Assembly (NCBI RefSeq): GCF_900091585.1
Contig: NZ_FMHT01000003.1
Location: 806,001 to 870,000, forward strand
Reading direction: 5' to 3'
From: Micromonospora nigra
GTDB taxonomy: Bacteria > Actinomycetota > Actinomycetes > Mycobacteriales > Micromonosporaceae
Length of the DNA: 64,000 nt
Shown here: positions 1 through 64,000 of the stretch, in pieces
Numbering within the stretch: the stretch's first letter is position 1
Layout of the letters: each line of letters opens with the position of its first letter
The notes under the pieces: model-generated
The model's database searches: none
What the model saw: only the letters and a program-made list of their open reading frames with translations
Told to the model about the DNA's origin: nothing
Translations under genes and position numbers: made by a program

Positions 1-1476
1 CGGCGGGTCGGCGCGCAGGAGCCACCGGGCGTCCCCGGTGGTCGCAGATCGCCGGCCGGTGCCGTCCGGTTGGGCGGCGGCAACCGCGCCGAGCAGGACC
101 AGCAGCATTTGCAGCTCGTCGAGGGTCAGATCCCGCCACTGCGACAGCCGCTGCCCGGAGCGGGCGAGAATTGCCGATTCGGTGATCGCGGCCTGCGCGG
201 CAGCCCGTGCGGCCCGTTCGCGGGCAGCGCGTTTCGCGCCGGTCCGGTCGGGAATCCGCGCTGCGATCCCGGTCGTTGCTTTCGGGCCCTGCTTGCGCAG
301 GCGGGCCTCCACGGGGACCGGATCGGCATCCCAGAACGACACCGCGCCGGGGTTGCCCGCCGGTGGGTCCCCCGCGCCCGGCAGATGCCGGGCGGAGAAT
401 ATCCCGGTCGAGCTGCACCACAGCCGCCAGGCGGCGTCGTCGTCCGCGGTCGATTCCAGGCGGGTGGCCAGATCGATGAGTTCAGCTCGGCGAGAGACGT
501 GCCCCCCGACGGCGGCCAAGGTCCGCTGCCCGCGCAACAGCGGCCCGATCGTGTCGCGCATCTGTCGGCGTAGTTTGCGGGCCTGGCAGTCCGGTCCGTC
601 GAACCAGCGGCGCAGCGTCTCTAGGGTGAGCAGGTGAGCGTTGACGAGCGCTTCGATCGCTGGCTCGTCCGCGTTCGCGCCGAGGGTGTGCACAGCGATG
701 CGCCGCCACGCCGGTATCGGCAGCAACGCGAGCTTCGCCGCGAGATTGGTGATCGCTTCTGAATGCGTGTCGACGCCGGCGCCCCACATATCAACATAAC
801 GGCGCAGGGTCTCCTGGACCGTGGTGATCTTCTCCAGTGTCGGCGGGCCAGCGAGCGCACCGGCGAGCCGCGCCTGCCACCCTGCGGCGGCCTTCACCAT
901 TGCCTGGTGCGTCGTCGCGATCACGGACCAGGCAGCCGCCGCCCCCGCCGGATCCGCCTCTGCGCTTTCGTACAGCAGGGACAGGTTGGCCATCAGGATC
1001 CCGGGGGCAAGGGTTGCAGCGGCGGCTGCGGCGGTGTCGTCGCCGAGGGACGTGATCGCCCGGTGTAGTTCGGCGACGGTCTCGGTCAGCTGGTACCGGT
1101 CCCGGTCGAGAACGAACTCCGCGTCCCGGACCGCTTTGTCCTGGAACCGGTAGACGACACCCCATCGTTCGAGACGGCCCATCCGATCCTTCAGCTTGAA
1201 CGCCGGGTCGTCGAGGAGCCCCGGATCGACACCCAGCACCTGCAGACGGCGGCGCAGCAGCTCGGGCAGCTCAGTAGCCGCGACCCCGGTCAGGGTGTGC
1301 TCCTGCTCGGCGAGCAGCACATCGACGATCAGCCGGTACTGGGCCGAGAACCGGCTCGTCAGATAGCTGGCCTGCAACAACCCGCCGGGCAGCCCGGCCA
1401 GCTGCCACAGATCCGGGCCGTCAGCCGACCGTTCCTCATCGTCGTCGAGCTCTGCGCCGTCCGGCCGCACACACAT
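1..1476 (-). CDS. jetA: Wadjet JetA-type protein (DUF2397/TIGR02677), 3' end cut by window edge
   Basis: The minus-strand frame is open without a stop from the TAG at 1512-1510 down to base 1, giving 492 codons if it starts at ATG 1476. GTG 1470, which sits better behind a GGGAAGGG Shine-Dalgarno-like run, is an alternative start. N-terminal part: LTSRFSAQYRLIVDVLLAEQ, then a winged-helix-like RLERWGVVYRFQD and RDRYQLTETVAELHR. C-terminal part: VSRRAELIDLATRLE, DDAAWRLW, FSARHLPGAG, VSFWDADPVPVEARLRKQG, IAARIPDRTGAKR and a final LSQWRDLTLDELQMLLVLLG. This series matches my recollection of DUF2397, the JetA (kleisin-like) subunit of Wadjet, an SMC-type complex that restricts circular plasmids. 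Family length is about 500 aa, so only a few C-terminal residues are missing. jetB, jetC and jetD should follow to the left. The family call is from remembered motifs, not a search. Confidence 0.82.
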   Translation of the reverse strand, partial: MCVRPDGAELDDDEERSADGPDLWQLAGLPGGLLQASYLTSRFSAQYRLIVDVLLAEQEHTLTGVAATELPELLRRRLQVLGVDPGLLDDPAFKLKDRMGRLERWGVVYRFQDKAVRDAEFVLDRDRYQLTETVAELHRAITSLGDDTAAAAAATLAPGILMANLSLLYESAEADPAGAAAAWSVIATTHQAMVKAAAGWQARLAGALAGPPTLEKITTVQETLRRYVDMWGAGVDTHSEAITNLAAKLALLPIPAWRRIAVHTLGANADEPAIEALVNAHLLTLETLRRWFDGPDCQARKLRRQMRDTIGPLLRGQRTLAAVGGHVSRRAELIDLATRLESTADDDAAWRLWCSSTGIFSARHLPGAGDPPAGNPGAVSFWDADPVPVEARLRKQGPKATTGIAARIPDRTGAKRAARERAARAAAQAAITESAILARSGQRLSQWRDLTLDELQMLLVLLGAVAAAQPDGTGRRSATTGDARWLLRADPP

Positions 1477-1512
1477 CCCTTCCCACACCACATCGCAGGG
1501 CTCGCGCTCGGG

Positions 1513-1868
1513 CTAGCCACGGGACGCGCTTGCCAGGCCGAACACGGGCCGCGACGCGATCATAAGGTTGCGCACCGTCACATCCGGCTCGACAAGCGTC
1601 CGGCGACCTACGCGAGCATCGTCAACTGATCACTCGTAGCACCAGCCGGACCGCTGACCAGTGCAGCATCCCCGCGCTCGAGGTTTTGTCGGGTCACCGA
1701 CACTCGCAACTTGAACAAAGCGCGGGACACTTGGCGTTCCTCACGGCCCGGAGACGCGGTCCGCAGCGGCGGGGATCGTTGTTTGGTGGTAGTGGCTTGA
1801 CCAACCGGAGTCGTTAAAGCCCTGGTAGCTGAGCTTGACCGGGAGTAACAGGCGTAGACAAAGTGTCC
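1513..1868. other. intergenic region upstream of jetA
   Basis: This stretch lies between the start of jetA (reading left) and the stop of sbcC (also minus). It is less GC-rich than its surroundings. I see no convincing gene, tRNA remnant or strong terminator in it; short open frames here carry no recognisable motif. It must hold the jetA promoter. A TTGACG hexamer on the minus strand near 1629 is a possible -35 box, but no good -10 box follows at normal spacing. Confidence 0.4.
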
Positions 1869-4800
1869 TCAGTCGATTGCTTGGGTTTCGACGGCCACGG
1901 TGGAGCCGGTGGCTGTCTTACGGACGTAGAGGCGGGATGGAATCCGCCGACGTAGTTCCGCGACGTGGCTGACCAGTCCGACGGTACGGCCACCTGAGCG
2001 CAGGCCGTCGAGGGCGTCGAGTACCTGGTCGAGTGCCTCTTGGTCGAGAGTCCCGAAGCCTTCGTCGACGAAGAGGCTGCCGAGTTGGGTGCCGCCAGCC
2101 TCAGCCAGGACGACATCGCTGAGGCCGAGCGCCAGGCACAGCGAGACCAGAAAGGTTTCCCCGCCGGAGAGGGTGGCCGGGCGGCGTTCCTGGCCGGTCC
2201 AGGCGTCGACGACGGACAAGCCGAGCCCATTGCGGCCGGCGCGGCGGCCGGTGTCCGACTCGGTGACATGGCGCAGCAGGTAGCGGTTGTGGGTGACCTG
2301 CCCGAGTCGGGTGTTCGCCGCCGTGACGACGTGCCGGAACCGGTGGGTCAGCACATAGGTGGAGAGGGTCATCCGGGTACCGCTGTCGCTGCTCTTGCCC
2401 TCGACGAGTTGGGCGAGGCGGTTGGCGATCTCGTACTCAGCGCGGATGGGTCTCCACTGAGCGAGGGCGTTGACCAGATCCGGGCCTAGCTGCTTCAGCC
2501 GGTCGTGTTGCTCGACGGCGAGGCCATGCTGGGCGTGCAGCTCCGTGGCCCGCAGTCGGGCGGCTTGGTAGGTCTGTTCGCTGCCCTCAACGTCCGGTGA
2601 TGGTTGGTGTGCGGCGGCGAGCAGGGTGGGGTCCTGTGCTCGTCCTGCGGCCTGGTGGTACTCGCCGTCGAAAGCGTCGATACGCTTCTGCAGGTCGACG
2701 ATCTCGGGGTCGGTCAGGGCTGCGGCCCGCGCTGCCACGGTGTCGGCGAACTCCGACAGGTGCAGGTGGTGCTGCGCCTCCCTGTGGGCGTCGGCGAGTT
2801 CCCTTCCTGCCTGTAGCCACTGCCCCAGGTTGGTCGCTGCGGTCCTGACCTCGGCGATTTCCCCGGTCAGGCGGGTCACCCGCACCCGCAGGGTCTTGTC
2901 CTGGCCGCGGACGGCGTCGATGGTCTCGTCGAGTTCGGTGATCTGCGCGGTCAGGGCGGCCTGCTGGGCGTTCGCCACCGCTTCGTCGCGGCCGATGTCG
3001 GCGGCTTCGCGGTGCTGATCGGCCAGCATCACGTCGAGGGTTTCCAGGTGGGTGCCGAGTTCGTCGGCCAGTTTCGTCGCCTCGGTCGCCGCCCGCACCG
3101 CCTTGCGTGCCTCGGTGACCGTCGACTTCGCATGGGCTGCGGTCAGGTCACCGACCGTCTCGGTGACTTCGTTGAGCTGGGCGTTGATGCGCTCGACGGT
3201 GATCTCGGCGCTGCGACGTTCGTCGAGCAGTTCGCCCGCCTCCGTCTTGGCGTGGTCCTCGTCGGCGGCGGAGACGGCGTCGGCGGCTGCCTGCGCGGGT
3301 TCGGGGTGTTCCGGGGAGCCACAGACCCCGCAGGGCTGACCGGGCCGCAGTTCACCGGCGAGCTCCGCGGCCATGCCGGCCAGCCGACGCTGCCGTACGT
3401 CGAGGTGCCGGGCCTCGGCGGCTTGGTGGCGGTCGACGGCAGTACGCCGTTCCTCCTCGGCGGTCGCAAGCTGCGCGGTGAGGTCGTCGCGGCGCTTGCA
3501 CGCCTTGGCCTGCTTCTGCGCCTCGTCCAGCCGCAGCTCGGCGGCCTCCCGGTCGGCGGCCACCGCCAGGGCCTGCTCGCGCCGGCCAGTGATTTCGGCA
3601 TGCTCGACCGGCAGCTCGACCAGGCGGGCGTTGACCTTCTCGCTCCGGCTGGCCAGATCTTCGAGCTTCTTGCCGACCGCCGTCCGCTGCCCTCGCAGCG
3701 TGGTCCGTCGCGCCTCGCTGTCGATCGCGGCCTCGGCGGCACGCAGCTGCGTGGTGCGGGTCTGTTCCGCCCGGGTCAGCGCGTCGACGTCGAGGTCGGC
3801 CACGTCGACGGCGTCCCCACCGTCCGGGACAGTCAGCGCAATACGGTCCGGCAGCACCGCCACGTCAGCGGGCAGCGAGGCGAGGTGTTCGATCGTCGTG
3901 CGGCGGAGCAGGTCGAGGTCGGTGTGCCGCCGGTCGACCTGGTCGAGGTACGGCTTCAGCGTCGCTGCCGCGCGGGCGGAGTCGAGCTGGCGCTTCCAGC
4001 GGTCACGCTCCGGCTTGCGTGTCGTCAGCTCATCGCGCTGCTGCACCGCCGCCTGATACTCCCGTTGCTGCCCGGCGAGGGTCGCGGCGGCCTGCCGAAC
4101 CTGGTCGAGGCGCTGCTCCTCCGCCGTACCAACGGCCATGTTCTGGGCCAGGGCCTCCGCCAGGTCAGCGGCCCGGTTTCGGTGCACGGCGGCCCAGGCG
4201 TCCAGCTCACTCAAGGTGTCAGGCTTGTCGAGATCGGCGGGCACCTCGACCTTGACCACCTCGGCGAAGCGCTGCGTCAGGTCGCGGATCGTGCCGAGGG
4301 CCGCGCGTTCCTGCTGGCCGAGTTGCGTCCGGTGCTCCGCCAGCCATCCCTCGGCGCGGGTGAAGATCTCGATGTCGAAGAGGCGCCGCAGGAGCCCCTG
4401 ACGGTCGTCGGCAGACGCCTGCAGGAACCTGGCGAACCCGCCCTGGGGCAGCAGGACCACCTGGCAGAACTGCTGGACGTCAAGGCCGGTCTCCGCCCTG
4501 ATCAGGTCGGCGGCTTCCCGGTGGTCCCTGGTGACGAACTCGGTCCGGTCCGGGAGCTGTTCGACGATCTCGATAAGGGCCTGTTGCCGGGTGGTCCCGC
4601 TGCCGCGTCTACGGGGACGCATCCACTCCGGGCTGCGGCTGATCAACAGCCGTCGGTTGGTCAGGGTGACGTCCAGTTCGACCCGGGGGCCGACACCAAC
4701 GGCGGCATGCTGCGAGTGCAGCGACTTGGCATCGTCCCGGAAACCGGGCACGGACCCGTACAGGGCGAAGCAGATCCCGTCCAGGATCGTGGTCTTCCCC

Positions 4801-4916
4801 GCGCCGGTATCCCCGTGGATCAGGAACAGGCCGTCGGCCGTGAGCGCCTCGAAGTCCACGCTCACCGTGTGAGGAAACGGCCCGAAGGCGGTCATGGTCA
4901 GCCGGTGCAGTCGCAT
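1869..4916 (-). CDS. sbcC: SbcC, SMC-like ATPase of the SbcCD nuclease
   Basis: 1015 aa. SbcC is the ATP-driven subunit of SbcCD (bacterial Mre11-Rad50), which opens hairpins and processes DNA ends. Visible parts: P-loop GDTGAGKTT at residues 35-43 behind an N-terminal MRLHRLTMTAFGPF strand; two long Ala/Glu/Arg-rich coiled-coil arms; a zinc-hook CGVCG near residue 528; the ABC signature LSGGETFLVSLCLALGLS near 915; Walker B LFVDEGFGTLD near 950. Length is normal for the family. The ATG overlaps the TGA of sbcD by one base (TGATG), so translation is probably coupled. Its position beside jetA raises a role in defence, but SbcCD is also a common chromosomal repair complex. It is not JetC: it has a zinc hook and an SbcD partner. 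Confidence 0.95.
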   Translation of the reverse strand: MRLHRLTMTAFGPFPHTVSVDFEALTADGLFLIHGDTGAGKTTILDGICFALYGSVPGFRDDAKSLHSQHAAVGVGPRVELDVTLTNRRLLISRSPEWMRPRRRGSGTTRQQALIEIVEQLPDRTEFVTRDHREAADLIRAETGLDVQQFCQVVLLPQGGFARFLQASADDRQGLLRRLFDIEIFTRAEGWLAEHRTQLGQQERAALGTIRDLTQRFAEVVKVEVPADLDKPDTLSELDAWAAVHRNRAADLAEALAQNMAVGTAEEQRLDQVRQAAATLAGQQREYQAAVQQRDELTTRKPERDRWKRQLDSARAAATLKPYLDQVDRRHTDLDLLRRTTIEHLASLPADVAVLPDRIALTVPDGGDAVDVADLDVDALTRAEQTRTTQLRAAEAAIDSEARRTTLRGQRTAVGKKLEDLASRSEKVNARLVELPVEHAEITGRREQALAVAADREAAELRLDEAQKQAKACKRRDDLTAQLATAEEERRTAVDRHQAAEARHLDVRQRRLAGMAAELAGELRPGQPCGVCGSPEHPEPAQAAADAVSAADEDHAKTEAGELLDERRSAEITVERINAQLNEVTETVGDLTAAHAKSTVTEARKAVRAATEATKLADELGTHLETLDVMLADQHREAADIGRDEAVANAQQAALTAQITELDETIDAVRGQDKTLRVRVTRLTGEIAEVRTAATNLGQWLQAGRELADAHREAQHHLHLSEFADTVAARAAALTDPEIVDLQKRIDAFDGEYHQAAGRAQDPTLLAAAHQPSPDVEGSEQTYQAARLRATELHAQHGLAVEQHDRLKQLGPDLVNALAQWRPIRAEYEIANRLAQLVEGKSSDSGTRMTLSTYVLTHRFRHVVTAANTRLGQVTHNRYLLRHVTESDTGRRAGRNGLGLSVVDAWTGQERRPATLSGGETFLVSLCLALGLSDVVLAEAGGTQLGSLFVDEGFGTLDQEALDQVLDALDGLRSGGRTVGLVSHVAELRRRIPSRLYVRKTATGSTVAVETQAID

Positions 4917-6061
4917 CAGCGGGCCACCTCCACCCGGCGCAGCTCGTCGAAGGTCCGCTGCAGCAGCGCGACCTCGTCGTTGTCCGCCGGCCGACCACGC
5001 ACCTCGGTCACGAAGTCAAGCGCCACCTCCACCGGTGACAGCCGATCCAAATCGGCGAGATCCCGGCCGCCCACCTCGACGGCCAGGCTCGGCACCACGA
5101 GCTTCAGCAGATGTGGGAACCGACGCTTGAGCCGCTCGTGCGGCGACAACGGACGCACCGCATCGGTCAACGTCGCCTCGACCCAACACTGCTCATACGC
5201 GCTGTAGGCAGGGCTGTTCAACAATCCCTCCACGGTGCCGGTGAGCCGGGCCATCCGCCTCGGCACCGGAGCAGGAACCTCCTCCACACCGCGCAGCCCG
5301 TCGACGCCAAAATCCACCAGATAGGACGACTTGACGTGCGCGGCCTCGGAAAAGCTGAACGCCAGCGGTGAACCGCTGTACCGCAACCCGTCGGCCAGAC
5401 GCTGACGCCCGTGCAAGTGACCCAACGCCACATAGTCGACGCCCTCGAACACCGCACCGGGCACATGCTGCACCCCACCCACGCTGATGTCCCGCTCAGT
5501 GTCACAACCCTGACCGCCGGACACGAAGGCGTGCGCCATGACAACGGACCGATAGCCGGGACGAAGGGCCAGATCCGACCGAACCCTACCCATCGCGGCA
5601 CGCAGCGCCGCCGCGTGACTCCGATCCTCGACCCCCCAGGCGGCCACCGCCGACGCCGGTTCGAGGAACGGCACCGGGTAGCAAGCGACCTTCGCGTCCT
5701 CATCCTCCAGCAGCACCGGCGTACCCACCGCACCCGTGCCCACCCGCACGTGCACACCGGCCCGCTCCAGCAACCGGGAACTGACACCCAACCGCGCCGG
5801 CGAATCATGGTTCCCGGCGATGACGACCACCTGGGTTCCCGCCTCCAGCACGAGCCGGGTCTGCGCCTGATCCCACAGACCGACCGCGTCCGGCGGCGGC
5901 ACCGCCCGGTCGTAGAGATCACCCGCGATGAGCACCGCATCGACCCGCTCGCTCCGAGCGCATTCGACGAGGTGGTCGATGAACGCCTGATGCGCGTCGT
6001 GCAGGCTGATGCCGTGCAGATGGCGGCCCAGATGCCAGTCCGAGGTGTGAAGAAAACGCAC
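4916..6061 (-). CDS. sbcD: SbcD, metallo-phosphoesterase nuclease subunit
   Basis: 381 aa from GTG 6061. SbcD is the Mn-dependent nuclease subunit that pairs with SbcC. Motifs in order: FLHTSDWHLGR at the N-terminus, AGDLYDR, AGNHDSP, MAHAFVSGG and ALGHLHGRQ, which together supply the calcineurin-like metal ligands. I chose GTG 6061 because the protein then begins VRFLHTSDWHLGR, the usual SbcD N-terminus. In-frame starts upstream (GTG 6115, ATG 6085) would add a tail that does not look like the family, and none of the three starts has a strong ribosome site. It is first in the sbcD-sbcC operon. Confidence 0.94.
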   Translation of the reverse strand: MRFLHTSDWHLGRHLHGISLHDAHQAFIDHLVECARSERVDAVLIAGDLYDRAVPPPDAVGLWDQAQTRLVLEAGTQVVVIAGNHDSPARLGVSSRLLERAGVHVRVGTGAVGTPVLLEDEDAKVACYPVPFLEPASAVAAWGVEDRSHAAALRAAMGRVRSDLALRPGYRSVVMAHAFVSGGQGCDTERDISVGGVQHVPGAVFEGVDYVALGHLHGRQRLADGLRYSGSPLAFSFSEAAHVKSSYLVDFGVDGLRGVEEVPAPVPRRMARLTGTVEGLLNSPAYSAYEQCWVEATLTDAVRPLSPHERLKRRFPHLLKLVVPSLAVEVGGRDLADLDRLSPVEVALDFVTEVRGRPADNDEVALLQRTFDELRRVEVAR

Positions 6062-6115
6062 GAGCCGAGACGCTAGAACATCCATTGACCGCAGCACATC
6101 ACCCCAGCCGACCAC

Positions 6116-6540
6116 ACTTCCAGACGAAGATCGGGTGTGTCCCGGCAGTCCGTACGGGAAACCTTTGCTATGGCATGGCTGGAGGACCGGCGGGGCAGTC
6201 CACTTGGCACCGTCGGCGCCACTGGCCTTGGAGGGCCCCGTGCCATACCACCACAGCCGACCCGTCGCACTGTCTCACACTTCGGCGGGGACACCTCGGG
6301 TGAAGGGTCGCCCGGTGTAGACCATGCGGTGAGCTACCCCCACTTCGGTGGAGAGAGGACTCCAGCAAGTTCGGGCGGGGATACCGACACACGGCCGACA
6401 CTGGCACCGCGCCAGGCGAGTAATAGCCTTACCCCTCCTCCGCGCCGACGGGTGTGGTGAGTGGCCGAGTCCAACAAACCACTACATCGTTGTCCATCCA
6501 TACCGAGGGCTGACCGTAAGCCTCGGTATGGGAGGTCCTG
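6116..6540. other. intergenic region between sbcD and the recombinase
   Basis: The stretch separates two divergent genes. Its right end holds the inverted repeat at 6499-6530 (listed separately) and the recombinase ribosome site. Three loosely similar short segments (CACTTCGGCGGGGA-like, near 6279, 6341 and 6366) may be decayed repeats. No open frame here shows a recognisable protein. It may include recombination sites of the mobile segment, which I cannot define from one copy. Confidence 0.35.
6499..6530. promoter_or_regulatory. perfect 10-bp inverted repeat ahead of the recombinase
   Basis: CATACCGAGG (6499-6508) and CCTCGGTATG (6521-6530) are exact reverse complements 12 bases apart. The right arm abuts the GGAGG ribosome site (6531-6535) of the recombinase whose ATG is at 6541. 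It could be a protein-binding operator (10-bp arms, centre-to-centre about two helical turns) or an mRNA hairpin that controls ribosome access. Which it is cannot be told from sequence alone. Confidence 0.6.
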
Positions 6541-8019
6541 ATGCAGTACACGCCGGAACTCGACGGCCCTGACCTGCTCGGCTGGTGGATACGGCAGTCG
6601 CCCCGGCGGGGCCGCCCCCGGACGCGGTACCAGGCAACATCAAAGCCGCTGGGTATCCCATTCGCGTTCTACGGCCGGATGTCGACGCGGGAGTTCCAGG
6701 ACCGGTTGTCGTCGGCGCGGTGGCAACGCGACTTCGCCGAGGACGTGATCGACGGCCGGGGCGTAATCGTCGCCGAGTTCTTCGACGTCGGCGAGTCCCG
6801 TCAGGTGCCCTGGACGCGCCGCCCGCAAGCCGCACGGCTACTGGCAGCTCTCGCGGACCCTGGCCGGGGGTTCGACGCGGTGGTCGTGGGCGAGTTCGAG
6901 CGAGCGTTCTACGGCAACCAGTTCCGCGACCTCGCGCCGCTGTTCAACCTGTACGGCGTGCAGCTGTGGCTGCCCGAACTCAACGGACCGGTCGACGCCA
7001 GCAACGAGTTCCACCTGTCGCTGCTGGCCCTGCTCGGCGTGCACTCGAAACGAGAGGTCCAACGCTCTCGGTTTCGGGCCAAGGCGGCGATGCGCGCCCA
7101 GGTGGTCGAGCAAGGCCGGCATCTCGGTGGCCGACCGCCCTACGGCTACCGGCTGGCCGACGCGGGCCCGCACCCGAACCGGGCACACGCCAAATGGGGA
7201 CGCATGGCCCACCGGCTGGAACCTGACCCGTCCACTGCACCGCATGTGCACTGGATGTTCGCCCAGCGCCTCGCCGGCCGCAGCATCGCCGGAATCGCCC
7301 GCGACCTCAACGATCGGCAGGTGCCCTGCCCGTCCCGCGTCGATCCCGGCCGCAACCCGCACCGCAGCGGCACGGGATGGACGCTACGCACGGTGGCGGC
7401 GATCCTCGCCAACCCTCGCTACACCGGCCGGCAGGTCTGGAACCGGCAGCACACCGACCGCGGCCCACTCGACGCCGCCGATGATCTCCTCGGCCAGTCG
7501 GAGGCACGCCGCTGGAACCTGATGCAGCAATGGGTGATTTCCCGGGACATCGCGCATCCGCCGCTGGTCAGCGAGCACGACTTCGTCGCCGCCCAACAGG
7601 CCAACGCCCTGCTCGCACCGGCCGACGGCGCGAGCGGGCGCTACCTGCTCACCGGGCTGATCCGCTGCCAGGAATGCGGACGGATCCTTGACGCCCACTG
7701 GGTCAATAAGCACGCCGCCTACCGCTGCCGCCACGGCCACCGCACCGCCTCAACAGGTGACGCGCCCCGGCCGCGCAACGTCTACATCCACGAAGCCAAA
7801 GCGATCACACAACTCGCCGAATGGATCGGCATCCCGGCCGCCGACCCCCACACGGTCACCGACGCGCTACTCGAACACGAGCTCCACGTCACCTGCGCGA
7901 TCGGCGGGACACTGACCATCACAAAGATCTCCGACGCGGCCACCGCGCATCGACTACCCGCGATCCCGCACCAGCGCAGGACAGCAGAAACCCCCACCGA
8001 GACGCTCCATCTACCGTGA
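6541..8019 (+). CDS. large serine recombinase / site-specific integrase
   Basis: 492 aa. The N-terminal resolvase domain has FYGRMSTREFQ with the likely nucleophile Ser48, followed by a FDAVVVGEFERAFYG strand-helix segment. A Recombinase domain starts near residue 195 (GRPPYGYRLADAG, TLRTVAAILANPRYTGRQVW). A zinc ribbon near 377-405 (CQECG then CRHGH) completes the usual layout for large serine recombinases. ATG 6541 is supported by GGGAGGTCCTG immediately upstream. The gene ends 22 bp from the 3' end of tRNA-Leu, as integrase genes of tRNA-inserted elements do, though large serine integrases more often target protein genes. It may instead be a resident recombinase. The C-terminal coiled-coil part is short. 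Confidence 0.9.
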   Translation: MQYTPELDGPDLLGWWIRQSPRRGRPRTRYQATSKPLGIPFAFYGRMSTREFQDRLSSARWQRDFAEDVIDGRGVIVAEFFDVGESRQVPWTRRPQAARLLAALADPGRGFDAVVVGEFERAFYGNQFRDLAPLFNLYGVQLWLPELNGPVDASNEFHLSLLALLGVHSKREVQRSRFRAKAAMRAQVVEQGRHLGGRPPYGYRLADAGPHPNRAHAKWGRMAHRLEPDPSTAPHVHWMFAQRLAGRSIAGIARDLNDRQVPCPSRVDPGRNPHRSGTGWTLRTVAAILANPRYTGRQVWNRQHTDRGPLDAADDLLGQSEARRWNLMQQWVISRDIAHPPLVSEHDFVAAQQANALLAPADGASGRYLLTGLIRCQECGRILDAHWVNKHAAYRCRHGHRTASTGDAPRPRNVYIHEAKAITQLAEWIGIPAADPHTVTDALLEHELHVTCAIGGTLTITKISDAATAHRLPAIPHQRRTAETPTETLHLP

Positions 8020-8041
8020 AGACCATCCGTGGGGGTTAACG

Positions 8042-8125
8042 TGTCCGAGGGGGGACTTGAACCCCCACGCCCTATACGGGCACTAGCACCTCAAGCTAGC
8101 GCGTCTGCCATTCCGCCACCCGGAC
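8042..8125 (-). tRNA. tRNA-Leu (anticodon GAG)
   Basis: The minus strand gives an 84-nt cloverleaf without an encoded CCA. The acceptor stem is GTCCGGG paired with CTCGGAC (one G-T pair). The anticodon stem is CTAGC/GCTAG around loop TTGAGGT, so the anticodon is GAG. A long variable arm and a GGGGG-TTCAAGT-CCCCC T arm fit a class II leucine tRNA. A TAGGCT box on the minus strand about 10 nt upstream of the 5' end could be the promoter -10. The recombinase gene sits against its 3' end, so it is a candidate attachment site. Confidence 0.95.
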
Positions 8126-8313
8126 CTACACAACGAGCCTACCGCGCTGACCAGAGGTGTTCACACAGCCGCCTGGCCGCCCGGCGGGCCGCACGGGGAG
8201 TTACTGTACACGCCGCTCGTGGATCATGCACATCGGCGTGGCCGCCCGTGCGGGGACTGCCGTGAGCGAACTCTGGGTGGCGTGGGCACGCCGTCACCCG
8301 GCAGCATGGCCGG

Positions 8314-10248
8314 GTGCCCCATCCCGCGCCCCTCGCCGCCGTCCAGCACCGCGCTCTCGCCCTGCGGGCTGCCGGTGATCTGACCGCCGCCCGCGAACTG
8401 CTCACCGCGGCCGTGGAGAACGCCCAGCCGCCGTTCGGCACAGATCATCCGGACATGTTGAGCACCGCACACCTGCTGGCCCGGCTGCACCGGGAGGCCG
8501 ACGATCCGATGGCGGCCCGGCGGGTGCTGGAGGAGGCGTTCGCGGCGGGCGAACGCCGCTGGCCGCACGCGGATCCGTTGATGTTGGCCCTCGCCTTCGA
8601 ACTGGGCACGGTCGCCGACGAACTGGGCAACCGGCACGAGGCCCGCCGCAACTACACGCGCGTGGCCACCGCCGGGCCCGCCGTGCTGGGCGTCGAGCAT
8701 CCCGCGGTACGCACGGCGCGGCAGTACCTGGTTGACGCCGCTCCCCCGTTGCCGACCGCCCCCGCTACGCCCGAGCCGCCGACCACGCCACTGCGGCCGG
8801 CCTTCGACGAGCCGACGATGTCGCTGGCCGCCCTGTCGACGGCGTGGCTGCCACACGACGCCTCGACGGCGGCCGACCAGGTCACCGCCGGTTTCCGGAC
8901 GGCTCCCGCCGTGCCCCCGCCCGCCCCGCAGGGCATCGCGCCCACCCCACCGCAGAACACCGGCCCCACCCCACCGCAGCGCGGTCCGCTCACCCCCGCC
9001 GCTGCGCCCGGCCCGCTGCCACCCCCACACGCCACCCCCATGGCACCGCCGGCCACGGCACCGCCGCCCCTGGCACCGCCGCCCGTCGCACCGCCGCCCG
9101 GCATGACGACGCCCGCCACCGCTCCGGAGCCTCCCACCCGTGTGTCACAGGCTCCACCGCCCGCGCCGTACCCCGCCGAGGCGGGCCCGGCACCGGGTTG
9201 GGCCCGGCCGACCATCCAGGTGCAGCAGATCGGCCCCCTGCTCGACGACGAGTTGGCACTCTCCGGGCCGCCCACCACCGCTCTCCCCGCCTCCGGCCCG
9301 GCCACGGCCAATGATGTGGAGCCGCCGTCGGCAAGCTCCGCGGTGTCGACGACCGCGCCGCACCAGCCGGTGTCCGGGCCACCGATCTCTGGGCCACCGA
9401 TCTCCGGGCCACCGGTCAGCGGCCCGTCGGCGCCGCCGCCGCCGTCCAGCCTGCCTGCATCCCCGCCTCCACCACCGGTCGTCGGGCCGCCCGGAGATCC
9501 GTCGCCCGGTCACCCGTCACCCGGCTACCCGTCACCCGGCTATCCGTCGCCCGGAGCGCCGGTGCGCACACCGCCCGGTCCTCCTCCGAAGAGCGCACCA
9601 CCGTCCTACGAGGGCGAGTCGCCGTCCTACGGAAGCGAACCGACGGCGGCACTTTCCTGGCCGCACCCGCACCCGCAGCCGGGCCAGCAGCCGGCAGGTC
9701 CGGCGTACCCGCAGGGCGGCGCGCAGCCGTGGGCCGCCCCCACCTCCCAGTGGGGTGCGCCGCAGCAGGTGTCGGGGGTTCCCGGGCACCCGAACGCGGC
9801 GTACCCGATGTCTGCGCCGCCGGCCCCGGGCGGTGGCCGCAACCGCATCGTGTTGGTCCTCGCGCTGGTGGCGGTGGCTCTCGCGGTCGTGATCGCGGCG
9901 GCGGTGGGCGGGATGATGCTCAGCCGGAGTTCAGCTGCGCCAGCGGACCCGGGGGCGTCGGCGTCGCCGGCGCGGACCGGGCCGCCGCCGACGGACCTGC
10001 GGCTGCGGGACGAGTCGTCCACGATCACGTTGACGTGGAGCGACCCGTCGGGCGGGGCGGTGCCGCACATGGTGGCCGGGGGCCGGGCCGGGCAGGCTCT
10101 CGGAGTGCTGGCCACCGTGGATCCGGGGCGTACCAGTTACACGGTCAACGGGCTGAACTCGCGGGTGGACTACTGCTTCACGGTGCTCGCGGTGCACTCC
10201 ACGGACAGCTTCGCGACGTCCAGTCAGGTGTGTACCACCCGACAGTGA
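8314..10248 (+). CDS. TPR-like, proline-rich, single-TM protein with C-terminal FnIII domain
   Basis: 644 aa. Residues 1-140 are alpha-helical and TPR-like (HRALALRAAGDLTAARELL, ARRVLEEAF, GNRHEARRNYTRVA), as in cytosolic tetratricopeptide modules. Residues about 150-505 are low-complexity and Pro-rich, with short repeats (SGPPISGPP; SPGYPSPGYPSPG). A transmembrane helix at about 510-533 (IVLVLALVAVALAVVIAAAV) is followed by one FnIII-like domain (LRLRDESSTITLTWSDPSGG ... YCFTVLAV). The layout predicts a cytosolic scaffold with an extracellular FnIII domain. GTG 8314 is the first start in frame; no strong ribosome site marks it. It probably belongs with the next FnIII gene. Function unknown. 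Confidence 0.8.
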   Translation: MPHPAPLAAVQHRALALRAAGDLTAARELLTAAVENAQPPFGTDHPDMLSTAHLLARLHREADDPMAARRVLEEAFAAGERRWPHADPLMLALAFELGTVADELGNRHEARRNYTRVATAGPAVLGVEHPAVRTARQYLVDAAPPLPTAPATPEPPTTPLRPAFDEPTMSLAALSTAWLPHDASTAADQVTAGFRTAPAVPPPAPQGIAPTPPQNTGPTPPQRGPLTPAAAPGPLPPPHATPMAPPATAPPPLAPPPVAPPPGMTTPATAPEPPTRVSQAPPPAPYPAEAGPAPGWARPTIQVQQIGPLLDDELALSGPPTTALPASGPATANDVEPPSASSAVSTTAPHQPVSGPPISGPPISGPPVSGPSAPPPPSSLPASPPPPPVVGPPGDPSPGHPSPGYPSPGYPSPGAPVRTPPGPPPKSAPPSYEGESPSYGSEPTAALSWPHPHPQPGQQPAGPAYPQGGAQPWAAPTSQWGAPQQVSGVPGHPNAAYPMSAPPAPGGGRNRIVLVLALVAVALAVVIAAAVGGMMLSRSSAAPADPGASASPARTGPPPTDLRLRDESSTITLTWSDPSGGAVPHMVAGGRAGQALGVLATVDPGRTSYTVNGLNSRVDYCFTVLAVHSTDSFATSSQVCTTRQ

Positions 10249-10275
10249 CCGCGACACGCGGCGCGACACGCACGC

Positions 10276-10295
10276 TGAGTGTCCACAGCGGGACA
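10276..10295. terminator. hairpin after the TPR/FnIII gene
   Basis: AGTGTCC (10276-10282) pairs exactly with GGACACT (10289-10295) around a 6-nt loop, 28 bp after the stop codon. It lacks a T run, as is usual in high-GC actinomycetes. A TATGAT hexamer at 10326 just downstream could be the -10 of a promoter for the next gene. Confidence 0.45.
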
Positions 10296-10403
10296 CTGCG
10301 GGTTCCGGTGGCCTCCGACCGGGCCATATGATGTCACCCGGCTCGGGGCAGGGGGCGCCGCACGCGGCGCGACCTGCCGGAACTGACGGGGAGGCGGCCG
10401 GCT

Positions 10404-13022
10404 GTGGCGACCATCGACGAGGCCGTGTCCACCGGCACGGTGCGACCCCGCCCGCGGTGGCGCGGTGGTCTGGTGACCGTGGGGACGGTGCTGGCACTGC
10501 TGGCCGCGCTGGGGCTGACGGTGCTGGGGTTGGGTTCGGCCGACAACGCGGTGGCCAGCTTCGACGCGAGCTCGTGGCTGTGGAGCAGTGCGCGCAGCGA
10601 GCTGGCCCGGGTCAACGGGGTGACCGGCCGGGTGGACACCCGGGTGGAGGTGCCCGACGCGCGGCGGCATTCGATGCAGGTGACGCAGACCGACCGGCTG
10701 CTGGTGGTGCGGGACCTGAACTCGGGTCGGATCAGCACGCTGGACCTGGCGACCCTACAGATAACCGCGACCACCCGCACCACCCCGGGGCTGGGAGTGA
10801 GCGTGGCCTTGCACGAGGACGCCGCGTTCGTGATCGACGCGGTGCAGGGCATCGTCCGTCAGCTCGACCCGCGGTCGCTGGTGCCGGTCGGTGAGCCGGT
10901 CCAGTACCCGCCGGGGATCACCGGGGGTTCCTTCGACGGCGAGGGTCGGCTGTGGATCGCGGTGCCCGCCGAGGGCACCGTCTCGGCGATCACGCCGGCG
11001 GTGCTGCCGTCGGCGCCCGCGTCGGCGGCGCCGCCCGGTGGCGGGGTGAGCCCGAAGCGGGTCGAGACGCACGACGTGGCCGACGCGAGTCACGAGCTGA
11101 TGGTCTCCACCCTGGATGACGGTGTCGCGGTGCTGGACCGCACGGCGGGGTCGCTGGTGACGGTCGTGCGGGGCGAGGTGACGCGGACGAAGCTGCCGTT
11201 GGCCGCGCCGGGCAGCCTGCCGGCCCGCACCAGCGGCGCGATGGTGCCGGTGACGGTCAACAGTGAGCGTCGGGTGCATGTGGTGGGTGGCGATCAGGTG
11301 CGCACGTTCACGGTGCCGGGCACCGGGGACCGGCTGACCCCGACGGTGGCGTGGAAGGAGCGGTTCTACTGCGCCGACGAGGCCACCGGCGCGGTGTACG
11401 CGTTCGACGCGGCCGGTCAGCTCGTGGAGACGGTGCGGGGGCGGGGGGCGGGTCCGCTGGAGTTGGAGGTGCGGGAGAACCACCTGTTCATCAACGCCCC
11501 GGACGCCTCGACGGCGCGGGTGGTCGACGACGCCCACCGGGTGCGGGTGGTCGACAAGTACGCCAACGACGTGCTGGGTGGTGATCCGCCGGCTCCGGAG
11601 CCACCGCCGCCGCCGAAGAAGCCCGAGGTGAGCCGGCCGAGCGTGCCACGCAGCGTGACCGCGTCCGCCGGTGACACGCAGGCGAGGGTGAGTTGGCAGC
11701 CGGCGGCGGCGAACGGCGCGGCGATCGTCCGGTACGTGGTGGAGGGTGCCGGGCAGCGCCTGGAGGTGGGCGCCAACCAGCGGTCGGTGACCGTGAAGGA
11801 GCTGACCAACGGGGAGACGTACCGGTTCGCGGTGCACGCGGTGAACGCCAGGGGTGCGGGGCCGAAGCGGTCCAGCAATCCGGTGGTCCCGACGGCGGAG
11901 GTGCCCGACCCGCCGGCCAGTGTGACGGCGCAGGCGCGCCCGGACGGCACGGTGCGGGTGTCCTGGGCGCGGGCCGACGGTCAGGGCAACACGATCGCGC
12001 GGTACACGGTGACCGCGACGTCGGCGGGCAGCAACGCTCCGGTCGGCGAGTCGCGCCGCACCGAGCTGGTGATCCCGGCCGGTGAGCTGGAGTACGGCAC
12101 CCAGTACGCGTTCACGGTGGTGGCGGTGAGCCGGCGGGGTGCCGGGTCGGAGGCGTCGCCGGTGAGCAACACGGTGGTGCCGTACGCGCCGCCGGGGCCC
12201 CCGCAGCAGGTGCGGGCGAGCACGGTGGCGGACCGGCCGGGCACGGTGGCGGTGCAGTGGGCACCGGCGCAGGCCAACGGCCGGCAGGTCACGACGTACC
12301 TGGTCGAGGCGGCGGGGCGGCGCGCCGAGGTGACGGACACGCGGGCGACCGTCGACGGGCTGGGCGACGGGCAGAACGTCGCCGTGTCGGTGCGGGCGGT
12401 CAACGAGGCGGGTGAGGGGCCGACGGCGACCGCCACGGCCCGGACGGTGGCCGCGCCGCGGGTGACGGTGACGGGTTCGTCGGCGACCGCGACGGCGGTC
12501 ACGGTGACGGTGACGGTGGACGCCGGGGGTGGGCAGGCCACCTGCACGTTGAGCACGCCGGGTGAGACGGCGAAGTCGGGGGCGTGCACCAGCCTCACGG
12601 TGAGCGGGTTGGCGCCGGGCACGAGGTACCCGTTCACGGTGACGGCGAGCAACGCCGCCGGGACGGGCACGGCGACGCGTACCCAGGCCACCGACGCGTT
12701 GTACGGTGTGGCGACGTGCGTCAACGGTTCGGAGGGCGCGGAGCGCACCTACTGTGACAAGGACGTCGACGGGCGTAACGGCAACGAGATCTTCTCGGTG
12801 GCCCGGCAGGACAACGACCGGCAGGTGGGCTGGGCGAAGCCCGGCACCCGGTTGAAGGCCTACTGCAGGCAGCGGGGCGAAGAGGTGTACGCCTACGTGT
12901 ACAACAACGACAAGAAGAGCACCTGGTGGGTGCGGGTCGAGTACCGCGGACGCAACTACATCCCCTGGGCCTGGCTCAACCTGGAGGGTGGCGACGACAT
13001 CGGCGTCCTGCCCACCTGCTGA
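10404..13022 (+). CDS. membrane-anchored beta-propeller / multi-FnIII protein
   Basis: 872 aa. A single N-terminal transmembrane segment (about residues 22-46, GLVTVGTVLALLAALGLTVLG) anchors an extracellular part. Residues about 50-395 contain repeated short beta motifs (TDRLLVVRDLNSGRISTLDL, GIVRQLDPRSLVPVGEPV, DGVAVLDRTAG) typical of a propeller. After a PPAPEPPPPP linker come three or four FnIII domains (for example PRSVTASAGDTQARVSWQP and NGETYRFAVHAVN). The last about 90 residues (C.GSEGAERTYCDKDVDGRNG ... TWWVRVEYRGRNYIPWAWL) resemble an SH3-like cap with paired cysteines. GTG 10404 follows GGGGAGG. It heads the moxR-DUF58-transglutaminase operon 20 bp later, a recurrent actinobacterial neighbourhood. 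Molecular role unknown. Confidence 0.82.
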   Translation: MATIDEAVSTGTVRPRPRWRGGLVTVGTVLALLAALGLTVLGLGSADNAVASFDASSWLWSSARSELARVNGVTGRVDTRVEVPDARRHSMQVTQTDRLLVVRDLNSGRISTLDLATLQITATTRTTPGLGVSVALHEDAAFVIDAVQGIVRQLDPRSLVPVGEPVQYPPGITGGSFDGEGRLWIAVPAEGTVSAITPAVLPSAPASAAPPGGGVSPKRVETHDVADASHELMVSTLDDGVAVLDRTAGSLVTVVRGEVTRTKLPLAAPGSLPARTSGAMVPVTVNSERRVHVVGGDQVRTFTVPGTGDRLTPTVAWKERFYCADEATGAVYAFDAAGQLVETVRGRGAGPLELEVRENHLFINAPDASTARVVDDAHRVRVVDKYANDVLGGDPPAPEPPPPPKKPEVSRPSVPRSVTASAGDTQARVSWQPAAANGAAIVRYVVEGAGQRLEVGANQRSVTVKELTNGETYRFAVHAVNARGAGPKRSSNPVVPTAEVPDPPASVTAQARPDGTVRVSWARADGQGNTIARYTVTATSAGSNAPVGESRRTELVIPAGELEYGTQYAFTVVAVSRRGAGSEASPVSNTVVPYAPPGPPQQVRASTVADRPGTVAVQWAPAQANGRQVTTYLVEAAGRRAEVTDTRATVDGLGDGQNVAVSVRAVNEAGEGPTATATARTVAAPRVTVTGSSATATAVTVTVTVDAGGGQATCTLSTPGETAKSGACTSLTVSGLAPGTRYPFTVTASNAAGTGTATRTQATDALYGVATCVNGSEGAERTYCDKDVDGRNGNEIFSVARQDNDRQVGWAKPGTRLKAYCRQRGEEVYAYVYNNDKKSTWWVRVEYRGRNYIPWAWLNLEGGDDIGVLPTC

Positions 13023-13042
13023 TCCGTCTGAGGAGCACCACC

Positions 13043-14038
13043 GTGAACAGCCACGAACCGCTCACCCAGCAGGAGGTGCAGGGTTTCGCCGCCCTGGCCG
13101 CCCGGCTGGCGGAGAACGTCAACGCGGTGGTGCTCGGCAAGCCGCACGTGGTCAGGCTGGCCCTGACCGCCCTGTTCGCGCAGGGGCACGTGCTGCTGGA
13201 GGACGTGCCGGGTGTCGGTAAGACCACCCTGGCGCGGGCGATCGCGGCGACGGTGAAGGGGCAGTGGCGGCGGATCCAGTTCACGCCGGACCTGCTGCCC
13301 TCCGACGTGTCCGGGGTGACCATCTTCAACCAGGCCAGCCGGGGGTTCGAGTTCCATCCCGGTCCGGTGTTCGCCAACATCGTGATCGCCGACGAGATCA
13401 ACCGGGCGTCGCCGAAGACCCAGTCGGCGTTGTTGGAGGTCATGGAGGAACGCACGGTCACGGTGGACGGGGTACGCCATTCGGTGCCGCAGCCGTTCCT
13501 GGTGGTGGCCACGCAGAACCCGGTGGAGATGGACGGCACGTACCGGCTGCCGGAGGCGCAGCTCGACCGGTTCCTGGTGAAGTTGTCCGTGGGCTATCCC
13601 GACGAGTCGGTGGAGGTGGAGGTGCTGCGCGGGGCGACGGTCCGCTCCCCGGACTCGCTGTCGGCGGTCACCGACACCGCCACCGTCGGGGAGATGGTGC
13701 GGATGGCCCGCCGGGTGCACATCGCCGAACCGCTCTACGCGTACGCGGTGCGCCTGGCCGCGGCGACGCGCGTCCACAAGCAGGTCCGCGTCGGGGTGTC
13801 GCCCCGGGGTGGGATCGCGCTGACCCGGGCGGCGTGCGCGTACGCGCTGATCGACGGGCGGGGCTGGATCATGCCGGAGGACCTGAAGACCCTCGCCGAG
13901 CCGGTGTTCGCGCACCGCCTGCTGCTCACCCCCGACGCCCAGGTACGCGGGATCACCGCCGCCGAGGTGCTGCGCCAGGCGGTGGCCTCGGTGCCGGTGC
14001 CGCTGCCGTCGGGCCAGCCGGCCCCCGTCCACCCCTGA
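13043..14038 (+). CDS. MoxR-family AAA+ ATPase
   Basis: 331 aa. MoxR ATPases are chaperone-like AAA+ proteins usually encoded beside DUF58 and von Willebrand or transglutaminase genes. Walker A GVGKTTLAR near residue 60, Walker B NIVIADEINRASPKTQSALLEVMEE, the pore-region QPFLVVATQNPVEM, and sensor-type GTYRLPEAQLDRF are all present. GTG 13043 is preceded by GAGGAG with 7-nt spacing; an upstream start would overlap the previous gene. It lies 20 bp after the FnIII gene and 11 bp before the DUF58 gene, so one operon is likely. Confidence 0.95.
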   Translation: MNSHEPLTQQEVQGFAALAARLAENVNAVVLGKPHVVRLALTALFAQGHVLLEDVPGVGKTTLARAIAATVKGQWRRIQFTPDLLPSDVSGVTIFNQASRGFEFHPGPVFANIVIADEINRASPKTQSALLEVMEERTVTVDGVRHSVPQPFLVVATQNPVEMDGTYRLPEAQLDRFLVKLSVGYPDESVEVEVLRGATVRSPDSLSAVTDTATVGEMVRMARRVHIAEPLYAYAVRLAAATRVHKQVRVGVSPRGGIALTRAACAYALIDGRGWIMPEDLKTLAEPVFAHRLLLTPDAQVRGITAAEVLRQAVASVPVPLPSGQPAPVHP

Positions 14039-14049
14039 CCCGGGTCGGC

Positions 14050-15192
14050 GTGGGAATCACGGCCCGGGGCGTCGGTCTGCTCGTCGCCGCCGCGGTTCTG
14101 CTGGGGGCGGGGGTGCGGTTCGCGTACCCGGAGTTGGTGGTGCTGGGTGCGGCGGCCGGCGGCGCTGTCGGCTACGCCGTGCTGGCCGCGGCCCGGCGAC
14201 CCCGCCTGGTGGTGCGCCGCACGGCCGACCCGGACCGGGTGGCCCGGGGCGAGCCGGCGGCGATGTCGGTGACCGTCGCCAACGTGGGGCGGCTGCCCGT
14301 GGCGAGTCTGCTCGCCGAGGACCGCTGCGGGGGGCGCACCGTGCCGGTGCCGCTGCTGCGGTTGCGTTCCGGCGCGGACACCACCGTCGGCTACGACGTG
14401 CCGACGGACCGGCGGGGGGTGGTGCCGGTCGGGCCGCTGCGGATCACCCGCCGGGATCCGTTGGGCCTGGTGGTGCTGTCCCGCGCGTACGGCGAGGCCG
14501 TGCCGGTGTGGGTGCATCCGAGGGTGCACCCGCTGCGGGCGGTGCCCACCGGGGCGGGACGCAGCCTGGAGGGCCGCGTCGACGCCGTGGCGCACGGGTC
14601 GATCACGTTCGACTCGCTGCGTGAGTACGTCGTCGGGGACGAGCTGCGTCGGGTGCACTGGCGTACCAGCGCCCGGGTGGGTGAGCTGATGGTGCGGGAG
14701 AACGTCGACACCAGCCTGCCCCGGATCGTGGTGCTGCTGGACAATCGGGCCGCCGCCCACCCGCAACTCCGGGACGGGGTGGCCGAGTCGTTCGAGGCGG
14801 CGTGCGAGGCCGCCGCGTCGGTGGTCACCGCCGCGTACCGGGAGGACCTTGCGGTGCTGCTGCTGACCACCGCTCCGCTGGACGCGACGGGGGCGGCGGG
14901 GCCGCTGGACCTGCTGGCAGCGGTGCGGCCCGACGGCGGGGGCGGCGTGGCGGCGGCCACCGCACGGCTGCGCCGCGACCGGCTCGGCGACACGCTGGTC
15001 TTCCTGACCGGGCCGGGTGGCCGCGACGACCTGGGGCACGTGGGCGCGCTGCGGTCGGCGTACCCGTCGGTGGTGGTGGGGGTCCTCGGCGCGGCGGAGC
15101 CGACGCCGGCCGGCACGGCGGGCCTGGTGGTGCTCGACGCGGCCGACGGGGCCGCGTTCGCCGCCGAGTGGGACGGGGTGCGGCGGTGGTGA
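14050..15192 (+). CDS. DUF58 domain protein
   Basis: 380 aa. Two hydrophobic segments at the N-terminus (GVGLLVAAAVLLGAG, LVVLGAAAGGAVGYAVLAA) precede a soluble beta-rich part. The hallmark DUF58 sequence DSLREYVVGDELRRVHWRTS lies near residue 200, followed by a vWA-like fold (RIVVLLDNRAA). DUF58 proteins are the usual partners of MoxR ATPases. GTG 14050 is the first start after the moxR stop. The TGA overlaps the next start as GTGA, showing translational coupling to the transglutaminase-fold gene. Confidence 0.93.
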   Translation: MGITARGVGLLVAAAVLLGAGVRFAYPELVVLGAAAGGAVGYAVLAAARRPRLVVRRTADPDRVARGEPAAMSVTVANVGRLPVASLLAEDRCGGRTVPVPLLRLRSGADTTVGYDVPTDRRGVVPVGPLRITRRDPLGLVVLSRAYGEAVPVWVHPRVHPLRAVPTGAGRSLEGRVDAVAHGSITFDSLREYVVGDELRRVHWRTSARVGELMVRENVDTSLPRIVVLLDNRAAAHPQLRDGVAESFEAACEAAASVVTAAYREDLAVLLLTTAPLDATGAAGPLDLLAAVRPDGGGGVAAATARLRRDRLGDTLVFLTGPGGRDDLGHVGALRSAYPSVVVGVLGAAEPTPAGTAGLVVLDAADGAAFAAEWDGVRRW

Positions 15193-17567
15193 GGCCGCGC
15201 GCGGCGGTGGTGCCCGCCGTGCTGGTGGTGATGACCGCGCTGGCCGGGCTCGCGTTGGGCCGGGTGTACGCCACGGCGGTGCTGCCCTTGCTGGTGGCCG
15301 GCGCGGCGGCCGGGTCGGTGGCGGTCAGCGTGGCCGTGCGGCGGCTGCCGTCGTGGCTGGTCGCGCCGGTGTCGGTGGCCACGCTCACCGGTTACACGCT
15401 GTGGGCGCTGCGGTTCACCGCCGACCGGGCCGACCTGCCCGGCGGCCTCGGCGCGGTGAGCCTCGACGCGGCCCGCAACGCCGTCCCCCGCCTGTTGACC
15501 GCGATGATTCCGGTGGAGCCCACTCCCGACACGGTGCTGCTGCCGGTGGTGGCCGCCTGGCTGGCCGGGCTGACCGCCGCCGAGGTGGCCCTGCGGGCGG
15601 GCCGGGTGCTGCTGGGTTACCTGCCGCCGGTGCTGCTGTATGCCGGTGCGCTGTACGTGGTGGGCCCCAACGCCGGTCCGGCGATCGGGCCGACGGTGGC
15701 CCTGGTCGCGGCGGCGGCCGTCGGTCTGGTCGCCTCGGCCCGCCCGCCCGGCGACGCGGACCCGACCGTGGCGCTGCCGCCGTCGGCGCGGGCGGGTGTG
15801 CGGGCCCGCCTCGCCGCAGGCACCGCCGCCGGTGTCGCGGTGGTGGTCGGGCTCGCCGCGCTGCTCGGGCCGGCGGTCGCGGCGCTGGTCGACGGGCGGC
15901 CCACCGACCCCCGACGGTACGTCGAGCCGCCCCAGGTGGAGTCGCTGGACGAGAACCCGCTGATCCGGATCTCCGGTTGGGCGTTGCATCCGGAGCAGAC
16001 GCTGCTGGAGGTGGCGACCCCGGGCGGGGCGGCGGAGGGCACGCCGATCCGGTTGGCGGTGCTCAGCGACTACGACGGGGTGACGTGGCGGGTGGGCGCG
16101 ACCTACCGCAACGCGGGGCGGATCCTGCCGGCGACGCCACCGTCCCCCGACGCCACGGTCGAGACCGTCCGTCAGGACATCACCGTCGCCGATCTGAGTG
16201 GACGGCTGCTGCCCGCCGTCGCCACCCCCCGGGAGGTCACCGGCGCGCGGGTGGCGTACGACCCGGCGACGGGCACCCTGATCCGGCCGGAGGGGCTGAC
16301 GCCGGGGCTGCGCTACCGCGTGACCTCGGCGCGGGAGCGCCCCGACGTCAACCTGCTGTCCACGGCGAACGTGCCCGCCGGGGAGGAGGTGGCGCGGGTG
16401 TTGCAGGTGCCCGAGGGGGTGCCGGAGCAGCTGCGCCGGCTCGCCGCGCAGCTCGCCGAGGACAACGGTGCCCCGTACGCGCGGGCCACCGCGGTCGCCG
16501 ACTGGCTCGCCGAGCACTACCGCCTGGTCGCGGACGCGCCGAGCGGCCACGCGTACCCGAATCTGACGTTCTTCCTGTTCGGTCCCCGAAACGCCGGCGG
16601 TCAACGGGGCACGTCCGAGCAGTTCGCGGCGGCGTTCGCGGTGCTTGGCCGACTCGCCGGGCTGCCCACCCGGGTGGTGGTCGGGTTCACCTCCCCCGGC
16701 ACCGGGCCGGTGCGGGCGGGCGACGCGTACGCCTGGCCGGAGGTGCTGTTCGAGGGGTTGGGATGGGTGGCGTTCGACCCGCTGCCCCGACCCGACGAGC
16801 AGCCCCGCCCGGTGGAGGAGGACTTCCGGCCGCCGCCGGAGCAGCCGCCACCGTCGGAGGCCCCGGAGCCCACCGTGGAGCCGACGGAGTCGGCGGCCCC
16901 GCCGGTGGCCGGCCGGGCCACGGCCGCCTCCCGGGGCGTCCCCACTCCCCTGCTGGTGGCCCTCGCGGGCGGGGTGCTGCTGATCCTCGTCGGGGCGGTG
17001 TTGGGTGCCCTGTTCGGGCTGCGCCGGGCCCGCACCCGGGCCCGCCTGTGCTCCGGTGACCCCGGCGAGCGCATCGCCGGGGCCTGGCGGGAGCTGACCG
17101 ACGGGCTGCGCCTGGCCGGACGGCCGGTCGGTGACGACCTGGCAGCCTCCGAGGTGGCGGCGCACGCTCGCGCGGCCCTGCGGGACGCACGCACAGTCCC
17201 CACCGACCGCACAGTCCCCACCGCCCGCACCGGGCCGGACCGCCGGGTCGACGGTGAACCGCCGCCGGCGGCGGACCCGACGGCACCGGTAGGTCAGCAG
17301 GCCGCCGACCGGTGGGGGCCGTCCGCCGCTGCGACCGGCCTCGTCACGGTCGTCGCACCGGTGGTCACGGATCCGGCGCTGACGGCCGTCGACGAGCTGG
17401 CCCGGCTGGTCAACCAGGTCACCTTCGCTCCCGGCACCGCCACCGCCGGCCAGGCCGACGCCGCCGCCGACGCGGTCACCGCCTACACCGCGGCGCTGCG
17501 GGCCGCCCGGCCGGCCTGGCGGCGGCTGCTGTGGTCGGTGCATCCGGGCCCGTTACGTCGCCGCTGA
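15189..17567 (+). CDS. TgpA-like transglutaminase-fold membrane protein, catalytic residues replaced
   Basis: 792 aa from GTG 15189. Five to six transmembrane helices in residues 1-250 are followed by an extracellular domain, a Pro-rich linker (PPPEQPPPSEAPEP), another transmembrane helix near 595-620 (LLVALAGGVLLILVGAVLGAL) and a cytosolic tail. This is the TgpA/DUF3488 layout. The transglutaminase core reads GTSEQFAAAFAVLGRLAGLP where active members have GxCEQF, so the nucleophile Cys is Ser476. The usual DAHAW histidine is Tyr514 (GDAYAWPEV), while Asp530 (AFDP) is kept. It is therefore probably a non-catalytic binding or scaffold protein acting with MoxR and DUF58. Family call is firm; loss of activity is inferred. 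Confidence 0.9.
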   Translation: MRPRAAVVPAVLVVMTALAGLALGRVYATAVLPLLVAGAAAGSVAVSVAVRRLPSWLVAPVSVATLTGYTLWALRFTADRADLPGGLGAVSLDAARNAVPRLLTAMIPVEPTPDTVLLPVVAAWLAGLTAAEVALRAGRVLLGYLPPVLLYAGALYVVGPNAGPAIGPTVALVAAAAVGLVASARPPGDADPTVALPPSARAGVRARLAAGTAAGVAVVVGLAALLGPAVAALVDGRPTDPRRYVEPPQVESLDENPLIRISGWALHPEQTLLEVATPGGAAEGTPIRLAVLSDYDGVTWRVGATYRNAGRILPATPPSPDATVETVRQDITVADLSGRLLPAVATPREVTGARVAYDPATGTLIRPEGLTPGLRYRVTSARERPDVNLLSTANVPAGEEVARVLQVPEGVPEQLRRLAAQLAEDNGAPYARATAVADWLAEHYRLVADAPSGHAYPNLTFFLFGPRNAGGQRGTSEQFAAAFAVLGRLAGLPTRVVVGFTSPGTGPVRAGDAYAWPEVLFEGLGWVAFDPLPRPDEQPRPVEEDFRPPPEQPPPSEAPEPTVEPTESAAPPVAGRATAASRGVPTPLLVALAGGVLLILVGAVLGALFGLRRARTRARLCSGDPGERIAGAWRELTDGLRLAGRPVGDDLAASEVAAHARAALRDARTVPTDRTVPTARTGPDRRVDGEPPPAADPTAPVGQQAADRWGPSAAATGLVTVVAPVVTDPALTAVDELARLVNQVTFAPGTATAGQADAAADAVTAYTAALRAARPAWRRLLWSVHPGPLRRR

Positions 17568-17582
17568 CCGGAGGTCGCGAGG

Positions 17583-17666
17583 GTGGATCTGCTGCGCCGC
17601 GTCGGTGACCTCGCCGGCCGGCGGTGGCCCGCATGCGGTGGGCAGCGGGGCCGTGAACGCGGGTGA
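17583..17666 (+). CDS. possible 27-aa peptide after the transglutaminase-fold gene
   Basis: GTG 17583 opens a 27-codon frame (begins VDLLRRVGDLAGRRW, ends TGA 17666) and is preceded by GGAGGTCGCGAGG at good spacing, 15 bp after the previous stop. The peptide is basic and has one Cys. It could be a genuine small gene of the operon, the remnant of a longer one, or chance. No homologue is recognised. Confidence 0.3.
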   Translation: MDLLRRVGDLAGRRWPACGGQRGRERG

Positions 17667-17710
17667 CAGTCGGGTCGAGACGCGGCCGCCCGGCCCGTCC
17701 CCGACGCGGA

Positions 17711-17753
17711 CCGGGGTGGCCGGGACACCCGTTGGTGCCCCCGGCCACCCCGG
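17711..17753. terminator. strong bidirectional terminator
   Basis: A perfect 14-bp stem, CCGGGGTGGCCGGG (17711-17724) with CCCGGCCACCCCGG (17740-17753) and a 15-nt loop, stands between two convergent transcription units (the MoxR operon and the TAP-like hydrolase). Confidence 0.75.
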
Positions 17754-17769
17754 CGTGTTCCGAGTGGCT

Positions 17770-19389
17770 TCAGAAGAGCCAGGTCGGCACCTCCGGCTCC
17801 GCCCGCAGCGGAACCATCGTCGTCGGGGCGAGCCCGACCTCCGGGGCCGCCGCCCGGCTGCGGGCGCTGTCCGAGGTGGTGCCCGGCGGCGGGGCGGCGG
17901 CGCACCGCGTACCTGCGGCCGGCAGGACGACGTCGACCAGGTACCGGTCGATCGCCTCGTCGGCACAGGCCACCCGGCCGTACACGATGTGTCCCCAACC
18001 CTCGTAGGTCAGCAGTTCGGCGCGGTTGCCGAACTGGGCGGCGGCGCCCAGCGCCCAGTTGTAGCCGGTGGCCGGGTCGTGCAGCGAGTTCACGAACAGC
18101 AACGTCGTGTCGTTGGTCGCCTCGATCGGGCGCTGCGGGTTGGTGACGGGGTTCGGGAAGCCCAGGCAGATCGCCCCCACCGACGCCCGGGGCGGGTCCG
18201 GCAGGTCCGGCGCGGCGCGCTGAGCGTCAGCGGCGATCGCACTCCACTCGGTGAAGTCGCGGGCGGCGAGGTTCCAGTCCTGGCAGAGGACCGCCTGGTA
18301 CGCGAAGGGTACGACCACCGGTTCGTCCGGGGCCGACTGAATCCGGGCCGACTGATCCCGGGCCGGCTGCCGCTGCGCCGCTGCCGCTGCCGCCGGGCTC
18401 GACGGGCGGCCGGCGTCGAGGCGTTCCAGTTCGCTGGCGATGCCGAGCCAGTAGGGCTGGTAGTTGAGGTTACGCAGGACGAAGTTGACCAGATCCGGCT
18501 GCGTGATCCGGTAGCTCGGGTCGTCCGGGTCCGGCAGTTCGCCTCGTCCGGCGCGGTCGAGCAGCCGCTGCCAGAACTGGCGGATGTCCCGACCGTGCAG
18601 GGCGCACCGGGGCAGCCGGGCACAGCCGGACACGAACTCGTTGAACGAGTCCTGCCCGGTGGCCGCCTGGGTGACCGCGAAGCCACGGGCGTCCTGGCTG
18701 TGGTCCATCGTGCTGTCGGCGACGACGGCCCGCACCCGGTTCGGGTACAGCTCCGCATACTGCTGGGCCATCAGCGTGCCGTACGACATGCCGAGAAAGG
18801 TCAGCTTCTCGTCGCCGACCGCCGCTCGAATGGCGTCGATGTCGCGGACCACGTGCAACGTGTCGACGTGGTCGAAGACCGGACCGGTGCGACTGCGACA
18901 GTCGACGGCCAACTCGCGGGAGGCGGTGACCATTTCGTCGAATGCCGCCGGGGTGTTGATCGGCCCGGACGGCAGGTTGCCGATCGCGTCCAGTGAACAC
19001 ATCACCGGTGCGCTGCGGGCCACGCCGCGCGGGTCGAATCCGAGGATGTCGAAGTGGCGACGAAGGTCCTCGCTGTAGGCGTTCCACAAGGCCGCGTCGA
19101 CGCCCGAACCACCCGGCCCGCCCGGGTTGACCACCAGCGAACCGCGCCGCGCCTGCGGGTCGGTGGCTGGCCGCTTGGCCAGCGCCAACCCGATGGTGGG
19201 TCCGTCCGGGTCGGCCCAGTCGACCGGCACGTCCAGAGTGGCGCACAGGGCGGTGGCGTCCTGTGCGCAGGGCGCCCACTGCACCGCCCCGCCCGGTGCC
19301 GCCGCCTGCGCGGCCGGCGGGGCGAGTGACACCAACGTCAATCCCACCGCCGCAGCGGCAACCAGTTGCCGGATCAGTTTTCTGCGCAT
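17770..19389 (-). CDS. secreted alpha/beta-hydrolase, tripeptidyl aminopeptidase-like
   Basis: 539 aa. An N-terminal signal peptide (MRRKLIRQLVAAAAVGLTLV ... AQA) directs secretion. The alpha/beta-hydrolase core has the oxyanion region NPGGPGGSG, GFDPRGVARS, and nucleophile elbow GMSYGT (Ser near residue 201). The C-terminal TAP-like part supplies Asp (NSLHDPATGYNWA) and His (YEGWGHIVY). This is the Streptomyces tripeptidyl aminopeptidase / SlpD family, which removes peptides from N-termini in the extracellular space. Insertion of an Ala/Gln/Arg-rich patch near 330 (PSSPAAAAAAQRQPARDQS) is probably a surface loop. Stands alone on its strand. Peptidase specificity cannot be read from sequence. 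Confidence 0.9.
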   Translation of the reverse strand: MRRKLIRQLVAAAAVGLTLVSLAPPAAQAAAPGGAVQWAPCAQDATALCATLDVPVDWADPDGPTIGLALAKRPATDPQARRGSLVVNPGGPGGSGVDAALWNAYSEDLRRHFDILGFDPRGVARSAPVMCSLDAIGNLPSGPINTPAAFDEMVTASRELAVDCRSRTGPVFDHVDTLHVVRDIDAIRAAVGDEKLTFLGMSYGTLMAQQYAELYPNRVRAVVADSTMDHSQDARGFAVTQAATGQDSFNEFVSGCARLPRCALHGRDIRQFWQRLLDRAGRGELPDPDDPSYRITQPDLVNFVLRNLNYQPYWLGIASELERLDAGRPSSPAAAAAAQRQPARDQSARIQSAPDEPVVVPFAYQAVLCQDWNLAARDFTEWSAIAADAQRAAPDLPDPPRASVGAICLGFPNPVTNPQRPIEATNDTTLLFVNSLHDPATGYNWALGAAAQFGNRAELLTYEGWGHIVYGRVACADEAIDRYLVDVVLPAAGTRCAAAPPPGTTSDSARSRAAAPEVGLAPTTMVPLRAEPEVPTWLF

Positions 19390-19743
19390 GTTCCCTCTTC
19401 CCGGTGCTGTCCGGCTGTTGCCGGCGGTGCCGACGTTAGCGAATCCGGAATGCGTCCGTGGTTACGGGAACATGTCATCGACAATGCCTGCGGGAATGCG
19501 GATGGAATTGACCGGCAGGTTCACCGGCAGAACCGCCGGCACTTCATTTGTGCCGGTTCTGACGAATGGTGGGGCCGCCGACCGGCAGAGGGCTCGCACC
19601 GAATCTGCCGGTTGCCTTCGCCGCAGCCGGAAGGACCGGCTGTCAAGATGGCCCAGATCACAGACACCGATGCGGCCGGGCCGGGGCCATTCGCCACCGA
19701 GGGCCGACGTCCGGCTCCGGGAGAACGTCCGGCCGACAGAGGT
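19390..19743. other. intergenic region with hairpin near 19536-19556
   Basis: The stretch separates the hydrolase start from the stop of the SDR gene. CCGGCAC (19536-19542) pairs with GTGCCGG (19550-19556), extended by GAACCG/GTTC with a small bulge, and is a plausible terminator for the LLM-SDR operon. The hydrolase promoter must lie near 19400-19460. I see no gene here. Confidence 0.45.
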
Positions 19744-20556
19744 TCAGTGCGGGCGCGGCGACGCCCCCGCCCGCAGCCGACGGACGAGCTTACGCAGGCC
19801 CGACTGCCAACCGTCGGGATCCTCGGCGCGACGGCGGGCGTAGTCGGCCACCTCCGGGTGCGGCAGGATCAGGAATCGCTCCTCGGCCATGCCGGCGACG
19901 GTCACGTCGGCCACCTGGTCGGCGGTGAGCACCGCCCCGGACGCGGCGATCACCTGGGCGCCCAGATGCCCGGCGGCCAGGCCGTCGGCGAGCATCGGGG
20001 TGTCCACCCCCTGCGGGCACAGGGCACTGACCCGGATGCCCTGGTCACGGTAGGTGATCGACAGCCACTCGGCGAAACCGACCGCAGCGTGTTTGGTGGC
20101 GGTGTACGCGGCGTCTCCGACGGCGGTGAGCACCCCCGCCGCCGAACAGGTGTGCAGCAGGTAACCGGAGCCGCGTTCCACCATCGCCGGCAGCACGGCC
20201 CGGGCGGCGTACACGTGCGACAGCACGTTGACCCGCCACGCCCGGTCCCAGCCGGCGTCGTCGACCTCCACTCCCCCGCCGGTGGTCACCCCCGCGTTGG
20301 CGCAGAACACGTCGATCCGGCCGTACCGCCGCTCGGTGTCGGCGACCAGCGCGCGGACCTGCTCCTCGTCGGTGACGTCCAGGCCGACGGCGCTGGCGGC
20401 CGGGCCGATGCCGGCGGCCACCGCGCGGGCCGCGTCGACGTCGAGGTCGGCGAGCACCAGCGCCTCGGCGCCCTCGGCGGCGAACCGGCGGGCCAGCGCT
20501 GCCCCGATGCCACCGGCCCCGCCGGTGATGACCACGACCCGGCCGGTGAGGTTCAC
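19744..20556 (-). CDS. short-chain dehydrogenase/reductase (SDR)
   Basis: 270 aa from GTG 20556. The classical SDR cofactor motif TGGAGGIG opens the protein (VVVITGGAGGIGAALARRFA), followed by ADLDVDAARA, CANAGVTTGGG, and the catalytic tetrad region: Ser in LLHTCSAAGV, then YTATKHAAV (Tyr and Lys). The GTG start overlaps the TGA of the LLM gene (GTGA), so both are co-translated and probably act in one pathway. Substrate is unknown. Confidence 0.92.
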   Translation of the reverse strand: MNLTGRVVVITGGAGGIGAALARRFAAEGAEALVLADLDVDAARAVAAGIGPAASAVGLDVTDEEQVRALVADTERRYGRIDVFCANAGVTTGGGVEVDDAGWDRAWRVNVLSHVYAARAVLPAMVERGSGYLLHTCSAAGVLTAVGDAAYTATKHAAVGFAEWLSITYRDQGIRVSALCPQGVDTPMLADGLAAGHLGAQVIAASGAVLTADQVADVTVAGMAEERFLILPHPEVADYARRRAEDPDGWQSGLRKLVRRLRAGASPRPH

Positions 20557-21548
20557 GCGGCCCGCCCGGCGTCCGGGCCGAGTCGGGCGATGAGCGTGCT
20601 CAGGGCGGCCGCCCCGCCGGCGGCCAACTCGGGGGTGGGCAGCAGCGCCACCACGGGCACGTCCACGCCCGCGTCGGCGTACCGGCGCACCTGCTCCCGA
20701 CACTGCTCGGGCGGGCCGTGCAGCACGAGCGCGTCGACGACCTCGTCGGGTACGGCCGCGGCGGCACCGCGCCGGTCACCGGCGGCCCACGCGTCCCACA
20801 TCGGGGCGAGCGTCTCGTCGCGGCCCAGCCAGCGGTGGAACTCGGCGTACGCCGGCACCGTGAGATAGCTGGTGATGAGCCGGCGGCCGAGTTTGCGGGC
20901 GTACCCGGCGTCCTCGGTGGGGCAGACGAAGATCCGTGCGACGACGTCGAACTGGGGCCGCCGTTCGCCCAGTTCGGCGACGGCGCGGGGGACGTCGTCG
21001 GCGGCGAGCCAGTTGAGGATCACGCCGTCGGCCTCGGCGGCGGCCAGGCGGAGCATGCCGGGTCGCAGGGCGGCCAGCAGCAACGGCGGCGGCACGGCCG
21101 GGGGCCGCTCCAGGGTGAACCGGCGCACGGCGAAGGTGTCGAAGGCCCCGTCGACGGTCTCGCCGCGCAGCGCCGCGCGCAGGAACCGCAGCACGTCGCG
21201 GGTACGCCGGAACGGCTGGGTGAACTCCACGGCGTTCCAGTCACCGACCACCACCGGCGAGGAGGCCCCGAGGCCGAGGGCGAACCGGCCGGGGGCGGCG
21301 TCGGCGAGCGCGGCTGCGCTCATCGCCAGCAGACCCGGCCCCCGGGTGAACACCGGGGTGATCGCGGTGCCCAGCCGCAGCGACGGCTGCCAGGCCGCGG
21401 CGAGCGCCAGCGGGGTGAAGGCGTCGGCCCCGTTGACCTCGGCGGACCAGACGTCGGTGAAGCCGGCGTCGGTCAGGGCCGCGTAGACCGCAGCGTGGTC
21501 GGCAAGCGGGATCCCGCCCAGTGGCACCGTCATTCCCCATCGCGTCAT
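20553..21548 (-). CDS. LLM-class flavin/F420-dependent oxidoreductase
   Basis: 331 aa from ATG 21548 (a second ATG lies five codons on). The luciferase-like TIM-barrel is shown by GIPLADHAAVYAALTDAGFTDVWSAE, LRLGTAITPVFTRGPGLLAM, ALGLGASSPVVVGDWN and RTRDVLRFLRAALRGE. Actinobacterial members commonly use F420 and oxidise or reduce small molecules. It is the first gene of a two-gene unit with the SDR. Confidence 0.9.
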   Translation of the reverse strand: MTRWGMTVPLGGIPLADHAAVYAALTDAGFTDVWSAEVNGADAFTPLALAAAWQPSLRLGTAITPVFTRGPGLLAMSAAALADAAPGRFALGLGASSPVVVGDWNAVEFTQPFRRTRDVLRFLRAALRGETVDGAFDTFAVRRFTLERPPAVPPPLLLAALRPGMLRLAAAEADGVILNWLAADDVPRAVAELGERRPQFDVVARIFVCPTEDAGYARKLGRRLITSYLTVPAYAEFHRWLGRDETLAPMWDAWAAGDRRGAAAAVPDEVVDALVLHGPPEQCREQVRRYADAGVDVPVVALLPTPELAAGGAAALSTLIARLGPDAGRAA

Positions 21549-21737
21549 CGGTCGATGGTGCCCGCCGACCGGGGCGCGGAGCAAGATCCCTGACGGGTCG
21601 GACTGCCGGCGGTTGTCCTGGTGGTGAACGGGTCCGCCCGGCGGAGGCGCTGTCCCGGCACGCCGACGGTCCTGCCGTCGCCCCCCCGCTTCGACCCATG
21701 TCGATACTGTGGGAGGCGACGCGCTAGCCTGCCTGTC

Positions 21738-22601
21738 GTGACATTCTCGCTCGTCGCCCGTTCCGCCGACGGGATGCTGCACGGCGTGGCCGTGGCCAGC
21801 AAGTTCCTGGCCGCCGGCGCACTCGTCCCGGCCGCCGAGGCCGAGGTCGGCGCCCTCGCCACCCAGGCGCACCTGAACCTGGCCTACCGGCCGCAGGGGC
21901 TCACCCTCCTGCGCACCGGCGTGGCCGCTGTCGACGTGGTGGCCGGCCTGGTCGCCGCCGACCCTGACCGGGAGCACCGCCAGCTCGGGGTGATCGGCGC
22001 CACCGGGTCGGGCGCCACATTCACCGGTGCGCGCTGCCACGGCTGGGCGGGCGGGCAGGCCGGCGACGGCTGGGCGGCGCAGGGCAACATCCTCGCCGGC
22101 CCGCAGGTGGTCGACGCACTACGCGACACCTGGCTCGGCGGGGTCGACCTGCCGTTCGCCGACCGGCTGCTGGCCGCGCTGCGCGCCGGTGAGGCGGCCG
22201 GGGGTGACCGGCGGGGCCGGCAGAGCGCGGGGCTGCTGGTGGTCAAGCGCGGCGGCGGCTACGGCGGCACCGGCGACGTGCTGGTGGACCTGCGGGTCGA
22301 CGACCACCCCGACCCGGTGACCGAGTTGGCCCGGCTGCTGGCGGTCCACACGCTGTTGTTCAGCCGACCCGACCCGGCCACTCTGCTGGACCTGCACGGC
22401 GCGGTGGCAGCCGAGGTCGCGACGTTGCTGACCGCCCTGGGCCACCCCGCGGACCCGACCGCCCCCGAGGAGGCGCTGGTGTCCTGGGCCGGCCTGGAGA
22501 ACCTGGAGGAACGCCTGGTGCCGGGCCGCATCGACCCGGTCGTCCTGCACCACCTGCGCACCGCGGCCCCCCACGTCCCCACTCCCCGCTCCGCCCCCTG
22601 A
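21738..22601 (+). CDS. DUF1028 family protein (Ntn-hydrolase-like)
   Basis: 287 aa from GTG 21738. The start VTFSLVARSADGMLHGVAVASKF and following GALVPAAEAEVGALATQAHLN are typical of DUF1028, which has an Ntn-hydrolase fold; later QGNILAG and a GGTGDVLVDLRVDDHPDPV segment also fit. No ribosome site precedes the GTG. A TAGCCT -10 box at 21725-21730 ends 7 nt before it, so a leaderless transcript is likely. Biochemical role of the family is not established to my knowledge. Confidence 0.9.
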   Translation: MTFSLVARSADGMLHGVAVASKFLAAGALVPAAEAEVGALATQAHLNLAYRPQGLTLLRTGVAAVDVVAGLVAADPDREHRQLGVIGATGSGATFTGARCHGWAGGQAGDGWAAQGNILAGPQVVDALRDTWLGGVDLPFADRLLAALRAGEAAGGDRRGRQSAGLLVVKRGGGYGGTGDVLVDLRVDDHPDPVTELARLLAVHTLLFSRPDPATLLDLHGAVAAEVATLLTALGHPADPTAPEEALVSWAGLENLEERLVPGRIDPVVLHHLRTAAPHVPTPRSAP

Positions 22602-22621
22602 GCCTCCGCGCCCGCCGTGGG

Positions 22622-23404
22622 TCAGGGGGCGAAGAACAGGGGCGGAAAGGCGGCCCGGGACCGGGCGGCGCGGGCGGCGGGGGTCAGCTCCGCGCGGCCG
22701 GTCAGCGCCTGGACCAGCGCGACGTCGTCCCCGTCCAGCTCGGCCGGCACCGGGCGGCCGCCGGTGAGCAGGTCGACGACGACCCGTGCCGCACCCGGGG
22801 TCAGCCACGGCGGCCGCTCCAGCGCCGCCGCCAGGTCGAGGCCGTGCACCGCGACCTCCACCACCCGGGTACGGAGGAACTCCGCGACCGTCATCGCGTC
22901 ACCGTGCCGGGTCCGCACGACCCGGTCGGGCGGCACCGCGTCCAGGGCGGTGTCGGTGGACCGCCACGCCCGCTCGAAGCCCTCGGTCGTCGCCCGCCCG
23001 CTGTCGTGCACCCGCGCCGCCTCCCGGCGGCCGTCCTCGACCCGGGCCGCGTCCACCTCCGCAGTGAACTTGGCCGCGCCGAAGTAACCGGCGGCGTCGA
23101 CCAGCCCGACGGCGGGGGCCGGCACGACGGCGGGGGCCGGCACGACGGCGGGGGCCGGCACGACGGCGGGGGCCGGCACGACGGCGGGGGCCGGCACGAC
23201 GGCGGGGGCCGGCACGACGGCGGGGGCCGGCACGGCCAGCATCCCGGCCAGCCGGCCGGCGCCGGTGCGTACGTGGGCCAGCAACTGCGCCACGGTCCAC
23301 GGTCGGCAGGCGGTGGGCCGTCCCAGGGCGGCCCGGTCGAGCGTGCCCAGCACCTCGGTCAGCCGGGTGCACTCGTCGACGAACGCAGCGCGTACCGCTC
23401 GCAC
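22622..23404 (-). CDS. maleylpyruvate isomerase-like (DinB-fold) protein with PAPAVV repeats
   Basis: 260 aa from GTG 23404, 2 bp after the PAP2 gene, so probably co-transcribed. The mycothiol-dependent maleylpyruvate isomerase / DinB fold is indicated by RPTACRPWTVAQLLAHVRTG and MTVAEFLRTRVVEVAVHGLDLAAAL, whose histidines are candidate metal ligands. Between these parts lies a stretch of seven PAPAVV hexapeptides encoded by perfect 18-bp DNA repeats at 23107-23232, an insertion in the loop after the first helix. The rest of the protein looks intact. Substrate unknown. Confidence 0.85.
   Translation of the reverse strand: MRAVRAAFVDECTRLTEVLGTLDRAALGRPTACRPWTVAQLLAHVRTGAGRLAGMLAVPAPAVVPAPAVVPAPAVVPAPAVVPAPAVVPAPAVVPAPAVGLVDAAGYFGAAKFTAEVDAARVEDGRREAARVHDSGRATTEGFERAWRSTDTALDAVPPDRVVRTRHGDAMTVAEFLRTRVVEVAVHGLDLAAALERPPWLTPGAARVVVDLLTGGRPVPAELDGDDVALVQALTGRAELTPAARAARSRAAFPPLFFAP
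23107..23232. repeat. 7 perfect tandem copies of an 18-bp unit
   Basis: The unit CGACGGCGGGGGCCGGCA is repeated seven times without a mismatch at 23107, 23125, 23143, 23161, 23179, 23197 and 23215. On the coding (minus) strand each copy encodes six residues of a PAPAVV series, so copy-number change keeps the frame. Confidence 0.97.
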
Positions 23405-23406
23405 GG

Positions 23407-24294
23407 TCAGCCCTGGTAACGAGGTACGACGCGGTGCACCGCGACCAGCACCAGGGCCATCACCACACCCATCGTGCCGGCGATGCCGGCGGCGCTGCCG
23501 GCGTAGCCGACGAACAGCGGTCGGCGGGCCAGCTGGTCGGGTGGGACGGCCCGCAGGTCCACCAGCCAGGCCAGCGCGATTCCGCAGGCCACGATGGCGA
23601 GCAGCCCGCCGATGCCGAGCACCGCCGCGGCCACCCGGTGCGCGTCGGCGGATTCGATCTGGGCCTGTTCGCGCTGGGTGACGAGCAGCAGCAGCCCGGC
23701 CAGCGCCGCCCAGACGCCGACCACCAGGAACGCGGCCACCGCGTCGCTGGGCCGGTGCCAGCCGGCCGACAGGGTCGCGACGCCGGCCACCGCGGCGTAG
23801 CCGGCGCCGATGAACGCGCCCAGCGCCCGCACCCGGCGCGGCAGGACGAGCACCAGCGCGACCGCCACGGACGCGGCGACGGTGGTGTGACCGCTGGGCA
23901 GGCTGTTGCCCACGTACACCCGCTCGGGGTCGATGCCGTAGTCGGGGCGGGTGAGGCCGTACTTGAGCAGCTGGGTGGTGACGTTGGCTCCGGCGATGAG
24001 CATGGTGGCGGTGACGGCCAGGGCGATCCGGCCCCGGATCAGCGCGATGAAGCCGATCACACCGGTCGCGGCCAGCAGCGACACCACGGACATCGCGTTG
24101 AGGATGTGGTCGACCGGCTCGTCGATGTGGTCCTGGCCGATCCGGTTGCCGGTCAGGGCCACCGTGTCGATCCACTGGCCGACCTCGACGTGCAGGGCAC
24201 CACGCCACACGGCCAGGAAGCCCGCTGTCTGGACCATGGCCAGGACGACCAACCAGACCGCGGTTCCACCCCTCGCCGTCGTGCGCACCCGCAC
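23407..24294 (-). CDS. PAP2-superfamily membrane phosphatase
   Basis: 295 aa from GTG 24294 (GTG 24288 is also possible). Six or so transmembrane helices carry the three PAP2 motifs: LLKYGLTRPDYG, SLPSGHTTVAA and TLSAGWHRPSDAVAAF. Such proteins dephosphorylate lipid phosphates such as undecaprenyl pyrophosphate or phosphatidate at the outer face of the membrane. It is followed closely by the DinB-fold gene and diverges from the DUF3159 gene. Confidence 0.9.
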   Translation of the reverse strand: MRVRTTARGGTAVWLVVLAMVQTAGFLAVWRGALHVEVGQWIDTVALTGNRIGQDHIDEPVDHILNAMSVVSLLAATGVIGFIALIRGRIALAVTATMLIAGANVTTQLLKYGLTRPDYGIDPERVYVGNSLPSGHTTVAASVAVALVLVLPRRVRALGAFIGAGYAAVAGVATLSAGWHRPSDAVAAFLVVGVWAALAGLLLLVTQREQAQIESADAHRVAAAVLGIGGLLAIVACGIALAWLVDLRAVPPDQLARRPLFVGYAGSAAGIAGTMGVVMALVLVAVHRVVPRYQG

Positions 24295-24378
24295 ACCGTA
24301 GCGGCACGCCCGGCCCACACGGGCGGTGGGCCACCGGCGTCGGCGGGCTACTTTGGGCCCGGAGCGGAGGAGGTCGCG

Positions 24379-25119
24379 GTGACGAGCACACCCGAGCGGG
24401 AACCCGGTACGGCAGCGGCGAGGGCGACGGCGGCCCACGACGGCCCCGGCCCCGTCCCGGCGGACCGGCCGGAATCGCTCGCGGACCTGCTCGGTGGTCG
24501 GCGTGGCGCGGTCGACGCCACCCTGCCGCCGGTGGCCTTCGCCGTCGGCTGGCTGGTCACGGGCCAGTCCGTCTGGGGCGGCGTCATCGCGGCGCTGGCG
24601 ACCGGGGCGGGGGTGGCCGGCTGGCGGCTGCGTCGCGGGGACCGGCCGAGGTCGGTGCTGGTGGGCCTGCTGGCCGTGTGCGTGGCCGCGCTGGTGGTGC
24701 TGCGCACCGGCCGCGCCGAGGACTTCTTCCTGCTCCAACTGCTGGCCAACGCGGCGAGCACGCTGGCCTGGGTGGTCAGCGTGGTGGTCCGCTGGCCGCT
24801 GCTCGGTGTCGTGGTGGGCGCCGTGCTGGGACAGCGGGCGCGGTGGCGGCGGGATCCGGCGCTGCTGCGTGCGTACACCAGAGGCAGTTGGGTCTGGGTG
24901 GCCACGTACGTGCTGCGGGTCGCGGTGTTCCTGCCCCTGTACCTCAGCGGCCAGGTGCTCGCACTGACCGTGGCCCGGGTGGCGTTGTCCTGGCCGCTGG
25001 TGGCGGCTGTGCTGGCGGTCAGCTGGGTGGTGGTGCGCCGGTCGCTGCCCGACGGGCATCCCGGTCTGCGGCACCCGCTGCCGGGGCTCGCGCCGCAGGG
25101 GCGAGAAACCGGAAAGTGA
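24379..25119 (+). CDS. DUF3159 integral membrane protein
   Basis: 246 aa. After a polar N-terminus come ADLLGGRRGAVDATLPPVAF, the typical opening of DUF3159, and five or six hydrophobic helices. GTG 24379 follows GGAGGAGG. DUF3159 proteins are actinobacterial membrane proteins of unknown function. Divergent from the PAP2 gene. Confidence 0.88.
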   Translation: MTSTPEREPGTAAARATAAHDGPGPVPADRPESLADLLGGRRGAVDATLPPVAFAVGWLVTGQSVWGGVIAALATGAGVAGWRLRRGDRPRSVLVGLLAVCVAALVVLRTGRAEDFFLLQLLANAASTLAWVVSVVVRWPLLGVVVGAVLGQRARWRRDPALLRAYTRGSWVWVATYVLRVAVFLPLYLSGQVLALTVARVALSWPLVAAVLAVSWVVVRRSLPDGHPGLRHPLPGLAPQGRETGK

Positions 25120-25153
25120 GCGGCCGGAGAAGCGCGCGGCCGGAGAACGTGAG

Positions 25154-25185
25154 GGAGAGGCCGCCACGGGGGGAGCGGCCTCTCC
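25154..25185. terminator. terminator of the DUF3159 gene
   Basis: GGAGAGGCCGC (25154-25164) pairs perfectly with GCGGCCTCTCC (25175-25185) around a 10-nt loop, 35 bp after the stop codon. The rest of 25186-25395 shows no gene. Confidence 0.75.
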
Positions 25186-25395
25186 GGTGACGTACGTTAC
25201 TCCGTCACGAGCGTTCGTGTGAGCCCACGCGGGCCACAATTTTCGTCACTTCCGCCCCCGGGACCGGGGTCCCGACGGGTGGGGGCGGGCCGAGCCGTCC
25301 GCTGCGTCGGCCGAACGGTCGACCCGCCCCCGGCCTGACCGTGGGTGTCAGGCCGTCTGCCGGCCGGGCCCGTGTTCCCCCGGGGCCCGGCCGGG

Positions 25396-25428
25396 CTCCG
25401 GGTGGGCGTCCGCGACGCCCACCCGGAG
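25396..25428. terminator. terminator of the GH48 gene
   Basis: CTCCGGGTGGGCGTC (25396-25410) and GACGCCCACCCGGAG (25414-25428) form a perfect 15-bp stem with a 3-nt loop, 8 bp beyond the stop of the cellulase gene on the minus strand. Confidence 0.85.
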
Positions 25429-25436
25429 AGGTCGGA

Positions 25437-28337
25437 TCAGTCGTTCGGGAACAGCTTGCCGTAGTCGGCGTACGCCATCGCGACGTCCGCCTGCGCCCAG
25501 AACCGGTGGTAGTTGAACTCCGGCTCCGGTCCGCCGTCCAGGTACGCCTGCACCTTCGGCCAGGCGGGGTCGTTCTTGTAGAACGAGCGGATGTCGACGA
25601 AGCTCTTGCCGGGGGCGATGACGTCACCGTTGGGCATCTCGCCGGTCCAGCCCTGCGGGACGTAGAGGCCCTGGCCGGTGGACGCGTCGTAGACGTCGTC
25701 GAAGCGCCGGTAGTCGCCCCGCTTCTCCGTCGTCGAGACGCCCTGGGCGTCGCTGGCCGCGTGCAGCGCGTCCAGCAGGCCCTTGGCCGTGTTCTTGGCG
25801 GTCACGTTGCCCGACTTCGCGGCGTACATGGTCAGGATCCGGGCGTACGCGGCGGCGACGCCGACGTCCTGGCCCTTCACCGTCACCTCGACGTGCAGGT
25901 TGGTGTTGGGCTGCGGGTTGCTCGGGTTCCAGGTGGTCGGCTGGCCGGTCCACTTCATGTCCGACGGGATCGACCAGTTGGCGCCCAGCGTGGTGTTCGA
26001 GATCGCCCACGGCACCCACTTGTCGAGCAGCGCCTTGGCCTTGGCGTTGCCGGTCACCATGTACAGCTCGGCGATGCGCTGCATCGACCAGGCCTGCATG
26101 CCGAACCACTGGTTCGACGGCGGGTCGTTGTAGACCGGGTCGACGTCGTAGTACATGCCGTAGAAGGTGGACGTTCCGGCCGGCGGCTGGCCGTAGTGGC
26201 CGCCCCAGCTGTTGGTCGCACCGCCGGCGATGCCACCCTCGGCGGACTGGAGCCAGGTGTAGAACTCCAGCTGCCGCTCGAAGCTCTTCTCCCAGTCGGC
26301 GACGGCGGTCGGCGACTTCGGCTTGAGCTCGTCGACGTTGGTCAGCGCCCAGGCCGCGAACGGGTTCTGGTAGCCGAAGTGGTTGTGGCTGGAGCCGATG
26401 CGCCACGACCAGTTCTGGTTCGGCTCGTACGCGCCGCCCCAGGCGTAGTACCAGGACATCAGGTAGTGCGCCGAGTCCTTGCCCTGCCCGGCGGGGCAGG
26501 TCGTCGGGCCGACACAGTTGCCGATCTTCTTGAAGTACTTGTCGAACATGGCGTACCGCAGGTAGTCACCCATCTTCGCGGCCTTGGCCACGGTGGCCGC
26601 CACGTCGGCCGCCTTGTTCTGCTCCTTGGCCCAGGTCAGGGCCCAGTACGCGGCCTGCACGGCCCGGGCGTCGGCGTCCGGGGCGTTGGTGTACTTCCAC
26701 TGCTTGGCCGGGGTGCCCGACTCCTTGATGAACAGGTCCAGGTAGCCGCTGGGGCCACCGTGGGCGAAGGTGTCGCAGGACGGCTGCGGCACGGTCTCCC
26801 ACACCGACTCCTGGGTGCCCCGCTGGAAGGTGTTGATGTAGGCGGGCCGGGTGGTGCCGTCGCCGCAGCGGCCGAAGCCGTAGGTGTTGTCCACGTCCAG
26901 CAGCCAGTGCATGCCGTAGATCTCACCGGTGCCGTAGGTCGACCGCAGCTCGTTGCGCAGCGGGTCCTGGCCGACGGGCACGTTGGGCTGCAACGTCGAC
27001 GGGTACTGGCTGGGCAGGTCGTTCTCGGCGGCGTACTGGGCGTCACCGGCCGCACCGGCGGTGGGCTGGTCCTGCGTGGACGGGATGATGTACTTCTCCA
27101 TCACCGTCCAGGCGTTGTTGAACGGGGCCCAGTTCTGGGTGACCCGGCCGTAGTAGGCCTCCAGCCAGAGCCAGAAGCTGAACGCCTCGGAGGTGGTCTG
27201 GTGGCCGTGGTCGGGCGCCTCGACGATCAGCGTCTCGATGGAGTGGTACGGGACGCCCTCGGGGCTGAAGTAGCCCGAGTTCTTGATCTTGCCGTACTGG
27301 GTGAGGAAGCGCTCGACGTACTCGCCGTCGCCGCCGGTGGTGTCGTTGTCGACCTCCGTGACGGTGATCGCCAGCGGCGCGAACCCGGTCGCGGACGCCG
27401 TGACGGTGGCGGTGCCACCGACGGTGTCGCTGTCCTCGGCCGCCGAGACGGTCGTGTTGACGCCGGTGCTCCAGTTGCTCGGGGTCAGCGTCAGCGAGGC
27501 CGGCGCGACGGTGACGTCGGTGTCGCCGGTGCGGGCCAGCGTCACCGCGACGTTGGCCGTGGGCGCCTTGCTCAGCTTCACGTTGACCGTGGAGCTGCCG
27601 CCCTCGGGCACGGCCACCGCCGACGGGGTGGCCACCAGGACCGGGCCGGAGGCCGCGGTCACGGTGAACGCCTTCTGCGCGGTCGCGGTCAGGTTCGCGT
27701 TGTCGTACGCCTTGGCCTGCACCGTGTAGTCGCCGGCCGGCAGGTCTTCCAGGGTGTACGCGTACGGCGCGGTGGTGTCGGTGTTGACCAGCAGCCCGTT
27801 GCGGTAGAACTCCACCTTGCTGACGGTGCCGTCGGGGTCGCTGGCCGAGGCGGTCAGCGGCACGTCGGCCGGTGCCTCGAACGGGCCCGCGGGTACGTCC
27901 AGGCTGACCGTCGGCGGCTGCTGGGGCGCGCCGCCGCAGGTGACCCCGTTGACCGAGAACGACGTCGGCTTCGGGTTGCTGCCCGTGTACGAGCCGTTGA
28001 AGCCGATGCTGGTGGAGGCACCGGTGCCGAGGTTGCCGTTCCAGGCCTCGTTGGTCGCGGTGACCTCGTTGCCGGTCTGGCTCCACTTGGCCGACCAGCC
28101 CTGTGTGACGCGCTGGTTGCCGGGGAAGGCGAACTTCAGCGTCCACCCGGTGACCGGGTCGCCGAGGTTCTTGATGGTGACGTTGGCGGTGAAGCCGCTG
28201 CCCCAGTCGTTGGTCGCGTAGACCACGTCGCAGGCCGGGGCGGCCTGCGCAGCGCCCGCCGGCAGCGTGATCCCGCCGACCGCCAGGGCGGTCGCGGCGA
28301 TCATCGCCAGGCGGCGACGTCTGGCCAGATCTCTCAT
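25437..28337 (-). CDS. secreted CBM2-GH48 cellulase (reducing-end cellobiohydrolase)
   Basis: 966 aa. GH48 enzymes are processive exoglucanases essential for attack on crystalline cellulose. Signal peptide at 1-33 (RRRRLAMIAATALAVGG ... AQA); CBM2 cellulose-binding domain at about 35-135, with terminal Cys36 and Cys134 and surface Trp residues (NDWGSG, GWSAKW); an Ig-like domain at 141-230 (PPTVSLDVPAGPFEAPADV); a Calx-beta-like domain at 232-335 (VAVPEGGSSTVNVKLS); GH48 catalytic domain from about 340 (YVERFLTQYGKIKNSGYFS, GHQTTSEAFSFWLWLEAYYG) to the end. Order and length are those of actinomycete Cel48 enzymes. ATG 28337 follows GAGGAG. Two CelR/CebR-type palindromes lie upstream. Confidence 0.97.
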   Translation of the reverse strand: MRDLARRRRLAMIAATALAVGGITLPAGAAQAAPACDVVYATNDWGSGFTANVTIKNLGDPVTGWTLKFAFPGNQRVTQGWSAKWSQTGNEVTATNEAWNGNLGTGASTSIGFNGSYTGSNPKPTSFSVNGVTCGGAPQQPPTVSLDVPAGPFEAPADVPLTASASDPDGTVSKVEFYRNGLLVNTDTTAPYAYTLEDLPAGDYTVQAKAYDNANLTATAQKAFTVTAASGPVLVATPSAVAVPEGGSSTVNVKLSKAPTANVAVTLARTGDTDVTVAPASLTLTPSNWSTGVNTTVSAAEDSDTVGGTATVTASATGFAPLAITVTEVDNDTTGGDGEYVERFLTQYGKIKNSGYFSPEGVPYHSIETLIVEAPDHGHQTTSEAFSFWLWLEAYYGRVTQNWAPFNNAWTVMEKYIIPSTQDQPTAGAAGDAQYAAENDLPSQYPSTLQPNVPVGQDPLRNELRSTYGTGEIYGMHWLLDVDNTYGFGRCGDGTTRPAYINTFQRGTQESVWETVPQPSCDTFAHGGPSGYLDLFIKESGTPAKQWKYTNAPDADARAVQAAYWALTWAKEQNKAADVAATVAKAAKMGDYLRYAMFDKYFKKIGNCVGPTTCPAGQGKDSAHYLMSWYYAWGGAYEPNQNWSWRIGSSHNHFGYQNPFAAWALTNVDELKPKSPTAVADWEKSFERQLEFYTWLQSAEGGIAGGATNSWGGHYGQPPAGTSTFYGMYYDVDPVYNDPPSNQWFGMQAWSMQRIAELYMVTGNAKAKALLDKWVPWAISNTTLGANWSIPSDMKWTGQPTTWNPSNPQPNTNLHVEVTVKGQDVGVAAAYARILTMYAAKSGNVTAKNTAKGLLDALHAASDAQGVSTTEKRGDYRRFDDVYDASTGQGLYVPQGWTGEMPNGDVIAPGKSFVDIRSFYKNDPAWPKVQAYLDGGPEPEFNYHRFWAQADVAMAYADYGKLFPND

Positions 28338-28560
28338 GTGCGTGGTGTCTCCTCGGACCGGGCCGGGGTTCTGGCCCCGGCGGGGGCGCCTCGTGGTTCG
28401 TGGGGGGTGAAGACGCCCGTGGATGCTGGTCACCCGGGGGTCAGCGGGCGCGCGGATGACGCTGCGCCGCTGGTGGGGACGCCGTACCGGGTGTTCCGGA
28501 TGCCCTCGGCGGCCCGCGTTCACGCGGTCTGGCTCCACGTCGCGGATCGACAGTGTGGCA

Positions 28561-28574
28561 TGGAAGCGCTCCCA
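28561..28574. promoter_or_regulatory. CelR/CebR-type operator 1
   Basis: TGGAAGCGCTCCCA differs by one base from the TGGGAGCGCTCCCA palindrome bound by LacI-family CelR/CebR repressors (cellobiose-released) in Thermobifida and Streptomyces. It lies 224 bp upstream of the GH48 start. Confidence 0.85.
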
Positions 28575-28673
28575 CCAGCAAGAAGGCGGGAGCGTCGAAA
28601 CAGGAGCTTGTTTCGATCTCGTTTTGGGGCTTTCACAAACCCGTGACGGGCGTTACAGTCGCAACAACGTCGA

Positions 28674-28687
28674 TGGGAGCGCTTCCA
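28674..28687. promoter_or_regulatory. CelR/CebR-type operator 2
   Basis: TGGGAGCGCTTCCA, again one mismatch from the perfect palindrome, lies 337 bp upstream of the GH48 start and 113 bp from operator 1. A small hairpin (TCGAAACA/TGTTTCGA, 28595-28616) sits between the two boxes. The GH48 promoter probably lies in this interval. Confidence 0.85.
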
Positions 28688-29181
28688 TCGACGGATGTTC
28701 CAAGAAGAAGATCGCTCCAGGTCGGTCCGCCGGCCCGGAGCCGAGACCACAGGCTGACGGCGGGCCAGCCCGGACGCCGCCGCCAGCCACCACCCCACAC
28801 AGTGGAGGGAGGTGGATCCTCAAGCCACTCGCGTGGCCCGGCTCCCGCGCGACACGCACGACTGGGACGCGAATCCGTCCGTGCGTGTGACGCATCAGGT
28901 GGGGACGGGGGTTGCCCTCCCCGTCCCCACACTAAACCCCCGTACACGATGGGAAAAGAGGCCGACGGGACCCGCCACACCCCGTCCGCGTGCCCCGCCC
29001 GCGCCGCACACCGCCCCGCCACCCCGCCGGGGCACCCGCCGGCCCCGCCCCCGCGGCCGACCGGCACCCGGTCACGCACCCGACCGGCGTACGCGGCATC
29101 ACGTTCCCCCACCCCCCGCACCCACCGCCGCACCTCACAGCGGTCCAGGCCACGGTGGGCGGGAGACGCCGCTACCCTACC
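28688..29181. other. intergenic region between GH48 and GH1 genes
   Basis: No gene is visible between operators 2 and 3. The stretch is Pro/Arg-codon-like and open in several frames, but none shows a ribosome site or a known motif. It should hold the GH1 promoter at its right end. Confidence 0.45.
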
Positions 29182-29195
29182 TGGGAGCGCTCCCG
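29182..29195. promoter_or_regulatory. CelR/CebR-type operator 3
   Basis: TGGGAGCGCTCCCG is one mismatch from the CelR/CebR palindrome and lies 37 bp upstream of the GH1 start, where a bound repressor would block transcription. Confidence 0.88.
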
Positions 29196-29232
29196 ACTCC
29201 CCGGCGGTGGCACGCATCCACGAGGAGAACCG

Positions 29233-30717
29233 ATGTCGCTACTCACCCGACGCCGCCTGCTGCGCCGTGCCGCCCTCTCGGCCACCGCCGCCACCCCGGC
29301 CGCCGCCGCGCTGGGCGCCGTCACCACCACCGCGCTCGCCGGCTGCGACGACACCGCCGAGACCCGGGACCGCACCGACCCCGCCGAGGGCCCGGCGGGC
29401 GGACTGCGCTTCCCCACCGGCTTCGGCTGGGGCGCGGCCACGTCCGCCTACCAGATCGAGGGCGCCACGAAGGAGGACGGCCGGGGCGAGTCGATCTGGG
29501 ACACCTTCAGCCGCACCCCCGGCCGGACCCGCAACGGCGACACCGGCGACGTCGCGGCCGACCACTACCACCGCTACGCCGAGGACCTCGACCTGATGCG
29601 CGACCTGGGGCTGCGAAGCTACCGGTTCTCCATCTCCTGGCCGCGCATCCAGGCCGACGGCACCGGCGCACCCAACCAGCGCGGACTCGACTTCTACCGG
29701 CGTCTCGCCGACGGGCTGCACGAGCGCGGCATCTCCCCGATGGCCACCCTGTTCCACTGGGACCTGCCGCAGGCCCTGCAGGACATCGGCGGCTGGGAGT
29801 CGCGGGACGTGGCCCACCGGTTCGCCGACTACGCCGACGCCGTGTTCCGCGCCCTCGGCGACCGCATCCCCGTCTGGCTGACCATCAACGAACCCAAGAC
29901 CGTGGTGCAGAACGGCTACCTCGAGGGCCACCACGCCCCCGGACGGCAGGACCCCGACGCCGCCTACCTGGTCGCCCACCATCTCCAACTCGCCCACGGC
30001 CTGGCCGTACGGGCGCTGCGCGCCACCGGCGGCACCGGCCGCATCGGCCCCGCCTTCAACCTGCACCCCTGTTACCCGGCCGACGACACCCCCGCCGCCG
30101 CCGAGGCCGCCCGCCTCTACGACGGCTACGAGAACCGGCTCTACCTCGACTCGGCCCTCAAGGGCAGCTACCCGGCCGACGTGCTGGCCGATCTCGGACC
30201 CGGCAGCCGGATGGCACGCGGCATCCGCGACGGCGACCTGGAGCTGATCTCCGCCCCCGTCGACCTGGTCGCCGTGCAGTACTACACCCCGATCTACGTC
30301 ACCGCCGACGGCGGCACCACCCGGCGCTGGCCCACCTCCGAGGCGCAGTGGCAGCAGATCTACCCCGACGGCATGTACGACATCCTCACCCGGGTCACCC
30401 GCGACTACGGGCCGGTGCCGCTCACCATCACCGAGAACGGCCTGCCCACACCCGACGTCCTGGCCGACGACGGCACGGTCGACGACGCCGGCCGGGTCAG
30501 CTTCCTGCGCGAGCACCTCGCCGCCGTGCACCGCGCGATCAGCGACGGTGTGCCCCTGGAGAGCTACCACGTCTGGTCGCTGCTGGACAACTTCGAGTGG
30601 GCCGAGGGGTACGACCAGCGCTGGGGCCTGATCTACGTGGACTACCCCACCCAGCGCCGGGTGCCCAAGCGCAGCGCCCACTGGTATCGGCAGGTCATCG
30701 CCGCCAACGCACTCTGA
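29233..30717 (+). CDS. exported GH1 beta-glucosidase (Tat/lipoprotein signal)
   Basis: 494 aa. GH1 beta-glucosidases split cellobiose to glucose. The catalytic domain begins at about residue 57 (LRFPTGFGWGAATSAYQIEGA); acid/base Glu is in TINEPKTV and nucleophile Glu in TITENGLP; the end (SLLDNFEWAEGYDQRWGLIYVDY) is intact. Unusually for the family, the N-terminus has a twin-arginine stretch (TRRRLLRRAAL), a hydrophobic Ala-rich run and a lipobox LAGC (Cys near residue 38). That predicts Tat export and lipid anchoring outside the membrane. ATG 29233 follows GAGGAGAACCG. Divergent from the GH48 gene and controlled by an adjacent operator, it would finish cellulose breakdown at the cell surface. 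Confidence 0.95.
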   Translation: MSLLTRRRLLRRAALSATAATPAAAALGAVTTTALAGCDDTAETRDRTDPAEGPAGGLRFPTGFGWGAATSAYQIEGATKEDGRGESIWDTFSRTPGRTRNGDTGDVAADHYHRYAEDLDLMRDLGLRSYRFSISWPRIQADGTGAPNQRGLDFYRRLADGLHERGISPMATLFHWDLPQALQDIGGWESRDVAHRFADYADAVFRALGDRIPVWLTINEPKTVVQNGYLEGHHAPGRQDPDAAYLVAHHLQLAHGLAVRALRATGGTGRIGPAFNLHPCYPADDTPAAAEAARLYDGYENRLYLDSALKGSYPADVLADLGPGSRMARGIRDGDLELISAPVDLVAVQYYTPIYVTADGGTTRRWPTSEAQWQQIYPDGMYDILTRVTRDYGPVPLTITENGLPTPDVLADDGTVDDAGRVSFLREHLAAVHRAISDGVPLESYHVWSLLDNFEWAEGYDQRWGLIYVDYPTQRRVPKRSAHWYRQVIAANAL

Positions 30718-30734
30718 TCCCTGCTCCCTGATCG

Positions 30735-30765
30735 CGGCGGCGGCCCCGGCACCGGGCCGCCGCCG
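30735..30765. terminator. bidirectional terminator
   Basis: CGGCGGCGGCCC (30735-30746) pairs perfectly with GGGCCGCCGCCG (30754-30765) over a 7-nt loop, between the convergent GH1 and roadblock genes. Confidence 0.75.
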
Positions 30766-30813
30766 CCGGGGTTCCTGCCCTGCCGCCCTCCCGCCGGCCC
30801 CGCCGTCGACCGG

Positions 30814-31233
30814 TCAGCGGGGCAGGGCCTGCTGCAGCTCCGTCCGCAACGCCGGGGTGAGCATCTCCCCCGCCTGCTTGGCCAGCCGCGCCATCTCGTA
30901 GCCCACCACTCCGATGTCGGCGTCCGCGCCGGCGAGGGTGGCCAGGATCGAACCGTCGCGCACCTGCATGACCAGGAAGTAGCCGCGCCCCATCTCCACC
31001 ACCGTCTGCTTCACCACGTCGCCGTCGAACATCTGCGCCGCGCCCGCGGTGATGCTCATCAGGCCCGACGTGACCGCCGCGAGCTTGTCGGCGTGGTCGC
31101 GGGGCAGATTGTCGGAGATGGCCACCAGCAGCCCGTCGGAGGAGACCACCACCGCGTGCGCCACCCCCGGTACCCGCTGCGCGAACGCGCTGACCAGCCA
31201 GCTGATGTCGCGGGCCTCCTGACTCAACGCCAT
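30814..31233 (-). CDS. roadblock/LC7 domain protein (conservon CvnB-like)
   Basis: 139 aa. Sequence such as [30 protein letters not shown] and a [21 protein letters not shown] strand are typical of roadblock/LC7 proteins encoded in actinobacterial conservons, where they work as GTPase-activating or switch partners. ATG 31233 has AAGGGGGA upstream and overlaps the histidine-kinase-like gene by 10 bp. The usual next genes (DUF742 and a Ras-like GTPase) are absent; the following gene is the convergent GH1. Confidence 0.93.
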
Positions 31234-33710
31234 GATCTTTCGTCCCCCTTCGCCCATGCACCGGGCGGCATGGGAATCTCCGTGGTCTCCTCGGCCTCGG
31301 CCCGCCGGACCCCGCTGTAGAGCCGCGACAGCATCCCGCCCACGGCCTCCGGGTCGGGCTCGTGGCGCATCGGCGGCTGGTCGGGCCGGGCCGGTTGGGT
31401 CACCGCCGACAACTGCGCCATCGGCACCCGCAGCGGCAGCCCCCGCTCGCTCGTACCCCCGGTCACCGGCACAGCCGGCGGTGCGGGCGCACCCGCGCCG
31501 GCGGAGAGGGCGGACGGGCCCGGGCCCTCCCGCGACCACCAGCCGCCGCCCGGGGTCGGTGCCGGGGCCAGCACGTCCTCGGCCCGCACCGGCACCGGAT
31601 GCTCCTGCCGTGGCACGGTCCCTCCCGGGCGGCGGCCGGCGACCGGCAGCTCGGCGGGGGCGGCGGTGACCGTGGTCAACCGGCGGGCCGCCACCGGCGC
31701 GTCCCGCTCCGGCGGCGGCGCCGGAGCCAGCATCGTGTCGGGCAGCCGGAGCCGGGCCACCAGCCCGCCCGGGCCGCCGTGCAGCCGCACCTGCACCCCC
31801 AGCCGGGCCGCGAGGTGGCTGACCACGAACAGACCCATCCGCTCCACGGTGGCGACGTCGGCGGCCGGTGGCTCGGCCAACACCCCGTTGGCCGCGGCCA
31901 GCGCGGCCGGGCTCATGCCGATGCCCTGGTCGACGATGTCGACCACCGCGCCGGCACCGTCACCCTGCGCGGTCACCGACACGGTGGTGTCCGGCCGGGA
32001 GAAGGCGGTGGCGTTCTCCAGCAACTCGGCGAGCAGGTGGACCAGCTCGCCGACGGCGTGCCCGACGATGTGCAGGTCGGCGACCGACTCGTGGCGGATC
32101 CGCTGGTACTGCTCGATCTCGGCGCTGGCCGCCAGCAGCACGGCACCCAGACCGACCGGGCGGTTCCACCGGCGGGTCGACTCGCTGCCGGCCAGCACCA
32201 GCAGGCTCTCGTCGTTACGGCGCATCCGGGCGGCCAGATGGTCCAGCTTGAACAGGTTCTCGAGCTGGTCGGGGTCGCCTTCCTCACGCTCCAGGTCGTC
32301 GAGCAGTTCGAGCTGCCGCTCCACCAGCACCTGGCTGCGTCGGGCGAGGTTGACGAACATGGCGTTGACGTTGCGCCGCATGGTCGCCTGCTCGACGGCC
32401 ACGCTCACCGCGCTGCGGTGCACCGCCACGAACGCCTCGGCCAGCTCGCCGACCTCGTCGAGGGACCGCACGACGGCCGGCGCGACGTCGATCGTGGGCA
32501 CCCCGCCGGTGACGGTACGCAGCCGGTCAAGGGCCTCCGGCAGCTCGATCTGGGCGATCCGCAGCGCCTGGGAACGCAGCAGCCGCATCGACCGGGCCAT
32601 CGACCGGCCGACCAGCACCGAGATCAGCAGCGCGACCAGCAGCACCACCAGGATCACGCCGACGACCAGCAGGGTTCGGCGCAACTGGGTGTCGCTGGCG
32701 TCCTCGGCCTGCGCCACCGACGCCGCGTGCACCTGCGTCTCGAACCCGCGCAGCAGCTCGTGCCGTTCCTCGCTGGCCGCCCACCACTGCGGCGCCGGCA
32801 ACACCTGCGGGCCGGCCGAGCCCTGGGGCAGGGTGCGCTCCTCCAGCCGGGTCGCCGCCAGGAACGCCGGGGCGAGGCTGATCGCGTCGTAACCGCGCAC
32901 CTGGGCGTTGGTGGCGGCCACCCGGAACGCGCCAAGGGTGGTCAACTGCCGGGCCCGCAGGTCGGCCAGCTGCGCCGGATCGTCGCCCTCGTACCGGCCG
33001 GCGCGGGCCGCGGCGTACAACTCCCCGCGGATGCGGGACGACAACTCCTTGGCGCGGGCGAACTGCACGTAGCGCAGCACCGCGTCGCTGAGCTCCGGCC
33101 GCTCCGGGCCGGGCGAGGGCTCGGCGAGCAGGTTGAGCAGGGAATCCACCGCCCGGTGATAGGTGCCCAGGATGGTCTCGCTGTTGAGCACCACCGTGGA
33201 GATCACCGTACGGATGTAGACGATCTGCTGGTACGCCTGCGCGGCCACCGAGTACGTCGCCCGCCAGGCGGCGTCCGCGTCGGCCAACGGCTCGGCCGCC
33301 CGCGCCAACGCCCGCGACGACTCGTCGGTCGCGTCGTGGTACGACCGCAGGGCGGCCAGCGCCGCCTCGGTGTCCCCGGAGGCCCGCAGCACGGCCAGCT
33401 CACCGGCGGTGCGGTCGCGTTCCTGCTGGATCCGGTGCACCAGCGCGGTGATCTCCCGGCCCACGGCGACCTGCGCGGCGAAGTCGCCCAGGGTCGACGC
33501 CCGGCCCACCAGCGCCTGGGTCTGCACCCCCGCCACGACCAGGAACGCCAGGGAGGGGATGACCAGCACCGTGGCCAGCTTGGTGCGCATCCGCCAGTCC
33601 TGCAGGCGCAGCGGGGAACGCCGCCGGTGTGGCACCACCCGGACGTCGAACCGGCGTCGACGGTGGTTCGACACCGCCGCCGCGTTCGCCGGGTCCGGCC
33701 CTGTGCCCAC
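31224..33710 (-). CDS. conservon sensor histidine-kinase-like protein (CvnA-like) with NIT-like sensor
   Basis: 828 aa from GTG 33710, which follows GAGGAGGCAGGC; an upstream in-frame TTG has no ribosome site. A transmembrane helix ([19 protein letters not shown], about 45-65) leads to an extracellular alpha-helical nitrate/nitrite-sensing-like domain ([19 protein letters not shown]), a second helix near 370 ([20 protein letters not shown]), a HAMP-like linker, and an HATPase domain with N-box [10 protein letters not shown] and DQGIGM. There is no clear phospho-accepting His box, as in other CvnA proteins. The tail is Pro-rich. It pairs with the overlapping roadblock gene. Confidence 0.9.
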
Positions 33711-33810
33711 GCCTGCCTCCTCGTCCCACGCGTCCGCCGTCGACCCGGGGGAGCGCAGTCCATCCAACCAGGCCAGGGGCCTCTGTCAACGGCTCGGCCT
33801 GAGGAGGGGT

Positions 33811-35223
33811 TCAGGAAGGGTACGGCCGACCGCCACCGGCTGACGTGGTCGGCGAGGGATGATCATCCGTCCGGCCGATGCCGCCGAGCGCCACCGCGTC
33901 GTCCACCCGGCCCGACGCCAACAGCGCCGCCCCGGTCGCCCCGATCTCCGGGTTGCGTTGGTGAGCCACCGTCCTCGGGGCCAGCCGCGCCGCGAACGCC
34001 TGCCGCCACCACGGGGAGGCCGCCACCGCGCCGCCGCCCAGCACGACCTCCACCGTCCGGTCGACGGTGTGCTCCAGCAACGCCAGGTCGTCGGCGACCA
34101 GCTCGCACAGGCCCGCCATCAGCCCGGCCAGGATCTCCACCGAGGACGTGCCGAAGCCGAGCCCGCGCAGCTCCCCCGAGCCCGCCGGCGCCCGGCCCGG
34201 GGGCCGGTCCCCACCGAAGCGGACGTTGGCCGGACGGCCGCCGCCGGGCGGGATCTGCGCCAGCGCCGCGTCCAGCGCGGCCCCCGAGGGCAGCCGCAGC
34301 TCACGGTTGGCCCACGCGAACAGGTTCCCCCCAGAGGAGTACGCCGCCCCGGTCACCACGTGGTCGTGGTCGACCCGGTAGCGCCACAGCTGGTGCGGCA
34401 GCGGGGGCAGCGGCGCGTGCGCCGGCATGCGTTGCAGCAGGCGTACGGCCGCGGAGGTGCCGACGGTGACGGCGGCGTGGCCGGCGTCCACGCAGCCGGA
34501 CCCCACGTTGGAGGCGGCACCGTCGCCGACGGGCGTGGCCCAGCCAGCCCCGGCCAGGTCGGGCCAGCGGCGCGCGGGCCCGGGGCGCAGCCGGCCCCGC
34601 CAGCCCGCCGGGGCCAGCTCCGGCAGCTCCCCCGGCTCGACGCCGGCCAGGGCGCGCGCCTCCTCGTCCCAGCCCAACGTGCTCAGGTCGAGCATGCCGG
34701 TGCCGGACGCCTGGGAGACGGACATGGGTGCCTGGGTGAGCAGTTCGGCGAAGACGTACTCGACCAGACCGGTGAAGCGGGCCACCGTCGAGCCGGCCCG
34801 GTCGCGCAGCCACGGCAGGCGCACCGACCAGTAGCAGCGGTGCCACCAGGCGCCGGTGCGCTGGTGGAAGGCGGCGGCGTCGGCCGGACCGGTCACCCCG
34901 GCCGGCGGCTCGGGCCGGGTGTCCAGCCAGGTCAGCACGGGGCCCAACGGCTCACCGGCGGCGTCCAGCGGCAGCACGGAGTGCCACTGGGCGCTGGTGG
35001 CGACCAGTTCGACACCCCGCAGGTGGCCGGCGGCGGACAACTCGTCCAGGCACTCGACGAAGCAGGCCAGGTAACGGCGGGCGTCGAGGGTGCCGGCCCC
35101 GTCGTCGCCGACGGTGAGTCTCACCCTGCGTCGGGCCAGCGCACCCGGCAGCGGACGGGCGTCGGCGTCCAGCACGAGTCCGCGTACCGACGAGGTGCCC
35201 AGGTCCAGCGCGAGAATGTTCAT
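33811..35223 (-). CDS. FGGY-family sugar kinase, gluconokinase-like
   Basis: 470 aa. FGGY kinases phosphorylate sugars or sugar acids. The opening MNILALDLGTSSVRGLVLD is the phosphate-1 loop; ATSAQWHSVLPLD and VLTWLDTRP carry the substrate part; AVTVGTSAAVRLL is phosphate-2; EVVLGGGAVAASPWWRQ is the adenosine loop. The sequence is closest in my memory to gluconokinases, but substrate is uncertain. ATG 35223 lacks a ribosome site, while TAACTT ends 8 nt upstream, which suggests a leaderless transcript. It diverges from the tryptophan attenuator. Confidence 0.87.
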   Translation of the reverse strand: MNILALDLGTSSVRGLVLDADARPLPGALARRRVRLTVGDDGAGTLDARRYLACFVECLDELSAAGHLRGVELVATSAQWHSVLPLDAAGEPLGPVLTWLDTRPEPPAGVTGPADAAAFHQRTGAWWHRCYWSVRLPWLRDRAGSTVARFTGLVEYVFAELLTQAPMSVSQASGTGMLDLSTLGWDEEARALAGVEPGELPELAPAGWRGRLRPGPARRWPDLAGAGWATPVGDGAASNVGSGCVDAGHAAVTVGTSAAVRLLQRMPAHAPLPPLPHQLWRYRVDHDHVVTGAAYSSGGNLFAWANRELRLPSGAALDAALAQIPPGGGRPANVRFGGDRPPGRAPAGSGELRGLGFGTSSVEILAGLMAGLCELVADDLALLEHTVDRTVEVVLGGGAVAASPWWRQAFAARLAPRTVAHQRNPEIGATGAALLASGRVDDAVALGGIGRTDDHPSPTTSAGGGRPYPS

Positions 35224-35317
35224 CGTCGGTCAAGTTACCCGGCGACGCGCGGCGACGCCGTCGGACGGCCCCCCCGATCGGCTTCCCGGCCCGGCGACGA
35301 CGGCGTAGGGTGGATTC

Positions 35318-35377
35318 ATGCCCGCGCACCTGTCCTGCTGGTGGCCCGCCGACCCGGCGGCCACCTTCCGCGCGTAG
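35318..35377 (+). CDS. trpL: trp leader peptide (Trp-Trp)
   Basis: A 19-codon frame, ATG 35318 to TAG 35377, encodes MPAHLSCWWPADPAA plus four residues. Two adjacent Trp codons lie at 35339-35344. It sits 92 bp upstream of the anthranilate synthase gene within a set of competing hairpins. Streptomyces anthranilate synthase genes are known to have a similar leader with consecutive Trp codons. The start has no strong ribosome site, and TAGGGT at 35306 could be the promoter -10, so translation may be leaderless. Confidence 0.8.
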   Translation: MPAHLSCWWPADPAATFRA

Positions 35378-35449
35378 CTTCCCCACGCGGCCGCCCGACG
35401 AGGCGGCCGCCGGTCTCTTCCGGTTCCCCGGGCCGCCCCACCGGCGGCC
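35340..35449 (+). promoter_or_regulatory. tryptophan transcription attenuator
   Basis: GGTGGCC (35340-35346, overlapping the Trp codons) can pair with GGCCACC (35359-35365). GCGGCCGCC (35387-35395) pairs with GGCGGCCGC (35402-35410), a perfect 9-bp stem with a 6-nt loop followed by CGGTCTCTTCC. A further stem joins GGCCGCC (35431-35437) to GGCGGCC (35443-35449). Complementary GGC/GCC tracts let segments swap partners, as required for ribosome-stalling control. The exact terminator and antiterminator need structure prediction. Confidence 0.7.
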
Positions 35450-35469
35450 TCCGGCACCGAGGAGACCCG

Positions 35470-37383
35470 ATGACCCACCTGAGCGCCCTTATCGCCGCCG
35501 CCGTCACCGGCGCGGACCCCGGACCGTTCGCCCTGGTCCGCCGCGAGGGCGCCGACCACCTGGACCTGTTCACCGGTCCCGTGACCACCGTCGGTCGGCT
35601 CGCCGACATCCCGCTGCCCGGGGGCGGGTCCGGCCCCCGCACGCTGGCGCTGGTGCCCTACCGGCAGGTCGCCGAGCGCGGCTTCGCCTGTGTGGACGAC
35701 GGCGTGCCGCTGGAGTGCCTGCGTGTCGAGCGGCACGAACGGGTGAAGTTCGCCGATGCGCTGGCCGCGCTGCCCGACACGCCCGTGCGGGCCGTCGAGG
35801 CCGCCTTCGACGTCGACGACGACAGCTACGCCGCCACGGTCGGCCGGGTGCTCACCGAGGAGATCGGCCGGGGCGAGGGCGCGAACTTCGTGATCCACCG
35901 CACCCTGCACGCCGCCGTGCAGGGCCCGCCGCTGCTGGCGGCGCTGGCCGCGGTGCGCTCGCTGCTGCTGCGCGAGCGGGGCGCGTACTGGACGTTCGTG
36001 GTGCACACGGGCCCGCGGACGCTGGTCGGGGCCAGCCCGGAGCGGCACGTCAGCGTCGACGACGGGCTGGTCATGATGAACCCGATCAGCGGCACCTTCC
36101 GCCACGGCGACGCCGGCGCCGACCCGGATCGGCTGCTGCGCTTCCTCGCCGACCCGAAGGAGGTCGAGGAGCTGTACATGGTGCTCGACGAGGAGCTGAA
36201 GATGATGGCGGGCGTCGCCGAACGCGGCGGGCAGGTCGTCGGGCCGTACCTCAAGGAGATGTCGCACCTGACCCACACCGAGTACCTGTTGGCCGGGCGC
36301 GGCACCAGGGACGTGCGGGAGGTGCTGCGCGAGACGATGTTCGCGCCCACGGTGACCGGCAGCCCGATGGAGAACGCCTGCCGGGTGATCGCCCGGCACG
36401 AGCACACCGGCCGCCGCTACTACGCGGGGGTGCTGGCGCTGCTGGGCCACGACGACGCCGGCCGGCAGACCCTGGACGCGCCCATCCTGATCCGCACCGC
36501 CGAGATCTCCCCCGACGGGCGGTTGCGGGTGCCGGTCGGCGCGACGCTGGTGCGCCACTCCACCGCCGCCGGGGAGGTCGCCGAGACCCACGCCAAGGCC
36601 GCCGGGGTGCTCGCCGCGCTGGGTCTGGGCCCGCAGGCCGCCGCGCCCGCCGCCGGGTCCGCGTCGCGCCTGGCCGACGATCCTCGGGTACGCGCCGCGC
36701 TGGCCGCCCGCAACGCGCCCCTGGCCCGGTTCTGGCTGGACCAGCGCGACCCGGACGCGACGGCGCTGCCGGGGCTGGACGGGCGGCGGGCACTGATCGT
36801 GGACGGCGAGGACACCTTCACCGGCATGCTGGCCCATCAGCTCGGTGCCCTGGGCCTCGCGGTGACCGTACGGCCGTGGCACGTGGCCGGGCCGGTCGAC
36901 GGGTACGACCTGGTGGTCGTCGGTCCGGGGCCGGGCGATCCGGGCGGGGACGAGCCGAAGATGGTGGCGCTGCGCAAGCTGTTGGCCCGGCTGCTGGCCG
37001 ACGGCCGTCCCACCCTGGCGGTGTGCCTGGGCCACCAGCTGCTCGCCGGGCTGCTCGGCCTGCCGCTGCACCGCCGCGACGCGCCCTACCAGGGGCTCCA
37101 GCGGGAGGTCGAGGTGTTCGGCCGGCCCCGCCGCGTCGGGTTCTACTCCACCTTCACGGCCCGCGCGGACGCCGACCGGCGCGGCAGCGCGTACGGCGAG
37201 GTGGAGCTGGCCCGCGACGCGACCGACGGCGCGGTACACGCGCTGCGTGGGCGCGGCTTCGCCGGTGTGCAGTTCCACCCCGAGTCGGTGCTCAGCCCGG
37301 ACGGGCTGGACGTGCTGGCCGACCTGGTGACCGGGCTGCTGCCGGCGGCGGCCGGCGAACTGTCCGCGACGGGCCGCGCATAG
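35470..37383 (+). CDS. fused anthranilate synthase, PhzE/TrpEG type
   Basis: 637 aa. Residues 1-430 are the chorismate-binding synthase: ALVPYRQVAERGFACVDDG, EIGRGEGANFVIHRT, YWTFVVHTGPRTLVGASPE, NPISGTFRHGD, PYLKEMSHLTHTEYLLAGR, APTVTGSPMENACRVI. Residues about 445-637 are a class I glutamine amidotransferase with AVCLGHQLLAG (nucleophile Cys) and FHPESVLSPDG (His/Glu). Length and wording match PhzE, which makes aminodeoxyisochorismate, more closely than standard TrpE. No other phenazine gene is near, and the Trp attenuator points to anthranilate for tryptophan or a secondary metabolite. ATG 35470 follows GAGGAGACCCG. Confidence 0.88.
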   Translation: MTHLSALIAAAVTGADPGPFALVRREGADHLDLFTGPVTTVGRLADIPLPGGGSGPRTLALVPYRQVAERGFACVDDGVPLECLRVERHERVKFADALAALPDTPVRAVEAAFDVDDDSYAATVGRVLTEEIGRGEGANFVIHRTLHAAVQGPPLLAALAAVRSLLLRERGAYWTFVVHTGPRTLVGASPERHVSVDDGLVMMNPISGTFRHGDAGADPDRLLRFLADPKEVEELYMVLDEELKMMAGVAERGGQVVGPYLKEMSHLTHTEYLLAGRGTRDVREVLRETMFAPTVTGSPMENACRVIARHEHTGRRYYAGVLALLGHDDAGRQTLDAPILIRTAEISPDGRLRVPVGATLVRHSTAAGEVAETHAKAAGVLAALGLGPQAAAPAAGSASRLADDPRVRAALAARNAPLARFWLDQRDPDATALPGLDGRRALIVDGEDTFTGMLAHQLGALGLAVTVRPWHVAGPVDGYDLVVVGPGPGDPGGDEPKMVALRKLLARLLADGRPTLAVCLGHQLLAGLLGLPLHRRDAPYQGLQREVEVFGRPRRVGFYSTFTARADADRRGSAYGEVELARDATDGAVHALRGRGFAGVQFHPESVLSPDGLDVLADLVTGLLPAAAGELSATGRA

Positions 37384-37412
37384 TCGCGACGATCGGGGGT
37401 AGCGCAGCCGGT

Positions 37413-37459
37413 GACCGGCGGTCCGGACGGGTCGAGAGCCCCCGCCCGGGCCGCCGGTC
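37413..37459. terminator. terminator between convergent genes
   Basis: GACCGGCGG (37413-37421) pairs with CCGCCGGTC (37451-37459), and the inner CCGGACGGG/CCCGCCCGG segments continue the stem with one mismatch. It lies between the anthranilate synthase and wrbA stops. Confidence 0.6.
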
Positions 37460-37468
37460 GCCGCACGG

Positions 37469-38086
37469 TCAGCGCGCCATGCCCTGGGTGAGGGCACGGC
37501 CGATCTGCACCGCCCGCTTGACGGTCAGCGCCGTGGCGGCCAGCGCCTTGTGGTCCGGGGGGATCTCCCCGTTGTTGCTGGTGTGCGACGCGCCGTACGG
37601 GTTGCCGGCGACGAACTGGCTCGGGTCGGTGTAACCGGGGGTGACCACGATGCCACCCCAGTGGTAGAAGACCGTGAACAGCGACAGCAGCGTCGACTCC
37701 TGCCCGCCGTGCTCGGTGGCGGTGGAGGTGAACCCCGCGTACACCTTGTTCGCCAGCGCGCCGTTGGCCCACAGCGGACCGGTGGTGTCGATGAACTGCT
37801 TGAGCTGGGCGGCGATCATTCCGTACCGGGTCGGCGAGCCGAAGACGACGACGTCGGCCCAGGACAGGTCGTCCGGCTCGGCCTCCATGACGTCCTGTGT
37901 CTCCAGGCGGTGGGCCTGCCAGCCGCTGTTGGAACGGATCGCCTCGTCGGGCGCCAGTTCCCGGACCTTGCGCAGCCGCACCTCGGCGCCCGCCTCGCCG
38001 GCGGCCTCGCAGGCCGCCTGGGCCATCTGGTACGTGATGCCGGTCGCGCTGTAGTAGATCACCGCGACCTTGATCGGGTCAGCCAT
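37469..38086 (-). CDS. wrbA: WrbA-type NAD(P)H:quinone oxidoreductase
   Basis: 205 aa. WrbA proteins are FMN-binding flavodoxin-fold enzymes that reduce quinones by two electrons and protect against oxidative stress. VAVIYYSATGITYQMAQA is the FMN phosphate loop; FGSPTRYGMIAAQLKQFIDTTG and SHTSNNGEIPPDHK are family signatures. ATG 38086 has GGAGG upstream with about 10-nt spacing. Single gene. Confidence 0.95.
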   Translation of the reverse strand: MADPIKVAVIYYSATGITYQMAQAACEAAGEAGAEVRLRKVRELAPDEAIRSNSGWQAHRLETQDVMEAEPDDLSWADVVVFGSPTRYGMIAAQLKQFIDTTGPLWANGALANKVYAGFTSTATEHGGQESTLLSLFTVFYHWGGIVVTPGYTDPSQFVAGNPYGASHTSNNGEIPPDHKALAATALTVKRAVQIGRALTQGMAR

Positions 38087-38359
38087 CGGATGTGGTCCTC
38101 CTCGTCTGGGTCAGCTCCGGCGACTACCCGATAGTTGTCGCGGCAAACACCGCCGCTGCCGGCCCGGCCTGATCGACGGGCCGGCGACTCAAGTTTTCTG
38201 CAAGTTCGGTCGCGGGTCCGTGCCGGCGGCCCCGGACCGGGAGATCCTGGTGCCACCGCCGCCGACGGCAGCCGCCGGCATCGGTGGCCTGAACGGGGGA
38301 TCGCGCTCCGCCGGCAACGACGCTGGCGCAGCGCGATCAGGGGAGCCGCTCGCCCGCAC

Positions 38360-38752
38360 TCACCGGTCGCGGGCGTCCCGCAGGTCGTCGACCCGTTCCT
38401 GGAGGCGGTCCACGGCGTCCTCGTTGTTGACGAAGGTGGTCATCCCGGCGGCCAGGGCCAGGCCGAGCAGCACGGCCAGGGCGCTGAGCACGAGGCCACC
38501 GATCGCCACCAGCCGACCGGTGACACCCGGCCGGCCGGCCATCCTGAAGCCGAGGATGCCCAGGATCACCCCGATGATGCCGAGCACCAGCCCGATCCAG
38601 GCCAGGATCGCGGTCAGCACGCTGAGCAGGCCGGCCACCCCGAAGACCAGCGCGAACGCGGCGGCGGCGCTGGTCTTGGCACGCGTCGGCGTCGACGGGA
38701 CGGGACGGGCCGGTGTGCCGGCTCCCGGGACCGGTTCGTGGGATGCGGCCAT
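38360..38752 (-). CDS. small DUF4190-like membrane protein
   Basis: 130 aa. After a polar 25-residue N-terminus come two or three hydrophobic helices (AAFALVFGVAGLLSVLTAILAW, GLVLGIIGVILGILGFRMAG, LVLSALAVLLGLALAAGM), then a short charged tail (RLQERVDDLRDARD). The GIIGVILGILG element is typical of DUF4190 proteins. ATG 38752 follows CGGAGGACC. Function unknown. Confidence 0.75.
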   Translation of the reverse strand: MAASHEPVPGAGTPARPVPSTPTRAKTSAAAAFALVFGVAGLLSVLTAILAWIGLVLGIIGVILGILGFRMAGRPGVTGRLVAIGGLVLSALAVLLGLALAAGMTTFVNNEDAVDRLQERVDDLRDARDR

Positions 38753-38913
38753 CTCGGTCCTCCGTGCGGGCGTGGGTGGGTGGGTGCTCCGGTTGCCGCC
38801 GCTTCCCCACCCGCGCCGTGTTCATGCCTGCCCGGGTCGTCGGTGGCGACTTCCGGCCGGGTTGTCGGTGGCAGCTCCTAGGCTGGCCCCACCCGCCCCG
38901 GCAAGGAGGCCAG

Positions 38914-40029
38914 ATGCCCGTCGCCCTCACCGCAGCCGAGGCACTCGCGCTGCGGATGACCAGCCTGCTGCTGCGCCCGCACCCGGTTGCCCCACCCGAC
39001 ACCGTGGCCGGCGTGGTGGAGTGGTTCGGCGCGATGCAGTCGCAGGACGCGGCGAGCGGCGAGTGGTCGCTGGGCGTGCGCCTGCCGGGGCGCACCCGTG
39101 CCGACGTGCAGGTCGCGCTGGAGCGGCGTGAGGCGCTGCGCACCTGGCCGATGCGGGGCACCATCCACCTCGTGCCGCCCCGCGACGCCCGGTGGATGGT
39201 GGAGCTGACCGGGGTGCGGGCGCTGGCGGGTGCCGCCCGTCGCCGCGAGTTCCTCGGCTTGTCGGAGGTGGACGCCGACCGGGCGGTCGACGTGCTCGGC
39301 ACCGCCCTGGCCGGCGGTGGCCGGCTCACCCGGGCGCAGTGCGTGGCGGCGCTGGTCGCCGCCGGCATCGACGGCGCCGGTCAGCGTGCGTACCACCTGT
39401 TGTGGTACGCGAGTCAGACCGGCGTGACCTGCCTGGCCCCGAACGTCGGCACGGAGCAGACGTTCGTCCTGCTCGACGAGTGGGCCCCCGACCAGCGCCA
39501 CCCCGAGCGCGACGAGGCCCTGGCCACGCTGGCGGTGCGCTACTTCCGCAGCCACGGCCCCACCACCCGGCAGGACTTCGCCGGCTGGACGGGCCTGACG
39601 GCGGCCGACGCGAAGCGGGCCGTCGCCGCCGCGGGGGCCGCCCTGGCGGCCGTCGAGATCGACGGCGTCGAGGGGTGGCTCGACCCGGCCCTGCTGGACG
39701 CGCCCCGCCAGCCCGTCGACGAGGTGTGGACGCTGCCCGGGTTCGACGAGTACCTCCTCGGCTTCAAGGACCGCGCGCTCATGCTCGACCCGGCACACAA
39801 GCAGGCCATCATTCCCGGCGGCAACGGCGTCTTCCAGGCCACCGTGGTCCGCGCCGGGCGGGTGGTCGGCACGTGGAGACGCACCCTCGCCAAGACCCGG
39901 GTGACGGTGGCCGTGCACCCGCTGGTCGACCTCGACGCGGCCACCCGCACCCGGGTCGAGCAGGCCGTGGCCCGGTACGCCGACTTCGTCGGCCTGCCGC
40001 CCCGACTCCAGTGGCATCCGCAGCGCTGA
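38914..40029 (+). CDS. winged-helix DNA-binding protein, AlkZ/YcaQ-like (HTH_42)
   Basis: 371 aa. The protein matches the HTH_42 winged-helix family that includes AlkZ-type DNA glycosylases, which unhook interstrand crosslinks or remove bulky alkylated bases. AMQSQDAASGEWSLGVRL near residue 42 contains a QxQ motif like the catalytic one of AlkZ; TWPMRGTIHLVP and PGFDEYLLGFKDR are further family features. ATG 38914 follows AAGGAGG. Whether it is a glycosylase or only a relative is not certain. Confidence 0.8.
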   Translation: MPVALTAAEALALRMTSLLLRPHPVAPPDTVAGVVEWFGAMQSQDAASGEWSLGVRLPGRTRADVQVALERREALRTWPMRGTIHLVPPRDARWMVELTGVRALAGAARRREFLGLSEVDADRAVDVLGTALAGGGRLTRAQCVAALVAAGIDGAGQRAYHLLWYASQTGVTCLAPNVGTEQTFVLLDEWAPDQRHPERDEALATLAVRYFRSHGPTTRQDFAGWTGLTAADAKRAVAAAGAALAAVEIDGVEGWLDPALLDAPRQPVDEVWTLPGFDEYLLGFKDRALMLDPAHKQAIIPGGNGVFQATVVRAGRVVGTWRRTLAKTRVTVAVHPLVDLDAATRTRVEQAVARYADFVGLPPRLQWHPQR

Positions 40030-40052
40030 ACCTCCGGCGACGCGGGTCCACG

Positions 40053-40101
40053 GACGCCCGCCGGGCGTCACCGACCGGTTCACAGACGCCCGCCGGGCGT
40101 C
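40053..40101. repeat. pair of identical 17-bp palindromic hairpins
   Basis: GACGCCCGCCGGGCGTC occurs at 40053-40069 and again at 40085-40101, 15 bp apart. Each copy is a 7-bp stem with a 3-nt loop. They lie between two plus-strand genes and may terminate the first one or be a duplicated regulatory element. Confidence 0.8.
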
Positions 40102-40153
40102 GCGACCCGCGTCGCGGCGAGCGAACCGGCGGACGTCCGCCTACGCTCGACCG

Positions 40154-40732
40154 ATGGACGTCACCTTCTTCTTCGACCCGTCCTGCCCCTGGTCCTGGCG
40201 CACCTCACGCTGGCTGGTCGCCGTGGCCGACGCCCGCGGCCTGCGCATCGAGTGGCGGGCGTTCAGCCTGTGCATCCTCTCCGGCGGCGACTTCCCGCCC
40301 GAGTACGCGGAGGGCCTGGCCGGCTCCGAGCGGGCCCTGCGGCTGGTGGAGGCGCTGCGTGCCGAGGGTCGGCACGACGACGCCGGCCACTTCTACACCA
40401 GCCTGGGCGCGAGCACCCACGACGAGGGCAACCCGCTGTCGCCGAAGCTGGTCGACACGGCCGTGGAGGCGGCCGGCCTGGTCGACGCGGCGGCGGCGCT
40501 CGACGATCCCCGCTGGGACGAGGCGGTACGCGAGTCGCACGCCCTGGCGTACGCCTCGGCCGGGCCGGACATCGGCTCGCCCGTGCTGATGGTGCCCGGT
40601 GTCGACCGGGGCGTGCACGGGCCGATCCTCACCGAGGTGCCCGACACCGACGACGCCCTGACCCTCTGGGACAGCCTCCTCCCCCTGCTCCGGCTGGGCA
40701 CCTTCCACGAGCTCAAGCGGGGCCGCCACTGA
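40154..40732 (+). CDS. DsbA-fold thioredoxin-like protein with CPWS site
   Basis: 192 aa. FFFDPSCPWSWRTSRWL at the N-terminus is the DsbA-family active site, and IGSPVLMVPGVDRGVHGP contains the cis-Pro loop. The family resembles the mycothiol-dependent nitroreductase Rv2466c, which has CPWC; here the second Cys is Ser, so only one active-site thiol remains. ATG 40154 is preceded by a TACGCT-like -10 box close by rather than a ribosome site, so a leaderless transcript is possible. Confidence 0.85.
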   Translation: MDVTFFFDPSCPWSWRTSRWLVAVADARGLRIEWRAFSLCILSGGDFPPEYAEGLAGSERALRLVEALRAEGRHDDAGHFYTSLGASTHDEGNPLSPKLVDTAVEAAGLVDAAAALDDPRWDEAVRESHALAYASAGPDIGSPVLMVPGVDRGVHGPILTEVPDTDDALTLWDSLLPLLRLGTFHELKRGRH

Positions 40733-40985
40733 CCCTCGAACGACGGTCGCCGCGCCGGGCGCGCGGGCGCCGGGTCCGCCCCGCGTCCCATCCAGTGAGC
40801 GGCGGAGCTACCCACGCGGGGCCAGGTGGACTAGCGTTTCCCTAACTCCGCAGCCAGCGCGTACGCCGCCGCCGTCGATACGCCTCCGGCCGACCCCAGC
40901 CCGCCCGATCGGTTGGTTCTCGCGGGAACATTCCTTCGCCGGTTCACCGCTTGGGCAGGATCGTCCCCAACGAGGAGGTGTCGTC

Positions 40986-41420
40986 GTGGTGCAGGACACC
41001 CGCGCTCTCGCCCTGATGTTCGAGGTGAGCGGCCTGCCACCGGTCAAGACCGAGGCGTTGTCCATCTTCGCTGCCGGGCATCGGCAGGCGACAAGGGTCC
41101 GCGCCCTGCTCCAGGCGGCCTGCACCGCGGCCCAGCGCACCGGGTGGACGCCGCTGGGCGGGCCGGTCGAGGTCGACCTGACCCTGCGCTGCCCGCCGGG
41201 GCACCGCACCTCCGACGCCAGCACCCTGCTCGGCGGGGTGTGTGCGGTGTTGCAGGACAAGAAGCGGGTGGCCACCATCGGGCTGGCCCACCTCGGGGTC
41301 CTGGTCGACGTCGCCCTCTACGAGGACGACCGGCAGATCCGCCGGTTGTCCTACCGCGAGGAGCCGGCGGAGGAGTACTCGTACCAGGTGCGGGTCGCCG
41401 CCGTACCGAACGTGGTTTGA
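40986..41420 (+). CDS. conserved protein with RusA-like fold features
   Basis: 144 aa from GTG 40986 (GTG 40989 is also in frame), behind GAGGAGG. VEVDLTLRCPPGH, then SDASTLLGGVCAVLQDK and LYEDDRQIRRLSYREEP, resemble the order in RusA-type Holliday-junction resolvases: beta strand, D..N-like helix with xALQ, then DDxxI. If so, Asp residues at the SDAS and EDD positions would be the metal ligands. The similarity is from pattern only. The next gene is 47 bp downstream and may be co-transcribed. Confidence 0.6.
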   Translation: MVQDTRALALMFEVSGLPPVKTEALSIFAAGHRQATRVRALLQAACTAAQRTGWTPLGGPVEVDLTLRCPPGHRTSDASTLLGGVCAVLQDKKRVATIGLAHLGVLVDVALYEDDRQIRRLSYREEPAEEYSYQVRVAAVPNVV

Positions 41421-41467
41421 CCGACGGCCGCGGCCGGGTATCGCGGACGCCGACGAAGGGAGCGCCG

Positions 41468-41737
41468 ATGTCGGAGCCACACGTCACGCTGGACCCTCGT
41501 GATCCGGTGCAGGAGAAGCTGCGCGGACCGCTGGAGGACCAGTTGACCTCGGCGTTGCAGGCCGCCGCCGACCGGGTGCGGGCCAGCTACGCGGACGAGC
41601 CGGTGGAGCAGGTGTGCCAGCGGCTGCTCGACGAGACCCGCTCCGGCCTGCACCCGGACATCGCCGCCGGTTTCCGGCCCGACATGGACGAGTTCTGCCG
41701 GGTGGCGGTTGCCATCGTGCGCGGCGAGGTTTCCTGA
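41468..41737 (+). CDS. small conserved hypothetical protein
   Basis: 89 aa, predicted all-alpha and acidic (DPVQEKLRGPLEDQLTSALQ, DEPVEQVCQRLLDETRSGLH). ATG 41468 follows AAGGGAG. It has no recognised domain. A strong terminator lies 78 bp downstream. Confidence 0.7.
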   Translation: MSEPHVTLDPRDPVQEKLRGPLEDQLTSALQAAADRVRASYADEPVEQVCQRLLDETRSGLHPDIAAGFRPDMDEFCRVAVAIVRGEVS

Positions 41738-42211
41738 GCCCGGCGGCACCCCGGCCGCTGCCGGTCGGGCTCGGTGCAGGTGGGTCACCGGTGGTCGGGT
41801 TCTGTCCGCGGGCACGAGTCAGGACCGGGTCCGCAACTTCCCGGTCCTGACTCCTTGCCGTCCGGGGTCGCAGCGGGCATCACCCGACGAACCGCGGGCG
41901 TGGCGCGGTGGCCACGCCGGCTCGACTCGACCCGGGGGCCCGCCCGCACTCAGCTCCACGGTGCCCGACCACCGGACACGCGCCTCCAGCCCACCCCGAG
42001 GGGCCTCGGGCGCTGACCCAGGCTAGGCGCTTTCCCGCAGGCCGGACAAGGGATGTGGCCGTCCGCGAACGGTGATTGACGTCAAGGTCAAAAAGCGGCA
42101 CGTCCGCGTAACACAGCCATGGCCGGGTGCGCTGTTCGACAACGACCGAGGGTCAGGAGAAGCCGGTGAGAACCGGGCTCGGGGAGCCGGTGAGTCGCGG
42201 CGGGCGGCGGG
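41738..42211. other. intergenic region with strong terminator at 41816-41853
   Basis: GAGTCAGGACCGGG (41816-41829) pairs perfectly with CCCGGTCCTGACTC (41840-41853) around a 10-nt loop. The remainder to 42211, next to the 3' end of the HAD gene, shows no gene; a less GC-rich patch at 42070-42100 contains TTGACG but no matching -10. Confidence 0.7.
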
Positions 42212-42922
42212 TCAGAAGTGCCGCAGCAGGTCCGGGAACGCGGCCAGGTGCAGGATCCCGGGGTCGGTGGGATCCAGCTCGTCGTGCTCCAGCACCCAGG
42301 TGTTGTCGTTGGGGATGAACACGGCGTTCATCCCGGCCGCCCGGGCGGGCAGAATGTCCGAGCGCGGCGAGTTGCCGATCATCCAGCCGGCGGCGGGGGC
42401 GAACCCGTACTCCCGGCTCAGCCACCGGTACGTCCCGACGTCCTTCTCCGGCACGATGTGCGCCGCACGGAAGTGGTGCAGCAGCCCGCAGGCGTCGAGC
42501 TTGCGCTGCTGCTCCTCCGCATCGCCCTTGGTGAGCAGCAACAGCTCGTGCCGGTCCGCCAACTCGTCGAGGGCGTCCGCCACGCCGGGCATCAGTTCCA
42601 CCTGGTGCTCCACCAGTGCGGTGGCGAGCCGGCCGATCTCACGACGCTCCGCGTCAGTGGCGGGCCGACGACGCAACCGTTCCAGGCACTCACCGAGGCT
42701 GCGCAGGAAGACCTTGCTGCCGTAGCCGTGCGCGACCGCGTTGGCCCGCTCGATGTCGTCGAGCACCGCCCGGATCTCCGCCCGGTCGAGGGTGGGGTGG
42801 GCGAGCCACTCCAGGAAGTCGTCGATCACCCGCTCGAAGACAAGGTTGTTCTCCCACAGCGTGTCGTCGGCGTCGAACACGAGCACCCGCCCCGGCTCGA
42901 TCGCCAGCCCCTCGTCTGCCAC
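42212..42922 (-). CDS. HAD-superfamily hydrolase
   Basis: 236 aa from GTG 42922. Motif I VFDADDTLWENN holds the nucleophile Asp; motif II is LLLLTKGD; motif IV MIGNSPRSDILPARAAG provides the acidic end. Such enzymes remove phosphate from small metabolites. TACAGT ends about 6 nt before the GTG, so a leaderless mRNA is possible. It lies 87 bp after the TetR gene on the same strand. Confidence 0.9.
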   Translation of the reverse strand: MADEGLAIEPGRVLVFDADDTLWENNLVFERVIDDFLEWLAHPTLDRAEIRAVLDDIERANAVAHGYGSKVFLRSLGECLERLRRRPATDAERREIGRLATALVEHQVELMPGVADALDELADRHELLLLTKGDAEEQQRKLDACGLLHHFRAAHIVPEKDVGTYRWLSREYGFAPAAGWMIGNSPRSDILPARAAGMNAVFIPNDNTWVLEHDELDPTDPGILHLAAFPDLLRHF

Positions 42923-43009
42923 CCGGCGACTGTAGGGGACGGCCCGGCAGCCCGACGAGTGATTATGGGCTGCTTTCCCCGCCGCCACGGGCGCAGCCGC
43001 CCGGCCGCC

Positions 43010-43606
43010 TCACGGCGGGCCGAACAGTCGCTCCCCGAGCATCCGTTCCCGCTGCTCCTGCGCCTCCGGGCGCAGCCGTCCGCCGCGGGTCAGCATCACC
43101 AGCCCGTGCAGCAGGCTCCAGCCCAGCTCGGCCAGGGTGTCGGCGTCCCGCCCGGCGCACAGGGGGGCCAGGGCCGCCCGCAGTTCGTCGGAGGTGGCCG
43201 CGATCGTCTCGGGGACCCGCTCCGCGCCAAGGGTCAGGTCGGGAGTGTGGGCGAACATGGCGTCGTACACCTCGGGGTTGGCGTACGCGAAGTCGAGGTA
43301 TGCCGCCATCACCGCGGACCAGGCCCGGTGCTCCCCGTCGGCGGCCGACCGGGCGGCCACCAGTGCGGCGGCCAGATCGGCGAAGCCGCCCACCGCGACC
43401 GCCGCGACCACCGCCTCCCGGTCGGCGAACCGCCGGTAGAGGGCACCGAGGTCGACCTCGGCGTGCTCGGCAAGCCGTCGGGCGGTCACCGCCGCCCAGC
43501 CCTCGGTCTCGGCCAACTGCCGGGCGGTGGCGACGACCGCGTCCCCGTCCCACCCGGCGGCCGGTTCGTCTGCTCCGGACACGCATCCGACGCTAGTTCG
43601 GTTCAC
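43010..43606 (-). CDS. TetR-family transcriptional regulator
   Basis: 198 aa from GTG 43606; GTG 43582 is an alternative start. The helix-turn-helix is VTARRLAEHAEVDLGALYRRFADREAVVAA, the typical TetR DNA-binding segment, and the C-terminal part is helical. Target unknown; it may control itself or the HAD gene downstream. Confidence 0.88.
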   Translation of the reverse strand: MNRTSVGCVSGADEPAAGWDGDAVVATARQLAETEGWAAVTARRLAEHAEVDLGALYRRFADREAVVAAVAVGGFADLAAALVAARSAADGEHRAWSAVMAAYLDFAYANPEVYDAMFAHTPDLTLGAERVPETIAATSDELRAALAPLCAGRDADTLAELGWSLLHGLVMLTRGGRLRPEAQEQRERMLGERLFGPP

Positions 43607-43739
43607 TGAGGGTGATGCCTACGCGACGGATTGCCGACTGAGCGATGGTCGCCCGGCGGAGGTGGTGTACGACCTGCCCACGATGAGCGTCTGGTGACTG
43701 GCCGAGGAGGCCGTGTCCACGCTCGGCCAGGCTGCGCGT

Positions 43740-43991
43740 CTACGGCGCGGTGTCACGTGCGGAGCTGAACTCGTCGTGGATGGGGATGCGGTCCGGTGGG
43801 GACGCGCCGGTCTTGCGGGGATCGGGGCCGATCGGTGTGAGTTCCGCATGGCCACCCTTGGCGCCTCGGCGTCGCCGCATCACGGCGGCGCCGGCCGCTC
43901 CTGCGACGGCCACCGCTGCCGTCAAGGGCCACATCGCGTGGCGGCGCGCCCGGGGCAGCCACCGCTTCTTCGGAACTTTCCTCGCTCTCAT
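43740..43991 (-). CDS. small basic single-TM protein
   Basis: 83 aa. A very basic start (MRARKVPKKRWLPRARRHAM) is followed by one hydrophobic helix (WPLTAAVAVAGAAGAAVM), RRRRGAKGG, and an acidic C-terminus. GGAGG lies only one base from ATG 43991, closer than usual. It is downstream of the DUF3618 operon on the same strand (159 bp gap) and may belong to it. Function unknown. Confidence 0.55.
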   Translation of the reverse strand: MRARKVPKKRWLPRARRHAMWPLTAAVAVAGAAGAAVMRRRRGAKGGHAELTPIGPDPRKTGASPPDRIPIHDEFSSARDTAP

Positions 43992-44150
43992 GCCTCCAGT
44001 ATCACCGTCCGAGATGTCCCATGAGCCGGAATTTGTCTGCGTGACTGGAATGGTCACGCCGGGGCGTCGACAACCAGCGCCGCGCTGCATGCCGACGCCC
44101 CCGGCTTCCAGACGAAGCCGCGACGGCGATGGACGGGTGAGGGCCACGAA

Positions 44151-44882
44151 CTACACCCTTCGCGGTGCGTCTCGGGCGTCATCCCGGACCTGACCGGCTT
44201 GCTCCCTGCCGGTGTCGCGTATCGCTGCGGCGCTCTCTGCGGCGGTGGACCGCAGCGCTTCTGACGCCTGCTGCGCGGGCTCGCGGAGGTTGTCCTGCAC
44301 CTGGTGCATCACATTGGCGGCCTGTTGCTTGACCTGGCCGGAGTGCTCCTTCAGCTGGTGTTGTGCCCGTTCGGCGAGATCGCGTTCCTTCCTGCTCGGC
44401 GGGATGAGCGAGGCGGCGAGCAGACCGGCTCCGAAGGCGATGAGGCCCGCGGCAAGCGGATTGCCCTGGGCTCGCTCACGGGATGCCTCAGCCAGTGCCT
44501 GGGCACGGTGCCCTGCGGCGGACACCGCGTCCGACGCCTGGTGTGCCGCACCCGTGACGGCGTTCGCACCACGATGTGCCATGCCGGAAACCGTGTCCGA
44601 GGCCTCGTGTGCCGCACCTGTCGCTTGCTCCACACCATGGTGGGCCGCATCGGAGACCCGGTGCGCGGCCGCGGAGCTTTGATAGACGGTGCTGTCCTTC
44701 GTGTGTCTGGCGGTGCCCATGACCTTGTCGACGGCATGGCTCACCCGGCCGCGGGCGCGGGTCGCCTGGTCCGAGGCGATGCGGCGCGGGTTGGCCTTGT
44801 AGGCGATGGCGTCGACGTCGTCGCTCAGCTCGGCTCTGGTGGTCTCGATATCGCGCCGGATCCTGTCCGGATCGTTCGACAT
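44151..44882 (-). CDS. DUF3618 protein
   Basis: 243 aa. SNDPDRIRRDIETTRAELSDDVDAI is the DUF3618 signature. The middle part is a long amphipathic Ala/His/Ser repeat region (AHRVSDAAHHGVEQATGAAH), LEA-like, then a hydrophobic helix (LAAGLIAFGAGLLAASLIPPS) and a coiled coil. ATG 44882 follows GGGAGAG. Last of three overlapping or close genes likely to coat or stabilise the membrane under stress. Confidence 0.88.
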   Translation of the reverse strand: MSNDPDRIRRDIETTRAELSDDVDAIAYKANPRRIASDQATRARGRVSHAVDKVMGTARHTKDSTVYQSSAAAHRVSDAAHHGVEQATGAAHEASDTVSGMAHRGANAVTGAAHQASDAVSAAGHRAQALAEASRERAQGNPLAAGLIAFGAGLLAASLIPPSRKERDLAERAQHQLKEHSGQVKQQAANVMHQVQDNLREPAQQASEALRSTAAESAAAIRDTGREQAGQVRDDARDAPRRV

Positions 44883-44899
44883 GATGGCTCTCCCTCGTG

Positions 44900-45310
44900 T
44901 CAGCGGCCCCTGACCGCGTCCGGTATGTCGCGCGCCGTCTCTCTGGTGCGCGTCAGCACGTCGACCTCGCGCATCTGCGTGCGGGCTCGCGAGGCGAGCA
45001 CGCCGCAGACCACGGCCCACAGGACGGCCACGATCAACGCCGCCCACCCCTGGTCCATCACGTTGGACAGGCCCCACCACAGCGCATGCGACACGAACAG
45101 CAGGGTGAGCAGCGCCGCGATCGCGGCGGCGGCGAACAGGCCCGCCGCAGTACCGGCGGTGCGTGCTTCCACACGCAGTTCGGCCTTCGCCAGGTCGACC
45201 TCCTGCCGCATGAGCAGCGAGAAGTTGCGACTGGCGTCGGAGAGCAGTTCACCGAAGGAGGCCTGGGTCTTGTCCGGGCCGCCGGGGGCGCTGGCGGGTG
45301 AGGTGCTCAC
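44900..45310 (-). CDS. phage-holin-superfamily membrane protein (DUF1469-like)
   Basis: 136 aa. FGELLSDASRNFSLLMRQEVDLAKAEL is characteristic of the actinobacterial phage-holin-III/DUF1469 family, followed by two transmembrane helices (LFAAAAIAALLTLLFVSHAL and LIVAVLWAVVCGVLA). These are chromosomal envelope proteins, not true holins. GTG 45310 overlaps the TGA of the upstream gene (GTGA), showing coupling. Confidence 0.88.
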   Translation of the reverse strand: MSTSPASAPGGPDKTQASFGELLSDASRNFSLLMRQEVDLAKAELRVEARTAGTAAGLFAAAAIAALLTLLFVSHALWWGLSNVMDQGWAALIVAVLWAVVCGVLASRARTQMREVDVLTRTRETARDIPDAVRGR

Positions 45311-46014
45311 GGGCCCACCTCGGTGCCGGTCGGGCCGTGCCGCACCGTGGTGGCCGTGGTCGGAGACGGCACCGCGGTGGCCGTGGTCGGAGACGGCGGC
45401 GCGTGAAGCGGCGTCACCACCGGCACGCCCGGCTGCCCTGCGGGCACTTCTCCGGATACCCGTCCGGCTCCGTGACCGCCGTGACCGCCGTGGCCTTCGT
45501 GACCGTCGTGTCCCGAGCCAGAACCGAGGGCGCGAGTCAGTCGGCCGGCGAGCAGTCCGGCTATGGCCGCGCCCGCGAGAAACGTTCCGGGGTGCCGGCT
45601 GGCGTACTCGCGCACCTCCCGGACCAGGTCGCCGGGTTGTCGAGCGTCGAGCCAGCCGGCGGCCTGCTCGGCGACGTCCGCGCCTCGGCGGACCACCTGC
45701 GAACCCGGTCCACCGTGATCGCTGTCAGCCATCGACCGCAACTCCGTGCCCAGCGCGCGCAGACTGTCGGCAGCGCGCTTCTGTTGCTGCTGGGCCTGCG
45801 ACCGGGCCTTCGATGAGGCTTCCCGTACCAGGCCGGACGCCTGTTGCCGGGTCTCCGAGGCAAGGTGCTTGCCCTGCTCGGCTGCCTCGTGCGCGACGCC
45901 TTCGCCGGCTTGGACCGCCTCGTGCCCCACCCGAGTGGCCGCCTCGCGGGCCCGGTGTGCGGTACCACCGCCTGACGCGGACGGCGGAGAGCCAGTCTCC
46001 CTGTGCGATGTCAT
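45307..46014 (-). CDS. YtxH/LEA-like amphipathic membrane-associated protein
   Basis: 235 aa. Residues 20-100 form a long amphipathic helix with repeats (REAATRVGHEAVQAGEGVAH, ETRQQASGLVREASSKARS). Then a short conserved part (DLVREVREYASRHPGTFLAG) and a hydrophobic helix (AGAAIAGLLAGRLTRAL), a Gly/His run (HDGHEGHGGHGGHG) that could bind metal, and a Thr/Pro tail with a duplicated SPTTAT motif. First gene of the DUF3618 operon. Confidence 0.8.
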   Translation of the reverse strand: MTSHRETGSPPSASGGGTAHRAREAATRVGHEAVQAGEGVAHEAAEQGKHLASETRQQASGLVREASSKARSQAQQQQKRAADSLRALGTELRSMADSDHGGPGSQVVRRGADVAEQAAGWLDARQPGDLVREVREYASRHPGTFLAGAAIAGLLAGRLTRALGSGSGHDGHEGHGGHGGHGAGRVSGEVPAGQPGVPVVTPLHAPPSPTTATAVPSPTTATTVRHGPTGTEVGP

Positions 46015-46030
46015 CCGTGTCCCCTCTCTA

Positions 46031-46054
46031 GCCCGCCCCCAGCAGAGGGCGGGC
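46031..46054. terminator. hairpin terminator
   Basis: GCCCGCCC (46031-46038) pairs with GGGCGGGC (46047-46054) around an 8-nt loop, after the DUF4386 gene and before the YtxH-like gene on the minus strand. Confidence 0.6.
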
Positions 46055-46192
46055 CGGTCGCTTACCCGGAAGGAGGCGTTGAACACGCTGCCCCGGTACG
46101 CGCAGGCGCCATCCGGGCGTGCGGCGGCCGGGACGACGGCTTGGACAATCGGCGATCCGGCCCGGAAGCCCCTGCCGCCCGCATCGCACAGC

Positions 46193-46954
46193 TCAGTGGG
46201 CGGCGGCCGGAGTCCGCGTGTCGAGTTCGGGAATCCGCACGGCCTTGACCAGCAGCCACGCGATGAACGCCAGTTCCGCGACCGCCGGGAGGGTCATCGC
46301 GAACGGTGAGATGGCGGCGCCGAAGTCGGGGGCGAGCAGTCGCGCGAACACGTCCACGAGGTGACCGAGGCATCCGATCACCAGCAGGCCGCCCAACACG
46401 GCGGGAAAGTAGCCCGACCTGACGACCAGGTAGCCCAGCGGGAGCAGCCACAGGCCGAAGTACGTCTGGGCGATGAGGAACCCGTCGTGCTGCAGGTCGG
46501 CGAACAGCACCGCCAACTGGTCGGCGGCTGCCGGACCGAAGGCGTCCGCGTAGCCCTGGCCGGTGACGATCGTCAGGGCCGCCTGCTGGTTGAGCAGGTT
46601 CAGGCTCTGGATCGCCACGCTGACCGCCACGAAGGTGACCATCACGGCAGCCACCAGCTGGTTGACATGTTTGAGCAGGAGATACAGGGCCACGGCGGTC
46701 GACAGGAAGGCCGTGGCCCCCAGCAACTCGCTGACGAGACCGATGCGGAACAGGGTGGCCGAGGTGGCGATGTTGTCGGCCGTGACCGCCGCGTTCCCTG
46801 GCTCGACGATGCGGGTGTTCACCAGCCCGGCGAAGATGGTGAACACGGCGACGACCAGGTACAGGGCCCCCGCGATCCTCGCGAGTGTCCTCGGGGCGGT
46901 CACGGTTTGCCCCCTGCCCATGACGTGCGGGGCTACCGTGGATCCGCCGCTCAC
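46193..46954 (-). CDS. DUF4386 membrane protein
   Basis: 253 aa. ARIAGALYLVVAVFTIFAGLV and a FRIGLVSELLGATAFLSTAVALYLLLKHVN segment are typical of DUF4386, with six hydrophobic helices. GTG 46954 overlaps the TGA of the upstream reductase-like gene (GTGA). It is in the TetR-controlled operon. Function unknown. Confidence 0.9.
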   Translation of the reverse strand: MSGGSTVAPHVMGRGQTVTAPRTLARIAGALYLVVAVFTIFAGLVNTRIVEPGNAAVTADNIATSATLFRIGLVSELLGATAFLSTAVALYLLLKHVNQLVAAVMVTFVAVSVAIQSLNLLNQQAALTIVTGQGYADAFGPAAADQLAVLFADLQHDGFLIAQTYFGLWLLPLGYLVVRSGYFPAVLGGLLVIGCLGHLVDVFARLLAPDFGAAISPFAMTLPAVAELAFIAWLLVKAVRIPELDTRTPAAAH

Positions 46955-47685
46955 GCCGGACCACCGGCGTGCGCGAGGGCCGACGGGGTCAGCCGGCCGA
47001 CGATCGCCGGGGCCTCCCGGACGAGGGCGTCGTTCTCGACCGCCTCGACCATGAAGCGGGCGTAGTCCACCCGCGGGGTCAGATTGCTCGCGAGGACGGG
47101 GTCACCCACGTGCCGGCTCCACACCGGCAGGCCCTGACTCTCGCTCTCCACCAGGTCGCTGCCACGAACGACCGTCCAGTTGGTGTTGCTGGCGAAGATC
47201 CTTCGGCACGCCTCCACCTGGTCGTCCACATCCACGAACCGGGCCAGCTTGGCCAGCCGCCCGAACACCGCCACGGAGACCCTGAACGTGCGGGTGTACA
47301 CGTCCTTCCCGTCGCGGGTGATGTGCCAGCCGCAGGAGAACACCAGACGGGCGCCCGGACGGGCGTGGTCGAGCACAGCCTGGGCGGTGCCGGAGGCGTA
47401 CCGCTTCACCCCCCACGGCACCAGCACGGTGAGCACGGCGTCGCACCCGTTCACCGCCCGCGCGATGACCGCAGGGGCGTCGGTCGGTCCGGGAACCACC
47501 GTGATCCGTCCCTCGTACCCGGCGAGCTTGTGCACGCTCTGCTCCCGGCACACACCGACAACGTCGTACCCCCGGTCCAGGGCGTGCTGCACCATGTAAC
47601 GCCCCAGCTTCCCGGACGCACCGACGATGCACACCCGCTTCCCCGTGCCCGGCTTTCCGACCTCGTCCACACCGTTCCGTTCCAC
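46951..47685 (-). CDS. NAD(P)-binding atypical SDR / NmrA-like protein
   Basis: 244 aa. GKRVCIVGASGKLGRYMVQHALDRG is the Rossmann glycine motif (GxxGxxG), with VVPGPTDAPAVIARAVNGCDAVLTVL and FSCGWHITRDGKD following, as in NAD(P)H-binding epimerase-like or NmrA-like proteins. GTG 47685 follows GAGGAGCGAGC. First gene of the unit driven by the promoter at 47753-47725. Confidence 0.88.
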   Translation of the reverse strand: MERNGVDEVGKPGTGKRVCIVGASGKLGRYMVQHALDRGYDVVGVCREQSVHKLAGYEGRITVVPGPTDAPAVIARAVNGCDAVLTVLVPWGVKRYASGTAQAVLDHARPGARLVFSCGWHITRDGKDVYTRTFRVSVAVFGRLAKLARFVDVDDQVEACRRIFASNTNWTVVRGSDLVESESQGLPVWSRHVGDPVLASNLTPRVDYARFMVEAVENDALVREAPAIVGRLTPSALAHAGGPA

Positions 47686-47710
47686 GCTCGCTCCTCAGCA
47701 TCGCATCTCA

Positions 47711-47753
47711 ACCTTACGCCGTAAGGTATAGCCTTGCACTGTAAGGTTGTCAA
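47711..47753 (-). promoter_or_regulatory. promoter with double TetR-type operator
   Basis: On the minus strand TTGACA (47753-47748), a 17-bp spacer and TATACC (47730-47725) form a near-consensus promoter for the NAD(P)-binding/DUF4386 operon. Two 17-bp palindromes overlap it: ACCTTAC-GCC-GTAAGGT (47711-47727, perfect) and GCCTTGC-ACT-GTAAGGT (47731-47747, imperfect), with centres 20 bp apart. The adjacent divergent TetR gene is the obvious binder. Confidence 0.82.
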
Positions 47754-47779
47754 TCCGCCCCCACCAGCAGGAGGATCTC

Positions 47780-48460
47780 GTGGCCACGGAGCCAGCCGGC
47801 ACGCCTGCGCCCCGGCGCAACTCGCTGAGTAAGGAGATGGTGCTGCGCGCAGCGGTCGCGCTGGCGGACGAGGCCGGCACCGGTGCGCCGAGCATGCGGA
47901 AGCTCGCCGAGCGGCTCGGCGTCGAGGCCATGTCGCTGTACCACCACTTCCGCAACAAGGACCTGATCCTCGACGGCATGGTCGACCTCGTCTTCAGCGA
48001 GATCGAGCTCCCGTCGGACGACGTCGAGTGGCGGATCGCGATGCGACGCCGGGCAGTATCGACGCGCGGTACGCTGCGCCGGCACCCGTGGGCGATCAGC
48101 CTGATGGACTCCCGGGCCAACCCCGGCCAGGCGACGCTGCGCCACCACGACGCGGTGATCGGCTGCCTACGGTCGGGCGGCTTCTCCATCGCCGGCGCGG
48201 CACACGCCGTCTCGGTGCTGGACAGCTACATCTACGGGTTCACGCTGCAGGAGCTCAGCCTGCCCTTCACGTCGACCGACGGCGTGGAGGACGTGGCGGG
48301 CTCGATTCTCGAGCGGATGCCCCGCGACGAACTCCCGCACCTCACCGAGATGATCGTCCATCGCGCCCTGAAGCCTGGTTACACGTACACGGCGGAGTTC
48401 GAGGTCGGGCTCGACCTGATCCTCGATGGACTGCATCGACAGCGCGAAACGTGGCGGTGA
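47780..48460 (+). CDS. TetR/AcrR-family repressor
   Basis: 226 aa from GTG 47780, preceded by AGGAGGATCTC. Helix-turn-helix APSMRKLAERLGVEAMSLYHHFRNKDLILD; the C-terminal helices (HPWAISLMDSRANPGQATLRHHD) resemble the TetR_C class of TetR/Tn10-type ligand-binding domains. It diverges from the NAD(P)-binding/DUF4386 operon with the double operator between them. Confidence 0.92.
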   Translation: MATEPAGTPAPRRNSLSKEMVLRAAVALADEAGTGAPSMRKLAERLGVEAMSLYHHFRNKDLILDGMVDLVFSEIELPSDDVEWRIAMRRRAVSTRGTLRRHPWAISLMDSRANPGQATLRHHDAVIGCLRSGGFSIAGAAHAVSVLDSYIYGFTLQELSLPFTSTDGVEDVAGSILERMPRDELPHLTEMIVHRALKPGYTYTAEFEVGLDLILDGLHRQRETWR

Positions 48461-48678
48461 CCCTCCCTGCGGGCTTGCGCACAGACCGGCGCGGCCCCCG
48501 GTCGAGTCAGCCCACGCGCGCGTCCGATGCGCGATCGCGGATTACCGGAGTGCCCGCGCCGACAGCCGCCGAGACCGCCCCGATGCTCGTCGGCGAACGC
48601 CAGGAAGCGGGAGACGGGTGGGGATCGGCAGCGTCGGTGACGCCGCGGAGGTGGTCGCCACCGGGCAGGGCGCGGCCG

Positions 48679-48891
48679 TCAATCGGCAAAGGCGAGGTCG
48701 TGCTCGGCCAGCGCGGCCGCCAGGATGCGGACCGCCTTCGGCCCCACCCCGTGCAGGGCCAGGAGGTCGCGGCGGCTGTGGGCAGCGACCTGAGCAAGCG
48801 TCATGATGCCGGCTTCGAGCAGAGCGCTGTTGGCCGGTCGCCCGATGGGCGGCAGGTCCCCGATCTGTGCGGGCACACGGCGAGTACTCAC
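48679..48891 (-). CDS. small helix-hairpin-helix protein
   Basis: 70 aa from GTG 48891. LPPIGRPANSALLEAGIMTLAQVAAHSRRDLLALHGVGPKAVRILAAAL is one complete pair of helix-hairpin-helix motifs (HGVGPKA), a non-specific DNA-binding fold. Such small proteins are common in actinomycetes; role unknown. Confidence 0.82.
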   Translation of the reverse strand: MSTRRVPAQIGDLPPIGRPANSALLEAGIMTLAQVAAHSRRDLLALHGVGPKAVRILAAALAEHDLAFAD

Positions 48892-49163
48892 GCGATCACG
48901 ATAGCCCGGTCTCCCGGTCTGTGTTCGGTGCCTTCGGCGGCGAATGCGACACTACGCGGCGAATCTCGTCGCGGTCCTTCGACGACCGCCGCCTCGGAGT
49001 GGGCGTACCCACCCGCACCACGGGAGGCCGGCGGAAGGCGGGGACGGTACGCCGCACCACCACCTCGCAATCACCTGGGATTCACCTGCGTCCGGAACGA
49101 ACCGGACGGCCGTATTTCTCGTGTTGAGGGTCAGGGTCGCGGAATCACAGTCATGGAGGCACG

Positions 49164-50021
49164 ATGCCCACGGTTCGCACTGGTCCGGTCGTCGGACTGA
49201 TCGTGCAGGTCGTCCTGTTGGCGGTGCTCGCCACAACGGTGGGCCTCGGGGTGGCGGGTTGGTTGGCGGGCCTGGGGTACGGAATCGTCCTGTGCGCCCT
49301 GCTCAGCCGGGGCCTGCGTCGTTCGGGTGCGGGGAGTCTCGGCCCGGCCGACCGGGTGACTTTGGGCCGGGCGATCCTCGTCGGGTGCGTGACGGCCCTG
49401 GCGGCGGACTCGTTCGACCAGTCGGCGCCGATCGCGTTGATGGTGACGCTCACCGCCGTGGCGCTGGCGCTCGACGCGGTGGACGGCTACACGGCCCGCC
49501 GCACCGGAACCTCCAGCGAGTTGGGCGCACGCTTCGACATGGAGATCGACTCCTTCCTCGTGCTGGTGCTCTGTGTCCACGTGGCACAGTCGGCGGGGAG
49601 CTGGGTGCTGGCGATCGGCGCGATGCGGTACGCCTTCGTCGCCGCCAGCTGGGTGCTGCCGTGGATGCGTGGCTCGTTGCCGGGGCGCTACTGGCGTAAG
49701 GTCGTCGCGGCGGTCCAGGGGGTCATGTTGACGGTGGCGATGGCCGGGGTGCTGCCCGGTCCGCTGGCGGTCGCCGTGCTGGTGCTGGCGCTGGCGCTGC
49801 TCGTCGAGTCGTTCGGCCGCGATGTCCGCTGGCTGTGGGCGACGCGCCGCACGTCGGCCGGTGCCGCCGCGCCGGCCCGTCCGACCGGGGTGGAGATCCC
49901 GATTCACCCGAGCGTGCACCCGAGCATCGACGTCACCGGCGAGCTGGTCATGGAGGCACCGGTGGGGTGGCGCGACCAGCCGAGGATCACCGTGGCCCGG
50001 GACGGCGGCGTCCGGGTCTGA
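49164..50021 (+). CDS. CDP-alcohol phosphotransferase family membrane protein
   Basis: 285 aa. Six or so transmembrane helices carry DGYTARRTGTSSELGARFDMEID, which fits the CDP-alcohol phosphotransferase signature DGxxARx8GxxxDxxxD exactly. Such enzymes join CDP-diacylglycerol or a CDP-polyol to an alcohol. The C-terminal 50 residues form a soluble tail. ATG 49164 follows GGAGG. It heads a three-gene unit (gaps 71 and 39 bp). Confidence 0.92.
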   Translation: MPTVRTGPVVGLIVQVVLLAVLATTVGLGVAGWLAGLGYGIVLCALLSRGLRRSGAGSLGPADRVTLGRAILVGCVTALAADSFDQSAPIALMVTLTAVALALDAVDGYTARRTGTSSELGARFDMEIDSFLVLVLCVHVAQSAGSWVLAIGAMRYAFVAASWVLPWMRGSLPGRYWRKVVAAVQGVMLTVAMAGVLPGPLAVAVLVLALALLVESFGRDVRWLWATRRTSAGAAAPARPTGVEIPIHPSVHPSIDVTGELVMEAPVGWRDQPRITVARDGGVRV

Positions 50022-50092
50022 GACGCCCGGCCCGCCGCACGACCACGATCCGAGGGTCCCGGCCCCGCCAAAGAACCACGATCGACGGAAGG

Positions 50093-51838
50093 ATGCCCAG
50101 GTTGTCGCTCACGACGCGGGTGCGCCGGCTACCGGCCCAGGCACGGAGGCTGGTGCGGGACACCCCGCCGGCCGACCGAGACCTCGACCGGACGCCGGAT
50201 GGAGCCGAGGGTGACGATCCCGGCGGGAGGACCTGGCGTCGCGTCCGGAGCCGGCTGGCGACCCTGCTGGCCGCGTTGCTCGTGCTGCTCGCGCTCACCG
50301 CGCCGTACGACTTCGGTCGTCTCTCGCCGGCCGCCTTCGTGCGGATACCCCTGGAGGCGCTGCTGCTCCTCGCGCTGCTCCTCGCGCTGCCCCCGGCCGC
50401 CAGGCGGGCGACGGCGGCGCTCGCCGGTGTGGCCCTCGGCCTGTTGGGCCTGCTCAAGCTACTCGACCTGGGGTTCTCCGCATCGCTCGGCCGGGCGTTC
50501 GACCTGGTGCTCGACTGGGCGCTGCTCGACGAGGCGTTCGGTTTCGTCGACGAGTCCTACGGCCGCTCCGCCGCGATCGGCAGCGCGGTCGCGCTGGCGC
50601 TGGTCGCCGGCGTACTACCCGTTCTGGTCACGGTGTCGGTGCTGCGGCTGAGCCGCCTGGTCGTCCGGCACCACACCGGCACCACCCGGGCCGTCGCGGC
50701 GCTGGTGGTCGTCTGGGTGGCGTGCGCCGCTTTCGGCGTCCAGGTGGCTCCGGGCGTGCCGGTCGCCGACACCTCGGCGACCACCCTGGTCAACGGGCAC
50801 GGCTTCCAGGTGCGGCTGCGCCTGGAAGACCGCAGGACGTTCGCCACCACGGTCGACGCCGACCCGTTCCGGGACACACCGGGCGACCAACTGCTCACGG
50901 CGCTGCGCGGCAAGGACGTGGTCGTCGCCTTCGTGGAGAGCTACGGCCGGGACGCCGTCGAGGATCCGGAGTTCGCTCCGCAGATCGGTGCGCTCCTCGA
51001 CGCCGGAACCGACCGGCTGAGCGCGGCAGGCTACTCGGCGCAGAGTGGCTTCCTCACCTCACCGACGATCGGCGGTGGCAGCTGGTTGGCCCATGCCACG
51101 CTGCTCTCCGGCCTGTGGATCGACAACGACCAGCGCCACCGCACCCTGCTGGCGAGCGACCGGATGACCCTGGGCGGTGCCTTCCGGCGGGCGAACTGGC
51201 AGACCGTGGGCGTGATGCCGGCGGTCACCAGGGCATGGCCGGAGGGCTCCTTCTACGGCTACGACCGGTTCTACGACGCCAGGACGCTCGCCTACCAGGG
51301 CCCGGAGTTCAGCTTCGGCACGATGCCCGACCAGTACACCCTGTCCAGCTGGCGGCGCCTTGAGCAGGCGCTACCGGCAGGCCCTCCCGTGATGACCGAA
51401 CTCGCGCTCGTGTCGAGCCACTCCCCCTGGACACCCGTGCCGCCGCTGCTCGACTGGGCCGATCTCGGTGACGGCGGGATCTTCCACGATCACGCCGGGA
51501 ACGCGACGGACGAGAAGCGCCGCAGCGCCGGCCGGATCAAGGCGGACTACCGGCGGTCCGTCGAGTACACGCTGAGCACGCTCATCTCCTACGTCGAGAC
51601 CTACGGCGACGACGACCTCGTGTTCGTCTTCCTCGGCGACCACCAGCCGGCCCCGGTCGTCACCGGCCAGAACGCCAGCCACGACGTGCCGATCACGATC
51701 ATCACCCGGGACCGGGCGGTGCTGGACCGGATCTCCGGTTGGGGCTGGCAGGACGGGCTGAAGCCCGGCCCGCAGGCCCCGGTCTGGCGCATGGACGCCT
51801 TCCGGGACCGGTTCCTGACCGCCTTCGGCCCGCGATAG
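50093..51838 (+). CDS. alkaline-phosphatase-fold membrane transferase (LtaS/sulfatase-like)
   Basis: 581 aa. Four or five transmembrane helices in residues 50-215 (LATLLAALLVLLALTAPYDF, IPLEALLLLALLLAL) lead to an extracellular catalytic domain: DVVVAFVESYGRDAVED (metal site), SPTIGGGSWLAHATLLSG (likely nucleophile Ser/Thr region), LVSSHSPWTPVPP and VFLGDHQPAP (metal ligands). This is the layout of LtaS-like phosphoglycerol or phosphoethanolamine transferases. ATG 50093 has GGAAGG directly before it. Substrate unknown. Confidence 0.85.
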   Translation: MPRLSLTTRVRRLPAQARRLVRDTPPADRDLDRTPDGAEGDDPGGRTWRRVRSRLATLLAALLVLLALTAPYDFGRLSPAAFVRIPLEALLLLALLLALPPAARRATAALAGVALGLLGLLKLLDLGFSASLGRAFDLVLDWALLDEAFGFVDESYGRSAAIGSAVALALVAGVLPVLVTVSVLRLSRLVVRHHTGTTRAVAALVVVWVACAAFGVQVAPGVPVADTSATTLVNGHGFQVRLRLEDRRTFATTVDADPFRDTPGDQLLTALRGKDVVVAFVESYGRDAVEDPEFAPQIGALLDAGTDRLSAAGYSAQSGFLTSPTIGGGSWLAHATLLSGLWIDNDQRHRTLLASDRMTLGGAFRRANWQTVGVMPAVTRAWPEGSFYGYDRFYDARTLAYQGPEFSFGTMPDQYTLSSWRRLEQALPAGPPVMTELALVSSHSPWTPVPPLLDWADLGDGGIFHDHAGNATDEKRRSAGRIKADYRRSVEYTLSTLISYVETYGDDDLVFVFLGDHQPAPVVTGQNASHDVPITIITRDRAVLDRISGWGWQDGLKPGPQAPVWRMDAFRDRFLTAFGPR

Positions 51839-51877
51839 CGCACCTTCAACCACTTCACGAACGGGGACCACAGGTCG

Positions 51878-52687
51878 ATGACGGACACCGTCGCCGCCAG
51901 GATCGCGGCGCTCCAGGACGATCCTGCCACCGCGTCCCTGCGCCGGTCGCTCGACGTGTACTACGGCGACCCGGAACGCGACGCGCGGATGGACGCGTTC
52001 TACGCCCGCCTGGTCGCGCCCGGGGATCTCGTCTTCGACATCGGTTCCCACGTGGGTGACCACGTCGGCAGCTTCCGCCGGCTCGGAGCGCGGGTCGTGG
52101 CCGTGGAGCCGCAGCCGCTCTGCCTGCGCGCCCTGCGCGCGATCTACGCCGGAGACGACCAGGTGACGCTGGTCGAGGCAGCCTGCGGCGCGGTCGCCGG
52201 GAGCGTACGGTTCCATGTCAACTCCGCCAATCCGACCGTGTCGACCGCGTCCTCCCACTTCGTGCGGGCTGCCGTCGGCGCGGGCGGCTGGGAGGGCGAG
52301 GTGTGGGACTCGGAGATCGAGGTCCCGGTCGTGACCGTCGACGCGCTGGTGGAGCAGTACGGGGTGCCGGCCTTCGCGAAGATCGACGTGGAGGGTTTCG
52401 AGGACGCGGTGCTGGCCGGACTGAGCCGTCCGCTGCCCGCCCTCTCGTTCGAGTTCACCACGATCGCGCGCGAGGTCGCGCTGCGGTGTCTCGACCGACT
52501 GACCGCGCTCGGCTTCGACGGGTTCGACGTCGCGCTGGGCGACGACAAGTCGATGACGTTCGAGTCCTGGGTGCCCGCACACGAGATGGCGGCCCACCTG
52601 GTCACGCTGCCCCACGAGGCCAACTCCGGTGACGTGTACTGCGTGTCCCGGAGCGGTTCGGACCGCTCCGGGGGCGGCGCAGGGTGA
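51878..52687 (+). CDS. FkbM-family methyltransferase
   Basis: 269 aa. SAM-binding motif VFDIGSHVGDHVGSFRRLGARVVAVEP and the FkbM-family segment AFAKIDVEGFEDAVLAGL. FkbM enzymes O-methylate sugars, polyketides or glycolipids. Last of the three-gene unit. A perfect 11-bp hairpin (CCCGGAGCGGT 52647-52657 with ACCGCTCCGGG 52662-52672) lies inside its final codons and probably acts as terminator. Confidence 0.9.
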   Translation: MTDTVAARIAALQDDPATASLRRSLDVYYGDPERDARMDAFYARLVAPGDLVFDIGSHVGDHVGSFRRLGARVVAVEPQPLCLRALRAIYAGDDQVTLVEAACGAVAGSVRFHVNSANPTVSTASSHFVRAAVGAGGWEGEVWDSEIEVPVVTVDALVEQYGVPAFAKIDVEGFEDAVLAGLSRPLPALSFEFTTIAREVALRCLDRLTALGFDGFDVALGDDKSMTFESWVPAHEMAAHLVTLPHEANSGDVYCVSRSGSDRSGGGAG

Positions 52688-52747
52688 TGCGACGGCCAGC
52701 GACGCGGCGTTCGCCAGGGGCCAGCGGCGCGAGGTGTTCGGCCAGGG

Positions 52748-55453
52748 TCAGCGGCGCATGGTGAGGATGAGGTCGGCGACCAGCGCCGTCCAGCCGGTCT
52801 GGTGCCAGGCGCCCAGCCCCGCGCCGTTGTCGCCGTGGAAGTACTCCGGAAACGCGATCAGGTCCCGCCAGTCCGGGTGGGTCTGGAACAGCTGCGCCGC
52901 CCCGTAGATCGGCCGGCGACCCCAGCCGTCGCGGGTGAACAGCGAGATCAGCCGGGCGGACAGGTCGTCGGCGATCTCGTCGAGGGTCCGCTTCACCCCC
53001 GAGCGGGTCGGGTACTCGATCTGGAGGTCGTCGCCGTAGAAGGCCGCGTAGTCACGCAGCGCGCTGATCAGCAGGAAGTTGGTCGGCATCCAGATCGGGC
53101 CGCGCCAGTTGGAGTTGCCCCCGAACAGGCCGCTGGTCGACTCGGCCGGCTCGTACCCGACCGCGAACTCCTGCCCGCCCAGGGTCACCGCGAACGGCTT
53201 GTCCAGGTGAGCCCGCGACAGGGTGCGCAACCCGTACTCGGAGAGGAACTCGTCGGTGTCGAGCATCCGGGCCAGCAGCCGGACCACCTGCTCGGGGCCG
53301 ACCATGGACAGCAGGCGCTGCTGCCGCCCGTCCGGGCCGATGCGGCGCACCCCGATCACGTCGGCGTACTCGGGACGGTTGGTCAGGAACCAGCGCAGCC
53401 GGGCACCCAGTTCCGGCAGCAGGTGCAGCGTCCGCGCCGTGAGCCGGGTGACCGCGGCCAGCGGCAGCAGCCCCACCACCGAGCGGACCTTCAGCGGCAC
53501 CTTGCTGCCGTCGGCCAGCCGCAGCACGTCGTAGAAGAAGGCGTCCTCGGCGTCCCACAGGCCCTGGGAGTACGCGGCGGCGGCGATGTACGCGAAGTGC
53601 TCGAAGAACTTCGTCGCGGTGTCCACCCAGGTGCGGTCGTGCTCGGCCAGCACGATCGCGATGTCCAGCAGGTTGAGCGCGTACATGGCCATCCAGCCGG
53701 TGCCGTCGGACTGCTCCAGCACCCCGGCCACGGGCAGGGCCGCCGACCGGTCGAACGGGCCCACGTTGTCCAGCCCGAGGAAGCCGCCCTCGAAGACGTT
53801 GTTGCCGCCGGTGTCCTTGCGGTTGACCCACCAGGTGAAGTTCATCATCAGCTTGTGCATGATCCGGGCCAGGAACTCGTGGTCCTGGCTGCCGTCGATC
53901 TCGAACACCTTCAGCGCCGCCCAGGCGTGCACCGGCGGGTTCACGTCGCCGAACGCCCACTCGTACGCCGGGATCTGCCCGTTGGGGTGCAGATACCACT
54001 CGCGGAGCAGGAGCAGCAGCTGCTCCTTGGCGAAGGTCGGATCGACCCGCGCGAGGCTGACGCAGTGGAAGGCCAGGTCCCAGGCCGCGTACCAGGGATA
54101 CTCCCACGGGTCCGGCATGGAGATCACGTCGAAGCTGGTCATGTGCCACCAGGCGCTGTTGCGTCCGTGCCGCCGGCCGGCGGGCGGCGGGGTGGAGCCG
54201 GGATCACCTTCCAGCCACCGCTTGACGTCGAAGTGGTAGAACTGCTTGCCCCACATCAGCCCGGCGATGGCCTGCCGGGCGACGAGGGCCTCGTCAGGGC
54301 CGGCCGCCTCGGGGATCACCCCGGCGAAGAACCGGTTGGCCTCCGCGCGGCGGGCCCACACCACCGCCTCGAAGCCGTCGCCGAGATCCGCCGGCGGCAC
54401 GTCGCCACCGCCGGGGGGCGGCGCGGTCCGCGTCAGCCGCAGCCGGATCTGCCGCTGCCCGCCCGCCGGCACGTCGAACACGTAGTGCAGCGCACCCTTG
54501 GTGCCCTCCCCCGCCGGGTTGACCGTGTCGGCGCCGTTCACGACGTGGTCGTTGATGCCGTCCTTCGGGTGAGCCGAGCGGCCCGGCAGCCCCCACAGCC
54601 GCTCGGCGTTCGTGTCGTTGTCGCACAGCAGCGGCGTCGGGTCGCCGTCGCCGTCGAGCACGACCTGCCCGAGCACCCAGTGCTCACCGACAAGCCGGGC
54701 GCCCTCGCCGACCAGCCGGGGCACCCGGTCACCCCCGGGCAGCCCCCACGCCCACGTGTTGCGGAACCACAGGTGCGGCAGCACGTGCAGCCGCTCGGTG
54801 TCCGCGCCCCGGTTGGCGACGGTGACCACGATGCACATGTCGGTCGGGCCGGCCTTGGCGTAGTCGACGGTCACCGCCCAGTACCGGTCGTCGTCGAAGA
54901 TGCCGGTGTCGACCAGCTCGTACTCGGTGTCGTCCCGGCCCCGCAGGCCGTTGACACCGACGAGTTCGTCGTACGGGAAGGCGGCCTGCGGGTAGTGGTA
55001 GCGCCAGCGCATCCACGAGTGGGTGGGCGTGGAGTCCTCGTACCACCAGTAGTCCTTGGCGTCCTCGCCGTGGTTGCCGCCGTCGCCGCCGAGGCCGAAC
55101 ATCCGCTCCTTGAGGATGGGATCGCGCCCGTTCCACAGCGCGAGGGCGAAGCAGAAGGTCTGCCGGTCGTCACAGACGCCCGCCATGCCGTCCTCGGACC
55201 ACCGGTAGGCTCGGGACCGCGCGTGGTCGTGGGGGAAGTAGTCCCACGCCGTGCCGTGTTCGCTGTAGTCCTCCCGCACCGTCCCCCACGCCCGCTCGGA
55301 CAGATAGGGACCCCATGCGCGCCAGTCCTGCTCCCCGGCGTCGGCCTGGGCGAGCCGGAGCCGCTCGGCGTCGGGAGTCGGGTCGGTGGGCGAGCCGTCA
55401 GTGATCACGTGGACATCTTCGACGCCGCCGGGGTACTTCACCACAGCGGCCAT
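52748..55453 (-). CDS. GH63-type glucosidase (MGH1-like)
   Basis: 901 aa from ATG 55453. The first half is a beta-sandwich (DWRAWGPYLSERAWGTVREDYS, GTAWDYFPHDHARSRAYRW). The second half is an (alpha/alpha)6 barrel with SMPDPWEYPWYAAWDLAFHCVSLAR, NPPVHAWAALKVFEIDG, NSNWRGPIWMPTNFLL and HQTGWTALVA. This matches GH63-family mannosyl-oligosaccharide-glucosidase-like enzymes, which in bacteria act on alpha-glucans or glucosylglycerate. No signal peptide is seen, so it should be cytosolic. It is divergent from the debranching enzyme, 42 bp away. GTG 55410 is an alternative start. Confidence 0.9.
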   Translation of the reverse strand: MAAVVKYPGGVEDVHVITDGSPTDPTPDAERLRLAQADAGEQDWRAWGPYLSERAWGTVREDYSEHGTAWDYFPHDHARSRAYRWSEDGMAGVCDDRQTFCFALALWNGRDPILKERMFGLGGDGGNHGEDAKDYWWYEDSTPTHSWMRWRYHYPQAAFPYDELVGVNGLRGRDDTEYELVDTGIFDDDRYWAVTVDYAKAGPTDMCIVVTVANRGADTERLHVLPHLWFRNTWAWGLPGGDRVPRLVGEGARLVGEHWVLGQVVLDGDGDPTPLLCDNDTNAERLWGLPGRSAHPKDGINDHVVNGADTVNPAGEGTKGALHYVFDVPAGGQRQIRLRLTRTAPPPGGGDVPPADLGDGFEAVVWARRAEANRFFAGVIPEAAGPDEALVARQAIAGLMWGKQFYHFDVKRWLEGDPGSTPPPAGRRHGRNSAWWHMTSFDVISMPDPWEYPWYAAWDLAFHCVSLARVDPTFAKEQLLLLLREWYLHPNGQIPAYEWAFGDVNPPVHAWAALKVFEIDGSQDHEFLARIMHKLMMNFTWWVNRKDTGGNNVFEGGFLGLDNVGPFDRSAALPVAGVLEQSDGTGWMAMYALNLLDIAIVLAEHDRTWVDTATKFFEHFAYIAAAAYSQGLWDAEDAFFYDVLRLADGSKVPLKVRSVVGLLPLAAVTRLTARTLHLLPELGARLRWFLTNRPEYADVIGVRRIGPDGRQQRLLSMVGPEQVVRLLARMLDTDEFLSEYGLRTLSRAHLDKPFAVTLGGQEFAVGYEPAESTSGLFGGNSNWRGPIWMPTNFLLISALRDYAAFYGDDLQIEYPTRSGVKRTLDEIADDLSARLISLFTRDGWGRRPIYGAAQLFQTHPDWRDLIAFPEYFHGDNGAGLGAWHQTGWTALVADLILTMRR

Positions 55454-55495
55454 TCTCGTCGTGGCGTGTTGCACCTCGCCGCAGGTGGAGGAAAG

Positions 55496-57436
55496 TTGAT
55501 CGACATTCGCTTCGGTCCGCAGGTGTGCGGAGCGCTGACCAGCGGCGCGACCCGCGAATGGGTGGTCGCTGACGGTCTCGGCGGGTATGCCATGGGCACC
55601 GTCGCCGGGCTGCGCACCCGCCGCTACCACGGTCTGCTGGTGGTGCCCGGAGAAACTCCGGCGTCCCGCACAGTGGGACTGGTGAGCCTGGATCCGGCGG
55701 TGCTGCTGCCCTCCGGGGCGCGGATCCGCCTCGGCGCGCACGAGTGGGCGTCCGGTGACGTCGACCCGCGCGGCTTCGAGTTGCTGGAACGGTTCGACCT
55801 GACCGACGGGCTGCCCCGCTGGCGGTGGCGCATCGGTGACGTGGTGATCGAGCGGGAGATCGCCATGCGGTACGGCCGGTCCTGCGTGGCGGTGGTGCAC
55901 CGGCTCGTCGGCGGCCCCCCGGTGCGGCTGGAACTGAGCGCGGCCTGCACCTGGCGGGACGCGCACGGCGAACGCCGCGCCGACGGCCCCGCCCTGCGGA
56001 TGGACCGGGTCGACGGCGGCGCGGTGATTGACGGGGCGTTCCGTCTGGCCGGGCCGGACTGGGCCCCGGAGGGGCACTGGTGGCGGGGCGTGCACCACCG
56101 GGAGGAGGCCGCGCGCGGCCTGCACCCGAGCGAGGACCTGTGGTATGCGGGCCGGTTCGCGGGCGCGTTGGACCGGCCGGGCGACACGGTGTCCGTCCTG
56201 GCCTGGGCCGGGGACCTGGCCGAGGAGCCGCCACCGGCGACCGAGGTGGTGGCGGCGGCCCGACGACGCAACCGGCAGGTGGTGGCGGCGGCGAAGCCCG
56301 CCGACGACGTCGAGGCGACCCTGACCCTGGCCGCCGACGCGTTCGTGGTCGACACGCCGCGCGGACCGGACGTGGTCGCCGGCTACCCGTGGTTCGGCGC
56401 CTGGTCCCGCGACACGATGATCTCGTACGAGGGGCTGTTCCTGTGCACGGGCCGAGCCGACGAGGGCCGGGCGCTGCTGCGCGCGTACGCGGCGACGCTG
56501 TCGGAGGGGATGCTCGCCAACACCGCCGACACGGGTCGGGTGGAGTACAACACCGTCGACGGCACGCTGTGGTTCCTGCACGCCGTCAGCCGCCACGTCA
56601 CCGTCACCGGTGACACCGACCTCGGCGACGAGCTGCTGCCCGCCCTGCGGGCCGTGGTCGAGGCGCACACCGCCGGCACCCGCTACGGCATCGGCGTCGA
56701 CCCGGCCGACGGGCTGCTCGCGCAGGGCGCGCCGGGAGTGGCGCTGACCTGGATGGACGCCCGCGTGTACGGGGTGCCGGTCACCCCGCGCACCGGCAAG
56801 CCCGTCGAGGTGAACGCCCTGTGGATCAACGGGTTGGCGGGCCTGGCCGAGCTGTCGGAGCTGGCCGGGCAGGACGCGACCGGGCTGCACCGCCTGCACG
56901 GGCAGGCGCTCGGCTCCTTCCGGGACCGTTTCCCGTCGGCCGTCGGCTGGCTGCACGACGTGGTGGACGCGCCCGCACCCGCGTACCCGCTGGGCGGTGC
57001 GCCGCACCACGACGACGACCTGCTGCGACCCAACCAGCTCCTGGCCTGGTCGCTGCCGTACGCGCCGCTGGAACCGGACGCGGCGACCCTGGGTTGGGTC
57101 GCCGCCGGCCTGCTCACGCCGCTGGGCCCGCGCAGCCTGTCCCCCGACGCACCGGAGTTCGCCGGCCAGCACCGCGGTGGGCCCGCCGAGCGGGACGGCG
57201 CATACCACCAGGGCACGGTGTGGCCGTGGCTGCTCGGCCCGTACGCGGACGCCTGCCGCCGGGCGGAGCTGCCGGTCGACGAGTTGTTCGTGGGCGTCGA
57301 GGCGCACCTGAGCGAGTACGGCCTCGGCTCCGTGAGCGAGACGGCCGACGGGTCGGCCCCGCACGCCGCCACGGGGTGCCCCTTCCAGGCGTGGTCGGTG
57401 GCGGAGGTGCTACGGGGGCGGCGGCTGCGCCGCTGA
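55496..57436 (+). CDS. glycogen debranching enzyme (amylo-alpha-1,6-glucosidase)
   Basis: 646 aa from TTG 55496, supported by GTGGAGGAAAG with 5-nt spacing and by the expected N-terminus (IDIRFG ... EWVVADGLGGYAMGTVAGLRTRRYHGLLV). That opening is the GDE N-terminal domain; the C-terminal GDE barrel has VVAGYPWFGAWSRDTMISYEGL, EYNTVDGTLWFLHA, ALTWMDARVYGVPVTPRTGKPVEVNALW and HQGTVWPWLLG. It hydrolyses alpha-1,6 branches of glycogen-like polymers. Confidence 0.94.
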   Translation: MIDIRFGPQVCGALTSGATREWVVADGLGGYAMGTVAGLRTRRYHGLLVVPGETPASRTVGLVSLDPAVLLPSGARIRLGAHEWASGDVDPRGFELLERFDLTDGLPRWRWRIGDVVIEREIAMRYGRSCVAVVHRLVGGPPVRLELSAACTWRDAHGERRADGPALRMDRVDGGAVIDGAFRLAGPDWAPEGHWWRGVHHREEAARGLHPSEDLWYAGRFAGALDRPGDTVSVLAWAGDLAEEPPPATEVVAAARRRNRQVVAAAKPADDVEATLTLAADAFVVDTPRGPDVVAGYPWFGAWSRDTMISYEGLFLCTGRADEGRALLRAYAATLSEGMLANTADTGRVEYNTVDGTLWFLHAVSRHVTVTGDTDLGDELLPALRAVVEAHTAGTRYGIGVDPADGLLAQGAPGVALTWMDARVYGVPVTPRTGKPVEVNALWINGLAGLAELSELAGQDATGLHRLHGQALGSFRDRFPSAVGWLHDVVDAPAPAYPLGGAPHHDDDLLRPNQLLAWSLPYAPLEPDAATLGWVAAGLLTPLGPRSLSPDAPEFAGQHRGGPAERDGAYHQGTVWPWLLGPYADACRRAELPVDELFVGVEAHLSEYGLGSVSETADGSAPHAATGCPFQAWSVAEVLRGRRLRR

Positions 57437-57465
57437 CCTCCCCGCGGACGGCACCGCCCCGGTCG

Positions 57466-57511
57466 AACCGCTGCCGGTCACCGCCGCCGGCAGCGGTCGC
57501 CGGCAGCGGTT
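57466..57511. terminator. alternative hairpins after the debranching enzyme
   Basis: AACCGCTGCCGG (57466-57477) can pair with CCGGCAGCGG at 57487-57497 or, over 12 bp, with CCGGCAGCGGTT at 57500-57511. The duplicated right arm gives two mutually exclusive stems. Most likely a terminator. Confidence 0.6.
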
Positions 57512-57650
57512 TACACCGCCGCAACGGTGATGTCTCCGCTGGTTATCCAGCCGCGAGCAGGATGGGTCCCGATCCAGCAGCGACCGTGGGACGCCGGGTT
57601 TCCGGTGCCGGCCGGCGCGCGGGTGCCGACAACTCCACCGAGGGGGCCGC

Positions 57651-58982
57651 ATGTCACCGAACGCCGACGTGATCGACATCAACCCCGCCCGTCAGCAGCG
57701 GATACTGATGCTCTCCTGGGAGTACCCGCCCGTCCTCGTCGGCGGCCTCGGCCGACACGTACACGCCCTCTCGGTCGCCCTCGCCACCGCCGGCCACCAC
57801 GTCACCGTCGTCACCCGCCACACCGAAGGCGCACCCCACGAGGAATACGCCGACGGCGTCCGCATCCTGCGCGCCGCCGAAGACCCCGTCACCTTCCCCC
57901 TCGCCACCGACTCACTGCTGGCCTGGACCATGGCCTTCAACCACACCCTCACCCGAGCCGCCCTCCGCGCCACCGAATCCGCCACCTACGACGTCATCCA
58001 CGCCCACGACTGGCTCGTCGCCCACACCGCCATCACCCTCGCCGAACACCTCGACATCCCCCTCGTCACCACCATCCACGCCACCGAAGCCGGCCGACAC
58101 CAGGGCTGGCTCCCCGACGACATGAACCGCACCATCCACGGCGTCGAACACTGGCTCAGCACCGAGTCCGGCCGGGTCATCGTCTGCTCCGGCTACATGC
58201 GCGACCAGGTCACCACCCTGTTCGGTGTGCCGACCGAACAGATCGACGTGGTGCCCAACGGGGTCGACGACCGGGCCTGGCGGGCGCGGCCCCGGGCGGT
58301 CGCGGCGGCCCGTGCCCGGTTCGCCGGTGCCGGGCCGCTGGTCGGGTACGCGGGCCGGCTGGTGTACGAGAAGGGCGTGCAGCACCTGGTGGAGGCGGTG
58401 CCGGCGCTGCGTCGCCGGCATCCGGGGCTGCGGGTGCTGATCGCCGGCGACGGGCCGTACCGGAGTGAGCTGGAAGACCGCGCCCGTCAGCTCGACGTGG
58501 ACGGCACCGTCCGCTTCACCGGCTTCCTCGACAGCACCCAGCTGCCCGCCGTGCTGGGGGCCACCGACGCGACGGTGGTGCCCAGCCTCTACGAGCCGTT
58601 CGGCATGGTCGCCCTGGAGGCGGCGGCGGCCGGCGCGCCACTGGCCGTGGCCCGCACGGGCGGGCTGGCCGAGATCGTCGAGCCGGGCGTGACGGGGGTG
58701 TCCTTCCCGCACAGTGATCCGCAGGCCCTGGCGGGGGCGGTCGGGCAGCTCCTCGGCGACGAGGTGTTCGCCCGCCGGGTCGCCCGACAGGCCCGCGTCA
58801 TGGTGGGCCAACGCTACGGCTGGGCGACCATCGCGGCGCACACCGCCGGCACGTACGCGGTCGCCGGCCGCGAGCACGGCCCGTGGCAGGCGCGGCGGGC
58901 CGCCGCCCGCCTGGCCGGTGGCCACCGGAGCGTCTCCGTTCCGGACGGCAACCTCCTCGCGGTCGGAGGCGCCGCCTGCTGA
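57651..58982 (+). CDS. GT4 glycosyltransferase, glycogen-synthase-like
   Basis: 443 aa. Opening ILMLSWEYPPVLVGGLGRHVHALS is the nucleotide-sugar glycine loop of GT4 synthases; DVIHAHDWLVAHTA, VVPNGVDDRAW and VPSLYEPFGMVALEAAAAGAPLAVARTGGLAEIV (EX7E) give the donor site. It resembles mycobacterial Rv3032-type alpha-1,4-glucosyltransferases. ATG 57651 follows GAGGGGGCC. Base and codon use changes within the gene: up to about 58220 Glu is mostly GAA, afterwards almost always GAG. It follows the debranching gene on the same strand. Confidence 0.88.
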   Translation: MSPNADVIDINPARQQRILMLSWEYPPVLVGGLGRHVHALSVALATAGHHVTVVTRHTEGAPHEEYADGVRILRAAEDPVTFPLATDSLLAWTMAFNHTLTRAALRATESATYDVIHAHDWLVAHTAITLAEHLDIPLVTTIHATEAGRHQGWLPDDMNRTIHGVEHWLSTESGRVIVCSGYMRDQVTTLFGVPTEQIDVVPNGVDDRAWRARPRAVAAARARFAGAGPLVGYAGRLVYEKGVQHLVEAVPALRRRHPGLRVLIAGDGPYRSELEDRARQLDVDGTVRFTGFLDSTQLPAVLGATDATVVPSLYEPFGMVALEAAAAGAPLAVARTGGLAEIVEPGVTGVSFPHSDPQALAGAVGQLLGDEVFARRVARQARVMVGQRYGWATIAAHTAGTYAVAGREHGPWQARRAAARLAGGHRSVSVPDGNLLAVGGAAC

Positions 58983-59044
58983 GCGGATAGGTCGACCCCG
59001 ATCCCGGTGGCTAAGGTGTACGCCGACGGCGGGATGGGGGACGT

Positions 59045-61000
59045 GTGCGCCAGGTGCTGATCGCCGGCCGGTACCGGCTGCTCGACCTCGTCGGACGGGG
59101 CGGGATGGGCACGGTCTGGCGGGCCCGTGACGAGGTGTTGCACCGGGAGGTCGCCGCCAAGCAGGTGGTGCCGCCCGCGTGGCTGACCGGCGGCGAGCGC
59201 GACGAGGTACGCGATCGCACCCTGCGCGAGGCGCGCACGGCGGCCCGGCTCAGCCACCCCGGGGTGGTCCGCGTCTACGACGTGGTCCGGCACGGGGACA
59301 GCCCGTGGATCGTGATGGAGTACGTGCCCTCGCGCACCCTTCAGGATCTGCTGGACTCCGACGGTCCGCTGGCTCCCCGGCGGGCGGCCGAGATCGGGCT
59401 GGCCCTGCTGGCCGCGCTGCACGCCGCGCACACCGCCGGGGTGCTGCACCGTGACGTCAAGCCGCAGAACGTGCTCGTCGCCCACGACGGCCGGATCATG
59501 CTGACCGACTTCGGCCTGGCCGTCTTCGACGGTGGCGACGGGGTGATGACCCGGCCGGGCGTGGTGCTCGGCTCGCCGCAGTACGTCGCTCCCGAACGGG
59601 CTGCCGAGGGGGTGTCCAGCGTGGCCGCCGATCTCTGGTCGCTCGGGGCGACCCTGCACGCCGCGGTGGAGGGGCGGTCCCCGTACGCCCGCAGCACCGC
59701 CATGGCGACGCTGAGCGCGCTGGCCTCCGCGCCGCCGGACCCGGCACCCCACGCCGGGCCGTTGGCCCCGGTGCTGGCGGGCCTGCTGCGCCGGGATCCA
59801 CGCCACCGCACCGGTCACGCCGAGACCCGGCGGCGGCTGGAGGGTGCCGTCGGGCCGCCCGCGCCCCGGCCGGTCGACGACGACGCCACCCTGGTGGTCC
59901 CGCGCGCGACGTCCGGGCCCGACGCACCCACCGACCCGATCGGGGTACGCCCGCCGACCGGCCCGTCCCCGCACGCCGGCACCGCGACGCCCGACGCGCC
60001 GACCGACCCGGTCGGGGTACGCCCGCCCCGGCGTCCCGGTGCCGTCGCTCCGGACGCGCCGACCGACCCGGTGGGTGTGCCCGCGCCGCGCCGCCGGGAT
60101 CTCAGCCCGCCGGAGCGGTGGGTGTCGGCACCCGCCCAGGTCGACGCACCGGGGGGCGGGCACGGCGTTGCGGGGGCCCGGCGGAGCGTGGCCACCCCGG
60201 CCGGCGGCGAAGCACCCCGTCCGCCGGCCGCGACCCGCCCCTGGACGATGGTCGCGGTGTCGCTCCTGGTGGCCGTCGCCGCCGGGGTGGGCAGCGCCAT
60301 CGCGGTGCTGGGGGCGACCGGCGACGAACCGGACGCACCGCAGGGGTCGGCGAACCTGCCCGCCCTGTCCCCGGGTGACGGCGGCCCGCCGGGCGATCCC
60401 CGGGTCACGACCGCCGACGACCGGTGGGCCGGCGACCCCGGCCGCCCACCCCGACCCGGGCCGGGCGGGCCCCTTCCACCGCCGCCGTTCCCCTGTGTCC
60501 GGCCGGTGATCCGGGGCGAGCCGGTGTCCGCCGCCGAACCGGCCGCCGGTGAGCAGTTCCGGCTGCCCAGGGGGTGGGCGTGGCACGCCGACGCCACCGG
60601 TTTCCGGGTGGCGGTGCCCGTTGGCTGGCGGTACTCACGCGACGGTGACGTGGCGTGCTTCCAGGACCCGGTCACCGGCCGGGCGTTGAGTGTCGCCGGT
60701 TCGGGCGACACCACCGCCGGGGCGCTGACCCGGCTGCGCGCCGCCCGCAAGCGGGCGCTGGACGCCGGCGCCCTTCCCGGCTACCGGGAGGTCCGGCTGG
60801 CCCAGGTGGGCGACGCCGCCGAGTGGGAGTGCGAGTGGACCACCCCGCACGGCGGCCGGCTGCGCGCCGCGCAGATCGTGCCGAACCGGCCGGCGCGAAC
60901 CCGCTCCTGGACGCTCGGCTGGATCGCCCGGGACGCGGACTGGTCCGCGTCGACCCGGCAACTGTCCACGGTGCGGGCCAGTTTCCGGCCGGGCCGCTGA
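59045..61000 (+). CDS. membrane receptor Ser/Thr protein kinase (PknB-like)
   Basis: 651 aa from GTG 59045, after GGGGGA. Kinase domain at 8-275: LVGRGGMGTVWRARD (P-loop), VAAKQVV (Lys), HRDVKPQNVL (catalytic loop), DFGLA and APE. Residues about 285-390 are a disordered linker with three DAPTDPxGV repeats. A transmembrane helix near 400-422 (TMVAVSLLVAVAAGVGSAIAVL) leads to an extracellular C-terminal domain (WAWHADATGFRVAVPVGWRYS) of unknown ligand. A TAAGGT box at 59012 may be its -10. Confidence 0.93.
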   Translation: MRQVLIAGRYRLLDLVGRGGMGTVWRARDEVLHREVAAKQVVPPAWLTGGERDEVRDRTLREARTAARLSHPGVVRVYDVVRHGDSPWIVMEYVPSRTLQDLLDSDGPLAPRRAAEIGLALLAALHAAHTAGVLHRDVKPQNVLVAHDGRIMLTDFGLAVFDGGDGVMTRPGVVLGSPQYVAPERAAEGVSSVAADLWSLGATLHAAVEGRSPYARSTAMATLSALASAPPDPAPHAGPLAPVLAGLLRRDPRHRTGHAETRRRLEGAVGPPAPRPVDDDATLVVPRATSGPDAPTDPIGVRPPTGPSPHAGTATPDAPTDPVGVRPPRRPGAVAPDAPTDPVGVPAPRRRDLSPPERWVSAPAQVDAPGGGHGVAGARRSVATPAGGEAPRPPAATRPWTMVAVSLLVAVAAGVGSAIAVLGATGDEPDAPQGSANLPALSPGDGGPPGDPRVTTADDRWAGDPGRPPRPGPGGPLPPPPFPCVRPVIRGEPVSAAEPAAGEQFRLPRGWAWHADATGFRVAVPVGWRYSRDGDVACFQDPVTGRALSVAGSGDTTAGALTRLRAARKRALDAGALPGYREVRLAQVGDAAEWECEWTTPHGGRLRAAQIVPNRPARTRSWTLGWIARDADWSASTRQLSTVRASFRPGR

Positions 61001-61191
61001 CGCGGTCCCATCTCCGACAGATCGGTTCGCCGAGCCGGTCGACGCGCCATACTGCCTGGTGATCCTGGGTGGATCCGGGCCCTCTCCCCGGCACTGTCCG
61101 GTGTGGACCTCCTGGCGGTGCCCTCCGGCGACGGCGCCGACTACAGTGGCGTAGTTTTGGCGCTCAAGATCCCTGGGGAGGGTGAACCGCG

Positions 61192-62001
61192 ATGATGGGA
61201 CCGTCCCACGCGCTGTCCGGTGCCGCCGTGTGGCTGACCGGGTCCTGGGCGCTGGACCACTTCTGGGACTACGAGCAGTCACCGCTCGCGCTCGCCGTCG
61301 GCACCGCCGTCTGCGCCGGCGGTGCGCTCTTTCCCGACCTGGATCTCTCGGGCAAGGTGACCCGCAACCAGGGCGGCGCGACGGTGGCCCGCACCTTCGG
61401 CGTGTTCTCGCTGTTCGTCGCCGAGGTGGTGGAGAAGGTGTCGCTGGGGGTCTACTACGCGACCAAGCTGAGCAGGGACCCGCGCCGCAGCAACGGCCAT
61501 CGCACCCTGACCCACACCATCCCGTTCACCGTCCTGGTCGGCTGGGGCACCACGGCACTGTGCGCCGCGTACGGCAAGTGGGCCGTCATCGGCATCCTGT
61601 TCTTCATGATCGGCCTGGCCCTGCGCGGCCTGTTCGACAAGTGGGCGGAACGGGCCGGCTGGGTCATCGTCACGCTCGTGTCGGCCGGCGCGGCCTGGTT
61701 CACCGCCGCCAACCTGCCCGGCGACCGGGGCTACCCGTTGATCGGGTTGGCTGTCGGGGTGGGCTGCTTCGTGCACATCCTCGGCGACATGATCACTCGG
61801 GCCGGTGTGCCGCTGTTGTGGCCGATCCCCATCAAACGGCGCATGTGGACGCCGATCAGCCTGCCCGACCGGATCGCCCTGCGGGCCGGCGGCAAGACGG
61901 AGGTGGTGGTCGTCCGCAGCGTACTGACCGTCGTCTCGGTGCTCGCGGCGGTGGGCCTGGTGGCCCCGTCGGTGCTCCAACGCTTCAACATCGAGATCTG
62001 A
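61192..62001 (+). CDS. YdjM-family membrane-bound metal-dependent hydrolase
   Basis: 269 aa. MGPSHALSGAAVWLTG, GGALFPDLDLSGKVT and RRSNGHRTLTHTI supply conserved His and Asp residues of the YdjM/LexA-regulated inner-membrane hydrolase family; VGCFVHILGDMITRAGVPLLWP is the second site. Several transmembrane helices. ATG 61192 (or 61195) follows GGGGAGGG, and TACAGT at 61142 is a possible -10. Its 3' end overlaps the convergent next gene by 17 bp. Confidence 0.9.
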   Translation: MMGPSHALSGAAVWLTGSWALDHFWDYEQSPLALAVGTAVCAGGALFPDLDLSGKVTRNQGGATVARTFGVFSLFVAEVVEKVSLGVYYATKLSRDPRRSNGHRTLTHTIPFTVLVGWGTTALCAAYGKWAVIGILFFMIGLALRGLFDKWAERAGWVIVTLVSAGAAWFTAANLPGDRGYPLIGLAVGVGCFVHILGDMITRAGVPLLWPIPIKRRMWTPISLPDRIALRAGGKTEVVVVRSVLTVVSVLAAVGLVAPSVLQRFNIEI

Positions 62002-62482
62002 CCCGCCCCGCGGCGGATGTGGGGGTCTGTCCGGCCGGCCCCGGTGCGTCCGCGTGGAGCCGGCCCACGGCGCGGGTCCCGTGCACCACGACGGCGTAGC
62101 CCACCGCCGGCAGCGGCAGCGCCAGGGCCAGCAGCGCCGGGGTGGTGCCGACGGCGCCGCCGACCATGCCGGCGGCGGTCGCGTACATCGCCCCGAGCGC
62201 CGACGCGACGGCGCTGGCGATCGCGATGCGGGCGGCGGGCCGGAGCCGGGCCGCGACGGCCTCGGCGATCGCCACGGCGGGCGTCACCGCCGTGGGCACC
62301 AGGACCAGGCCGAGCAGCACCGCCATGAGCACCATGACGGGTCCGGCGAGGGGGCCACCGGCGTCCGCGCCGGTGACCAGCGCCAGGCTCAGCAGGCCCA
62401 GGTAGTTGAGGAACCCTTCGGCGAGGAACACCGACAGCGCGGCCACCGCCGCCACAAGGTGCCGGGTGACGGTGGCGACCAT
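61985..62482 (-). CDS. integral membrane protein of unknown function
   Basis: 165 aa from ATG 62482, which follows GGGGAGG. Four hydrophobic helices (LVAAVAALSVFLAEGFLNYLG, VMVLMAVLLGLVLVPTAVTPA, and two Ala/Gly-rich ones). No recognised domain. The C-terminal polar tail overlaps the YdjM-like gene tail to tail. Confidence 0.7.
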   Translation of the reverse strand: MVATVTRHLVAAVAALSVFLAEGFLNYLGLLSLALVTGADAGGPLAGPVMVLMAVLLGLVLVPTAVTPAVAIAEAVAARLRPAARIAIASAVASALGAMYATAAGMVGGAVGTTPALLALALPLPAVGYAVVVHGTRAVGRLHADAPGPAGQTPTSAAGRVRSRC

Positions 62483-62577
62483 CGGCGAACCTCCCCGTGT
62501 CGACGCGCGCGGCGCCGACCGTACCGCATCGCGACCGGGCCCAGCGCCGGCCCCGCCGGGCAGGGACACCGGCCCGG

Positions 62578-63204
62578 TCAGACGCCCACGCGCTGCGGTG
62601 GCACGGTGAGGCCGTAGAGGGCCATCAGTTCGGGGGTGTCGACGCGGCTGCCGTCGGCGACCGCGTCGCAGGCGATGTCGACGATCTGGTCCTTGTGCGC
62701 CAGCAGGTAGGGGCGGGCACCGACGTCCGCGCTGGCCAGGGTGGCGATGCCGGCCCAGTGCCGGCGGCCGAACAGCATCGGGTAGCCGCGCAGGCCGTCG
62801 TAGGTGGCGCAGACCAGCACGTCCGGGTACGGCAGGGCGGCCACCCGGCGGACGGCCACGGCGGTCAGTCCCGGCATGTCGACGGGGACCACCACGACGG
62901 CTTCGATCCCGTCGTCGTCGAGGGCGGCCAGCCCGGCCCGGATGGACGAGCCGACGCCGGTCCCCCAGGCCCGGTTGACCACCACCGTGGCGCGGGTCAG
63001 GTCGGCGGTCTCGCGGACCTGGTCGGCTGCCGCGCCGAGCACGACCACGATGCGGTCGCAGCCCGCCTCGGTCATCGTGTCGATCATCTGGTTCACCAGG
63101 GGCTTCTCACCCTGGTGCAGCAGAGCTTCGGGGCCGCCGATGCGGCGACCACCCCCTGCGGCGATGATCATTCCTGCGATCCGGTTCAGCTGCGCCCCCT
63201 CCAC
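62578..63204 (-). CDS. MobA/MocA-like nucleotidyltransferase
   Basis: 208 aa from GTG 63204, or 197 aa from ATG 63171. NTP-transferase-3 family: GMIIAAGGGRRIGGPEALLHQG is the nucleotide loop, followed by IVVVLGAAADQVRE, GTGVGSSIRAGLAAL, VVVVPVDMPGL and GLRGYPMLFGRRHW. These proteins attach CMP or GMP to molybdopterin or other small substrates. The usual Lys after RxGxP is Glu here. Confidence 0.87.
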   Translation of the reverse strand: MEGAQLNRIAGMIIAAGGGRRIGGPEALLHQGEKPLVNQMIDTMTEAGCDRIVVVLGAAADQVRETADLTRATVVVNRAWGTGVGSSIRAGLAALDDDGIEAVVVVPVDMPGLTAVAVRRVAALPYPDVLVCATYDGLRGYPMLFGRRHWAGIATLASADVGARPYLLAHKDQIVDIACDAVADGSRVDTPELMALYGLTVPPQRVGV

Positions 63205-63419
63205 CGTGGAGCCTTGGCGCGAACCACGGCCCGCTCCGTCGTACGGACACCGGGAGAAACGAGGAGGCCCGGTGTCGGGTAGCGGGGCGAAACGGAGAAA
63301 TAGTACAAGCCGTTCCGGCGGCCACCGGTCACGACCAGCGCGGCGGGGGGAAACGCCCGCCGGCGGGCCCGGGTCACCAGCCCCGAAGGGCTCCTGACCC
63401 GAGGGTCCGCCCGACACGG

Positions 63420-63833
63420 TCAGTCGGCGGCGGTGGCACCGGCGACGACCTCGGCGACCAGGGTGGGTGCCCAGCAGCCCGCACCGCAGGTGCCGGCGTG
63501 CAGTGCCAGGATGCGGGTGCCCGGTAGTTGGGCGGCGAGCCGGGTGGCGGCCGCCCGAAGCTGGCGTCGATGTTCGTCGTCGCTGACCGGGTTGCCGGCG
63601 CAGTCCGAGTGACCGGCGATAACCAGTACCCGGCTGCCGTGCGCGTCCTGCGAGACCCGCACCTTCGCCATCAGCGCCGCCAGGCCGTCGCCGCTGACGA
63701 CCGCCGACTCGGGCCCGGGCTCGGTGATGGTGTCGACGTAGTCGACGTCGAGATGCGCCCTGGTCCACTCGTCGAGGGGCCGCTGGATCCGGCCGTCGAT
63801 ACAGGTGAGGATGGTGGCGAAACGGTCCGGCAC
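63420..63833 (-). CDS. carbonic-anhydrase-like zinc protein
   Basis: 137 aa from GTG 63833, behind GAGGTGA and 2 bp after the upstream stop. ILTCIDGRIQ and AGHSDCAGNPV provide Cys, His and Cys ligands in the order of beta-carbonic-anhydrase-like proteins (Pro_CA_2-type). The C-terminus has a second Cys pair (AGTCGAGCW). Tight coupling to a probable anion transporter suggests joint bicarbonate or sulfate handling. Confidence 0.75.
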   Translation of the reverse strand: MPDRFATILTCIDGRIQRPLDEWTRAHLDVDYVDTITEPGPESAVVSGDGLAALMAKVRVSQDAHGSRVLVIAGHSDCAGNPVSDDEHRRQLRAAATRLAAQLPGTRILALHAGTCGAGCWAPTLVAEVVAGATAAD

Positions 63834-63835
63834 TC

Positions 63836-64000
63836 TCAGATCACCTCGTCTGCCAGCGCACGGGACGATCGCTGCCCCGTCGCGGCGGTGCCGGCCGCCG
63901 CTGCCGCCACGGCATCGGCGACGTCGCGATGGACCAGGTTCGCCTCCCGCAGTGACTGCCACAACCCGGCCCGGCTGAGCAGGTCCCGAACCGGGCCACG
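63836..64000 (-). CDS. C-terminus of a probable SulP-family transporter (STAS domain), partial
   Basis: The minus-strand frame is open from the right window edge to TGA 63838-63836, giving the last 54 codons of a gene (VRDLLSRAGLWQSLREANLV, then RDVADAVAAA). That wording fits the end of a STAS domain as found at the C-terminus of SulP anion permeases. Only the fragment is visible, so the assignment is tentative. It would be the first gene of a two-gene unit with the carbonic-anhydrase-like protein. Confidence 0.5.
   Translation of the reverse strand, partial: RGPVRDLLSRAGLWQSLREANLVHRDVADAVAAAAAGTAATGQRSSRALADEVI

What the first reader, a model, noticed from the sequence alone, without database searches (positions are those of the whole stretch)
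1..1476. Edge of a Wadjet (JetABCD) plasmid-defence operon
The minus-strand frame at the left edge is open for 492 codons and carries the full set of DUF2397 motifs I know. It is the JetA subunit of an SMC-like Wadjet system, reading out of the window. The N-terminal half (Gln/Leu-rich, LTSRFSAQYRLIVDVLLAEQ) looks divergent from common JetA proteins, so this may be an unusual branch.
Basis: partly seen in the sequence, partly recalled or inferred. Interest (0 to 1): 0.72.

Follow-up and report, generated by a model that had tools for sequence, protein, structure and literature searches.

The report
Wadjet plasmid-cutter beside extra SbcCD nuclease
The edge gene belongs to a complete four-gene Wadjet system, a machine that finds and cuts small circular plasmids, and it sits beside a spare DNA-end nuclease, a pairing that recurs in related bacteria and may show how cut plasmids are then destroyed.

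Summary
Confirmed. The edge frame is jetA (DUF2397). Extending the contig left shows a complete jetABCD operon with 4-base gene overlaps and catalytic motifs present: a type II Wadjet system. A 'divergent N-terminal half' is not supported: both halves are equally conserved.

Just upstream, sbcD-sbcC (1869-6115, same strand) is a second, accessory Mre11-Rad50 copy. In the 112 order genomes with DUF2397, 4 of 146 DUF2397 places have an SbcD within 10 kb (about 0.4 expected), from at least three SbcCD types. Eight of 146 have X2 nearby (about 0.1 expected), part of an unannotated module: a 4-Cys PD-(D/E)XK-like nuclease (X1), an RNaseH-fold/barrel protein (X2) and an SF1 helicase (X3), resembling a DNA2-type enzyme split into genes. 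One locus joins this module to a type I Wadjet; in three loci it stands before jetABC with no jetD found.

I propose a partnership: Wadjet handles circular plasmids, accessory nucleases destroy the DNA. Most Wadjet II operons lack these neighbours. In the window only SbcCD is adjacent, and that SbcCD also occurs without Wadjet, so coupling here is inferred, not shown.

The parts
1..1491 (-). jetA (kleisin subunit, DUF2397), 5' 497 codons of 529; continues out of the window to contig C3:805902. It is followed outside the window by jetB (C3:804739-805905, 388 aa, DUF2398), jetC (C3:800375-804742, 1455 aa, SMC ATPase) and jetD (C3:799173-800378, 401 aa, DUF3323+DUF2399 TOPRIM), all minus strand
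   Evidence: 4-base overlaps GTGA, ATGA, ATGA follow from the coordinates and start codons
1652..1774 (.). junction between two blocks of different history: the jetABCD block ends near 1652 (shared with Micromonospora CB01531) or 1532 (shared with G060); the sbcCD+recombinase block begins near 1774 (shared with G225)
   Evidence: blastn block ends, (query coordinate minus 16000 = window coordinate)
1869..4916 (-). accessory sbcC (Rad50-like ATPase, 1015 aa), Walker A, CxxC zinc hook, LSGGE signature and Walker B present
4916..6115 (-). accessory sbcD (Mre11-like phosphoesterase, 399 aa), DxH, GDxxD, GNHD and GHxH motifs present; one of two SbcD matches in this genome (the other is at C3:4797639-4798391)
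6541..8019 (+). large serine recombinase (PF07508 Recombinase + PF13408 zinc ribbon), divergent from sbcD; lies beside this sbcCD in G225 too

Best explanation
This is the start of a complete and apparently intact type II Wadjet operon, jetABCD. By the mechanism established for Wadjet, JetA (kleisin), JetB (KITE) and JetC (SMC ATPase) form a motor dimer that loads on DNA and extrudes a loop. On a small circular molecule the two motors meet after complete extrusion, and JetD, a TOPRIM nuclease, cuts the circle; linear and very large DNA is spared. Shown here: all four genes, their order, overlaps, family membership and catalytic motifs. Inferred from family knowledge: loop extrusion, plasmid cutting and size selection in this organism. 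Further inferred, with lower confidence (about 0.35): the accessory SbcCD beside it helps destroy the linearised plasmid.
For: Four genes in order A-B-C-D within 8.3 kb, each overlapping the next by 4 bases. Pfam: DUF2397, DUF2398, SbcC_Walker_B, DUF3323+DUF2399. The best PADLOC models are JetA2/B2/C2/D2 (2e-241, 3e-183, 1e-187, 2e-60). A JetA family profile matches the solved JetA of 9qe0 over nearly its whole length (E 2e-15) and JetC matches JetC of the same entry (1.8e-34). I identify 9qe0 with the type II Neobacillus vireti complex that PMC12647877 cites; the entry number was not in the passages I saw. That paper says this Wadjet-II cleaves naked circular DNA (passages). JetC has Walker A GQNQSGKST, SGG and Walker B WLDEAFEG; JetD keeps the glutamate of CENP and DxD, invariant in the 24 aligned sequences. 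The operon is an accessory trait: 11 of 101 genomes (own genome counted, several at 27-42% identity) have a JetA match.
Against: All four score below the NCBIfam equivalog cut-offs. JetD's match to DUF2399 stops at profile position 102 of 152. The 18 homologues of 43% identity or more share this short end; of the five at 38-42%, four carry an insert there, so it looks like a clade trait rather than decay. No expression or activity data. Plasmid defence by this operon is untested.
Confidence: 0.9

Rival explanations
1. Partnership of Wadjet with its own DNA-end enzymes: accessory Mre11-Rad50 (SbcCD), and in relatives a three-gene DNA2-like nuclease/helicase module, act after or with Wadjet. JetD opens the circle, SbcCD recognises the ends, and the nuclease/helicase strips the linear DNA before it can be rejoined or replicate. 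SbcCD could also attack linear replicons that Wadjet spares, and where jetD is missing the module might do the cutting itself.
For: Window sbcCD is one of two copies. SbcD within 10 kb of DUF2397 at 4 of 146 places against about 0.43 expected, gaps 3.9-5.2 kb, plus G607 in the phylum sample. The SbcDs belong to at least three types: window, CB01531 (35% to the window's) and G074/G356/G607 (40-65% to each other, 29-35% to the other two), so the pairing arose more than once. X2 lies within 10 kb at 8 of 146 places against about 0.09. X1-X2-X3 run straight into jetA-jetC on one strand in L117, L124, L125, and X0-X1-X2-X3 into jetD-jetA-jetC in L118. In L117, L124, L125 no jetD was found in the 19.9 kb read, by profile or tblastn, while L026, L099, L101, L111, L118, L119 have one. 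The module also sits beside a complete type I Wadjet (L120: JetA1/B1/C1/D1).
Against: At 142 of 146 DUF2397 places no SbcD, and at 138 of 146 no X2, was found within 10 kb (some lie near contig ends). The window's own sbcCD type occurs without jet genes nearby in G225 (98-99% identical, with the recombinase, on a 9.3-kb contig) and G408. X1-X2-X3-SbcD-SbcC arrays without jet genes exist (L121, L126). 59 of 67 X2 places have no DUF2397 within 10 kb. The window locus has no X1-X3 nearby. No biochemical evidence.
Confidence: 0.35
2. Defence-island neighbourhood: the accessory SbcCD with its recombinase and the Wadjet operon are separately mobile cargo that landed side by side, with no joint function.
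For: The two blocks have a sharp junction between about 1652 and 1774 and different homologous partners. A third defence-like operon lies on the other side of jetD. sbcCD with the same recombinase exists elsewhere without jet genes.
Against: Does not explain why several unrelated SbcCDs end up next to Wadjet, or the X1-X2-X3-jet arrays. A restriction-enzyme control (HsdR N-domain, 71 places in 80 of the 112 genomes) shows 0 neighbours within 10 kb of SbcD, X2 or DUF2397, but only 0.06-0.27 were expected, so the control has little power.
Confidence: 0.55
3. A chromosome-organising MksBEF-like condensin rather than a plasmid defence system.
For: JetABC resemble MukBEF/MksBEF (review PMC10586767, passages).
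Against: A TOPRIM jetD is present with its catalytic residues, and the operon is patchy among relatives, unlike a housekeeping condensin.
Confidence: 0.04

Closest known systems
Wadjet type II (JetABCD; TIGR02677-TIGR02680; DUF2397/2398/2399), e.g. Neobacillus vireti nvJET
   Same: All four subunits, gene order, SMC and TOPRIM motifs; near full-length profile match of JetA to the solved JetA 9qe0
   Different: Branch below the NCBIfam cut-offs; JetD with a shorter C-terminus; an accessory SbcCD directly upstream
Wadjet type I (JetA DUF3375, JetB DUF4194, JetD DUF3322/JetD_C)
   Same: Same overall machine; in G424 a type I operon has the same accessory module beside it
   Different: The window operon belongs to the DUF2397/2398/2399 type, not this one
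Bacterial Mre11-Rad50 (SbcCD)
   Same: Window SbcD matches TIGR00619 over its cut-off; both proteins carry the expected motifs, SbcC a CxxC hook
   Different: One of two copies, beside a serine recombinase and next to Wadjet, not the copy at C3:4797639
DNA2 and TM0106-type nuclease-helicases (recalled as comparison for the X1-X2-X3 module in relatives)
   Different: Three separate genes; no NCBIfam or Pfam match for the X1 and X2 proteins scanned; activity unknown; the TM0106 comparison is from memory

Membership tests
Wadjet type II | JetA with DUF2397 | tested here: met
   345.9 bits, profile 2-482 of 483; PADLOC JetA2 2e-241
Wadjet type II | JetB with DUF2398 adjacent | tested here: met
   258.6 bits, cut-off 26.9
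Wadjet type II | SMC-like JetC with ABC ATPase motifs | tested here: met
   JetC2 1e-187; TIGR02680 1.2e-128, below its cut-off; Walker A/B and SGG
Wadjet type II | JetD with TOPRIM catalytic residues | tested here: met
   DUF3323 and DUF2399 over cut-off; glutamate of CENP and DxD invariant in 24 sequences; a JetD profile matches small TOPRIM proteins weakly (E 0.0085)
Wadjet type II | Scores above the NCBIfam curated cut-offs TIGR02677-02680 | tested here: not met
   All four match but below cut-off; I take these models to define narrower groups than type II itself, since PADLOC's type II models and the 9qe0 match hold
Wadjet type II | Restricts small circular plasmids | not testable with these tools
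   Needs a transformation assay
SbcCD (Mre11-Rad50) | SbcD phosphoesterase and SbcC ATPase with zinc hook, adjacent | tested here: met
   TIGR00619 159.8-161.4 bits, cut-off 77.65; motifs. SbcC matches TIGR00618 at 7e-79 but below its cut-off
CoCoNuT (McrBC-like) for the neighbouring operon at C3:790234-798750 | UPF1-like SF1 helicase, winged-helix protein, coiled-coil McrB and DUF2357 McrC in one operon | tested here: inconclusive
   AAA_11/AAA_12 helicase, AAA_5 and DUF2357 matches, wHTH match below cut-off; the arrangement agrees with PMC11090510 (passages); coiled coil judged by eye; no tree or domain modelling was done
DNA2-like nuclease/helicase for the X1-X2-X3 module | Fe-S PD-(D/E)XK nuclease, barrel/stalk, SF1 helicase | tested here: inconclusive
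   Motifs and fold matches agree, but no sequence-family match for X1 or X2 and no structure of X1 was made

The most novel reading that the evidence does not exclude
Wadjet systems of types I and II in Actinomycetota are repeatedly built into a larger plasmid-destruction locus. An accessory Mre11-Rad50 (SbcCD) and/or a three-to-four-gene module that I found described nowhere (X0, Fe-S nuclease X1, RNaseH-fold/barrel X2, SF1 helicase X3), which amounts to a DNA2-type resection enzyme split into separate genes, takes over the ends made by JetD and in some loci may replace JetD. The window carries the Wadjet + SbcCD form.
Probability: 0.35. Interest if true: 0.75.

Novelty: new variant of a known kind. 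Interest (0 to 1): 0.5.

Why it matters
As far as I recall, what finally destroys a plasmid after Wadjet opens the circle is left to general host nucleases. A recurrent, separately acquired pairing of Wadjet with end-processing enzymes would make that step testable. It would also suggest how hosts deal with linear DNA, which Wadjet alone spares. The jetABCD operon by itself is ordinary: Wadjet is reported in 42% of actinobacterial genomes (PMC10482375, passages). 'New variant' refers to the arrangement, not to jetABCD.

Tried and rejected
Unusual JetA branch: rejected by the alignment of 27 JetA sequences. JetD truncated by a mutation: rejected, since homologues of 43% identity or more share the short end. 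The upstream sbcCD being the only or housekeeping copy: rejected, a second SbcD lies at C3:4797639 and the two are 34% identical. X1-X3 beside the window operon: none of the X proteins matched the window or L002 in tblastn. The own genome has an X2 at C3:4197254 with X1 before it and no X3, SbcCD or jet gene labelled in the 18 kb read. X1 against solved structures: only weak matches, the best to designed repeat proteins through short repeated stretches, which I take as chance. X2 by sequence against solved structures: nothing. Foldseek alone gave no match at E of 0.001 or better for X2 or its N-terminal part; the fold statements rest on the second-look aligner, where middling Z can be chance.

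Counts: I used 146 DUF2397 places, leaving out matches below cut-off and counting two split genes (G057:C74, G091:C1) once each; one search says that more matches are not listed. 113 over-cut-off SbcD places come (57 + 55 = the 112 genomes over the DUF2397 cut-off); SbcD matches below cut-off were dropped. 67 X2 places come (397 genomes), one gene listed in two pieces (G384) counted once; G349's X2 has one stop inside. 71 HsdR places come (80 of the 112 genomes; one place below cut-off dropped). Expected numbers assume 7-Mb genomes and no phylogenetic correction; several neighbours are in the same genus. In the first tblastn my jetB query was one base out of frame; I corrected it and draw nothing from the jetB rows. 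My gene caller is crude: jetB is labelled in only some of the fetched loci, and X2 of L117, L118 and L119 is placed.

Literature: searched open-licence PMC only. Four papers name both Wadjet and SbcCD; in the passages I saw of each the pairing is not reported. Two more with Wadjet and co-occurrence were looked at in passages. The statement that the pairing and the module seem undescribed rests on these searches and on the PADLOC, Pfam and NCBIfam scans.

Full report
What is at the edge. The window lies at contig C3:806001-870000 of a 6.36-Mb genome. A Verrucosispora sioxanthis contig carries the same region at 98.5% over 18.1 kb, and the nearest named protein relatives are Micromonospora. The minus-strand frame at 1-1491 is the 5' part of a DUF2397 gene. 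I fetched 16 kb to its left (L002). The full operon is jetA 529 aa, jetB 388 aa, jetC 1455 aa and jetD 401 aa, each overlapping the next by four bases. Pfam, PADLOC and NCBIfam agree on DUF2397, DUF2398, an SMC-like ATPase and DUF3323+DUF2399. PADLOC's models carry the type II label; a JetA profile matches the JetA chain of 9qe0 almost from end to end (positions 26-510 to 12-492 of 500). I take 9qe0 to be the type II complex of Neobacillus vireti; the entry number was not in the passages read. PMC12647877 (passages) cites that structure and says this Wadjet-II cleaves naked circular DNA.

Is it intact and unusual? Motifs for ATP binding and hydrolysis in JetC and for metal binding in JetD are present, and the JetD residues are invariant in the 24 sequences aligned. 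JetA's two halves are equally conserved, so the suggestion of a divergent N-terminal half fails. The four proteins do fall below NCBI's curated cut-offs, but PADLOC already covers this branch.

How it works. From the published Wadjet work (review PMC10586767, passages): JetABC is thought to extrude DNA loops, and when a small circle has been extruded completely the motors meet and JetD cuts; linear DNA and circles above roughly 50-100 kb escape. Applying this here is inference.

The neighbour. The genes directly upstream on the same strand are sbcD and sbcC (4916-6115 and 1869-4916). The genome has another SbcD at C3:4797639, 34% identical, so I call the window pair accessory. Nucleotide blocks show two histories meeting between about 1652 and 1774: the jet block is shared at 96.6% with Micromonospora CB01531 and 86.0% with G060, while the sbcCD + serine-recombinase block is shared at 98.2% with G225, which has no jet match on that 9.3-kb contig. 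G408 also has this sbcCD type without a jet match within the 19.9 kb read.

The pairing recurs. In CB01531 the near-identical jet operon (its jetA is interrupted) has a different accessory SbcCD at the same place, SbcD 35% identical to the window's; that genome's other SbcD is elsewhere. In the order sample 112 of 397 genomes have DUF2397 over cut-off. SbcD lies within 10 kb of DUF2397 at 4 of 146 places (G000, G057, G074, G356) against about 0.43 expected. In the phylum sample 33 of 396 genomes have DUF2397 over cut-off; SbcD was searched in the 29 of these not already searched, and one more case appears, G607. The SbcDs fall into at least three types.

Where the module sits. X2 occurs in 61 of 397 order genomes and lies within 10 kb of DUF2397 at 8 of 146 places, about 0.09 expected. 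X1-X2-X3 run straight into jetA and jetC on one strand in L117, L124 and L125, three genomes of one genus. There no jetD was found in the 19.9 kb read, although the same searches found jetD in L026, L099, L101, L111, L118 and L119; so the module may stand in for JetD in that genus, or jetD lies elsewhere. In L118 the order is X0-X1-X2-X3-jetD-jetA-jetC; in L119 it is the same with two more genes between X3 and jetD. In L120 the module is followed by a complete type I Wadjet and preceded by SbcC- and SbcD-like matches below the SbcD cut-off. In L121 and L126 the module and SbcD-SbcC occur without jet genes. In the phylum sample 15 of 396 genomes have an X2 match, and of its places only G607:C18 is beside DUF2397.

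Reading. The data support a real but minority association of Wadjet with DNA-end enzymes. I think the most interesting reading is a locus that cuts and then degrades plasmids. Evidence against is substantial: most Wadjet II places have none of these neighbours, most X2 genes have no DUF2397 nearby, and the window's own SbcCD is a separately mobile block. Published work makes the step plausible: SbcCD cleaves near protein-blocked ends and hairpins (PMC6265447, abstract in the listing), and Mre11-Rad50 has been described as acting as phage defence against hairpin-ended DNA (PMC12624138, passages).

Verdict. The window operon is a standard type II Wadjet, confidence 0.9.

Noticed in passing
L002:234-8750 (contig C3:790234-798750), plus strand, convergent with jetD: Four-gene operon: SF1 helicase (AAA_11/AAA_12, long insert after Walker A), a 572-aa protein with weak winged-helix and MkoB matches, a coiled-coil-looking McrB-like AAA protein (DEMN motif) and a DUF2357 McrC-like protein with zinc-ribbon-like cysteines; resembles CoCoNuT systems as described in PMC11090510. 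The two genes reached in V. sioxanthis L021 are 99% identical.
   Followed up: partly
G000 contig C3:4196160-4198732 (L116:7160-9732): The window's own genome has an X1-X2 pair without X3, SbcCD or jet genes labelled nearby; X2 matches are found in 44 of the 62 same-genus genomes listed. Its function is unknown.
   Followed up: partly
L120 (G424:C15): Type I Wadjet (DUF3375, DUF4194, JetC1, JetD_C) directly after X0-X1-X2-X3, with SbcC- and SbcD-like matches on the other side.
   Followed up: partly
L117, L124, L125 (G382, G401, G280): jetABC-type genes directly after X1-X2-X3 with no jetD found in the 19.9 kb read.
   Followed up: partly
L058:4275-10651 and L122:8243-14643: A GmrSD-type (PF03235) restriction gene, 94% identical between the two loci, sits between X2 and X3.
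   Followed up: no
L111:11109-12587 (G607): An IrrE/M78-type gene (PF06114) lies between jetA and sbcC.
   Followed up: no
L102 (G225:C230) 141-1628 and 8784-9305: The sbcCD block in G225 carries a serine recombinase gene beside sbcD and a second recombinase fragment cut off by the contig end, suggesting a mobile unit.
   Followed up: no
window:10404-13022: Large secreted-looking protein with repeated fibronectin-type segments, unrelated to the finding (recognised by eye only).
   Followed up: no
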